Shown here: one piece after another, positions 1 through 64,000 of the stretch
How the letters are laid out: every line of letters begins with the position of its first letter
Numbering within the stretch: the stretch's first letter is position 1
NCBI GenBank assembly: GCA_021234155.1
Contig: JAJEKV010000046.1
Location: 1,416,298-1,480,297, forward strand
Origin: Isoetes taiwanensis
Taxonomy: Eukaryota > Streptophyta > Lycopodiopsida > Isoetales > Isoetaceae
Direction of reading: 5' to 3'
DNA: 64,000 nucleotides
Translations under genes and position numbers: made by a program
The notes under the pieces: generated by a model
The model's input: only the letters and a program-made list of their open reading frames with translations
Databases searched by the model: none
Told to the model about the DNA's origin: nothing

Positions 1-1408
1 TTGCCCATTTCATCCTGCTTTTCATTTTATGCGTCTTATGGTGAAAATGCTAACGTAGGTCCTTAAATTATTTCATGAATGCTACCTAGAATTACTTTAG
101 CTAAACTAGCCCGAAGCTCATTCTAAAATTTTCTAAAGCTTATCTAAAATGTTACAAATTTTCACTCTCTTACTTTCTAGTGTTCTACTTTAAAGGGCAA
201 CGTAAAAAGAACTCCAAATAGCCAAGTTTGGACTCTTAAATTTTGTCCATGCACAGTGGGAAGATTAAAATTCAAGCATAATAAGCCGCGATGGAATGCA
301 TGATTGGGCCTCCCAAAGGGTGATTAGTGAAGGCCTGGCAAACCCCGGACAGTTCGCTGTAAGTCAGTGGCAAGTTGAATGGGTGAAGAATCCATGTTGG
401 ATGTCTTGGGATGCACGGAACCAAGCAATGCATGGAAATGTTCGGGAGACATCGACTTGCGCGGATATGTTATCAAGCAAGCATGCGTGAGCATTCCGAA
501 GGCCAGATTTAAGAAAAAAGCCCCGCCACGCTGGCAGCCCCAAGCATCGAGATAGTGGACCAACCTTCTTCAACCTTGCAAAGCTTTTTCCTCATGTTGA
601 AGTAGGACCTCTAAGTGACATTGATGGATAACGGACAACTTTAGGAAGCCATTGAATGTTGTTTACGATTGCAATCAGATTGATTGGCATGAAATTGTAG
701 GGATTTTGGTTTCAAGGTGGAGAGCATAGTGGTGCAAAATTTACCACTTAAACAAAGTGGCTAAGTACCATAAGACCGTCACATCTCACATTTCCACTCA
801 GCTAAAGATTTATCTAAAAGGGAGGTCAGTTTTGAATGTTCCACTCTGGCAAGTTGCAACCAACAGAAAATCTAGTTTGATTTGCTATTCCCCCTTCCGT
901 TCTAAGCATTCAATTTTTCCCCTTTGATTTGCTATTATTCCCCTCTCTATTCTCAAGACCCTCTCATTTCTGTGTCCCAGCCCCTGTGTGTGCGTCCCTA
1001 TGCTTTTAGATATATTAAAACCCGGCCCCATCTGGCCGGATGCAATAGAATGAAGATTGGTATGGCCGGCCACCTGTCCCCAAAAACATGTACCGCGAAC
1101 CTGAATATTAATTTCACCCTTTTTGTCTTCCGCCGGAAATTTGATCGGCCGGCTGATATTCCGGGAGCTCTTCAAAAAAGCTTGAAGGTGGTGGCAATGG
1201 TGGCGCTTTTCCTTGCTCTGCCCCACCCTAATTTTCCTTCACACATACACGACATTTGGGTCCCTTTGGAAATCATTATAACATTCATTTCTGGACGTTT
1301 CAGTCTACTTCTGATTCTTGATCGCCAGATTTCAAAGCTCAATGGGATCAGGGACATGCAATTGAAGCTGCGTTTATAACCCAGCTGTACTTTTATTAGA
1401 GGACCAAC
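1..1408 (+). promoter_or_regulatory. Upstream region of BDP1
   Basis: No gene is recognised here. The part near 900-1400 is C- and T-rich with short CCGG blocks, as in plant 5' leaders, and TATATTAAAA at 1011-1020 could be a TATA-like element about 390 bases before the BDP1 start codon. An open frame at 924-1379 has no recognisable domain and lies in the presumed promoter or leader. The first 880 bases hold only short open frames. The transcription start cannot be fixed from sequence alone. Confidence 0.35.
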
Positions 1409-4400
1409 ATGATGTCACTTGATGCTTTGGAGCTCTTAGAGCCATCTCCTGGTAAGTTCCATATGTTTTTGTTGTTGTTCTTTAGTAATTCTCAAGGATA
1501 GGCAGCTTAGTCAAAGCACTTGTTTGATGTAAATCAAGATAGCAATCTTTTGTCTCTCTTCTTTTTTGCAAAATAGGAGCAGTTTCTATTTTCAACGCAC
1601 TATTCTTGCCTAATAGTTCATTGCAAGCTAAAGTATTATTCAACAGGATGCATATAATCTTATTATGGGTGTCGTTTTTCAGTTCCTCGGGCTACATCTT
1701 TTCAGCCTAAGCTGAAGACATGTGCAAAACGAGCTCCTTCGAAGGAGATACAAGCTCCAGATCATTCTGCTATACATAGTGTAGAAGGGTTGAAAGAGTT
1801 AACCTCTAGTCAGGAATCAGGCATGCAAAATGGACATATCATCCAGACCTCAGTCATGGATGGTAAGAAAACCTCATTGAATGGCAAAAATGGGCTTGAT
1901 AATGGCATTTCAGGAAGAAGCCAGCTTAACACAACAGAGGTCAATATTTCTTCTCCTTTATGTACACAGAGAAGTCAGGATATTAACCAGGATACTAGCC
2001 CCATGTATACAACAGGAGCTTTACATACTCATACCTGTTCAAGCTCTACAAGATTGAGAGGGAACATGCTAGATGGTGAACACAGCAGTATGAATCATGT
2101 AGGTGATGATGTTTTATACTCTTTAGTTGAATATCATGAAGGTGTTCTGTATCTGGCTTTTAGTAACATAAGTAAGAAAGCACAAGTTTGTATGGTGGTC
2201 AAGTAGTCATAAATGATGGAAGACCTGAATTTTCAAATATATGCTTACCAAGGTTTATTTGTTCTAGGAATTGTCATCTCCTGTGGATTCAATGGTGGAA
2301 AATATCACCCCTGGTATTCTTCTTGACTCCCTTTTAAATGGCTGTATATCAGAAGACATACTGGCACCCAAATCTTATGAACTCGATCCTGCACAATCAG
2401 ATCGTAAATTAAGAGCTAAGGCAGCTACTCAAAAAAGAAAGAGCATCAACGGAGGTGATATTTGATGTAATATATGCTGCAAGCCCCACATGTTTATTAG
2501 TTTGTTTCTAGCAGAACATGGTGAAGATGTGACACGAAGTGATGTGGAAGGTGAAACTTCGGCAAGGGATACCAGACGAAATAAGCAGAAGCTAAAGTGT
2601 AGAACAATAAAGCGCACGAAAAGAGGTCAGGATTTGGATTTACATGGTTAGAGTTGCATAAATCTGGACTCATAAAGTTCTATTTCCTAATGTAGTGGAA
2701 AAGGTCATTGACCCTGAAACTGACCCTGCCACGTTGACGTTGAAGCAGATTATAAGGCAAGCAGAAGCAAAAGAAGCAAAGGTATGTCTCTACATAGTTT
2801 TTGTTCCATTTATAAATGTTACCAATGTCTCACGGGTTTCTTCAATGATCAGAAGCTGAAAGAGGAACGAGCAAAAGGCATGGTAATGGGAGATAAGAAG
2901 GTTTCAGAATCTTGTGAAGGAACCAACCACCGTAGAGCTGTTGAATCATCGTAAGTTTTAGGTTTGCATTTTATGTTTTCTAACTCTAATTTTCATTTAT
3001 ATGTATTAAGAAATTACATAGTTCTTGTTTGCAGAGTCTCATTTGTACCCCAAGTTCAAATTATAGATGGGCAAATTGTCATAAATCAAGCAAGTTTAAC
3101 TGTAGAAACCAGTGCCAAGGAGAACCTTGAGACGTATACCAGGGTCGAAGAACAGTCTTCAAAGCTTAATTATCATAGTTTTATGAAGAGAGGGCCTATA
3201 GAAAGATGGAGCTTGGAGGATACTGAACGGTTCTATCAGGTATTGGCACATGCATACACTATCAGCTGGAATCTATTATGCATAATTCGATACTAGAGTT
3301 TTATGGTATTTTAAGTGACGCATTGAACTGCTGTGACAGTTGGCAATTAAAGCGTTATTCTAATTTTTTCCCCCAGATAACCCTAGAGGCTCAGCAGTTC
3401 TTGTAAAATATTTTATATTTAATCTGGTTCTTTACTCGTGAGGCGAAGCTGAAGCACGTCAAAGCCCGTTTTGTCTAGTTGGATAATGCATGTAATCATA
3501 TTCACCTATGTTGGGACAAATAATTTGTTTCATTTAGTTATGTACCCTGAAGGTTATTAAAGACTGCTTGCAGCATGTGGCTTCCTGCTCCTTTTTCTGT
3601 GCACAATTGCAACGAACATCACAAAAATGTACAGTGTTTTGCTGGCACCATCAGGCTGCAATCTTATTCTGCGTTATTAACTAGTTAAGATTTATGCTTT
3701 ATTCTACCATGTCTCTGCCCAAAGTTATTATACTTAGATTGCACTTTTGACATCTATCCTTTCTTTCAAATAGATGTGATTATACATTAGCATTGATAAT
3801 AACTACCGCATTCTGTTTTAATGAAATGCACTTGTATTTCTCTCATACTTCCTGATTGTCATCCATGCTCTAACAACCTGTTGGGACTCTAGTCTTCTGT
3901 CATATGCTGGCCAGCATAGTATGTTTTTTGTCACCTTTTACTACTCGCACATCCGTGACATATAGGCACAATGAGAAAAGAAGGTGCTAAGAAAGTGGTC
4001 AAACTGATCAATGCTAAAACAGATAGGAGATTCAGGAATTGGTATACCAGATTTGTGCTTTCGGCATTAGTTTGTTGTAGAGATTGAAGGTCTCAGTTTT
4101 TTTTATTTTATGCAGGCAATTGGAGAATTTGGCACAGATTTTGGATTGATACAACGCATTTTTCCAGAACGAACACGTAATCAGGTGAAAGCTAAATATA
4201 AGAGGGAGGAGAAACATAACCCTTTACGGTTGGCAGATACATTGAAGAATAGATCCAAAGGTGGCTGCTATGTTTTATTTTTGCTCTCCATCTATTTGTT
4301 AAGAGCTCTGAAGTGTGGTTTTTCATTACAGCCTATGTCAAATATGAAGAGCTTATTAAACAGATAACAGAGGCGAAGGAAAAGAGTCCAGATTATGAGT

Positions 4401-4696
4401 TTGAATATAGAGAGTTAAATGGTGCAAAGGTGTGTTCTAGATTTGCTCCATAGTATGCTAAATTTTGCATACATCAAATATCAACTACCCAGTGGCATTT
4501 TATAATTGCCATCAACTTGTCATTCCCTCCTTTTCTACGCACCTGGGGTGTGGAATGCTTGACTATTTACTAGTTCTATAATATGTTGCAGGACCTTGAA
4601 GATGGTTATCCCCAGGAAACTGAAGATGGGTACCAGCCCATTGAAGAGTTTGGTGTACTGCATAACGAAATTAAAGATGACAGCCTCTACCTCTGA
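1409..4696 (+). CDS. BDP1: TFIIIB component B'' (Bdp1), complete 10-exon gene
   Basis: Bdp1 is the SANT-domain subunit of TFIIIB; with TBP and Brf1 it recruits RNA polymerase III to tRNA, 5S and U6 genes in the nucleus. Exons read from the sequence: 1409-1451, 1683 to about 2194, 2268-2454, 2515-2625, 2696-2781, 2853-2950, 3035-3239, 4116-4260, 4332 to about 4430, and 4592-4696. All introns are GT-AG and phases agree, giving about 530 residues. The start is a double ATG before MSLDALELLEPSP. The SANT domain spans exons 7-8 at roughly residues 400-455, with RWSLEDTERFYQ, then GTDFGLIQRIFPERTR and VKAKYKREEKHNP, the family signature. Just before it, VPQVQIIDGQIVINQASLTV matches the conserved Bdp1 stretch ahead of SANT. 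A Lys/Glu-rich helix lies in exons 4-6. The exon 2 donor is the least certain junction; 2194 keeps the frame. It is shorter than animal Bdp1 and has no long C-terminal repeats. Confidence 0.93.
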
Positions 4697-6141
4697 GACT
4701 TAAGAAGAATCTGCGTTGTGTTCAATGTGTGAAAGCTTTTGCTTGGTCTGTTTATATTAACTATGAATTCTCTGCTTTGTTGGGTGGGTGGGAATTAGGT
4801 CCATTGTTAGATATTATTGCCCACATTCGGTGGGCGTTCAATGTGATTGTTCACAAATAGTGGTGTGATTAATGTGTTGTCTAATTATGTTAGACCATGT
4901 AAAAGATGGCCAATATGTCTTGTATAATTTTAAAGCATTTTGTTTATGAGTTTGGAGAACGACTATTATTTCAGTAGTTGCTATGGCCATGAACCTTGAT
5001 TCCAAATTCAAGACTGCTAAATAGAGTAGAATATCATAAAATACAAATATTATTACCAAGACATTGAGCCTAGAGTAGATAGAGCAATTGGCAGTCTATA
5101 GATTAAAAGTAACATTGCTTGCAGATCACGTCCTAAGCTTGTGCTTCATTAGAACAAAGATATAGGCATCTATATTATCATCACCTTGAGCATACACCAC
5201 AAAGGTTGCTGGTGAGGCAGCCAATCAAAGCTCTGGCCTTGTTTGACTTGAGAATCAGACCCAATCAGAGGGAGGGAGGAGGGAGAGGAGGGAGGAGGAG
5301 AAGCACTGGCCACACATGTGAGTCGAGAGATAAAACGAGAGATGGGAGATGACAAGAGATAGGGGAAGAGACAAATTTTTTACTCTCCCCCTGAGAGACG
5401 AATTGCCTTAACAACCGGAGATCTGCGCAACTGATTGAAAATGAATCTGAAAGGTCTGCGTACTGGCTGAAAGGGATTTGAAAGGTCTGTGGCAACTATT
5501 TTCAGCTAGAAACAAGGTTGAATCGGATCGAACAAGGTTTGAAAAGGGTTGAACGCACCAGAGGATTTGAACTTGAACAGGGTTTCCACTTGAATACGGT
5601 TGTAAACAGGGCTTTGAACAAAAATCGGCTTGACAGGAGTTTGAAAAGAGATTAAACATGCCAGGGGTTACATCTGCCTAAATAGGGGTTTCTATGCATC
5701 AGGGACCTCAGATCGAGTTGAAATGGGTTTTAAAGATAGTTCTTTTCAAAAATTGGTTAAAATCACGATCTTTTACTCAGGACTGTTACCCTATGAATTT
5801 GAAGCAAAATTTAGGCTATGGCTACTCCGGAACCTGCACTACCGTTACTTCCCATTCTAATTAAAACAACACAATCGTTAAAACAAAACAAAAAAATCAT
5901 CATATGCCCATTCATTTCTTCCCATTAGGCCGATTCTTCTAGAAAGAGATGTTGCTAATTCTTCTAAGAACAGAGCATGGAAAAACAAGGTTAACAATCC
6001 GGCGTAAAAAGAATCCGGCATAAAAACTTTTTTTTTGCTTAACGAGAGATTATTATCTCTCATTGTCTCTCGTACTATATCGTATAAAAGTTATCTCTCG
6101 TCGAATAGCACGAGAGATAAAAAAAAATTGGAGCATGTGGC

Positions 6142-6144
<3 letters not shown>
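4697..6144. other. Intergenic region after BDP1
   Basis: I see no gene. Purine-rich GA/GGA runs lie near 5268-5300. Loosely repeated TTTGAA and GGTTTGAA words occur between 5440 and 5660. Short open frames have no recognisable domain and no credible splice sites. The BDP1 3' UTR must lie in the first part, but no clear AATAAA signal is visible. Confidence 0.4.

Positions 6145-6236
<92 letters not shown>
6145..6236 (+). repeat. (AG)46 microsatellite
   Basis: Uninterrupted AG dinucleotides. On the minus strand this is (CT)n and directly follows the 3' end of LINE copy A, so it is probably that element's tail or its target site. The open frames through it are pure dipeptide artefacts. Confidence 0.98.
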
Positions 6237-6238
<2 letters not shown>

Positions 6239-6272
6239 GAATGAGTAAATGTTTATTAATCGTATACATGTG

Positions 6273-6285
6273 AGACCATCGGTCT
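6273..6285 (-). other. 3' terminal hairpin of LINE copy A
   Basis: AGACC-ATC-GGTCT on the plus strand: a perfect 5-bp stem with a 3-base loop about 37 bases before the dinucleotide tail. The same position in LINE copies B, C and D also carries a hairpin. Confidence 0.7.
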
Positions 6286-7669
6286 GAGGCGTTCACACTA
6301 CTCACATTCAAAGTTATAAAATATCATCCCTAATGCATCCTCGGACGAGGTGCATTAGCCTCTTCCTAGATTTCTCATCTACAAGGTCTTTGTCATCGGC
6401 TTCTTTAAGCAAATATCTCTGCTTGAGGCCTCCACAAGGAATCTACCCATCAGTGGCGGCAATATTAAGAATTCTATGATGTAGTTGAAGAAATCCCAGT
6501 ACTTCTAATGTTAGCATATGCATACTTAGCGTGAAAGAATTACATGAGGGTTCATCCTCTGCCTCCTTGACCTCACCTGACTTGCATACTCTTGCTTCAG
6601 TAGTATATTTACATCTTCCTACCACCTCACTCCAAGTCTATAGGAGGCGGGCGTTACTGTGGTGGCCTGCCTCATTTACATGGGCAACCCCTCCTTCAAA
6701 TCACACGATGCCTCCTGCCCAGGTTGGGTTCATCATCCTTCTATAAAATTCTTTTTATACGGAATACTCCACAACCACATGGGAACTTGCTCTCGAACCC
6801 ATTCTCTAAGCCTACATCTGACATTTGGCGCATTTATATCCAAACCTTATGCATCCCACAAGATTTTATGTCGACGCCACCCTTTCTTTACTTGCCTCAA
6901 TACTAAGCATGGCAAGCTATCAACTTCCATCTCCAAATTGCTTTGCATATGTACAACAATGTTCTAAGCAATGCTTCTACCTCCCGAGGAAGCATCCCAC
7001 ATTCGACCAATAACATATCATAGTTATACGCATTTTGGCCTTTCGCTCTGTGTGGAAAAAACTATTACAGATCTTCTTTTTCCACATCTACGTGGCTTGT
7101 TGAACTTCACATCCGTATAGCTGTGATTGCACAAGGAGCTATACAACATTTTTTATCTTTGAAATTCCATATTTCCAGCATTATTACACCTTCTACATGT
7201 GCAAACAATGCTTTTCAAAGCCACCTTATTTTCGTTGCTCTCTTTTGATTCAGTGAAAGCTTTTATCAGCAATCATTAGAGATATTTATACACACTTGCA
7301 ATTTCTATAGTTTTCACCTTTATATGCCATGCAGTGATCCACTTTATTAGCCCCAAATATGATGATTCTCGTTTTATTCATATTCACTACAATACCTTTT
7401 ACTCACCAAAATTTTTTAGAGCATATAAGTGTCTCTGCATTCCTTCAACATTCTGGACAATATCACAATATCATACGCATATAACGGGTAATATAATAAG
7501 TAGTTACGCCGAGTTCCTGATGATTCTATCATTTTTCTAATGAATATAGTTCAACAAAAACCTTGTGACCAAAATAGTCCTTCAATCCTTCCTTCTGAGT
7601 CTTCCAATTTGCCTCTCAAATCCTCTCATTTCCATCAATCGTGATCATCCTTATGATTTCCAGTGCTTT

Positions 7670-8003
7670 TTGAAGATCATGGTTGGTATTTTTGTTTAGC
7701 ACTAGAATTTGAAAGGCGGAGAATTGAAGACTTCATCTTTGGAGGGTATGCAGGGGAATCGGAGGCAACTTCTTAATTCACTTTGGATCTTACGAGATCT
7801 GATTGAGATATTGTTGAAACATTGTCATTATTACTATCACTATCTTCATACTATTATTATTGTTTCTCTTTAATGCTCAATATGAGTGTAAATTTTCTCC
7901 TTGCCATGCTTTTTGGTGGTTGCTTAGGCTGGATTGTATGGCTTTATCTAGTTAATGAAAAATCTACCCCTTACTCTAAAAAAAAAAAAAAAAAAAAAAA
8001 AAA
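7670..8003 (+). mobile_element. 5'-truncated retroelement 3' end with poly(A), inserted in LINE A
   Basis: A plus-strand segment ending in a run of more than 20 A at about 7979-8003. It interrupts the minus-strand LINE A, whose YADD-like region lies on one side and whose NYRM region lies on the other, about 500 bases further apart than in copy C. The sequence before the tail looks like a LINE 3' UTR. No coding domain remains and I could not find a clear target duplication. The left limit is approximate. Confidence 0.5.
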
Positions 8004-10755
8004 TCCACTCGAGAGGCGGCACCTTCTCCTCAATTCTAGCTATCCATTCCTACAACTCCATCTATAAATAGACCAAAATAAAATGAGGACAATGGGCAAC
8101 AACAACTTTACTCCAATATTGCTATCACTAAATAAATTTTTCAAAAAAGGAAGCGATAGTGCACCCTTACCTTATGTTATAACGTTTTGTTGCTAATTGA
8201 TATTCATAGGGACTCAGAAAACGTCATCTTGTTTGCCCGATTACTCCTTGCACCTCATCGAAGCCTTAGTGAATTTAACAAATAATGCAAACATGCATTT
8301 TCTTACCTATAATGATCCATCAATGCTCTGAAGGTAACGGATGATACATAGTGGATTTTTTGCGTGGCGGAAAGCCAACGGCCTTAGCTCGTGCCTTATA
8401 TTCTCGACCCAGCCACTAATTTTAGTATCAAGCATGGTAGCAAAAAGCTTGAATATAAAATTTGCTAATCATTATCATTCTATAATTGTTTGGATCGGAT
8501 ACGTCCCTTTGTCTGATGGAGACTCTATTTATACGCCATGATTGCGGAAATCCTTCATGCAATGATGCATTGAAACATGGACCAACACATTAACCACGGA
8601 GGAGCTTGCCCATTTAAACATTTTCTTTATTAGCCCCAGGCTTTTGTATCATCTACATAGAGGTGCAATGATACAATATTCTTTCATTTGCTCAAATCAT
8701 AAATATTCCCATCATTTTGTATTTTCAAATCCTGTTCTTGCAAAATGATTTATACATAAGTACCATTCTCTTGGTAGTGACTCGGCCCATACTCTGACCA
8801 CAATGATTTCGGACCATATCCTTACCTGTGAATATCAGGAGCTTGTTTCATATAAGCTCCTCCTCGAGGTAGCATTTAAAATGTTGTTTTTACATCCATA
8901 TGGCTCTAAGTTCATAGCATTGTGCATAGCTAGCAAAATTCTAATACTTGTAAGTTTTCACTATAGGAGTAGGTTTCATGCTAATCCCTTCCTTTTTGTG
9001 TATATCCTTGAGCAACCAATCTTGCTTTAAATTCTTACTTCCTTCGAGTTCAATTAATTTTATACAACCATTTACTTCAATTGTAATACATACCGCCAGT
9101 TGGCTTCAAGCTCATAAGTTTGGTTACAGAAAGGATTTGACTCATCATTCATGGCATCTATCACTTTTCCTTGTCATTACTTTGTTGTACTTCACTCAAA
9201 GCTTTGGGAATAACTTCATCTTCTAAAATGGCCCATAATTTGTTCATGCTCAAGGTGACCTCTGTTCTACTTCTCCCTAATTCATTTCTACCATACCAAT
9301 TTCCCTTCTTCTATAGCTTTGCTTCCTATTAATCTTTACTTTGTCTTCCTTTTTTTTTTTCCTACGCACATGATAATATTAATCCTTGTTGTTGTTCCTC
9401 GGTGGAATGTTTGTCATCTGGAACCTCAATTTCGGTGGACTCGAATTTAGATTTTCTTCTTCATTATCATCTTGTGTCATCTATTTCAAACTTAAGCACA
9501 TACGGTTTTGGTGTGAGTTTTGATTCCTTTCTTATACTGTCTTTATATAGAATGAATTCATTAGACAACACATCCACACTGACTATAGCGGAGTTAGTCG
9601 AGAATATACACTCTATATCCTTTGGATTCCTCATCATATCCTAAAGTCCTATTTCAGCCTTGTCATCTAACTTTTCCTTAACGTTTGGAACATGAGTATA
9701 TACCATGACCAAATGCTTTTAATCTTTCATAGTTTATCCTTTTTATTGGGATTCCCACATCTGGAATATTACCCTTTAAATTTGGTTGATGGCATCATAT
9801 TTTAATATTAGAGATGGAGTTTCCAATGCTTCTTCCCAAAGTTTATTAGGTAGACCACTTCTCTTTATCATAGCTGCTTGCATCCATTATGGTTCTATTC
9901 TTTCTCCCGGAAATGCCCAGATTGCGGTGGGGGAGAATATCTGCCAGTTAAATTTGCCTTCTAATTCCATGAGCTATAAAATTGTTTAAATTGTAGCAAG
10001 GTATTCACCTCCTCTACTCAGGACCTATTACATTTGAATTTGGGCTGGTTTCCCTCTCCATTTGCGCCACATATTGTTTAAATGCACTCCAATGCTTGAG
10101 ATTTCTTTGCTAAGCGGTATGTCTTGCATTTCTGCTATGGTCATCTGTGAATGTTATAAAGTATCTTTTATTGGTTCTACTTTTGCACATTTAAAGGACC
10201 ACATAAGTGGAGTGCACTAATTCGAACTTCTTGGCTCTATTTTCACTTTTGGGAAATGGCGGCTGTTTCTTAATTTTCCTAAAGCACATCCTTCACAGGC
10301 CATACTTATGTTTCTTCTTTGTCATGATAATTTATGTGGCCTTGCTTCAATAAAGATTTCAAATTTTTGTAATTTGTATGTGCCCGATATACATGCCATA
10401 GATCATGATATCTTCTTATGTGCATTTATCTTGTGATACCATCACATTGTCCATTTCAAACAAGTTTCCAAACCTTTTAACGTAAACTTCAATTCATTCT
10501 TCATATATACATTACATTTGTCTCCTTCAAAACTACTTGATAAACCCAAATCACATAATTGGTAGCCGAGAAATTAGTTTTTATTATTCTTTGGCACACA
10601 AAGCATCTTCTATGTTCACAACTTATTTCCCTTGAGATCTTCTATTTGCCAAAAGTCTCTTCCTTTAACTTCTTGAGATTATTTACCATCTGTCTTCCTC
10701 CTCGACAACCTTTTTGAAGTAATTTCTTGTTCTTGAGCAACTTGTATGATGTTTT

Positions 10756-10977
10756 TCATACTCTAAAGCCTCTCCCTCTTCCAAATACGCACTCTACTGG
10801 GCTCTTCTCTTCCTCTTGACTTGCCAGAATTCTTGGGGTTGGACACTTTGATGCTACATGACCTCCTCCACATGTATAACAATTAAACTCCCTCTTAAGT
10901 CTAGACCTCATTTTATAATGCCCTAACTCATGGCGGTTATAACACACAACCTTTTCTTTCCTTTTGACAACCAACAT
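10756..10977 (-). pseudogene. copia gag zinc-knuckle fragment
   Basis: A 73-residue open stretch of copia nucleocapsid. One complete knuckle, CYTCGGGHVASKC, is preceded by a second, eroded one, CYNRHELGHYKMR, where two cysteine positions have become arginine. Such domains bind element RNA during packaging. It lies about 650 bases after the primer binding site, as expected for the C-terminal part of gag. It is only a fragment. Confidence 0.72.
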
Positions 10978-11624
10978 GGAGTTTCCTCATTACGGCTTTG
11001 CCTTAAAAATTTCTTTTGTTCCCCATTCGGTTCTTAAATATTCAGCTTCTTCTGGATCTCATAGGTTCTTATAAGCAGTACAAAGGTCTCATTTCACCTA
11101 TAGCTCTGGATATTTGCAAGACACAGCTTCTTCTGGGAAATTCTGACTCAGGCCCATTCGGGTCCACAATTAAGTTATCAAATTTGTTGAAGAATTCTCA
11201 CATCTTCATCCTCTCAATTTCAAACCTCTTAATTCATTTTTCAAGCAATCTATTTGAAGGTTTTCCTCATCAATATTTCAATAAATACTTCCACCTCTAG
11301 GTCAGAAGATCTAAGCTTAAGGCCAGTTGGGGGACTTACCTTACATGATATAATCCCCTTGAGCTACTTTGGCCTTGGCTTGCGAGAGATTTCCCTCCAC
11401 TAAGTCACTAACTCCTCCTCTGTTACACTGCATTACACCATGAATCGATCTGGTGAGAATTCACTGCTCCAGCCTTGTGACAGTCCCATTTGGATCCACG
11501 GATCTCGAGTCTTTACCTCTAATACACTGTTGATAGCATCCTTCCAAACACACACAGGACAGGCCACCTTGTACACATCAATAGTGTTCAGCAAACTTGC
11601 AGCAAATCTACTAGACATCTTGTA

Positions 11625-11636
11625 GCTCTGATACCA
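11625..11636 (-). other. Primer binding site (tRNA-iMet) of the copia element
   Basis: The minus strand reads TGGTATCAGAGC, complementary to the 3' end of plant initiator-methionine tRNA, the usual copia primer. It is followed within about 10 bases by an ATG that opens gag. The LTR end (CA on the minus strand) lies one base before it, at 11638. Confidence 0.85.
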
Positions 11637-11637
11637 C

Positions 11638-12240
11638 TGAAGAGGATTAATTGATTTAATAAACTTGACCAATCACATTCAACAATGCCTAGTAAGATTT
11701 TCTAGCCTTGAATCAACCTTGCATATCAAGTCAATATATTTTACAAACTTCAAGAACATGATCTAATAGGAAAGCCACAATTTGGTCACTCATTTCCTAT
11801 AGATCGATTATATCATATCATGTCCTTATGACTATAAGAGTTTTTTAAGATAACATAATCATTAAACTCTGCTATAATAATTTCTTTGTAGCAAAGGTTC
11901 GTAGTTCGGGGCATTGACCGAACCTTTAACGTAGCCTATTTTGATCAAACCCGACGTGAATCTTCCCTTATTCACCTACGTATGACATCTAATGCTCATG
12001 CCCCTCTATATACAAGTTCGTCTAGTCATCTTTCAGAATAGCCGTGGTTTAGAGAAATAAACTTTCCATGTCGAGGCGGCTTCATCTCTCATTTATCCAC
12101 GAGCGTGCAGCCATATTAAGTTCGTTGAACCATTGCAATCTTTATAATATTATTTCATTCAATATCTAATAGTTAGCAATAAGGTCTTCATGCACATGAG
12201 CTTGAACAACCCCTATTCATGAACATTATTTAAAGCTTTT
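11638..12240 (-). repeat. Putative 5' LTR of the copia element
   Basis: The inner end is fixed by the primer site: on the minus strand the LTR ends in CTTCA one base before TGGTATC. A TATATA box near 12004 on the minus strand would be its promoter. The outer end is a guess because no second LTR copy is available for comparison. Confidence 0.45.
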
Positions 12241-13070
12241 GCACTTGCTCAACTATGAATTCTGAGTTGGCCCCAAATTACGAGACTTATATGCTTTACA
12301 AGTACACTTTCTGAGCGGATATTTGCGGCACCATTGCCACAATACCAAATTGAGTCCCTTTGCACATATTTTAACAAATGATATCCTTGCGGTTTTAGGC
12401 CAATAAATTTATCTGCGGATACGATTCCATCCACTAGTAACCCGGTTCCGGGTCATCAACATTCCATCCGAATAGGGATCTCCATTTGGGCTACTAACCA
12501 TTTGCTTGCTTGTTGCTATCGACCATTAAAATGGCCAAATGTGATATATTTCCAGCATTAGCTCTATTATGTTCCTTTCCAAATGAAAAGGGATACGTCT
12601 CTATCAAGGTTCTGCATCCCATAGTTAAGCTGATTCTTAGCATGAAATAGCAATTTGCAACATATGTCTTCCCTCTCTTACGGTAACTCAGTCCAAATAT
12701 ATTGTTTAGGGCCTTGTGTAATAGCGGCAATGTTTGCGAGAAACTCATTAGGGAACATAACATGTAATGCCTCCAAATCCCACGAGTCTCCATCCTTTTA
12801 TATTCCAAGCGAGAATAGATACAAAGTAAATCCTACAATGTCAAGCCCAGTCCTTTTCCTCATGCTCTCCACATCTCTAAGAAAAAAAATAACATCAAAT
12901 CTGCGGATATCATCCATAGTAGAAACCTTAGTACCTCGGCTCATCCAATGCACGGGACTTATCTTAACTAATTTGGGGAGGTTTTCGCGAAATCCTATTA
13001 GCTTTTGATATTTTTTGATCTACGAGGAAACGACTATTCATAAATGAACCTAAAATTTAATGTGTAAAGC
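12241..13070. other. Unassigned region
   Basis: Open frames of about 60-117 codons exist on both strands (minus 12494-12808, plus 12655-13008), but I recognise no domain. Minus-strand frames look slightly protein-like in composition, so an eroded gene or transposon is possible. I make no functional call. Confidence 0.3.
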
Positions 13071-13170
13071 TGATTTAATTCCATCTTCTTAGTATATCCT
13101 TCCTAATTTGAACCTAAATTAGGTATCTGTTGATTTAATTCCATCTTTTTCGTATATCCTTCCTAATTTG
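13071..13170 (+). repeat. 60-bp-period direct repeat
   Basis: A segment beginning TGATTTAATTCCATCTT recurs after exactly 60 bases, from 13071 and from 13131. Each copy is about 40 bases with only a few differences. It lies just before the hexokinase pseudogene. Confidence 0.85.
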
Positions 13171-13230
13171 GTCTATATTTCTTTTCGGTAAGCAAGCCAA
13201 TTCTGAGCACTAGCGTCCATCTTTAGCGAT

Positions 13231-13920
13231 TTGTGGGAAGGCGGATTTGATCACGCGATTTTCCGATGGATTGGGGCAATAGGAGGCGCCATTACAGTTG
13301 GTTTGCTTTTCATACATATTGGATTACGGAGGTTTTCTTTTTTTCATACAAATTGGGTACATTTCTTTAGCGATGGGTTACGTGCTCTTGAACTAGTTAA
13401 AAGATCAAAGAAGACATGCTTCCTCCATTTGAGGGATTTTGAGCAAAAATGTCTTGCCTCATGTGACCAGTTGTGAGGTATGAAATTGAATGAAATGGTA
13501 GCCAGTAGAGCAGTTGGATGAGGAGAGATTGCCAAGTTCATGATGATTACGACTTATGTTGATGCCCTTCCTACTAGGTAAGCATTTCCTTCTGTTTCTT
13601 TTTAGGTGCAGCATAGAAGCATGAGATTATCCATAGAACCGTCATAAAATTATTTGTAACTTGGTCTATGATGATTACAAAAATGTTTGTAACCTTTTCC
13701 ACTGCTCAAGGATCTTAAATGTAACATGGTTTCGAGGATGAGGAAGGTGTATTTATCTCTGGATCTTGGTGGTACAAATTTTAGAATCTTGCTAGTTCCA
13801 GCTTTGAGTAGTAATGGTGGTAATGTTGTAAGGCATGAAATAAAGTGTTATTTCACAGTATCAATATCTAAATAAGGCATACCCACTTGCCTTATCAAGC
13901 TCTTCAATCTTCGAGTTATT
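13231..13920 (+). pseudogene. HXK: Hexokinase pseudogene, 5' part, unprocessed
   Basis: Hexokinase phosphorylates glucose in glycolysis and plant sugar sensing. Exon 1 (about 13231-13576) encodes a hydrophobic N-terminal stretch, then RDFEQKCLASCDQL, the usual RDFEEKC region of plant hexokinases, and ends YVDALPT followed by a good GTAAGC donor where plant hexokinase genes have their first intron. Exon 2 (from about 13730) encodes DEEGVF and then SLDLGGTNFRILLV, the phosphate-binding segment. These two parts are in different frames, so a small indel has broken the gene, and stops lie in exon 1 after CDQL and in exon 2 near 13875. The rest of the gene is not found. The retained intron shows it came from a DNA copy. 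A LINE fragment follows at 14470. Confidence 0.75.
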
Positions 13921-14469
13921 ATTGTTCAGCCATTGATTGCTTTAAGTTTTTCCTTGCAGGTTTGTTTTAATTTCTGTGCTAGTTCATGAACTTTGTAATC
14001 TGGCAAAGACTAAGAATACATTTCACTTGGCCCAAAGAAATTAGGTTTACATTCTCTTTCCATCCATCAATCAATATACTCACGGGACAATAATCTTTTT
14101 GGACAAGCGGCTTTGTCGTTATGAACACAGTAAATACTACTCTTTTTGTATCCTCTTTTACCTCTGAGCATTTTCATCTTCTATTAAATTGTGATATGGC
14201 TGGCAAGTTTGTGAGCGTGGTAGAAAGGTTGCAAACATGATGGTTAAGTCAAGGATTAGACATGGAAGTTCTTTGCTTGGTCCAACACTAGACTTCTTTA
14301 TCTCAATCTATATGTAAATGTTATAGCAGGTTTGCAAATTGATTCTTAAGATAGGTGATAACCACGGTCGGAACATTGGCACGAGATGTTACAAAGTACA
14401 GATGTTATGATTTGATCATTTAGGAAATAAGTGCAGATACATTGCCTATGGAGCGATGATAAGATTTAG
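13921..14469. other. Region between hexokinase pseudogene and LINE fragment
   Basis: No domain is recognisable. It may be eroded intron sequence of the hexokinase copy, but nothing in the sequence proves this. Confidence 0.3.
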
Positions 14470-16018
14470 GAAAATTTATCATGGGATTCTCAAATTCTTT
14501 CCTTGTTGGATTCTTTTTCCCTAACATCGTATTTTGAGGTTGGAAGAGTGCAGCCTTATGGGCATTGGACTCTCGGTTCCACCATATTATGCTTCACTAT
14601 CCATGGAAGATCCTTCCCCATGGTAAAAGTAACCAAACTTCTTGGTATCTGGCAAATTGTTCATATCTCGCCGGGGAGATGTGTGGGAAGCGGGTGATTA
14701 AGGGCTTGGAAGCACCCGCTACGGTGGTCAGCCAAAGCTTTCCATAGCGGGACAGTCGTTGTAAGCTAAGCCAATTTTAAAAGTAACACCATGTGTATAT
14801 AACCCGTTTATATTGGCTCATGATCAAAATTACAACTTATCGTCCGGGGTTATCGGGAACTTCATCACAGGGAAGCAGGAGGTGTTATCCAAGTCGATTG
14901 GAAAAAAGGGCTTCTGTTTTATCCGCGGCCGCATACCGAATGCATCCCATTTCTTAGAAGGATTGCTAATTGCGTGGGAAATTGTACAATCTGTTTCATT
15001 TTCACCATCTGCGCACACTAACACTACGCTGGTGTTGGTGAATTCCATTAGTGGTCCTCTAGCTCTTGATCCACCCATTGGCGCGTAATCCGATGGAAGC
15101 CCAGCTGAGTATTAGATGATATAAGTTGGTGCCGTAATCGTCAAAGGTTAGCGCTTGGAAAGTTTAGAAGCTAGTTCACTCCTTTTAAAATTGGGATCCG
15201 GGCTATTTAAGCGGAAAATTGGCTTCAATTCTTCCTCGATGCTTTAGAGTGGATGACCCCGACCTTGGATAGTTCATAAAAGCGTGTTAAGCGGATAAGT
15301 TGGTGAATTCCATGAGCGAGGTCTTGCTTCTTTGCTGCCCAGACATCTTGCCTCTCAACCGTCCAGTGACGCTGGTCATTCTGGGATCGGTAGAAAGCGG
15401 TATGGAAATGGGTATGGGATAAACTTCTCCATCGAAATGTCTGTTTATGGTGGCAAGTCATTCATGGTTATGCCAGCATTAATATTACGATGCACAGTTT
15501 TGTCGGTACCTGCACTTTGTCCTTATGTGCCGCGGAGGGGCGAGATGATCAGACATTGCTTCCTGTCACGGACATATCGGACATCGTGGTTGTGGCTTCA
15601 AGGCCTCTTTTGTTTATAGCAATTTGAATAGCCGGCATGTGTTATTAGCGGTCTATCCAAGTAGTTGGGATAATTTGCGAGGCATTTCATTTGGCTTCTG
15701 CATGGATCATTTGGTCCACATTTGGAAAGAAGGAACCTTCTCATATTCAAAGGTCTTGCTTGTTCGGATGCACATATCTTCTTGATGCCCAACAGATTGT
15801 CAAGCATTCATGTGCTCATCATTTATAATGGGGTGAAGGCCATATTTAGAGGCACTATCTTGATTCATACTTACTTATGAGTTTTAACTTGCTTTTCATA
15901 TTTTTAGATGTTGTATTTGCGTGGGGTGGTTTTGCTCTGGTGGACATTCTCTCAGCGACTTTTTAGTCCCCATTGTACTCTTAACTCTAGATAATAAAGG
16001 CTCAAGTCCTTAAAAAAA
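14470..16018 (+). mobile_element. LINE 3' part with reverse-transcriptase zinc-binding domain and poly(A)
   Basis: Plus-strand remnant of a plant L1-type LINE, a different lineage from copies A-D. Near 14625-14750 it has the conserved segment where intact elements read 'W..VC.P...GGLGIR.L..WN.ALL.KW'; here it appears in broken frames. Around 15410-15600 is a zf-RVT-like part: a W-rich stretch, then CP-C....RHCFL in shifted frames. The element ends near 16005 with an AATAAAGG-like motif and A8. 5' sequence including the polymerase core is missing or unrecognisable. Frameshifts show it is dead. Confidence 0.6.
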
Positions 16019-16939
16019 AGTTCTCAAGTGCGGCACTGTATATGGTGGGTGTTATATTATTCACGCCCAGATAATGCATATAGTTTTGATAGTAATGTTC
16101 ATTTGGAATGGGTTATTAACACAAAATGGGGCTGCACTTGGTCCTCCAAATTTCTAAAATGCAATCGATGAGCTCCTTGATGCACAAAGCATCAATCCGG
16201 TGTCGGGTGCCATTTTGTTGCAACTATGCGAACCGAGGCATCCCTTTTGCACAGAAGGTACATCTCGTTCACGAGACATGGCATCAACTTTTAAATGTTG
16301 CCATCTCACACCGTCGGCCAATATTAAATACGAGCCTAGGCGTGATGTTCAAATTGGGGCAATCATGTTGGAGTTTAGGGTGAGAGATTGATATCCACTT
16401 TAAAAAGTCTTAAATTATTATGAACTTTTATGGGGTGTTGCAAACTTCTTTAAGTAACGATGCACCCTCTAGAATAAACTCAAATATACATTTGGCAAAT
16501 GCATTTTCATAAACTCCAAAGGCCATGCGTCGACTCCACATAGTTCTCTTTTAGAATCCGTAGTAACAACGCTAGCATTCTAGAGTCATATTGTGCATGC
16601 AACCACTTTAAGATGTCAAAGATTTTTCTTTACATAGGAAGTAGATCAATAAATACTTTCATTAAATTGAACGTTGTAGAAAAGAATTGTGCATACTGAT
16701 AGCAATAGAGATAAAATTTGACACTAGATAGTTTCAACTATATTCAATGTTGTTCTCTACCTATATTTGTAGAGTTGGCTTGGTTTCAAATGCCAATTCT
16801 AAAGTCTTGATGATAAAAGGGAATCGTCCAAAATGGGGTTATGTACATAGTAGTATGACATAATAATTACCACTTAATATAACCTTCGACAAGTGAATTG
16901 CCTCTAGTGAATTTTAGACCCCTAGTTTCTTTGGAAAGT
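16019..16939. other. Gene-free stretch
   Basis: Short open frames only (for example plus 16126-16383), with no recognised domain or repeat. Confidence 0.35.
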
Positions 16940-17330
16940 TGTGGAGGTTTCCATAAAATATTTAAAAAAAAAAAATAGTAACTAATTTTTGCAACCACCT
17001 CATTAAAACACACGAGAAATGCACGAGGATCGAGATGCACGAGAGGGCAAATCTTGGTCTTCGTGCATCTTTCTTATTTTTATGGAAACCTCCTCACCTT
17101 CCCGTGGAAACCTCCCCTATTTTCTTGATTGGAAACCTCTCCAGGTCATGCCCAAAGTTAGGGAGGTTTCCACGGGCGTCGGAGGTTTCCATGGAAACCC
17201 CCTGTTCCCTAGCATTGAAACCTCCCGAGTCGGACGGGGAAAGTTGGGGAGGTTTCAGGAGGCATGGGGAGGTTTTTCGGGGAAAGGTTGGGGAGTTCGA
17301 GGGAAAGTTGGGGGAGGTTTCCAAGTCCAA
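16940..17330. repeat. Cluster of GGAGGTTTCC motifs in both orientations
   Basis: About ten copies of GGAGGTTT(CC) or its complement GGAAACCTCC occur, near 16943, 17080, 17104, 17130, 17163, 17181, 17215, 17247, 17267 and 17313. Two copies meet head to head at 17184-17199 to form the perfect 16-base palindrome GGTTTCCATGGAAACC. Spacing is irregular, so this is not a simple tandem satellite. The open frames through it are by-products of the repeat. Confidence 0.8.
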
Positions 17331-20300
17331 AAAATCTGGCCAGGAAAACCACTGTGTGAGGTGTGTACCCATAAGTGGATTCAAATAAAATGGGGCCTTA
17401 TTTGATGGAGTTGCTAGTCGCTACTTGTAAAGCTTTGATTGGTGACCACAGTGTTCTATAAATTCACTTTTTAAAATTTATAAAAATCTCTTTATTCTTT
17501 TCCAACTTGTTCGTCACCGTAAATCTAATCCAATTACCCATCCAATTGCAAACCTATTTGTAAGTTCCAAATAATCATTCTGGCATTTCTTAACTAATAT
17601 AGTAGGATATGAATCATGATTAAAGACACCCGCTTTGCTGCGTGTTTCGCTCTCATTGTACTTTCAACTCGTATTCCCAAAAATAACTATGGATAAATTA
17701 AAATTTCTTCTCCAACATACATACATAGCCCCATTTTAACATCCATCCTCAAAGATCCAAAGCTCCAAGACACGAACTCATCTTCAATCAATAAATCTTT
17801 ACCCTAGTAAGTCCCATCAACGCAATTTGTCGCTTCGCCCCATTCAAACTCTCCTCCAAAGATAGTAATGTGGGTAATTGTTTTCTTTTTTCATTATAGT
17901 ATCTAATCTTTTGAATCATCCCAACATGCTTTGGTGATGAACCAAATAGAGCATTTAAAGCAAACACTATCAATAACTTCCCAAGTCTCTATAGCTACTC
18001 AAATAGATGTTCCTCAAAGCCATCCCTCTTCACCTGTCACCAAAAAGAGGATACAATTGGCATACATTAGAAACAATTCCCTCACCCTTTAGCTAATTTC
18101 AACCCATTTGTCAATGAGAGAACTCCAGTACCGCTAACCAAGAGAAGCATAAGTTGTCCCAGTGCTTCTTTTCTTCGAATGTGCACCTACCAGGAGACCC
18201 ATACGCATATCTCATTATTGCAGGTGCTATCTCAGCAAATGTCTTAATTCTCCTCAAATTGCAAAAACACATTGTAATCTCGTGAATGACACTACATGAA
18301 TATAGGGAGGTATCACAAGACGTCCCACGGGTTTATCAAACGTCGCTTTCACGAACCACCAGCGCACCGACACGTGCCTACGCCGACCGCATTCCAACGA
18401 ACGTAGCTTCCGCCAGCTAATCGCCCAAAAGCAAATCAACACCAACGCCCTCCACCCAGTTCATCATGCGCCGATTTATCGAAGCCTTGTCTACAATGTC
18501 GTCAATGATACTTTAACTCATGCTCGCTTGGTCACATTTAATATCTAATAATTTTAGGTACGTGGCATTTGATTATTCACTCTGCCTTCGTTCCGTGTCA
18601 CTCTGGCTGGTAATGTAAGAGTAGCACTGAGATATGCCAACTCTCTAGTCTTGTTAGGTAAGTAATTTTAATTCATGAGCTATGGGGTTGAAATGGGGCT
18701 GAGACGCAGGTTCGGTAATTAATTGATGAACTACTCATGGCTACTAATGAAAACATAAGATCAAATCTAAAAATTCTTATTCGCTATTCTGGATAAATGA
18801 TAAAGCAACCAATCTAACCCATTCATAGAATCATGCCAATTACCCTACATGAAAGAGCCCCCTTTACCCAGTAGGATGTCAAAAACATGAAATATGCAGC
18901 TATACCTGCCTTCCTTCAAGTGTACATTATTACAGAGAACAAAGCAACTCCTAATCATTATGGAAAATAATGCAACATCTAAATGATGGCATTCAATTTG
19001 ATTGCATGGCGACCACACCTGGGTCATTGCCCCCAGACGTGAATATTGATAATAGATTACATGCCGTAAACTTTTGTAATCAAAGACCGCTAGTTTTTGA
19101 ATATTGATTATTAGCATTTGTTTTATCTATTCCATGCGGCAACCTCAAGAAAGTTGAAAAGACATTGAAAGGATGTACCTTCCAAGCATCGCCACATCGA
19201 GACCTCCTGGGCTGCATATTACAAGTCTAGTAAGAAACATATATTGTAAAAAATGTGTAGAATGCTAGATTGTTATTTAAACAAATAGTCTTAATTGCAG
19301 ATCTGGAATACCTCTAAGAAGAATCCAACAATCAAAGAGCAACAAGTTCTTTGTCGATGAGATACTTGGAAATTAACTTCTAGATATGCCACAATATCGT
19401 CGCAATTCCAAAGGGCAACAAGCACATTATCGATGAGACATTTGAACTCCCTAACCCTAGAAGAGTTAAGGAGGTCAAAAGAAGAAATATGCGTGCTACT
19501 ATAGAGTTACCTGATTCCTTTTAATGGAACGCGACTCAAAACCGCGGAAGAACCGTCCGCATAGCCGAAAATTTAAACTAAAACCCTTAGTATTTTAGTA
19601 ATTAGGGAAGGTGCATATGGTGACTTAGTGGGGTGAGAAGAGATTACAGTAGATGGAAAGTTCCTTAGTATTTATAGGTTTTGATGTTAATGTAAATGCA
19701 TTTTAATGGCATAAAGATACATCGAAATCGCCGAACAAAAGCCAGTCACCGCTTAACACGCTCGCCTTCCCGCCTATATTTTATGCACCGCGCTCCTCGC
19801 ATATATAAACTCTAAACAAACTCCAAACGGCCTCTCTAATACCGGGAATCTTTCCCAACTCCTTGCTGACAATTCACCAATTACCGAAAGCGCAAAAGAG
19901 ACTTCCATCAGCACTCTTTGGTCCTACAATCACCATGCCCACCCAGTAAACTCTGGAGACCCGCCCTGGATGCAGCCGTTAGCAAGAATACACTCCAACA
20001 TCCAAAGACCCAACATCCCTCCTCTCACATCACACAGCATAGCTTATTTAGAGCCAGAATAAAATATCATAAGTCGATATGCATCATCTCACTAGGCATG
20101 ATGTCACAGTCGAAAGGAATAAAAATGGGGAACCATCTCCACAAAGTGCCGTTCATATCTTTATCGTATCCCAATCCCATCCATCCTGGAACATTTTTCC
20201 CAGTGCCTGGTCCGAAAGAGTCCTTCTTTTCAGCCGTCTTCTATAAATCTTAAGATGGGACAGCATTCGAGTATTTGAAAAGAAGCATTAAGAAATATAT

Positions 20301-21719
20301 TGAAGCAGGCAGGATTACCATTTCTTCTATAATAATTTCGTGGAAGACCACCAACTGCAAGTGCTGATCCTTGTCTTTGCAGGATTTGCTCTGTTCCTCG
20401 GCCAATTGTATGATATAAAGTTTCTCTGGATACTTTTAAAGGGGAAGTGGTATTTTGGCAATGGCAATGCATTCAATAAGTCCAGATATAGCACGTAAAT
20501 CGAGGAATCTAGAAAATAATTAGCTCTCCATAAAGCAAGGATACGATTCATACAAAGGCCAGGAAGGCTATGGTTCGCTATCGCTATGTCTCGGAGCCCT
20601 GAGCTCTTAGTCTATATCGCCAAAGCCGTGAGTTTTCGAGGCATAAGTTCAATGCCAAAGACGTATCTTAGAAGACCCTCAAGATTAAGCAGCCGAACTA
20701 CCTGCTCCATCGCCGCCATTGTAATCGCAACCGCAAAACAAATGCATCATTTTTGGTAAACATATTGTAGATTTTTAGCTCTATAGCTGGGTCAAGACAA
20801 ATGGCCGCTTCAACAACACTGGCAACTGCCAGTTTATAGGCAATAACAGTTTGGAGCAATTTCCAGCATATACTTAGAATATGCTGAAAACCCACACGGG
20901 CGAGGGTTTGCCTCCCTAGAGGCAACCCAAAAATTGTTAGCGGTGATTTTTAACCAATGCTAACTAAAAAATGAATAATGAACCTATTATGGCATGACAT
21001 ACTTTCAGAGAGAGGCTACTATGGATTATTTTGTAGTTAGTTATACGTAATTTAGTAGCGTTGATGTTATTCTTAGGTTTTGATCATTCAAAGATGAGCT
21101 ATGCATTAACATTTACGTATAATGAGAAAGATGTTATCGTAAGAATCTAGCATATGCATCAAGAATGCGAACTCTTTAACACACGTTACTATGTATATTA
21201 TAGTACGTCGAAGCCCGTCAAACATCCAATAGCTCGCATATAAAGTTCTTGAATAGTACACCCCCGACCATAGTTTCAGACGACCTTGACTACCAACTTC
21301 GTTCCACCTCCTACCTCACCCAAACTCCCAATCCAAATCACGCACCACAAATCTCCTCCACCAACCCCACGTCAACTTCCTTTTCTTGTGTCTAATATCT
21401 ACCTTCATCAAATAATTGTAACAACGGAAGGGTGAAGAGGGCCAAAACATAGTAATGTTGCATTTTCTTCATTCAACCACAATTCTCCTCCCTCCATCAA
21501 CTCTTGCATAACCAACCCAATCCATTCTTCTTGCCTCCCCATCGCTATAGTTCTCTCCTCTCCCTCCCTCTCCCTTCTTCTCTCTCTCTTGTGAACTCCA
21601 TAGATACTAGAACCACTTTTGAGGTGAAGAGGATCTACCCATGCCAAGAGATTTTACTTATTTTTCAGAGGTTCAAACTTGCATGGATCATGCGTGCTAA
21701 TAATGTGAATATTTAGACT
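17331..21719. other. Long region without a recognised gene
   Basis: Open frames are all under about 112 codons and none shows a domain I know. A pyrimidine-rich block ending in CTCTCTCTCTT lies at about 21553-21594. The plus frame 19918-20253 and minus frames 18845-19117 and 20230-20472 are the longest; none has convincing splice sites or family motifs. Old transposon debris is the likeliest content, as inference only. Confidence 0.35.
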
Positions 21720-23658
21720 TCTTTCACGTAATGACATTTGGAGGGTTTCAGATGTCCATTATTGCTGCTGAGCCCATCCTGCGCCGCGACGCCTAAAACG
21801 CGACCCGGCAGCACATGCAATACCGAACCGCTTAACATAGCAATTGGAAGGCCTTCCAAAGGACCCGGCACCAAACGCAGCAGTCCCTCATAAGGCGTGA
21901 CAAACGGACGGTAATAATTAACGCATGACTTTGATCCGTGAAATTTTGAGGCAGCGGAGCATTTACAGGACTTCTAAACTTAGCACATGGGCGAGGAGAT
22001 GAAGTAACTGGTTAAGCGGACTCTAAGAAATCACCATAGATCATTTATTGACGAGCAAGTGTGGCGGATGGACTTTATCGAAAAGGAAACTATTGTGGCC
22101 AGATGAGTAGATTTTAGTAAAGCTTTTGATATGGTAAATGTGGAACATTTATGGATCGATTATTGAGTTAAATAAAATTAAGAATTAAGATATGCGTGAT
22201 GGAAGCTTTTTATGAGAAAGTACTTATCCACTTACCTTTTACGTCAAAGGAACAAAGGGTAGAAAGCAAATACGGGGTGAAGCTGTGGCGTCCTCCACTA
22301 CACTTTCGCTGTTTGACTCTTCATAGACGTACTTGAAAACCGGATTGAACAAGATGGTGGAGATGGCACGCTCGGCTATTCGTATGTTATTTTGTTTTGT
22401 TATATGCTTCCATGACGGTTTTGTTTTCACGCATAAATGCCGGTTATGCAAGGGCATGCATTGTCCTCCTTTGTGATGCCGCCAAAAGCATGCAGCTAAT
22501 CTCGCTAAAACAAAATTGTGTAGTCTTTGGAGCATCCAAAGCTGCACTATGTTCACAAGAGTATTATATGCGCATGAAGTTGTTGGATATTGCATCACTA
22601 TAAATATCTTTGGATCGGTAGTAGATAAGATCCCTAACCTGGAATCAGCGTGCCAGCATCGTGAAATTAATGCGTGGCTTAAAGCTCGATATGCGAGCAA
22701 AATACCATTGTGGAGGGGCTGGAATGGAATTTTAGTGAAAAAATGCTATATAGCACTAGTGAGATCTGGTTGCGGTTGTATGGTCGCAGGATTTGGGGTC
22801 GGGATCTAGCTTCGAGCATACATGGAAAAGGTAGAAAAGATGCAGTTCTTGTGAACGAAAGGTCAAGGTGACTTATATGACATGATGCCAGTTAACCGAT
22901 GCCACCAGCGCGTAAGCCTTATGTCAAACACCCTGGCATGTAAGATTTTGCATTCCATGCCAAACAACATCAGCTTACCGCATACCCCGGAGAACACCTG
23001 AAAAGGATGGTCGCATATGAAAATACGGACGGGCAAAAACGGTGACGCAATACGCGACCTTGCTGCCAAAACGCTGACCATTACTGGCCAGCGGGCACCC
23101 GCAGCCTTTCTCACGAGGTAACTCCCGAGGGATGGCTGTGGGTGAAGAAAGAGTTTTACAGAAACCAGATCAATCCTACCAAAGGGCATTTGGAGGAACA
23201 CATAAGTACTACACGCATGCTATTTGCGGGTAATTAGCCAGCCTGCACTAGGTGGAGGTTATGTGTGGGAATAATATCCTACATGAGTTACGCCTTGCCA
23301 GCCTTTTGTGGAAGCCTCTCGACTTTGAGGATCAGTCCCATGTTCTAATCGCGATTGCCCTGTATACAAGCATAATGAGAGAAACACCAAAGCGTTCATG
23401 TGCACATGCTTACAGAGTTTTTGACCTCTCTCGCACACCATGGGCCTAAGATAATCGGAATGTTAGACTGAGAGAACAAACGTGAAGGCACTAAATATAG
23501 CTGAATTGAGCTGGAAGTTAGATGAGGGAGGGACTAATGCATTCGGCCCCGATGACGCCAGACTTGAATGGCTGTACAGTTGATGTATCTTCACTGATGT
23601 CCTTACAGACCGGCCGGTCCTCAAAAGACACAATCACCACTCATTTCATTTCCCCATC
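21720..23658 (+). mobile_element. LINE copy B, same lineage as copies A, C and D, decayed
   Basis: Co-linear with LINE copy C in broken frames. VDFSKAFDMVNVEHLW (near 22110-22160) matches KAFDTV..NLW; FYEKVLIHLPF (near 22215) matches LYEKVLVKLSTPF; a KYGVKLW stretch stands where GVKQGCP is expected; YASMTVLFSRINAG (near 22405) stands for YADDIVLIARSREG, so both catalytic aspartates are lost; CVVFGAS matches VVIFGTT; and EDQSHVLIA (near 23325) matches the C-terminal zinc region EDEEHVIL. It ends with a hairpin at 23608-23619, TCAAAAGACA, and then (CT)n. The 5' limit is uncertain. Confidence 0.75.
23608..23619 (+). other. 3' terminal hairpin of LINE copy B
   Basis: GACCGGCCGGTC, a perfect palindrome, at the same place as AGACCTGATGGTCT in copy C. 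In both it is followed by TCAAAAGAC. Confidence 0.7.
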
Positions 23659-23681
23659 CCCTCTCTCTCTCTCTCTCTCTC
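23659..23681 (+). repeat. (CT)n at the 3' end of LINE copy B
   Basis: Short CT run directly between the LINE B 3' end and the left end of Gypsy-2. It may be continuous in origin with the (CT)n at 45379-45519 on the far side of Gypsy-2. Confidence 0.9.
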
Positions 23682-25438
23682 AAGCCCCTGCAACACATGC
23701 CTCGTGGATCCACATGCATTCAAAATCCAGGGGTCAACCCATCTGAACACCAGGTCAAAAGCCTTCTTGTGGCCTGCAGCCTTCTGCAGCCACAGCCCAC
23801 CCTTGAGTGAGCAGTGGCTTTCTCGGGTTAAGCAGTTTAGGCTGCGACATTTTTGAAGATTGAAGTCAAAGAAGACCCTGCATTTGATTCCATTCCCTAA
23901 CCATTCTTACTCCATTTTATTCTCAGCCTTTGAAATTTCCTGCCTTTTTTCCTATATTTATACTCCCTTTGTTCACTCTGCATACCCCACTGTCTCACTT
24001 AATTTTTCTTTCCCCCACACTTCCTTATTCCCATAATTTATTCCCACCATTGTTCTATATAGCTTTTTTGTGGTTCTTTTATTTCCTTTGCTATGTTTCT
24101 TAATTTCCATATCACTTTATTTACCATTGTGCTATGTTATGTTATGGAATATTCCCTTCATATGCTTAAACGGTGGTATATTCTAAATATTAGGTTGTTC
24201 TTTTGTTCCAATGGCTCACTCTTCTGTTGTTTTATGGGTAACCCTTCCAAACTATAGTCTAGTTTCTTCAAAAACTCAAAATACTAATATTCATGGTTTA
24301 TACTTTCGAGAAATACCATGGACCGTATTCTGCATTCGTAAAAATATACCGAAAGCAGACCTAAACTAGAAACAAGCTCTAATCACTGAACCGAAGTTCT
24401 TAAACCTTAAAACATTTCCTGCCAAACCGATCCCCGCTCTTTAAGCATCAAATTGGGCTCAAATCCAAGCCCCAAGATGCCTTAATCATAAAAAATTCAA
24501 ACTTCTATATACCAGGAATCAACAACGTAAGCTCTTTCAAGGCCCTGCTCAAATCTGCGGATCATCAGCCTGGAAGTATGATTTTAGTTGATGCGAAGAC
24601 TTCCAGTAATTCTCATCTCCTAAGATGGTTAATTTTATTTATTAGCATGATAGACTGTTGATTTTTTAGTACTGGGTATATACTCAATACCATGACTGAC
24701 TCACCCCCTACACCTAAAACCTGACGCCCACTAAATGTTCATCCCACTCACAATCACCGCACCCCACGCAAAATCTCCTCGCACTTTTATTGCCTCGGCC
24801 CTGCCATCAGAACCTCGGCATAATAATCCCATTCATATGTTTTGGAAAATCCAAAACTCCACTCACAAACTCCTCTGTTAGAAATTTCTTTACTCGCTTT
24901 GATCGTTCTTGACCGTATTTTAACAAATCCACAAAATTATTACTTTTGCCTATCCAAAATGGAACGACCATTTGCCCATGTTCTCATCATCACACATATT
25001 TGCTTTCTGGGAAATTTCTCGCACCGCCACAACCCAAAATCCCACCCCATCAATGCTGACGGACTCTCAATAATCAAAATTCCTGACTGCAACTCGAGCC
25101 CCAATGAACCCCACAAACCGTGAAGTTTCCTGACTTCGGTCAGAGGCTTGCATCAGCACACCCACAACTTTTTGACCAAGTTCACGCGATTGACTCAAAA
25201 ATCAATCTCGCATATCAACACCACTAAGCGAAAGCAAAGGTGTCAATTTCTCTCGAAATGGGAAAAGGTATAAAACTAAATTTTGAACTTGTCTTTGAAA
25301 TTATTCTTATATAGATCTATCACCTTAAGTGGATTCGAGGTTCTAACCTTTTAATTTGAGGAAATCGCTTGGGGTTCACTGGAATTTCCAAGATGTTTTC
25401 TGTGGAAATCTTCTTTGACGGTCAGAGGATTCGAACTA
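23681..25438 (+). repeat. Gypsy-2 5' LTR, left piece
   Basis: Aligns with the 3' LTR from about 43503 onward: for example ATGCATTCAAAA, then TTTGATTCCATTCCCTA, the TATATTTATACTCCCTTTG promoter-like block, and AACTTGTCTTTGAAATTAT. About the first 11 bases of the LTR are lost or altered next to the (CT)n. The last 80 or so bases (about 25352-25438) do not match the 3' LTR. Confidence 0.85.
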
Positions 25439-25944
25439 TGTCACGGGATTTGCAAGAAAACAAAGGAGAGGGAAAGGAAAACAAAAGAACAATGAGACAA
25501 CAATGATAAGCCTTTGATATCAATGATGATGATACATGAGCTCTCGCAATCGAGAAAACCAAGTGAGACAAGACTCAAAACTCATCTAAAACCCATGTGC
25601 TAGCTCTACTCATATATATAGTACAATGGCCTTTGCCCAATATAGACACTGGACATTTCTCGCGGTTTACTCGAAGGTGCGGCCTCGACGGTGTGAATGC
25701 CGGCTGCTGCCTCCCCGAAGTGCTCGAATCACGCTGATGCCGGACGCGCCAAGCAGGATAGCCGGCCATTGCCTCGAAGCGGGCGCTTTCTTGGTAGCAG
25801 CACTCGTGTCTTAATCAAGGTGGTTCGGCTGCTATTCTGGCCGGGCCTTGACGATCGACCTATCACTGACAGATCCTTTTTGACTTGACTTTGGTCCATC
25901 AGATAGAGTGAATAGTCCCGCACTCAGAGGCAATGTGATCAACA
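25439..25944 (-). repeat. Gypsy-1 3' LTR
   Basis: Pairs with 35901-36398. On the plus strand both begin TGTCACG followed by GGGATTTGCAAGAAAAC and contain TAGCTCTACTCATATATATA, whose complement gives a TATATATATGAG promoter-like box on the element's sense strand. Confidence 0.88.
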
Positions 25945-26317
25945 CTCCCACTAAACGACACTCACCAAGGAAAGGAGGAAGCAAGCCCGAGGGTGGGGAA
26001 TCCAACAACAAAGATCCTCACCTGAATGAGGATTATGGTAAGTGCTTATGAGATCCCCGACGTTTGAAGTATCAGGGAGTGTTGAGCCTAAGAGCGTGAT
26101 CGAAGAAAGAATGAGGAAGTGAGCCGCACCATGTCTTCTGTGGCCGATGGGCTTCGTGGTAGAAACAACCGCACTCCATGAGTAGGTGGCAAACTGAGAC
26201 CGCGCACCGACGCCGCATTCGGGTTGCAGTAAAAGATGGGACGCCGCTTATTTAAGGAGCCGGAATCGGGATGCATTTTGAGAGCAGCAAAGAAAAACCG
26301 CCGACGGACCTGGCGGG

Positions 26318-27120
26318 TCAGGTGAGGTGGCGCGATACGCAAGAAGGTGTCAAGGCCATGAATAGCACCAAACAGGCGCTGCCAACCACGCCATTAGCAA
26401 TATAGAGCCAATTTGTAGTAGTGTCCAAGGTGGCACCATCCTCCCAATCGGAGCGTCGGACAAAACGGGGATCCCACCGGAGATCCGTGGAGATCTCAGG
26501 TGGAGTCGACCCAGCGTGGCCATCCAGGACCTTCATCCAAAAGGGAAGACGCCCGGTCGAAGAGAGGAATCGTGGGCGGGGAGGTACTCCTAAGGAAGCA
26601 TATGGAGAGGGAAGCATGCCCGGGTGTGCATTGGGGTCAGCGAGCCATGTCCCTAAATGCTTGAACAAGATTCCCGATCAAGAGCACGGCGGTGACAATG
26701 GTCCCATTCTGAAGTAGAGAGTAATTGATAGATAGGAGGATTGACCCAACCCGTGGGGATGGTCTTGCTTTCCAGAAGGCCACGGAGTTGATTGTAGCCT
26801 CCCAAGTGCTGCATATAAATCTGAGCAAACTCAAGATCATCGGTGCGCCCGGATTTTTGTTTACATGTTCAATGTTTCAACCCGCCATTGCAGGCAAGTG
26901 GCCGAGCAAGTTCGGCATGTACTCCCCGTTCAAAAGTCCGAGACCGAAAGCGGGATCCTTGAAATATTTGTTGGTTGTTGATAACAACCAAGCGGCATTG
27001 GAGTTGCCTCGAAAAACACGATGGGGCCTCATCCCGGAATTTATCATGGAGATCCGCCCGGGTAGAAGTCATAAAAACATAAGCCATCGGCTGAACAACA
27101 CGGAAAATGACCACCGGGAT
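26318..27120 (-). pseudogene. Possible membrane-protein-like ORF remnant in Gypsy-1, downstream of integrase
   Basis: Minus-strand frames 26637-26840 and 26318-26668 overlap by about 30 bases and look like one reading frame broken by a single shift. Each carries a hydrophobic run: GTIVTAVLLIGNLVQAF in the first and IANGVVGSACLVLFMAL in the second, both long enough to span a membrane. The position, sense strand after pol and before the 3' LTR, is where some plant gypsy elements carry an extra ORF. I do not recognise a family. No signal peptide or cleavage site can be shown. The hydrophobic runs could be chance. Confidence 0.35.
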
Positions 27121-27702
27121 CTTGAAGTGAGCTGATCAAAGACTAAGAGTGCACAAAATAAACCCTTGTCTTCTATAGAAAGATCCGCCAGATTCGAAGG
27201 AAATCCCACTTTTGAGTGGTCGTTGATGAACATTGCCATTGGCGCGATACCACTTCAAAAGGAAAAGGTGCCGCCGGGCCACCACATAGTCAAGATAGCT
27301 GGAAGGAGTAGAGAAGTCCACGGGATGTTGGTAGCAATGTCAATATATCCCTCCCTGTTTGTTTTGGGCTTCTTCAGCCAGATTGAACCGCTTCTTGGAG
27401 CCGGTGTTCAAGCTCACGGATCCGATTCTCCTTTTCTAACAAAAAGATCGGACCGATCACGGACCCGTTTAATAGGAAGCGTGGCATGTGAAGAGGATTG
27501 CCCCGAGTATTGAGACGAAGCGTGGCAAGCTCAAGGCCATCGAGGACCTTCGCTTCTCGAGTCTCCAAAAGCCGAAGTCCGGAGGGATGTTAACCGATTT
27601 GTCACCGCGGAAAACGAAGCTTCAAAGGAGGTGTGAGTCGCCACGCCAAAGGAGGTCTTGAACTTGAGTGCGGTAATTTTGAGAAAGTCGAATACAAGGT
27701 TT

Positions 27703-29059
27703 CTAGCTTAGCAATGTCTTTCTCCTTGTCACCAGAGGGTATCGCTTTGACTTGTTCCATTCCAACAAATCTTGAATTGTGGTTTGAGTCGAGCCTTCCT
27801 CGATCTTCAAGTAGGCTTGTCTCGATCCCGAGCACTTTTGAGATCTACACGGCCCGTAATAGAGCCGCGGCTTTTCTTGAAGTTGGGCCTCCAAAGTTTG
27901 AACTTGTGCAGTTGCAGCTTGGAGGTCTCTTTGAACTGCATCGGAAGTCTCCAGGGATGCCTGAACACCGTTCATGAGAGCCTCCCGTGATGCTTGAAAC
28001 TGCATGGCAGCAGCCTTTGAACATCCCGGCCTGGAATTTGTACAGAGCCGCCGAGGATGTGGAGGCGGGGCCCGTTGCTGCTTTGTCCCGGAGATTGTTG
28101 AGAAGCATGACGAATTGGAAGGCGTGGCTTCGTGAGGAGGAAGAGGAGACAAAGGATATGCGTGGTCGGTGTTGAACGGGGACGAGGGAAGTCCGGCGCG
28201 GAAGGTACAAATTTTGTTGAGTTTGATACCGGAATGCAGAGAGCGCTGAGTGGAGGCATGGGAAGTGGAAGGGCTCTCAAGAACAGGAAGATAATGACGG
28301 ATGAGTGCCTGAAGATGGCCACCCACTGAAACTTCAGAGACAGAGGAGGGGGTAGCCCGAATGCGGTCTACTTCTTGAAGAAGGCGGTAGAACAACAGCT
28401 GTGGCCAATCAACATGCAGATTGGAGTGGATGGCAGTGATGACCATATTATAGAACGACTTATTAATATGGGTGTTCTTGATGGAATACCCAAGCAATTT
28501 GCGCCACAGAAACTTCACAAAAGTGTCATGTGACTTTGCAATATTTGTGATAAGCAGGAGCACCGAACTGAATGACGTCCATGTCCTGTAAAGCAGCCCA
28601 AGAGACAGAAGGTTTTTGCAAAGGAATACGGAATACCTCAGAAATCAAATGCTGAGTAAGTAAAATGGTGGTGCCATCGACCACCGTAGCAAATCCTTCC
28701 GGGCTGTTGACGATGTGAGCGATGAACTGCTGCAATTGCTCCGGATTTGGGGCCGGGAGCTCCATTTGCGAGAATTCGTAAAGCTTGTGGCATTCCGCTA
28801 CTTCTCGACTTGGACCAAGAAGGGCCTCGCGAAAGGTGGGCGTCGAGAAAGACACAGACTCGAAAAGAGCCGCATCCCTTGGAGCAGAAGCTTGAAGGGT
28901 AGGTAATTTGGGTGCAGCCATGGCGTAAGAGCCGAACGTAAAGAACCGCGGTGTCGAAGCATTTGGAGAGCGAGAACGTAAGACGAAGGCGCAGATAGAC
29001 GAAAAGGTTTTAGGGCGCGCAAGTGTAGGCGAAGGGGCATGATGAGGGCGAACCAGCAA
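27703..29059 (-). pseudogene. Extra sense ORF of Gypsy-1 after integrase, one frameshift
   Basis: Two overlapping minus-strand frames, 28526-29059 (177 residues) and 27703-28563 (286 residues), differ by one frame and overlap at 28526-28563. Together they make a protein of roughly 450 residues. The likely start is the internal MAAPKLPTLQ. The first part contains a helical segment with EGFATVVDGTTILLTQHLI; the second continues with WRKLLGY and NMVITAIHSNLHVDWPQLLF, which resembles the plant-transposon protein found beyond pol in Athila-type elements. The C-terminal part includes a predicted coiled coil around LQAATAQVQTLEAQLQEK. Function is unknown. It lies about 790 bases past the integrase stop, on the element's sense strand. 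Further coiled-coil-like sequence appears at 27374-27440. Confidence 0.6.
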
Positions 29060-29849
29060 CCGTTGATGATGCCAGGTGGCGACAGATGCGAAGGAGGTAA
29101 TTGAAAGGCAAAATTTTGGCTAAGTCCCCAAATGGTAAAGGGAGAAGCAATGAACGGTGGCGATGAGACGTAAGGGAATGATCTGATGTGACAGGTGGCA
29201 AAAGGACACACATTAATGTTCGACGGGCGTGAAAAGAAGGAATGTCATTTAATGCTGGCAACTCGAAGTGGGATATCATTAAAACGAAGGTGTCAGAAGG
29301 TACCATGGCTAGATATGCGGCGGGAGAAAAGATTCCCCATTTAGTAACAGCCTTGCATTGCAACCACGTTGACGAATTTTCTGATTGGTCCACGTCGACA
29401 GGGAGTTCCTCGGTTGGCTATATAAGAGAAACATGGGTTGAAGCTGAGACACCCGATGGCGCTCAGTATGTCTGCTGCTGGATTGCACAACAAGTGCACC
29501 ATGCCGTCTAACTGCCTGGAGTGGATTACGTGCAAGATGGAGTGCCTTGACCTCTGGCGGTGCCACAACCGTGGCATTGCCATGGACGGGTGGTGTGCCG
29601 GGATGGCTGAGCTTACTAATGGGATGGAGGTGATTCTGCACCTGCGCTGGGACCCTGAGCACAATTACTACCACATCCTGCGTATCACCTCTGCTCCGAA
29701 CCCGGAGCAGAGGGGTTTTCTTCTTAGGACTTAGGAGATAGGGCTCTGAGCCCGTTTTTGTAAATAGGGCGCTGCCCATAGCGGAAGTAGATGGGCTTTG
29801 CCCACATTTTGTAAAAAATTCCACCTATATAATATAAATATGCCGCCAG

Positions 29850-30990
29850 TTAGTCACTATCTGTTGTGGCTTTGTCTGGAACAGCAGCTGTTGTATGATT
29901 GTCACTTTCGGTTGTATGAAATGGTTTGAGGCGAAAGCCATTAACTAGTGTAGGTAATGGAGTTCCATCTAATTCAGCCAGCTTGAAAACGCTGGGTTGC
30001 ACCACCTGAACAATTTGATAAGGGCCAAGCCATCGAAACTTTAACTTGCCCGGAAAATTTTTATAACGGGAATCATAAAGGAGAACTAAATCACCTTCTT
30101 TGAATGTTTTTGTCTTAATACGTTTGTCATGTAAAGACTTTTGCAACTGTTGTCCATGAAGAACACGAATATAAGCATCACGCCTAAGTTCATCCAACTG
30201 TTCCAATTGATAAACCCTTTCTTTGAGTGCAGCAGGCGGATTATGGGCTGTAGCCAGTTGAAAACGGAGAGTTGGAAGGATGTATTCAAAAGGCATGAGA
30301 GCTTCTTGACCATAAACCAATTTGAAAGGAGTGTGACCAGTAGCTATTTTGAAACAAGTATTGTAAGCCCAAAGAACAGTAGGAAGCTTGTTTTGCCAAT
30401 CAGTGCGAGAAGCGTCACAAATTTTCTTGAGAATTGTGACCAGAGTTTTGTTGGTGCTTTCAGCCAAACCGTTCCCTTGAGGATAGTAAGGTGTGCTCTT
30501 GTGATGATGGATCAGTAGATAATCCGTTAGCTCCTTTATGGTATGATTGATAAAATGGACACCTCGATCACTGACCAGCTCCGTGGGGCAGCCAAAACGC
30601 GTGATGATTTGCTGATAGATGACCTTGGCCGTGCTTGCCGCAGTGTTGTCTGGAAGTGCGCAAGCTTCCGCCCACTTGATAGCGTAGTCCGTGAGAACCA
30701 GAATGTAGCGGGCACGGGTGTGCCGCGCAGGAGGATCGATGGATCCCACAAAATCCATCCCCCATTTGCTAAAAGGAAGTGGCGTGGCGACCAGCGTCAA
30801 TGGAAGAGCGTCACGGGCCGTGGGCCGGCCCACACGCTGACAAACATCACACGTGCGGGCGTGGGCGTGAGCGTCTTTGAAGAGCGTGGGCCAAAAATAA
30901 CCTGCAAGAAGGATTTTGCGTGCCGTGGTGTCACCATGAAAATGACCACCACCGAGCCCTTCATGGGCTTCTCAGACAATATCTGGGACC
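29850..30990 (-). CDS. Gypsy-1 integrase
   Basis: Integrase joins element cDNA to chromosomal DNA in the nucleus. The frame 29850-30833 is open for 327 residues. The DDE triad is visible: Asp27 in WGMDFVGS, Asp89 in VSDRGVHF, and Glu125 in PQGNGLAES, giving the canonical D-x35-E. The C-terminal region has the GPY/F-type module (GDLVLLYDS, then RWLGPYQIVQ). The upstream HHCC zinc-binding part (GGHFHGDTTA, then TCDVCQ) lies at about 30830-30990 in adjacent broken frames. No chromodomain follows. The integrase is the best-preserved domain of this element. Confidence 0.9.
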
Positions 30991-31010
30991 TCATGAGGGA
31001 GAACACAGCG

Positions 31011-31700
31011 TCAAAGGACGGTATCCTTGCCTCTTTTGTAAAGATGGCCTGCAACCATGGTGTAGTCACGGACCTCTCGGAGAAATTGGTGTCGACGGGA
31101 TTGACGCTTGGCTAGAGAGAGCGTGGCGTCCTCTGGTGGAAGAGCACCTGTGAGGAGATACTGCTGAAAGTTGTGGAACCAATGTGGCGTTGCCGTGACC
31201 AGAAAGAGTTGAGCGTCAGGAAAGGCGTCTGAGACTCCCGTGGAGGAATCATCTGTGTGGATGCGTGAAAGATAATCCGGGACAACATGAGATTTGTCTG
31301 CCTTGTGAACAATTTCAAAAGGTGCAAATTCTTGCAGAAGGAGAACCCAACGAGCAATGCGGCCCGTGGGCGTGGATTTGTTGATCAAATAAAGGAGTGC
31401 TTGGTGGTCAACAAAGAATTTGATCTGACTGCCTAAAAGATAGTGACGGAAGCGTTGGACACAGAAAATTAAACCCAAGGCTTCACGCTCTGTGGCAGAA
31501 TAATTGCGCTCAGCAGGATTGAGTTTTCTGCTGGCATATCGGTTTGGTTTGTCAGGGTGCGCATCATATTCTTGAGAAAGAACAGCTCCAATAGCGAACG
31601 CCGAGACATCTACATGGACGTGAAAGGGCTTGTCCCATTGAGGAGGAACAAGAACCGGTGCCTGAGTAAGTAAAAGCTTCAACTGTTGGAAAGCAGCATC
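31011..31700 (-). CDS. Gypsy-1 RNase H domain
   Basis: Open frame of 223 residues at 31011-31682. RNase H removes the RNA strand during reverse transcription. Catalytic residues are visible: Asp in HVHVDVSAFAIG, Glu in SATEREALGLIF, Asp in FFVDHQALLYL, and Asp in VVPDYLSR. The connection to RT on its N-terminal side is lost through frameshifts, and on its C-terminal side the frame runs toward the integrase zinc region. It is the usual gypsy-type RNase H in its normal place after RT. Confidence 0.88.
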   Translation of the reverse strand, partial: DAAFQQLKLLLTQAPVLVPPQWDKPFHVHVDVSAFAIGAVLSQEYDAHPDKPNRYASRKLNPAERNYSATEREALGLIFCVQRFRHYLLGSQIKFFVDHQALLYLINKSTPTGRIARWVLLLQEFAPFEIVHKADKSHVVPDYLSRIHTDDSSTGVSDAFPDAQLFLVTATPHWFHNFQQYLLTGALPPEDATLSLAKRQSRRHQFLREVRDYTMVAGHLYKRGKDTVL

Positions 31701-31719
31701 CGCCTGGGAATTTCAAGCC

Positions 31720-32830
31720 CAGGTGGATTCATCCCCCGTGAGTTTATGAATGGGATCTGCAATGCCTGCAAGTCCAGGGATGAAGGTGGAGTAATAATTT
31801 ACCTTACCGGTGAAAGAGCGTGTCTCCTTGATATTGGCGCGGTGCTTGAGCCTTGAGCACACAACCGATTTTGGCGGGGATCCGTGGTGATACCGCTTTT
31901 GTCGACAACGTGTGTCCTAACAGAACACCAAGTGACCCAAAAGGTGCATTTCGGGATTGAGACTAATGCGGACTCATCACATTTCGAAAAGACGAGTTCC
32001 AATTTATCCAAATGGTCAGCCATGGAACTCAGAGGCGAGAGAAGTCATCTTGAAAAATTTGCAAGAAGGGATTTTCCTTCATAAAATCATGAAAAACCGA
32101 GAGCATGATCGTTGAAACGTTGATGGAGAGTTTGATAATCCAAAAGGAACCACCTTGTAGGCAAAAAGTGCCCCCAGGGGTGGTGAAAGTTGTCTTGAGT
32201 TGATCAGATTCTTTGATTGAGATCGATTGTAGCCGGAAAAAACCATCCATGAAGGAGTACATCTCATGTCCGGCGACCTCTTCGAACCCGGTGCAGCGGA
32301 AGGGAAGTGGAAAATGATCACGCCCGCGGCCTGATTTAGTTTAGGTAGTCCACGCAAACCCGGATCTTGCCATTGTGTTTGAGGGCAATGACAATGGGGC
32401 TCACCCATTGTAATGTTTGACCTCATAGATCAAACCGGGACAAGGAGTTTGTCAATTTCTGCCTTGTCCGATCATGGTGGTGGGGTTGAGCGATGCTACC
32501 GTTGCTATCTTTGGGCGTGCATCGGTTTGGTAGGAATGGTAAGTTCCCCAAGGTTTTGTTGATCCCCGAAGGTCTCTGTAGCTCCGTGCTAAAAATGTGT
32601 TTGAACTTTTTGAAGAGCGTGACGGCCCTCGATACGATAGGGTGTCGGAAGATTGGCAAACAATGCGGACGGTGATTGTTGCCCACGCCCACAATCTCGA
32701 CTTCGAGGAGTTTGAATATGTGGGATGACTTCCGTGTCTTTGACAATATGAGCGAGGAGGTTGAAACATGCCAGGATGAGTGGCGCCTGCGTGGTGAAAA
32801 AAAGAGGTTACCCGATTGTCATCAAGCAAA
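31720..32830 (-). pseudogene. Gypsy-1 reverse transcriptase, frameshifted
   Basis: Split over several minus frames (32452-32829, 32079-32426, 32029-32262, 31799-32023). Recognisable parts in order are VSPIV-like and D-G-LRGLPKLN-like sequence, YSFMDGFFRLQSISIKESDQ, VPFGLSNSPSTFQR, and the catalytic box, which here reads FQDD where Y(I/L/V)DD is usual; both aspartates remain. A DHLDKLELVFSKC stretch follows. Several frameshifts make it inactive. Confidence 0.82.
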
Positions 32831-33289
32831 AGGTTGCTTCATGGCGGCGTGTACATCAACGAGGATCTGGAGGAAGTTCGGCATCTGAAAAGTGATCAAC
32901 ACGTTGGATGCAATTGCAAGGAGCCGGTAGGGTCAAGCAAGGCAGCCACACTGGTCTTGATCAAGCGTCATTTCTCCCCAAGGATCGCGATATTGGGGTA
33001 GGATGACAGAGGACTTCATCGCGGTGGAGCCTCGAACTTGATAGATATTCGGGTATCCTTTAATCGGTGTCGGGAGAGAGGGTTCAGCATTATCAACCTA
33101 AAATGATCTTACCGTTTCCAAGTCCATAGTGGCATTGAGGTGACCATCCGTGATGACTAACTCGATTCGTGGCCCAATAATGGATACTCTTGGCCTGGCG
33201 GAGGAAAGGTCTGCCCACCAACATTTCATAATCACCTGGATCTTCTCCAGCTTTCCAAACACCAAATTATAAGGGGAATCGGAGATCAC

Positions 33290-33580
33290 CAATGTTGATG
33301 TGAAGAAGAGGTGTGACTCCTTGAGGTCGCGGATATGGCCATTAGCCAATTTGATGTCATATGGGGCCGCGATAGAGTTGTTTGATGCCCATTTGTTTGC
33401 GGAGTTTGTCCAGAATGAGATTGACAAGCGCTACCTCCGTCAATTTGAACATGATTGACTTGTTGATTGCCCACCGTGGCATGTACCGTGTGGGTGTAGA
33501 GGTAGCGACAGCCCCAACCAAAGCTGGCCGGAGTGGTAAGCCGGGTCCTTTGAGAGCAGGACATAGTTTCAAAATTGTTG
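33290..33580 (-). pseudogene. Gypsy-1 protease fragment
   Basis: Retropepsin-type active site in two overlapping minus frames: NHVQIDGGSA in one and ALVNLILDKL in the next, where a complete enzyme would read through. The aspartate and two glycines of the active-site loop are present. It lies between the gag zinc knuckle and RT, as expected. Confidence 0.68.
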
Positions 33581-33899
33581 CTTAACTTAAGGGAATTTTT
33601 GATTTTTGCCGCTCCTCTTGGAGTTCCAGAGGCACATGAGAAAAAGGATCACTGGATCCACGGGTCTTGGAGTGCATGGTAATGAAGCAAAGAACTTCTT
33701 TTAGTAGGTCGACCTCTGCAAGCAATATTAGGATATGTCCGAGAGCGTGGAGGTTGAGATGTGGAAGGTGCCTCTTGTCTTTGCCGAGCTCTCGGTGGTG
33801 GCATGAACATTAGCCAACGTGCGGCCTTGCCAGCCTTTGCATGAGGTTGAGAATGCTTTGGCGTTTTAGGCATGACATGTGGCATGAGTTTGTCCAAGT

Positions 33900-35780
33900 C
33901 AGGTGCAAAGTGAACCTTTTTGTCCTCTTCATGAGGGATTGTGTCAACGGCAAAGGCAGGTTGCGTGCCATTAGGAATAATGGTTAGGGGCGTGGAGCCC
34001 TGGTCCGGTCGCGGAAACTAAACCAACACAATTTGACGGCTGGACTGGAGGATTAAGAGCCTGAAAAATTTCTTCATGTGCTTGTTGATCCAGCTGAGGT
34101 TGATTGGCAGGAGTTGGTTGATAGCGTGATTCGAGGCGCCGCGAGGTGGCTTCCGAAGAACAGGGGCCCGGGCCTTGTTTGCCGTTGGCAATCCAAAGTT
34201 GGTAAGCCGTGAGGCGGACCGAGGTGGTCCGATTGGTGCGAGGAAGCCGCACTTTGAACTTGTGGAAGTTGAGGACATCTTGGTTGTGGTATGACCCCAT
34301 TCGTGGATGATGATAACTGCCGAGCTTTAGAAGGATCAAAGGGGCGTGTGTTGGGTCCCGTTGTTGCTCCTATTGCTGATAGAGTTGATTCGGTTGAGCT
34401 GCGGTGGTTCGGCTGATATTGCGATTATTCTTTGAGGTGTTGTTTGCACTTGATAAACCGGTTTGTTGCGGAATGGTGTAGGATGAGTGCGCGTGCACTC
34501 TTCCCGTGGCATGATTGCACATGTTGCATCTTTTACAATGAGGCGGGCCATTGGTGGAGTTGCACTCATTTGCCAAGTGGCCTTGATATTTGCGGATATG
34601 GCACCAGATCCGACTTATTTCCGGAAAGTGGCGATGTTGAGGTTGGACCGCAGATGTGGAACCATGGATCGGTGGAATGAAAGGAGTTCACGAAGAGCCA
34701 CGCCACGGGAGGAAACATTGATCGAAAGTGATTGACAAGGTCGATAGCTTTGCTCCAAAGTCTTGGGCCAGGTATTCGGCCATGAGGTAGGATAGTCGGA
34801 GGAAGTCCTTGGAGAAACCAAACCAAGATCCGGCTCGGCTCCGTACTCCTTGAGTTTGGCCGGGATGTGAAGTCGATCCGCAAAAATCCTGGCCCGGACT
34901 CGTGGGCTCTTGTTGAAGGTCATTGAGTTGCTTGAGATGAAGTTGATCATCATCCGTGGTTCCATAGTGAGAAAGAAAAGGGTTTTCATTTCTCGACCAA
35001 TCTTGTTTCGAGTGAGCCACGCTTGATGTGGTGCAGGAAAAGATATGGAATTTCAGTTGAGGTTGTGCATGACCATTTAGGGCAGCGAGCCTCAAATTCT
35101 TCCATGTGGGCTCGAGCACTTTTGGTCTAATGGTTTGCCTTCGTGTTGCCAAAGGTTGGATAAGTCACTTTTAGGGTCCGGAAGGTAGAAGTGAAAGTGT
35201 TGGGCTGGACAGAGGCTGGATAGGGATTATATTGAGGTGGAGTTGGAGGTGGCATGGTGCCCGAAAGACCCCGATGAAGGGTTCTTGAGGTGGAGGGACC
35301 GGAGGTGCACGATCATTGGTTTTTGGAGGTGCGTAAGGTTGTAAACGGGAAGAGCGGTGGGAAATGTAGGGAAGGGAAAGTCCGGGGAGGAGCAAAAGAG
35401 ACATGTGGATATCCCCGTCCACCCGGAGGAGATGATGGTTGTGAAGGCAGAGGATATGGGCTGGAAAGAATAATGGATATAGGCATGTTCGGGTAAGGAA
35501 AGTAAGGTTGAGAAGGTTGAGCCCGGATAGGGCCCCTGATAGTGATGAGGTGGACCGAGGTTGTGAACAATGTTTGCACGCTTGAGGCAGAATCGGGACG
35601 CAGACATGACACACGGTGGGTGGGTGGCGGAACAGCCCGACCTAATGTGGCCTCCCTCAATGTCATAAGCAGCCATACATGTATTAACAGCTTCCCCTTC
35701 GGGATGATGGCGCTCAAGCCGGAGGCTGGCCGGGAAAGCAGCGTTCATCTGGCGGAAGTTTCTACGCATACGGCGCATTT
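33900..35780 (-). pseudogene. Gypsy-1 gag, frameshifted
   Basis: Nucleocapsid/capsid region on the minus strand. The N-terminal part (about 35170-35780) is proline-rich. The middle (34566-35152) has W- and L-rich capsid-like helices in several frames. Near 34570-34615 is a zinc knuckle CHIRKYQGHLANEC whose second cysteine has become arginine, followed by KRCNMC, a partial second knuckle. Many frameshifts are present. Confidence 0.65.
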
Positions 35781-35900
35781 AAGAAAAGGAAAATCGGGCA
35801 GACCCGCAGCTGGCTGCATGTGTTTGGGGTCCGGGTTCGAACTCCCGCAAGCAACCCTCGCGGAGACCCTTGATCTACTGTAGAGGATCCAAGGGGACTA

Positions 35901-36398
35901 TGTCACGCCAGGGATTTGCAAGAAAACAAAGGAGAGGGAAAGGAAAACAAAGAACAATGAGACAACAATGATAAGCTTCCTTGATATCAATGATGATGAT
36001 ACATGAGCTCTCGCAATAGAGAAAACGGGTGAGACAAGACTCAAAACTCATCTAAAACTCATGTGCTAGCTCTACTCATATATATAGTACAATGGCCTTT
36101 GGCCCAATATAGAACACTGACTGATTTCGGTGCGACTCTGGAAGGAGGCCTGATTTTGAGAATCTTTGGCGGTGCCTCTGAAGTGCACGAAATGTGTTGT
36201 GTTGTATGGTGTGATGGACCGTCACTTGTCCGAGCGGCTCTTCTTAGTAGACCCCGGGCTTTATTTGCGTGGTCTGCTTTGCTTAATCTCTCTATTTGGG
36301 CCTTTGACGACTGACCCACGCCTGATTGTGGATCCTTGGACTTGACTTGGTCCATCGTATGCATGAATAGTCCTGTACCAGGAGGCACAGGACTAACA
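35901..36398 (-). repeat. Gypsy-1 5' LTR
   Basis: Partner of 25439-25944. On the minus strand it runs TGTTAGTCC... to ...CGTGACA. The outer boundary is exact because the sequence resumes the Gypsy-2 LTR (ACTCAAATTGGTT) immediately after it. Confidence 0.9.
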
Positions 36399-36452
36399 AA
36401 AACTCAAATTGGTTCCTTGTGGTTGACCTTTAAGCCAGGTTTAGGGTCAACA
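36399..36452 (+). repeat. Gypsy-2 5' LTR, right piece
   Basis: Matches the last bases of the 3' LTR (45325-45378): AACTCAAATTGGTTC, TTGTGGTTGACCTTTAAG and GTTTAGGGTCAACA. The two sequences diverge exactly after CAACA, which fixes the LTR end. Confidence 0.92.
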
Positions 36453-36455
36453 TTT

Positions 36456-36473
36456 TGGAGGTTCTACCGAGAT
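36456..36473 (+). other. Candidate primer binding site of Gypsy-2
   Basis: TGGAGGTTCTACCGAGAT begins three bases after the LTR end and starts with TGG, as expected for complementarity to a tRNA 3' CCA end. I could not name the tRNA. Confidence 0.55.
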
Positions 36474-36490
36474 TTCTACCTGGATTGAGA

Positions 36491-37623
36491 ACTCATGGCT
36501 CCAAAGCAGAAGTTTCCAGCAGAGCAAGAACCAATATCAATGGAAGACCATGGTACTTCAGAACCCTGCTGAGATAGATCTCTTCCCCCAAGTTTTTCAA
36601 CCGGATTACTTCAAGGTTTACCTTACCAGCTTGAATTAAATGTGCCTACTCCATTGCCTACTTTTGATTCCAGTATGAGTGCTAATACTTTTCTAAGGAT
36701 TTTTGAAGATTACTACAGGGATTATGGCTTCAAGAAAGGGTGCAAGTTCTCACAATTTGAAAAGTGTTTTAAAGAGGAGAGTTGACTTATGAAAAGCTTA
36801 TGGGAACCACTTCTTGGGATGATCTTGTTACTAAGTTTTTAGACAGGTTTGGAAAGCTTGCTGCTCCTAAGGATCTTGTTAATGAATTGCAAAATTTTTC
36901 CATTTATGCAGGTGAAAGTGTTAGTCAGTATAAGGAAAGATTCAGCACCTTCATGAGTAGATGTCAGAAATGCCAAGTTATTGTCCCCACGCTTTTTTTG
37001 GTATCCTCTTTTATCAAAGGCCTATCTTCTAGACCAGAAATTCATAGAAAGCTTATCAAGATACAAGCTGCAGAAGGTTTTGACTCCATCTACAAAGTTT
37101 TTGCCAAGACTCTTTGAATTGACCAAAATGCTCTCTATCCTACCGGAAAAACATCATAGCTTTCAAGATGACCCCTTTTACCTGATGCCAACATCACCAC
37201 TCTGTTCCTATCTATGCTGTGCATAAAGAAAAGAAAAAGACCAAAGAGGAAGAGGCTGATTCTCAAATCTCAGAGGTCAAAGCTGACTTGACAAAGGTAA
37301 CTGAGGCTTTAGCAGAAGTAACTAAGCAACTTGTGGAGCTCAAAGCAAGCAGAACAGGTAGAACTTATCCCGAGTGTATTCATTGTGAGAACTTCACATC
37401 CGGTGATATTTGTTATTGGCAAATATGTCCTAAATGTAAAAAGAAAGGTCATTTTGGTAGGGAGTGTCGATGCATGCTTTTTGCAAAAGAAATTGGCCAT
37501 CTTGACCTTAGGTGTCTTGTCAAAGAATATTTTGCCAAGCGGGAAGAGAGAAGAAATCTGGAGGCAACTCCTCATGTGAGGTTTGTTGAACCTACTAGTT
37601 CTATAAGATTTGTGCAACTCTGA
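36491..37623 (+). pseudogene. Gypsy-2 gag, frameshifted
   Basis: Begins at ATGGCTCCAAAGCAG about 38 bases after the LTR. The capsid-like part (36782-37117) has the retrotransposon gag pattern: SWDDLVTKFLDRF, LVNELQNFSIYAGESVSQYKERF, and FIKGL. After a break, 37219-37623 encodes a Lys/Glu-rich start, a coiled coil around SQISEVKADLTKVTEALAEV, and an intact zinc knuckle CPKCKKKGHFGREC. An early stop near 36570 and at least two frame breaks make gag non-functional. Confidence 0.82.
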
Positions 37624-38941
37624 GAGATGCCAAAAGCGAGGAAGTAATGGTGGTACAAACCCGGAAGCATGGGACGAGATCCATAGACCTGCCGAGCCTA
37701 ATAAGTTTGTTCCAGAGCAATCCAGAAAATCAACATTACCATTACCTCCTATTTCTCCTCAAGAAATAGCTCCACCTCCTCAACAAAAGTATGGTAAGAA
37801 AGATCAAGATCTGGATGAGTTGGATGTTTTACTGAAAAATTCCAAAGTAAGTGTGGATTTATTTACCTTACTAAAAATTGCCCCTGGTTATAGAAAAAAG
37901 TTATTACAACAAACTACTTTTAGTGAGGCAGTGGCTTGTGTAGGTGTTGCAAATGCTAGTAATCTTATTTTAGCTCAAAATGAAGAAGATCCAGGTGCAT
38001 TTATGTGTTCAGCCACCCTAGGAGGTTATTCTTTTTCCAATGTGTTGCTAGATGGGGGCTCACCTCTAAATATCACGCCTTATCATGTCATGAAAAAATG
38101 TGGGTTTGAGATAGATAAGAGGTCATCTGTTTTGTTAAAATCCTTTTCTAATGCTAAAATAGCACCAGTTGGAATTGTGACTAAAGTGCACATTATCTTG
38201 AAAGGCATTGTTGTAGCGGCCAATTTTGTTGTTGTTGCCTTTGAAGATTTAGGAGAAGATGCAGATATATATGATCTCCTGCTAGGGAGAAGGTGGATGG
38301 CTACAGTTGATGCTAGACCAATCTGGTCTGAAGGGAGATGCACCATTTCAAATGGCACTCAAGTAGCCACAATTTACAATCAGGATGGTTCTTATGGCTT
38401 CAGGGAAGAGGTACATTTTGTTAAAGAAATGCTTATAGAAGAGCCCCTAGGATCTTATAGTTTAGCAACCCCTAGCACAAAGGAAACAGACCTGATTCCT
38501 TTGATTAGAGAGTGTGCACTACCTTCTGAGAATGGGAAAAAAGGATGTTTGTGGTTTGATGGAGGGATTTCAAAGAAATTGAGTGTGGCTTCATCTGCAG
38601 CCATACTGAAGGATACCTCCAATAAACTCTTGGCTAAGGTAGGAAGGATTTTTCCCCAAATCACTTCTAATGTAGCAGAGTACAAGGCTTTGATTGCAGG
38701 TCTTCAAGAAGCCAAGGCTATGGATATTTCAATCATACACATCTATGGAGATTCTCAGTTAGTGTGCAGACAGGTTAATGGTGAGTATCAGGCCAAGAAT
38801 GCTGACATGGAATCCTTGAGAAATCAGGTAATGGGAATGCTTGCTTACTTTACCTCTTGGGAAATTACTCATATCCCAAAGGGAAATTTAATTTGGAAGC
38901 GATGCTTTGTGCAGGGATACTTTAATGACTTATCTATCTGA
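37610..38941 (+). CDS. Gypsy-2 protease fused to archaeal-type RNase H, open frame, upstream of RT
   Basis: A 443-residue open frame. Residues about 130-250 form a retropepsin-like protease with active site LLDGGSPLN (Asp148) and the family's later LLLGRRWM motif. Residues about 310-440 form a second domain of RNase H fold, archaeal/bacterial-like: Asp317 in CLWFDGGIS, Glu357 in NVAEYKALIAGLQEA, Asp381 in IYGDSQLV, then WEITHIPKGN. All three core acidic residues are present. This type occurs in Tat/Ogre plant gypsy elements, where I know it after the RT-RNase H block; here it sits between protease and RT. The frame stops at 38941, but a shifted frame continues (ADALCRD-like), so the original polyprotein ran on into RT. 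Confidence 0.88.
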   Translation: MCNSERCQKRGSNGGTNPEAWDEIHRPAEPNKFVPEQSRKSTLPLPPISPQEIAPPPQQKYGKKDQDLDELDVLLKNSKVSVDLFTLLKIAPGYRKKLLQQTTFSEAVACVGVANASNLILAQNEEDPGAFMCSATLGGYSFSNVLLDGGSPLNITPYHVMKKCGFEIDKRSSVLLKSFSNAKIAPVGIVTKVHIILKGIVVAANFVVVAFEDLGEDADIYDLLLGRRWMATVDARPIWSEGRCTISNGTQVATIYNQDGSYGFREEVHFVKEMLIEEPLGSYSLATPSTKETDLIPLIRECALPSENGKKGCLWFDGGISKKLSVASSAAILKDTSNKLLAKVGRIFPQITSNVAEYKALIAGLQEAKAMDISIIHIYGDSQLVCRQVNGEYQAKNADMESLRNQVMGMLAYFTSWEITHIPKGNLIWKRCFVQGYFNDLSI

Positions 38942-40785
38942 GGGAGCTATCCCAGAAGAAGATTGATGAGGATGAGGCTAAGGAATTCTGTCCTATATTA
39001 GTTATAAATGCATCACAAGAAAAGGCAACCAATGAGGTTATAATTAATAAAAATGGCCAGCAAAGAACTCTGTTTGTAGGAGATCTCTTTGACACACAAA
39101 ACAAGGAAGAAATTACCAAATTCTTTGAAGAGAGAAATGATGTGTTTGCTTGGGATTATTCTGAGCTCATTGGTATTAAGGAAGAGGTATGTCAGTTTGA
39201 AATTAAAATTAAAGAAGGTTGTAAGCCTGTTTTCCGTAGTTAAGGAGGATCAATGCCTCACTTTTAGATCTAATTAAGGAAGAGTTGCATAAAATGTTGG
39301 ATGCAGGTGTTATTGTGGAAATTATTAATCCTGAATGGGTGTCATGCATTGTTCCAGTGGAAAAAAAAATGGTGCCTTGAGAATTTGTATAGATTATCGA
39401 GACTTGAATAAAGCCACCATAAAAGATTGTTATCCTTTACCCTTTTTAGAAGAAATTTTATATCTTTGTTGCGAGGGGAAAGACATGTACTCATTTTTGG
39501 ATGGTTTTCGGGGGTTTAATCGGATTAGCATCAAGGAGGAAGATCAGCCAAAGACTTCATTTATCACTCCTTGGGGCACATATGCCATGAAGAGAATGCC
39601 ATTTGGCCTAATGAATGCCCTGACCACTTTCCAAAAAGAGCAATGGATGTTATTTTCAAGACCATGTCTGCTGAAGAGTTTAGGGTGTATTTAGATGATC
39701 TTTGTTTGGGCTCTCATTCTACTAACCATGTGGAATTACTTGCAAAACTTTGCTCTTTATGCAGGACTTCAGGAGTCAATCTAAATCCAAAAAAATGTAT
39801 CTTTTTTGCACCTAAAGGGCAGCTGTTAGGACATGAAGTGTCCAGCCAAGGTATTCAGGTTGCTCAGGATAAGATTGAAGCTCTCAAGAAGTTAGCACCT
39901 CCCAAGAACTTGAAGCAGGTTAAAAGTTTCATTGGTATGACGAGTTTTCTTAGAATGTACATTCCAAATTTTGCTCATATTCTGAGTCCCATCTCTAAGT
40001 TGACCAGGGTAGGTAAATTTTCCAAATCTGAAAGCAAGCACATACCTATTACATGGACTTCAGAATGCCAAGAGGCTTTTGATTTTCTCATTTCATCTAT
40101 ATGTGAAGCTACTCTTTTGAAAAAACCAGATCTGAGCATGCCATTTGAAGTTTATATCACTGTTACCAAAAAGGCCATAGGTTTAGCCATTTTACAGGAC
40201 AAGCATATTATAGTCTTTGCAAGCAAACAATGGTCTGCTCTTGAAGAGAGATACACTAGAATAGAAAAAAGTGCTGCTGCTCTCATGTTTCTTATCAATA
40301 GGCAAGGGCATTTGCTTCTAAAGAGCCAGGCTCAAGTTCATATGAAGCAAAACCCAATGGGTTTGCTATTTGGTAAGGCAACTAATAAACCAAAGATCCA
40401 GAGATGGACTTGTAAGTTGCAAAGTTATGATATTTCTGTAAAAGAGTTGCACTTGACACGAAATCCTAGCCTCTACTTGCCTTATATATTTTTTGATTAT
40501 GAGGATGAATTGAATACTACTGACACTTCACTTGCAGTAGCACACTTGGAAGTAACTCAGGGAAATCAAGCCCAAGGAGGATGGCAGCAACCTATTAGAG
40601 ATTTTTTACAACATGGAATCACCTCTCCAAACCTCACTCCAAGTCAGAAAAGAAGACTTAAGGACAAGTGCAGACAATTCAAGCTGATAGAAAATGTCTT
40701 ATGCAAAGTTAACAGGGATGGAATCTTGCTGAGATGTGTAAGTGAAGAAGAATCTGCCTTGATTATTAGAGAGCAGTATTGTTAA
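38942..40785 (+). pseudogene. Gypsy-2 reverse transcriptase and gypsy-type RNase H, frameshifted
   Basis: The RT fingers start near 39230, after a linker with DVFAWDYSEL. Frame 39335-39694 holds GALRICIDYRDLNKAT, YSFLDGFRGFNRISI and RMPFGLMNALTTFQK; a frame change then leads into 39571-40785 with the catalytic box VYLDDLCLGSHS and KCIFFAPKGQLLGHEV. The thumb and connection follow (SFIGMTSFLRMYIPNFA). The RNase H in its normal place (about 40130-40490) is eroded: the first catalytic Asp region reads VYITVTKKAIGLAI where TDAS is usual, although Glu in RYTRIEKSAAAL remains. The frame stops at the 815-bp insertion. Confidence 0.88.
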
Positions 40786-41599
40786 AAAACCTCGTTTTTA
40801 ACCATAGAGTACTTCTTAAAAAACCCCTACGTTTTCTAAACGTTTGCAACCATCGGGGATTATCAAAAAATGTAAAAAAAAAAAAAAAAAAAACCATTAC
40901 TAATGCCTCGAATGACTTTCATTTAGATTTTCTAGTCTAGCAAACAAGATTTTGGAACTATGAGCAGCCGCATGAATGTAGAAACATGCCGAATGCATGT
41001 AGAACCAGGGTTTTGGTTTTTTGTTGAATGAAAGAAAGGTTTTTACTCCACCATGCAAACCAGGAAACAGTTCTTGCGCCAATCCAAGACCAGTCGACCA
41101 AGGTAACTTTTCCATTCTTCTTCTTTTACAACTAATTTTATTTCGATTCATTTTTTCTATATTGCTTCAAGATCGATTGCCATAAGTGATAAATAGAAGC
41201 GAGGAAATTAAAACCATTCAAAGGTATATACGCTTCAAATAATTCTTTTTTTTTTTTACCTATATTCATTTCTCTTCTATCTACCTCTAGTATGATAATA
41301 AGCTAAACCTTTATGTTAGTTGTTATATTATTAAGTTAAACCTTTGAATTGAACACATTTTTGTGATTTGATTGGAACCCAAATATGGTGCTGGTATTAA
41401 AAAATGTCATATAATCTGTTTCATATTTGGGGTTTTTAAAGTTTTTTGTACGTTTTTTACGTTTTTAACGTTTGCAACGTTTTTAACGTTTTTAATGTTA
41501 TAAAAACGTATTCTAAGATTTTAAAAATAAAAAATAAAAAACTTTAAAAAAACTTAAAAAACGTATGTTACCCGTACGATATGCAAAGTATGTAACAAC
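40785..41599. mobile_element. 815-bp insertion in Gypsy-2 pol with 7-bp target duplication
   Basis: ATTGTTA occurs at 40778-40784 and again at 41600-41606, and between them lies sequence foreign to pol. On the left, pol reads up to REQ; on the right it resumes with IVREMHKGICGGHFAGDTTA, the integrase zinc region. The insert is AT-rich, has no long ORF, contains an A run at about 40871-40892, and has iterated ACGTTTTTAACG-like words at 41450-41510. Clear terminal inverted repeats are absent. Its class is unknown; a non-autonomous DNA element is one option. Confidence 0.75.
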
Positions 41600-42590
41600 A
41601 TTGTTAGAGAGATGCATAAAGGTATCTGTGGAGGACATTTTGCTGGGGATACCACTGCAAAAATATTCTCAGGTCTGGATATTATTGGCCTACTGTTTTT
41701 AGAGATTGCTATGAGGTTATAAAAACTTGCCATCAATGTCAAATTTTTAGTAAAAGAATTTTATTGCCAGCTGCCTTGAATCCTATCATATCTCCAGGAC
41801 CCTTTCAAATCTGGGGACTAGATTATATTGGTCCCATTAATCCTTCTTCTACAGGTCAACACCAGCATATTATTGTGGCTACAAATTATTTTACTAAGTG
41901 GGCAGAGGCTATACCTTTGAGGCAAGCTAATGCCCTCTGGCTACCAAAGGGTTTTACATGAATTTGTTTGCTCAGATTTGGTATTCCTTTCCAGATACAT
42001 TCTGATAGAGGTACCCCCTTTGTTAATGAAGTCATTGCTAATTTGTTGAGCATTTTGAAGGTCAAGCATACCAAAAGTTCTTCATATTATCCTCAGGGTA
42101 ATGGACAAGCTGAATCTACTAACAAAGTGTTGAAAAATATTTTGCAGAAAACAGTGGAGATTAACAAAAGGGATTGGCATATCAAAATAGTGGATGCACT
42201 TTGGGCTTATAGAGTCACTATCAAAACAGCTACAAATCATACACCTTTCAATTTGGTTTATGGCATAGAAGCAGTTCTACCAGTAGAGCTTGAATTACCT
42301 TCCTTGAGATTAGCTCACAAATTGTGCTTACCTTTTGAACATGCCTTACAGGAAAGACTGGATGCCCTGTTACATTTGGATGAGTACAGAATGGAAGCTG
42401 AGAACACAAACTTGCTGAAAAAGGCTAAAGATCTGGCTGCATTCAAGGCTGCACACAAAATACAAGGCACCTTTAAGAAAGGAGAGCTTGTTCTCAAATG
42501 GAACAAGTCAAAGGAGGATTCAATTGGCAAATTTGATAATATTTGGGAAGGGGCCCTTTGTAGTGTTGGATCCTGCAGGTATTAATTCTT
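41600..42590 (+). pseudogene. Gypsy-2 integrase
   Basis: Three neighbouring frames. The zinc-binding part is at about 41603-41760 (REMHKGICGGHF, then CHQCQ in a shifted frame). The core starts at 41764 with FQIWGLDYIGPINP (first Asp) and stops at 41961. After a short break, 41968-42585 has SDRGTPFVNE (Asp13 of that frame) and PQGNGQAEST (Glu49), again D-x35-E, and ends with the GELVLKWNKSK region. The whole triad is visible but not in one frame, so the enzyme is dead. Confidence 0.85.
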
Positions 42591-43489
42591 ATTGGTTACA
42601 AGAGGTTGCTTGAGGGAATGCCACGCGCAAATCCTATCAATATCCTCGCATCCGAAAAAAGATATTGGGACCAGCATGCTTGCTTGTCCCTCTTTTTACA
42701 TTGAAAGCTTAAAAGTTTATAGTAGGTTTAGTGTAGTTAAATCAGCTTGACTTTTTAGATTAGCTTGACTTTGAGCACATTACTCTAATAGAATTGGTTT
42801 CATGTTTTAGGGTGATCGACCCGGATAAAGTATACATGATCTCAAGAACGGGATTGATACTAATGATTACCAAGTGTCACATGCAGGAGCATCCTTCTTC
42901 CATTTTCTCATCTGTCTTAGAACATACCTACCATCCATTCATCCTCCCATTCTCTTTTTCATACCTTACAGCACTCTGCAAAGTCACCTTTACCATCATA
43001 GCAGAGTTGCAAGGATTTGAGACTAATTGGTTTGTGTGTTTCCATGACAGGTGCACTCTTCTTCCATTCTTTTCATCTGTCATAAGTAGTCCTACCTTCC
43101 ATTCAGATCCTTTATTCTTGTTTTCATTCCCAAAAGAAGAAAAGCACTCTGCAATTCATCTCTACCATCATAGCAGAGTTGCAACCTTTTGAAGATCAAG
43201 TAGAAGACATGCATTTTCTTGTTTTGGCGAGATTCCAAGCAATTGCACAATTACTTCATCTCCATTGCACCATCATCCTATCATATTCACACTCATTTCT
43301 GCCTTTTCTCACTCATCATATTCCATCCACACCATTTCATCATCACATTCACACTCATTTCATCAACATTTGCATTTTACACTCTTATTCTATCATAGAC
43401 ACCTTGGTACCAAATTGAAGACCCCTCTAGTTATTCATTTTTGACATTATATGGCTGAGGGGACCAGCCTTTTTCTTGTTTTGGCGAGA
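42591..43489 (+). other. Gypsy-2 3' non-coding region with imperfect direct repeats
   Basis: Contains two imperfect copies of a segment of about 140 bases (about 42885-43018 and 43051-43190), each with TTCTTCCATT...TCATCTGTC and ending CCATCATAGCAGAGTTGCAA. The 20-base string TTTTCTTGTTTTGGCGAGAT occurs at 43214-43233 and again at 43471-43490, where it abuts and enters the LTR start. GGCTGAGGGGA at about 43452 is a candidate polypurine tract. No gene is seen. Confidence 0.6.
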
Positions 43490-49169
<5,680 letters not shown>

Positions 49170-49430
49170 ATTTTAAAGATAAGATAAGATAAGGCAACTA
49201 CACTGGAGGGGACTCCTAAGATTGGTACCGACCTCAATAGAATTGACATTATCTCGGATTGGTTAGTACTAAAACGCTGGGTAAGATTGTTAATACTATC
49301 GCCTGTGGTGAGGTTGTAAATCAAAAGAGCTGTGGAACATCCATCTGTTGGAATGCAAGAACAACAAGCGTAAAAGAGAAGTGCAAAGCATAATACCGAA
49401 AGGAATAATGCAGATGTGGGCAGAAGGATG
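49170..49430 (-). pseudogene. LysM-domain receptor fragment, frameshifted
   Basis: LysM domains of plant receptor-like kinases bind chitin or lipochitooligosaccharides at the cell surface. On the minus strand a hydrophobic, signal-peptide-like stretch (LFLSVLCFALLFYACCS) is followed by TDGCSTALLIYNLTTGDSIN and NLTQRFSTNQSEIMS, a good LysM1 half with its preceding cysteine. The continuation NSIEVGTNLRSPLQCSC, which has the expected GT.L..P..C.C pattern, lies in the next frame. A small indel therefore splits the domain. No start codon is obvious, and no second LysM, membrane segment or kinase is recognised downstream. It is most likely a pseudogene piece. Confidence 0.68.
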
Positions 49431-50661
49431 GTAAAGGCGACTTGTTCAAATTCAACGCCAAAGCCGTGGATCGAGATATTCTATGGCTTCAGATGTACAT
49501 ACCACTAGAGGAAACTGAATTTGTACAAAAGCCAGCTTTGTTGGAAAGAATTCGAGAGAAGATTTGAAGTTCACACCATGCAGAGCAGAGGGATCTAAGG
49601 TGCCGGTATGACTCCTGGCTATGGCTATGGCTGCATCCCTCTATGGCGCCAGAAAATAAGCCACAACCGATCTTGTCTTGTTACTCCCCTTGCAACATGT
49701 TATATTTCGATGGCAGCAATGATGGCTATGGTCTAAGATCTTACACGGCTTTGCTCAAGGAACCGAGGGATTGCTTGCAGAGCAAGAAATCATACAGAGC
49801 CAGGGATTGATCGTAGAGCAAGAAAAGGGAACCACATGTCAGCTTGAGGAGGCTTCAAACAAAATTGCCTCAAACAAATAAAGTGCAAACAGAAATTGAA
49901 ACTGCATTATATATGAGTGATAATCTTTTCTGTGTGGAATGTTAAAAGAGTTCTTAAAGTTTGTGGTCAATACAATGCCACATGGCATAAAATTTCCTCC
50001 CCCTAGACTTTACGTGTAATGTGCCGGAGGAGGCAATTTCGCAAGGTTCGGACCTAGCTCGGTGTAATGGGCTCGTCGGGCCTTACCAAGCGAAATTGCC
50101 TTATCCATAACATAAAAAGATAGCGTCTATTTTCTATTAAGCATTGCTGAGTCGATTTGTTCAAACCATGTTGACCTGGCAGATAGGGAAGCCCACGCGC
50201 TACTTGTGATCTGGCCATATCTTATAGAATTGGTGATAACGGGACACTTTTCGCACTTCGATGGCTGGCAGAATGTGTACTACAAACGCCGTGCCTCTTC
50301 TTCCAAACCAGCTGCTCCGACAATGCGACTTGTAGATCCTGTAACATTTGACTTCTAGTTTTTCTGGCTAATTACATCTGGCCTTCGGTTTCGAAGAACC
50401 GCAGATCATACATATAAATTCTTTTCTTCTAGATCTGTAGCCTTTTCTGCAGACACCCAACTCCAAAACTAATAAAATAACTTGAATTTGTCATTGCCGA
50501 ATTCAAATATGCATTGCACGTTTTAAGCATAGTTCGTCGAGACCTATGCTTTCATGCTCCTCTGTCCCATATTCGTGCTTGGGTTTCATGCTGATGCTAA
50601 CCGAGAAGTGAAAAACCGAGGCAAAATTTGAAGGAGGCTAGTAAATCTGGCTCTGCACAAG
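49431..50661 (+). promoter_or_regulatory. Upstream region of the paladin-like gene
   Basis: No gene is recognised. A short repeat of GCAAGAAATCATACAGAGCC and AGAGCAAGAAAAGGG-like words lies at 49760-49830. A 71-bp inverted-repeat structure sits at 50031-50101. The stretch from about 50300 to 50661 is likely promoter and leader, but no TATA box stands out clearly. Confidence 0.35.
50031..50101. repeat. 71-bp inverted repeat
   Basis: AGGCAATTTCGC at 50031-50042 and its exact complement GCGAAATTGCCT at 50090-50101. Similarity continues inward for about 12 more bases with mismatches. It could be a small fold-back element or a transcript hairpin 560 bases before the paladin-like start codon. Confidence 0.8.
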
Positions 50662-53600
50662 ATGAACCCACAGGACGTTTTGATTGTGCGGGAGCCAGAG
50701 AATGCCATTATGCTGAGATGCGGTCATGTGTTAGGGAAGAAGACCATACTAAAGAGTGATCATTTTCCTGGTTGTCAGAACAAAAAGCTGCGCCCCCATG
50801 TGCCTGGAGCTCCAAATTATCGGCAGGTGCTTCTTAGCAATTCCAAGTATTGTGTGTTTAATCTTTATTTCCTTTGTAATTTGAAAATCATTAGCAGACT
50901 TGCATATTGCATTGCATGGAAAGAATTATCCCCTGTCAAGGATGTTAAATTGCAAATGTTGCACTCTGTCAGGTGGTGTCATTGCCCATATATGGTGTTG
51001 CCATTCCAACAATTGAAGGAATACTTAATGTGCTTAACCTTATTGGAGCCAATAAGAAGGTGCTTTGGTACAATCTAAGGGAGGAGCCAGTAAGTAGTCA
51101 AAATTTTTTAGCTACGAAGAACTGGAAAGTATTCTGACAGCATCTTTGTTTTAAGGTCATTTATATAAATGGGCGGCCATTTGTCTTGAGAGAGGTTGAA
51201 AGGCCATTTTCAAATCTGGAGTACACGGTATCTGACTTCTCACTTTTCAATAGTTTTCATGAACAAATTCAGCGGGTTGATGTGTTTAGTTTGATGGAGT
51301 GGGTTCTATCCAGTGTAATTATTATGATAAGCATAGACATCTGCATATCCGATGAAGTGACCAAAGTTGATGTCATGATGGCATTATGAATTAAGGGTTG
51401 TTTCAGTCATTTCCAGTAATCCAAACTTGACTACTTTTATCACAAGAAATAAGAGAGTATTGTTGGGCAAGATAGTAGACCTATTTCTATGTCGAGGTGC
51501 AGATCTATTGGAGGACAAGGCTTATGCATGAGCATGTGAAGAATTATATTACTATTTTTACAATGTGTGTATCTAGTTATCCACTGCATTGTATATCTAC
51601 TTAGCAGTCATGGTTTGATAAATTCCTGCTGCATTTTAATCTCATTCCATTATACTTGCTTGGACATATTTATTAACCATATGGTACAAGACTACAGGGA
51701 ATAAATAGGATAAGGTTGGAGGACATGGAAGCTCGATTGAAGAGTGATGTTTTAAAGGAGGCTTCTAGGTATGCTGCCATTTGTGTTGATTTTTTTCTCT
51801 CTGTTTTAAAGACGCAACTTTACGATTTATTAATTTTCATGAAGGTATGCAAACAAGATATTGGTGTGTGATGAGAAGCCAGATGGTCAGATGTTTGACC
51901 AATGGGAGAATGTTAGTGAGTTTTCTGTGCAGACTCCGTTAGAGGTAAATATAGGTTTTACACCATCTATGAGGGCAGATTAGTTTAAAATGGCTCTATA
52001 CACCTCATCATGCTCTGGTGCAGGTGTATGAACGTTTGGCAACAGAAGGTTATAAAGTTGAATATGAACGTCTACCCATCACCGATGAGAAAGCTCCCAA
52101 GGAAACTGATTTTGACTTATTGGTAATTTGTTTCTCTGGCTATGTTTGAGATAAAACATAAAAGCAATGTAGACCGAAGGAGTTAGTGTATTGGAAAGTG
52201 TCACTGAATATTCTTGTTATTTTGTTGTTGTTAAGGACCATAATGTGTATCTACAAATTGCTTAGGTGGAACACATGTCAAAGGTGGATTCAGATACAGC
52301 TTGTGTTTTCAATTGCCAGATGGGCCGTGGTAGGACGACCACTGGCATGGTGATTGCAACCATTACACATCTCAGACGAACAGGACCTGCTGGTAATAGA
52401 TCTCAAAATTTGACAGGAACCTTAAAATAGAACGTATGAATGCTTTCCATCATATAATGATGTTCCAAGATGTAAATGTCATATTATCACCAGGTTTTTC
52501 ATCCTTATTATGGACTTGCCCCTATTAAGTAGGCAAGCAGCACAAACAGTTGCAGCTTATTCATGAATTTACATTTACATGAAAGAAGATGCTTCTCTCT
52601 GCACACCATCCTAAACCATATCAAGCATAAATAATTTTTCTAGTAGAAAAAAAAACTGGAATGTAATGAAGTGAAATGTTTGCTTGCATAAGAGTCTAGG
52701 TAGTATGGGCAAAACTGTCCGAATAGTTCTTTGTCAATGAGCTTACTCATTGCAACTAAAAATGGGAAAGCAGCACATTTTTTCAACATGCAGGAATTCA
52801 AAGGACACTTTCTTCTGGACTCATTCTTGAGTACTCTGAGGATGCAATTGAGGAAGTTCCAGATTCTGAAGAATCATTACGGAGAGGGGAATACACTGTA
52901 ATAAGAAGCCTTATTCGCGTGTTAGAAGTAAGCATTTGCTTTAGACAAATAGCAACTGTTATGGATGCATATTCTTGTGTGTCAGTCTTATATCAGCTTG
53001 AATAAAAGTGGGTGTATTTCAATTGATGGAAAAAATTGAATCATGTACTGATTTTATCTCTTGTGCTGATAACAGGGTGGTTGTGAAGCCAAGAGACAAC
53101 TTGATACAATAATTGACAAATGTTCCGCAATGCAGGTACTCAAAAATCTTCTATAACATCCTATGACTTCTATGACTAATAATGAGAGCAAAACCAATAA
53201 ACAAAGAAAGGAAGGACAACCATTTAGGAGGTAAGGTAACAGACAGAAACAAGTAATTAGTGTGTATGATAATAGAAAGACAGTGCTATGCACATGAAGG
53301 CTTGATATGATGAGCCACAAGAATGTTTAATTCTTTGTTCAGTGTCTGGTAGGACGATATCAACTAGAGTATTTTCTGAACCAGGAAATCAGGAAATCTT
53401 ATTGGTCTGCTGCTATATGAAATAAAATCTGGAACTGTAAGTTTCTGCTCCAGATTCATAGTAAGGGTCTCTTTTGAACATTGCCATATTGCAAGTTTGT
53501 TAGATCATTTCAGCATATTGTGAAGTGAAACTTCAAAGTTTTATAGTTACTTTACCCTGACATTCTATGCTGGCAATGCAGAACTTACGGGAAGCAATAG

Positions 53601-56600
53601 CTGTGTATCGTAACAGTATTTTGAAGCAGTCAGATGAAAAAAAACGCGAAGCAGCTCTTTCCTTTTTTGTCGCATATCTTGAACGCTACTATTTCTTAAT
53701 CTGCTTTGCTGTATACATATACACAGAGCAGTCAATTCTCTCCAATGGAAATGCTGGGAAAGACAGCTTTCATCTATGGATGAAAGCAAGACCAGAACTT
53801 TATAGCATCCTGAGAAGGTGGGTAATGCAATATTGTAATTTGGGAAAGCACCAAAGGACCATTGATATATCCTTCCTTAAAATTTGAGAACAAAATGTTG
53901 CTTGAGCAACATATGCTTCTAGGAGTCTACTGATGATCCAATGCCATGCTTGCACAAAGCACCGGGGTTATTTGGAAAGCCTCTATGTCCCACACATTAA
54001 GTGTAACATATTTTATAATGTTGACCAACGGATCAACGTTAGGTGTAGGCCTGGATGTTTTCTTTTGTGACGAAGCATTTGATTTTACTTCTAGCTCTTT
54101 CTGGGTATATTTCTCTGCTTTCTTAGACTACGATGTTCAGATGATTTCGATTTCTTGCAGATTGTTAAGGAGAGATCCAATGGGCGCTCTTGGGTATAGG
54201 AACAGTCCTCCAGGTCTGATAAAAAGGACTACTTCTAATGATGATACCCGGCCATACAAGATGGAAGCTATAGTGGCTACAAGAAGTGGAGCTGTACTGG
54301 GCCGGCAAACTATTCTAAAAAGTGATCACTTTCCAGGTTGCCAAAATAGCAATCTTCCAGACAGAGTTGAAGGGGCACCAAATTTTAGAGGAGTTCCAGG
54401 CTTTCCTGTCTATGGTGTAGCAAACCCTACGATAGATGGGATTCGGGCAGTGCTCGATAGGGTTGCTGATGGCAACCAACAGAAGCCTATTCTGTGGCAT
54501 AACATGAGAGAAGAGCCAGTAATTTACATAAACGGAAAGCCATTTGTGTTGCGAGAAGTAGAAAGACCATTCAAAAATATGTTGGAATACACGGTAACGA
54601 TAGCTTCAATTAGGCAATTGTCCTAAAATGGGTTATGATGCAAGCATTGGCTGTAATGTTCATTGCAGGGTATTGATAGAGAGAGAGTCGAACAAATGGA
54701 AAGAAGATTAAAAGAAGATATCTTAAGAGAGGCTGAGCTTTACGATGGTGCTATAATGGTGAACCATGAGACGGAGGATGGACAGATATTTGATTCATGG
54801 GAGTCTGTAAATGCAGAAGTAGTGCAGACGTCGTTGGAGGTTTATGATTGTTTGCAAGCTGAAGGGTTTTGTGTCAATTATGCACGTGTTCCAATAACTG
54901 ATGGCAAGGCTCCAAAGAGTTCTGACTTTGATAAGCTTGCAAGCAATATTGCTTCTGCAGCGCCTGACGTTGTATGTGTTTTCAATTGCCAGGTATGATG
55001 AAGTGTTTGCTCATAATTGATGTTGCGGAACATATAGCGTTCAAAAACTAAGTGTTGTTTGAGAAACAGATGGGACGGGGGCGCACGACGACTGGTACTG
55101 TGATTGCATGTCTCATAAAACTGCGTTGTAATATTGGCAGACCTCTGAAGTTGCCATCCTTTCTGTTCAAGAAACCAGACATTGAGAGTCGCGGAGTAAC
55201 AATAGATGAAGATGGTGATATTGTGTTTGGCACATCTGGACAGAAGGTGGAGCAAGAGCCTTTTGTAGTGCCTCTAATTGATGACATACCCATTGTGAGA
55301 CGGATCACAAGGTCACTTGAGAACGGGTCTGAAAGCAGGGCAATACTAGATGTTGTTATAGATCATTGTGCAGCAATGCAAAACTTGCGACAGGCAGTAC
55401 TATATTATCGAAAAGTGTTCAACCAGCAAGACCTGGATAACCATGTAAGAAGGGCAGCTCTTAGCCGTGGAATGGAATATTTAGACCGCTACTTTATGAT
55501 GATTACATTTACATCATATCTTGGAAGTGAGGCATTTGATGGGTATTGTCAACCTGGTTGTATGGGCATGCCATTCAGAGCATGGCTACGCAGATGGCCT
55601 GAAATTAGGCAGATGAAATGGGGGATGCATCTTCGCTCGGCTCAATTTTTTACAATACCTGTAAGTTCGATGATATACTTGTCATGCTGATGACTGAGAT
55701 ACCCTCAGACATAATTACCTGATACATCTTTGCAAATATTTGCAGGAAATTACATTGAGAACACTTACTGAATATGCTGAGGGAGATGAAGCGATGGAAA
55801 TGAGCATCAAGTCCAGGAATGGTGCTGTGTTGGAGAAGCATTCTATCTTAAAGATGTACTTCTTTCCTGGTCAAAAGAAAACATCTTCACATACAGATAT
55901 TCCAGGTGCTCCTCATGTATGCCAGGTAAGCAACTAGTGTGTATGGTGGTGACTATATCTCTGTAATTCTTTCAAAGTTAGGATCTAGTGGAGACAAAAA
56001 GAATCCAACAACAGGAGAAACTTATTTATTACCAAAAGATCAATCATTATGTCTGATTCGAGTGGATTGAATTGCAGGCATTGAGAGTACTGCAAGTGAT
56101 AATGATTGCCATGATTGAGGTTCTCATCTATTTGATAGATATAGGAAGATTAAAACATCATCCTTTGCCCACATAATTTGGAAAAATTATACATATCTAC
56201 ATGGGATTTATAAGGTACGTTGAAACAGAGTGCCGTATAGGTTTCGTCACTTTCTAGAATGCCGGCAATAGCATCCAGTACATCCAGTAGCTGGAAGGTT
56301 GTTCTTATCATCTCCCCAATGTCAGCCATGGCGAATATGATTAGAGGTGTAACTTGGGAGAATTAGAATGTCAACTGCATCTGTGGGAAATTTCAAGACT
56401 AATATATTTAAGGGCGATTCTGGATACATCAGCTGATGCCACACCAGTAGTGCAACTCAAGCAAAGTCAATATCTGGGACAAAAAGAACTTGTAGTTTAA
56501 AATGCCTAGGGATTATGATCAATCCCTGTCACAGGGTGTTCACCACAGTCGTCTCTGTAAATATTGAGTAGAACCTCAAAAACATTACAATTACATTATA

Positions 56601-59509
56601 AAGCATCTTTTTGATGCATGGTTGCTAATATTTGGCTTTCTTAACTTTTTTCCAGACAGATGGTTTTCCCATTCATAGTATGGCTACACCGACCATTCAT
56701 GGGGCCAAAGCAGTTTTTGCTCATTTAAGAAATGAGCACATGTTGGATAAAATTCACTGCCGGAAAACCGTAATAACAGATTTACGTGAAGAAGTGGTTG
56801 TATACATTAATGATAATCCATTTGTCTTACGGGAGATTGACCAACCTGCAAGTACATTAAAGCACACTGGTATTTCGGGCACAGCGGTCAGTATAATGAT
56901 CATGACCTAGTTGATTTGAATACGTTTTGTGTCAATTTATATGTACTTTGGATTCGGATGTGTTTCACATTCAAAATGCTTATAAAAGTGTGTGTAAATA
57001 TTAAAATCAGATTTCATGCGCTTTATTTCAATTGTCATTTTTTTCTTCTGAAATTACTAGGGTCCTTAAAAATGAAAGACTATATATACAAATCTGTCTG
57101 CTTTTTGGATACGGGAAATCCAAACCAATCTTTATGGTGATAGCTCTTCTGCAAAAAGCGTGCTTTTGCTCTCATGCTAATAGAAGACAGCAGTAATTTG
57201 GTTCTCTTGAAATGACAATTATATACTAGTAGATGCCTATGACATTTGCGAACATGTGGGAGTCATTCCCAATAAATAGCTGGTCAGACTTTCTGTGGGT
57301 GGCTGTCTACTTATGTGCAAAAGCATTACTGACAAAGTCAAATTAATATGCTACATAGATAGATAAAATCTACTAGCTCTCCAAAACTAAGTTAGAAATT
57401 GGTCTGTCTTTGTGTTTTTATTTTGTTACAAGTAATTTTTTTTTAATACTTTCTTTCCATATAATTCATAATGCTTGTGGTTGCCATGCATAGGTCGAAC
57501 AAATGGAGCAAAGACTGAAGGAAGATATTCTAGCTGAGGCAGCCCGCTTGGGTGGACGTATGGTCTTGCACCGTGAAGAATATAACCCTGTAACTAACCA
57601 GTCAGATACACTTGGCTATTGGGAAACTATTACAAGTGAAGGTGTGATGACACCTGCAGAGATGTATAAGGATCTATCGAGTCAAGGCTTTAACATTGAC
57701 TATAAACGAATACCATTAACAAGGGAAAGAACACCATTGGCCTGCGATCTGGATGCGATTCAAAGGCGGCTTAATAGGTAATGCATATATTTTTATTTAT
57801 GTGTATTTGTTTGAAACAATAGATTTTTTGTTTTTGTATCCTACGACCAGCTTATATCTTTGGGTTATATACCAGCAATGGAGGGAATGAAAAACATGGA
57901 ATGTAAACTTTAATCAGATCCTTGTGACATTATGGTTACAGGAACCATGATTGTTGTAAAGTCCTTGGCCTATTTTCTGATTCTAATCTCATGAATTTAT
58001 AACCATTGCACGGTTGTTTTCTTCAAAATCAAATTAATTTGCGAACATGCAAAGTAATTTTATTAAATTCTTGTTGTGAGGCACAAAATTTATCCTGCTG
58101 TGTGGTTGGCCCGTTCATGGGCTTTGGACTTGAAATTTACAGTTTCCACCACACGTGGACCTTATCCTAGTATTTTGTGTACCCTGACACACGTCACATG
58201 ATCCTTGTCGTGTTATTAAGTTGTCCCGTGAACAGCTCATTATTCTCAACTTGGTTGATTCTATATCTATGTAGTTCCCATCCAAATTGTCAGCACGCAT
58301 AGACATAAATTTAAGAAAAAAACAATTTTCATATTGCTTACAGATATATAATCAAGCAAGGATACCAGTACGAAATTTCTGGCATTTTTCATACCATTGA
58401 TAATCTCAATTTGCTCTTGATATATGAGACACTTTAAAACTAGCATGTCTAGGACTCTCTTTTAGGGGTGCTAAAAGTGCTCACTCGTGTGTTTTGTTTT
58501 AAAGGACTAGTCAAGAGGTGGAATATATTTTTGTGTCACATACAGGATTTGGAGGTGTAGCTTATGCGATGGCAATAGCGTATCTCCGGCTAAAAGCTGA
58601 TGCTCAATTGGCAGCACTGTCACCATCAATCCTAAGGGCAAGTTTGGCACTGAAGTCAGACAGCAGAGATATTTCACGACCTCCAGATGACAATGAGGCA
58701 TTCAAAGAGGGGGATTATAGGGATATTTTGAGTCTTGCACGCGTCCTTCCGAATGGCCCTGCATGTAAAGCTGAAGTCGATGCAGTGATAGACAAGTAAG
58801 TTGTAGACTTATGATTTAAAGGACTTTGCAGCTATTAAATGTAAAAGGGCAGAGATGCCTACCAAACTTACTCTCCAATTATTGACTCCTTGGTTTTCAT
58901 TCATCTCGCCCCTCATATATTGTAAGTATTAACTGCCTACCTGTCATTTCTTGTCATATTTCATGCAATAGGCTTCATCAATAGTTCGGAATAGTTTGGA
59001 ACTCCTTGTTACAGACCTGCACATCTCGTACGTTTGTATATATTTGCTAAAGGGACAGAAAGTCTCATATTAGAACGACACCACTCTCTTACATTTGTGT
59101 ATATTTGCTAAAGATACACAAAGTCTCACTTAGGTTTCCTTTTGTTCATTTTCCATAGATGTGCCGAAGCTGGACATCTTCGAAATGACATTTTTTACTA
59201 CAAGCAAGAAGTAGAATCTCTGGAGGAAACTGATGAGGATCAGAAGGATTTTCTTTATGATATGGGCGTCAAAGCTTTGAGGTACATAAGTTAATGCATT
59301 CAATTTGAGTATATGAAAGTTTCTTCACCTGACTTCTGTGTTCCTGTATTTGCTTCAGGAGATACTTCTTTCTAATTTCATTCAGATCTTATTTGGATAC
59401 TCAGATTGTAAGAGATGACACTAAATTAGTTGGAGAACAAGATTTTTCTTCTTGGATGCAAGCACGACCAGAGTTGGGCCATCTTTGTGACAATTTAAAA
59501 TTGGAGTGA
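50662..59509 (+). CDS. PALD1: Paladin-like protein with three PTP-like phytase/phosphatase units, complete 19-exon gene
   Basis: Exons: 50662-50826, 50973-51089, 51156-51227, 51698-51768, 51845-51944, 52024-52122, 52266-52392, 52794-52927, 53076-53135, 53582-53817, 54161-54593, 54669-54992, 55070-55660, 55746-55925, 56656-56886, 57494-57777, 58505-58795, 59159-59281 and 59359-59509. They sum to 1262 codons plus stop with consistent phases and GT-AG borders, close to the length I recall for plant paladins. Three repeats of one unit are seen: ILKSDHFPGCQN (twice; ILKMYFFPG in the third), REEPVIYINGRPFVLRE and variants, then a CX5R loop. Loop 1 is CQMGRGR (Cys225-Arg231); loop 2 is CQMGRGR (Cys645-Arg651), split by an intron; loop 3 reads SHTGFGG (Ser1086), without Cys or Arg. 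Each unit ends in a helical W-MKARPEL-like segment. Animal paladin is linked to phosphoinositide signalling; the plant role is not established. Probably cytosolic: no signal peptide or membrane segment is seen. Confidence 0.94.
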
Positions 59510-60522
59510 AATGGATTTGTTTCTATATGACTTCCTTGTTTCAACTTAATATAATATCTGATTCGTAGAATGTTCTCTCTTTTCAAAGAACACGAAATTG
59601 TCCCAAAGGCTTATGATATTTCTAGATTGCCCTCTTGTTCAGTGATGACGTTGATAATTCTTAGAGAGGCAGATCAGCCACGAGTCAAGGTTCCTAGCAA
59701 TGTGCTTGTGGGGCCTTTGATTCATCATTTAGAATCTTGGACACCTTGGGTGAATTTCTATTCTAATCTTGTAAATAGATAGTAATTTTTATGTCATACC
59801 ACATTCATTAGCAACATCATACAACATATGATGATCCTTGAATGTACCATATTGCTAATAAAATTTGGCGCTAAGAAAATTCCTATTTTGGCCAAATGAG
59901 AGGAATGCGTGTTGGGTTCCTAAAGTAGTTAAAGCATATTGTCTAAATTGAGATGGTTTATCAAGAATGTGTTTTAACCTATAAAACCCGCGTTCACTGG
60001 TTCCAATGATTGACTTGATTTCATTCTATATGATCTTAGGATTGAGTCCTCATAATGGCCAGATTACTTTGCACTTATAATTGTTGCTTGACTAGGTCCT
60101 ATATGATCTTGTGTTTGATCCTACTTTGCACTTATAGCCAGTTTCTAGATTATTTATAAGAGTGGAGAGCCAAATCTTTAACCATGGGCCACTGTTTGTT
60201 TCTATCTTGAGGAGCCAATATCCGAGTCATGAGGGCGTGACCATTATTTTAATCATAAGAAATATTCAACTCGTATTTGTGACATTAAGGAATTGTTAAT
60301 ACTACATCAAGCTATGCAATGCACTACAAAATCGATTGTTTAAAGCCCAAGCTTGACAATTTAAAGATCAACATATTGGCATATTGCCATATCAGAATTA
60401 TTTCTCTCGTATTTTATTACGAGTTTTGACTTGATTGTTTGATGTGTTCATAAATTATATTACTGTCAATATTAACAAAAAATTTCTTAATCAAAATTCA
60501 GGATAAAAACATACTTGTATTT
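59510..60522. other. Region after the paladin-like gene
   Basis: No gene is seen. AATAAA at 59857-59862 is a candidate polyadenylation signal about 350 bases after the stop codon. A short frame at 59570-59782 has no known domain. Confidence 0.4.
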
Positions 60523-61075
60523 TTGAAAGGAAGAAAGGAAGGAAGGAAGTTTATTTTAACGTCCACGGAGGCCAGAGGCCTATGAGACGGTACATGCAGA
60601 GAACAGGCAAAAAAGCCAAAAACCCCAACACCAACAACAAACAATGTAACTGTACAGTAGAACCCTACTACCGGGATGAAAAAACCCCCACTTGGGAGGA
60701 AAAACCCTAACAGTAGGCTCTCAAATACCATGCCCCAGAAGAGCAAGTCTGACGGCCGAAATCTGCAGGATGTAAGCTCCCAGTCGCGCTACCATAGGTG
60801 ATGCAAGTAATTGATGTAGCGGTGTGTCAGAGCATCTAAGATTAGTGTGCACTGCTCGGACATGGGCATATGCTGGGCACCGCTGGAGGGCATGGTGCTC
60901 ATCCTCTATCACGTGCATCTCACAACACTGACATATCCTCTCCTCCCTGGGGATCCCGTGCCTGCCATTCAATGGGAACCCGTCCTTATGGCAGCAATAG
61001 CTCTCCGTTTCTTCACTGAATGAATTGTTCATTAATAAAAAGTACAAAATACACAAAATATACATATTCATTTAG
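60523..61075 (-). mobile_element. LINE copy D, 3' end only, minus strand
   Basis: Minus-strand frame 60721-61071 includes RICQCCEMHVIEDEHHALQR followed by CPAYAHVR, clearly related to CRACGANEVEDEEHVILKCPAY of LINE copy C. Then come a 3' UTR, the sequence CGTCTCATAG as in copy C, a hairpin (60569-60581), and a (CTTC)n-like tail (GGAA on the plus strand, 60523-60550). It is a heavily 5'-truncated copy; the RT core is absent. The limit near 61075 is approximate. Confidence 0.78.
60569..60581 (-). other. 3' terminal hairpin of LINE copy D
   Basis: AGGCC-AGA-GGCCT: the same position and stem length as the AGACC/GGTCT hairpins of copies A and C, with the middle A-T pair changed to G-C. Confidence 0.7.
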
Positions 61076-61217
61076 CTATGTAAACAAAAAAGGGTGGTTC
61101 TGGACCAAGAGTCTCAAGCACTGTGTACTCACTCTAGTAAGCAAGCAAGCCACTATACACTTACGCAATACTAATTTCCCACTAAAAAATAAAACTCCAC
61201 CTAGCATAAGGTCATCA

Positions 61218-61321
61218 GGGGGTTAATTCCCCTTGCGAGCCTGTTATGGCAAATAAATAGGGGAGCCCGAGGGCAAGCCTGTTTATTTGCCATAACAGGA
61301 AAGCAAAGGGGATTAACCCCC
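61218..61321. repeat. Fold-back element, 44-base arms, 16-base loop
   Basis: Left arm 61218-61261 and right arm 61278-61321 are reverse complements with six mismatches in 44 bases. The arms contain GGGGGTTAAT at the ends and CCTGTTATGGCAAATAAA in the inner part. Such a structure could be a small fold-back transposon or a hairpin-RNA locus. I saw no clear target duplication. Confidence 0.88.
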
Positions 61322-61538
61322 TTAATCGGCAAGCAAGCTGTCTCGCCCAAAGCTGCACCCACAGCTGGATTATCAGCTCTCCAGATCGATTATAACAAGC
61401 TCGGTATCCTCCACAGCTACATTATCAACTCCCAGCCTGGATTATCAACATCCGAGGCTGAATCATGCACTCAGAGATGCATCCGGGGCTCCAGATGCAC
61501 GCTGCTGCCCTGTGGCGAACTTTTCAGGCTAAACAACA

Positions 61539-61663
61539 GGTGCCTTTTATGCTCTGTCACACAGAGCTTGGATCAATGTTAGGGATTCCTTGGATCAGAA
61601 AGGTGCCCTTTATGCTCTATCTCACAGCTTTGATCAATGTTAGAGATTCCTTGGATTAGAAAG
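61539..61663 (+). repeat. Tandem repeat, two units of about 63 bases
   Basis: Units start GGTGCCTTTTATGCTCT at 61539 and GGTGCCCTTTATGCTCT at 61602, and both end in ATTCCTTGGAT(C/T)AGAAAG. They differ at a few positions. Confidence 0.88.
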
Positions 61664-63351
61664 TCTGCCAGTTAAAGTGATCTAACGTGGCAATTAATTG
61701 AAAAAAAAAAGAAGTAAGCCTCTAGACACACTGAGACGACTAAACATTTATTATGTCCAATGCAATCCCTAATTTCGTTTGTTACTATCTTTATGGGTTT
61801 TATTCCAGGTTTTATTCAGAGCCATTGATCTGTGGGATATCCCTGGTATTGTGACCCAAAAATAAAAAACCACTTCCTATGGTGTCGATCGAACACATGG
61901 TTGAAGCACAAGAAAAAAGCAAAATAAAGAAGCCAATGGTCAGCCCTCCACTGCAGCAACCGGCAAATGAAACAAAGCAGGCAGGAAGCAAGCATGACTG
62001 CCCCAATGAAAGACGTTGGAAACAATCCTCTTCTAGTCCTGGGCAGGAGTCCGGAATGAATTCTCCGCCACTGCCCTGTGCCAAAGAAACAAGACGGCCA
62101 AATAGGAAAAAACAAAAAAACTAAAACCAAGCGAAATAAAAACCCTATATAAACCCAACAGAAACAGAGCCGGGATGCAACATTTCAATGGATTGGGGCT
62201 CGGATCTAGAGCCGCAGATCGCCCATTCCGCCGCCGAATCCGGGCGCTTCAAAGCTTGGCATTATGTACAAAGGCCGGCTACGAAGCTATGACGGCATTT
62301 CTGAAGAATTTGCAAATGCCTTGTTCATTTGCATCGCTGCAGCGAAATTTCACGCCTCCAAAGCCTCCATGCCCGCGACAAAGATCTTTGCACCGATTTT
62401 TTGTAGAACGACACGCTACCGGCTGTTTTTTCCTTACAAACCATCCCTTGTTTGACAAAACCCCCACCTGCCGATTCTTGCAACAATGGAGATACAGATC
62501 AACTCCGTCCACATAATACACAGATGAAGCCCCGGATCCCTCGGCATGGGATCGCCCGCACCTCGCCCAAAAAAAAACCAGGTAATCTTTATCCGTGGCC
62601 CTAAAATTAAAAATACCCTTCCTTTCAACCATTACAAAAAAAGGGAGTTGCAAATCACCCAAAATAGCAATAACCATTTAAGCTGCTCCCACATGGCAAA
62701 TTATACCATTTTTCATACAATACGATACTGAAATCATAGTCCTAACCACTGCCAGAATACCCTCCCCCAACCCAAAACGAAATTAGCACACTATATATAT
62801 ATGGACAATCCAATTAATTAATGGACACAAATATTTACCTTAATAACTAATGGACACTAACATTCATTCTCCATTAATCGACAATCCAATTAATGTCCAA
62901 TCCAAATAATGGACACAAATCTTTACCTTAATTAGGGTAATTACACACCAATGGTTATCTTAGCTTAAAAGTTAAAATTTTAAGATAACGGCGTTCACAC
63001 CTGTCTCGTTAATTATTTCCGTTAAAATCAAAGATGTTAAGGTTTAACGTAGCTGGTTAGGTTAAATTTTAATTTAATCATGATTCATACACGTTTTAGT
63101 TATGCTAAACCCTAACAGCAGGTTAAAATTCTTAACAAAATAGGTTGTAAATTTATCCCCCCCTGTCGAGCACGGTTAAGGCTGTTACGCCGACAATGGC
63201 GACGACGCCATAGCTGGTCCGGCCGAATCTCTCCAGCCATTCAATCTTCTCTTTTGTCTTATTTTCGTCTCCAGGTATGTTCTGAATCCTTTTTTCTTTG
63301 CATTCCATTTTCTCAGTAAACACCAGCAGTATTTCGTGTTTTTCATTTTTT
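61664..63351. other. Mostly gene-free stretch
   Basis: Open frames such as plus 62175-62516 and minus 62279-62677 lack recognised domains. TATA-like ATs lie at about 62791-62802. GC-rich sequence at 63180-63240 may belong to the start region of a neighbouring gene. I cannot assign anything here. Confidence 0.35.
62804..62935 (+). repeat. Imperfect direct repeat of about 45 bases
   Basis: GACAATCCAATTAAT followed by ATGGACACAAAT(A/C)TTTACC occurs from about 62804 and again from about 62880. A third partial ATGGACACTAACATT lies between them. Confidence 0.75.
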
Positions 63352-64000
63352 TCAGCAGTATTTCAAATAGCCAGCAGTCTCATGCAGCAGAAAGGGAATG
63401 TCCATCTTCGGAATTACACCCTGAAGTCTTTTCACTTTAAATTCAAACAATCTCTTCTTATTCTTGATCTCAAATTCACCAAAGACTCTGCTCCTTAGCC
63501 TGTGTTTGAGAAAACAAGACAGAATGTTTTTTGGGTATTTGGCCTTCCAAAACTGTGGCGCTGCACTGGATTTTCTTAGTTGCTCCTTGAGAGCTTTGCT
63601 CCAGCCAGAACCCTCTGCGCTGAGTGCAAGGGCAGAATCTGCAGCATATTTTATGGCCTTATAACGCTCAGTGGTTCTCAGAATTTCTGCATTTCTGGAA
63701 AGCCGAACAAGTGCAGGCAGTAGATTAGAGCAATAGTCCTCCATAGCCAAATTAACAAACAGTTTCGTGAAATCTGATGCTTGATTCTTCACAAAGGAGC
63801 AGATTCCAAATGGCATTCCATCTATAAACATAAGCACAACCAATGGCAGGATAGATAACAACAAGCCGGTGTCCAATATCGGCAAATAATCGTAAAAGGC
63901 TGCTGAGGGAGGCTAAGAACAGGTTGCATGCTTCACACTGGCGCTTGCTCTGGCGCCTTAGATGGCCAAGACGAACCACATCAGGCAGAAGATCATCAAT
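63352..64000 (-). CDS. Hypothetical protein, C-terminal part, runs off the window
   Basis: A minus-strand frame from about 63912 to 63352 codes for about 185 residues and stops after YLKYC. It carries one hydrophobic run, GLLLSILPLVVLMFIDG, which could be a membrane helix, followed by a helical, charged region (EILRTTERYKAIKYAADSAL) and a basic tail (CFLKHRLRSRVFGEFEIKNK). Upstream, minus 63752-64000 in another frame reads DDLLPDVVRLGHLRRQSKRQ; this could be the preceding exon, joined by a splice or broken by a frameshift. I do not recognise the family. The true start lies beyond the window. Confidence 0.5.

Follow-up and report, generated by a model that had tools for sequence, protein, structure and literature searches.

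Does an archaeal-type RNase H (aRNH) that lies between the protease (PR) and the reverse transcriptase (RT) of a plant retrotransposon, ahead of the element's native RNase H (RH), mark a new event in the history of that element, or does it belong to an established plan? The question arises in a 64,000-nucleotide stretch of DNA (the window) from the lycophyte Isoetes taiwanensis (contig JAJEKV010000046.1; coordinates below are window positions). An earlier note, made from the letters of the window, had taken the order to imply an independent acquisition or a domain transposition. The architecture is already known, having been published in 2023 as structure #2 of the Tat retrotransposons (Biryukov & Ustyantsev 2023, PMC10508981), so that an apparently new domain order coincides with a described one. 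The element is very probably a broken copy of that structure, gag-PR-aRNH-RT-RH-INT (INT, integrase), in which the aRNH most likely cuts RNA and the native RH is kept as a tether. What is added here is copy-level evidence, in one lycophyte, of an order that is stable and old, and of an inactive native RH that is under constraint.

The element and its parts

The window holds a broken copy of a Ty3/gypsy LTR retrotransposon, recognized by its gag, its LTRs and the order PR-RT-RH-INT; the Pfam support for PR and for the INT in the window is weak. All of its coding parts and LTRs lie on the plus strand. The gag domain (36782..37117; Retrotrans_gag, PF03732, E 3.6e-11) is followed by a C-terminal part (37219..37623) with a weak CCHC zinc knuckle (zf-CCHC E 0.03, zf-CCHC_5 E 0.021, both below the Pfam cut-off). 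The protease region (37955..38389) shares an open reading frame with the aRNH and contains LLDGGS, which we take to be the protease motif. The Pfam search found no protease match in the window; the region is assigned by homology to a region of another locus, L045, that matches Asp_protease_2 below cut-off (E 6.1e-4). The aRNH occupies 38516..38905. RT is split by a frame shift over two overlapping frames (39335-39694 and 39571-40785). Its N-terminal part (39335..39694) matches RVT_1 (PF00078, E 1.5e-11); its C-terminal part with YLDD (39571..40050) matches residues 132-205 of RVT_1, by itself below the cut-off (E 6e-6), and aligns to Ty3 RT (4ol8). The catalytically degraded native RH (40051..40470) is placed by its matches to RT_RNaseH (E 2.6e-16) and RT_RNaseH_2 (E 1.4e-16; PF17917/PF17919) and by alignment to Ty3. 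The succession of aRNH, RT and native RH in the earlier note is thereby borne out. Between RH and INT lies an 826-bp insertion (40774..41599), which is skipped wherever the alignment of a compared copy runs across the site. INT itself (41968..42585) consists of the C-terminal portion of rve plus sequence downstream of this core (rve E 0.0067, below the Pfam cut-off) and is homologous to the INT of other copies.

The 3' LTR (43715..45328) was delimited by self-BLASTN. A search with a piece of it (43700-44500) gave matches of 86-98% identity at 39 other scored places. Among these are 10 pairs that share a strand and lie 8.0-8.5 kb from each other; one such pair flanks, in the same orientation, the aRNH of copy L011, the fetched copy closest to the window (95.7% identity over 6435 bp). 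In one pair, on contig C941, the flanked aRNH is listed on the opposite strand. An LTR-like sequence on the 5' side (23820..25364) is identical to the 3' LTR at 78.6% and 70.7% in two pieces (self-BLASTN). It joins the internal region across an insert of ~11 kb (25365..36398) near the 5' LTR/internal junction, which was located by self-BLASTN and by alignment to L011, on which window positions 25364 and 36399 are at most 3 bases apart. The insert has gypsy-like RH and integrase frames on its minus strand (labelled so from their translations rather than by profile search) and, near both ends, a ~220-bp repeat that is 93% identical (25435-25651 and 35897-36119). With gag, the 3' LTR and the two inserts, the element is wider than the 37610..40785 first assigned to it. 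The 5' LTR-like sequence, which none of the scored places elsewhere matches at more than 78%, is odd, and it is counted among the points against the best explanation.

Domain order in other copies

In the assembly of the host (1,658,258,908 bases in 1110 contigs) there are at least 150 aRNH matches. One 34.6-kb contig has what we take to be plastid genes, rbcL-trnR(CCG) with an accD-like frame after it, and psbA-trnH. Of 3499 candidates, the first search took up the 150 best-scored, one of them the window's own; within these best 150, the matches other than the window's fall in groups of ~84-98% and 77-81% identity. Stretches of 7.9 kb were fetched for 23 copies, 20 of them distributed across about the first 50 rows, and three from the second group. 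All 23 have PR and then aRNH on one strand, and RT comes next in 20, which lie on many contigs (with a longer gap before it in L022). Two copies each are present in L018, L021 and L024, and the first of them is broken off after the aRNH; RT follows the second aRNH in L018 and L021, whereas the L024 stretch ends too early and cuts the second aRNH off. INT lies further along the same strand in 16 of the 23. RH was matched in 20 of 23, with no aRNH after RH within the same copy; the short loci L006 and L008 read PR-aRNH-RT-RH and end within RH.

A second search, with RVT_3, took up the 150 best-scored matches of 2502 candidates. Eight divergent loci outside the window's subfamilies (37-65% aRNH identity) were picked from among its high-scoring rows, not at random, and every one has PR-aRNH-RT-RH-INT. 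L043 and L045, both among the eight, come close to being one family. Four naturally open frames of divergent loci, 1387-1728 residues long, contain aRNH-RT-RH-INT as matched by Pfam.

Copies with the aRNH behind RT-RH, which the earlier note had named as one possible refutation of its reading, were sought and found in none of the 28 loci (of 33) that have RH and sequence beyond it (20 of the 23 copies and all eight divergent loci). This survey of order is not a census, because its loci were chosen through the aRNH among best-scored hits: all are aRNH-bearing and high-scoring, and elements lacking an aRNH and lower-scoring families lie outside the sample.

The two RNases H

The open frame 37610-38941 had been described as a protease fused to a complete RNase H with Asp317, Glu357 and Asp381. 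These residues are there, and the domain search that the earlier note had proposed gives a match to Pfam RVT_3 (PF13456) at residues 316-424 with E 1.9e-16, and to RNase_H below cut-off. Completeness does not hold: the window's frame shifts after HIPK, before a fourth catalytic Asp that is present, in a stretch like EADALCR, in 23 of 23 other 7.9-kb loci (best aRNH match per locus) and is also kept in the 10 other rows of an 11-row aRNH alignment. Over 34 rows (the window, 25 loci and the eight divergent loci), the first three catalytic residues are D in 34, E in 33 and D in 34. Comparison of the window's aRNH with the PDB (E up to 0.1) returned six sequences: RNase H1 4e19 (E 3e-13), Rv2228c (3hst), ST0753, 2ehg, 3u3g and 4h8k. 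A profile built from 11 aRNH sequences returned the same six at E <= 0.01; at that threshold its matches included no RNase H from E. coli, from human or from a retrovirus. All six are, we assume, archaeal-type RNases H. Judged by sequence, then, the upstream domain is an archaeal-type RNase H, with a type label that rests on the PDB matches. The possibility that it is some other kind of domain was considered and rejected on the Pfam and PDB matches.

The native RH presents a different picture at its active site. Aligned with Ty3 RT-RH (4ol8, 7q5b), the window's copy has T for the first catalytic Asp, a loss that had already been noticed; to this must be added N for the second Asp, with the Glu kept. 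The first acid is D in none of 31 readable rows (T in 24, S in 3, I in 2, H in 1, L in 1; L010, L023 and L025, with broken local frames, were left out). The later Asp is D in two of 31 (L043 and L045), N in 28 and Q in one; of the 30 rows that can be read at the Glu, 28 keep it. Degradation of the native RH therefore goes only part of the way: the first Asp alone is lost in every readable row, the Glu is mostly kept, and L043 and L045 retain the second Asp.

Outside the active site the domain is conserved. Between two subfamilies (14 pairs, drawn from 7 of the 20 copies of one and 2 of the 3 copies of the other), dN is 0.127 for RH and 0.125 for aRNH, compared with 0.090 for a piece of RT, 0.095 for INT, 0.155 for gag and 0.186 for PR. 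For five of the six domains dS was not computable in at least one pair, and for INT it is 2.14; dS being saturated or nearly so between the subfamilies, only dN is compared and no dN/dS ratios are given. The near-equality of the two RNase H values signifies that, its active site gone, the remainder of the native RH is about as constrained as the aRNH. By this measure of sequence constraint the native RH is a tether that has been kept up, not a domain in decay. The earlier suggestion of a new enzyme taking over while the old one decays is thus half sustained: the catalytic set of the native RH has gone, but the domain is not decaying.

We infer from this a division of labour in which, most likely, the aRNH, encoded in the pol frame and placed N-terminal to RT, would be the RNA cutter during reverse transcription, and the native RH after RT, its catalytic acids lost, would be retained as a structural tether. 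A different assignment of function has some purchase. The upstream aRNH might be freed by the protease as an enzyme of its own and act in trans, or it might serve another step, such as primer removal, instead of being the RNase H that is covalently linked within the RT complex. The open frame of L045 would provide room for release, with ~149 residues between the aRNH match (which ends at 822) and the RT match (which starts at 971), and in the rarer Tat structures the aRH is in a separate ORF (PMC10508981). The constant placement of the aRNH within pol in the sampled loci and the loss of the native RH's acids in the same elements speak against it, and we consider it unlikely, if the most durable of the alternatives.

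Tat structures and the age of the order

Five Tat structures have been described (PMC10508981). In structure #2 (clusters E, F, G and J; found in clubmosses and gymnosperms) the order is PR-aRNH-RT-RH-INT, and the native RH is degraded in all aRH-bearing structures. Isoetes is not mentioned in the main text of that paper. The elements analysed here have an additional RNase H of archaeal type (the type of the PDB matches being our own label for them) and a native RH with lost catalytic acids, and their aRH lies within pol upstream of RT (in the window, in 20 of 23 copies and two more by way of a neighbouring copy, and in 8 of 8 divergent loci); the probable assignment to Tat rests on these features, aRNH type, native RH residues and domain order. 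With structure #2 they share the position of the aRH inside pol, the degraded native RH and Lycopodiophyta among the hosts, and no difference in domain plan was found. Structure #1, the dual-RNase H form of flowering plants and others (PMC10508981), also combines an archaeal-type aRNH with a degraded native RH, but has its aRNH after RT-RH rather than before RT; an aRH directly after the native RH was seen in 0 of 28 loci.

The order is not only widespread among the sampled loci but old. Ten representatives, the eight divergent loci and two copies from the window's own group, form about three groups. Over these ten, pairwise distances of PR and aRNH correlate with r 0.96, of aRNH and RT with r 0.88, and of aRNH and RH with r 0.87; correlations among PR, aRNH, RT and RH range over r 0.87-0.96, and none of 2000 permutations reaches the observed value. 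Since the order is common to the groups and aRNH distances track those of PR and RT, the arrangement predates their split. A recent acquisition of the aRNH is rejected by this co-divergence with PR, RT and RH.

What remains of the earlier note's proposal, that this element gained its aRNH independently or underwent a (presumably recent) domain transposition, is accordingly slight. It draws on the difference from the RT-RH-aRNH order of flowering-plant Tat elements and on a deep aRNH phylogeny that is unresolved in PMC10508981, leaving room for an old separate capture; the shared order and the co-divergence do not tell one old capture from two. Yet the order is a published one and recurs in all eight divergent loci sampled, whose aRNH identity goes as low as 37%, the aRNH follows PR and RT in its distances, and the authors of PMC10508981 favour one acquisition followed by rearrangement. 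An order that is both published and old gives no evidence of new acquisition, and we hold this reading to be quite improbable. A single rearranged copy or an assembly artefact, which the window's frame breaks and its ~11-kb and 826-bp inserts might bring to mind, is ruled out by the agreeing copies and the naturally open frames, the recurrence of the order elsewhere meaning that PR-aRNH-RT is not a local rearrangement.

Within the preferred reading, that of a broken structure #2 copy, we venture a further proposal with some reserve: PR-aRNH-RT may be a fixed layout, common to at least three deep Tat groups in this lycophyte, rather than a side form, with an RNase H working on the N-terminal side of RT. 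If so, its geometry would be unlike that of the retrovirus-like RT-tether-RNase H and would be stable beside a conserved, inactive tether. Retroviruses (as characterized in PMC10508981) likewise have an additional RNase H and a native one degraded to a tether, but the added enzyme is of another type, at another position and of independent origin. The oomycete elements Chronos and Archon (PMC5348765, PMC10508981) also combine a second, archaeal-like RNase H with loss of the native catalytic residues, in other hosts and in a retrovirus-like dual-RNase H arrangement.

The 5' LTR and the insert beside it

Self-comparison, together with comparison with the best-scored matches in the host assembly, places a 5' LTR-like sequence at window positions 23820-25364. 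This sequence is only 71-79% identical to the element's own 3' LTR and 74-81% (mostly 74-78%) identical to the other matches listed in the host assembly. The start of the 3' LTR, for its part, is 98% identical to the closest other copy among the matches listed, and the internal region is 95.7% identical to the closest other copy among those fetched. The 5' part of the element appears to be of far greater age or to have another origin, despite the fact that it and the internal region adjoin within 3 bases once the intervening insert is bridged. That insert (25365-36398; ~11 kb) is GC-richer, carries minus-strand frames for a gypsy-like RNase H and integrase, and has a ~220-bp repeat, 93% identical, close to both ends.

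Smaller features of the element and its flank

An 826-bp insertion (40774-41599) separates the native RNase H from the integrase; inverted ends were looked for and none detected, and there is no second copy elsewhere within the window. A CT-rich simple-repeat array follows the 3' LTR (45315-45591), and another simple-repeat array lies at 48096-48342.

Other loci in the host assembly

Three fetched loci (L018, L021 and L024) hold tandem broken copies, in which one copy stops after the archaeal-type RNase H (aRNH) and a second gag-protease-aRNH or protease-aRNH follows. At G000:C941:7156368-7165462, two minus-strand LTR matches 8.3 kb apart surround an aRNH match for which the plus strand is listed; the element there might be inverted or nested, or the matches might be neighbours by chance. 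The scaffold stretch L039 (G000:C1068:3964634-3965368) is apparently plastid-derived: its 326-aa open frame, which looks like plastid psbD, matches Photo_RC (E 1.2e-63).
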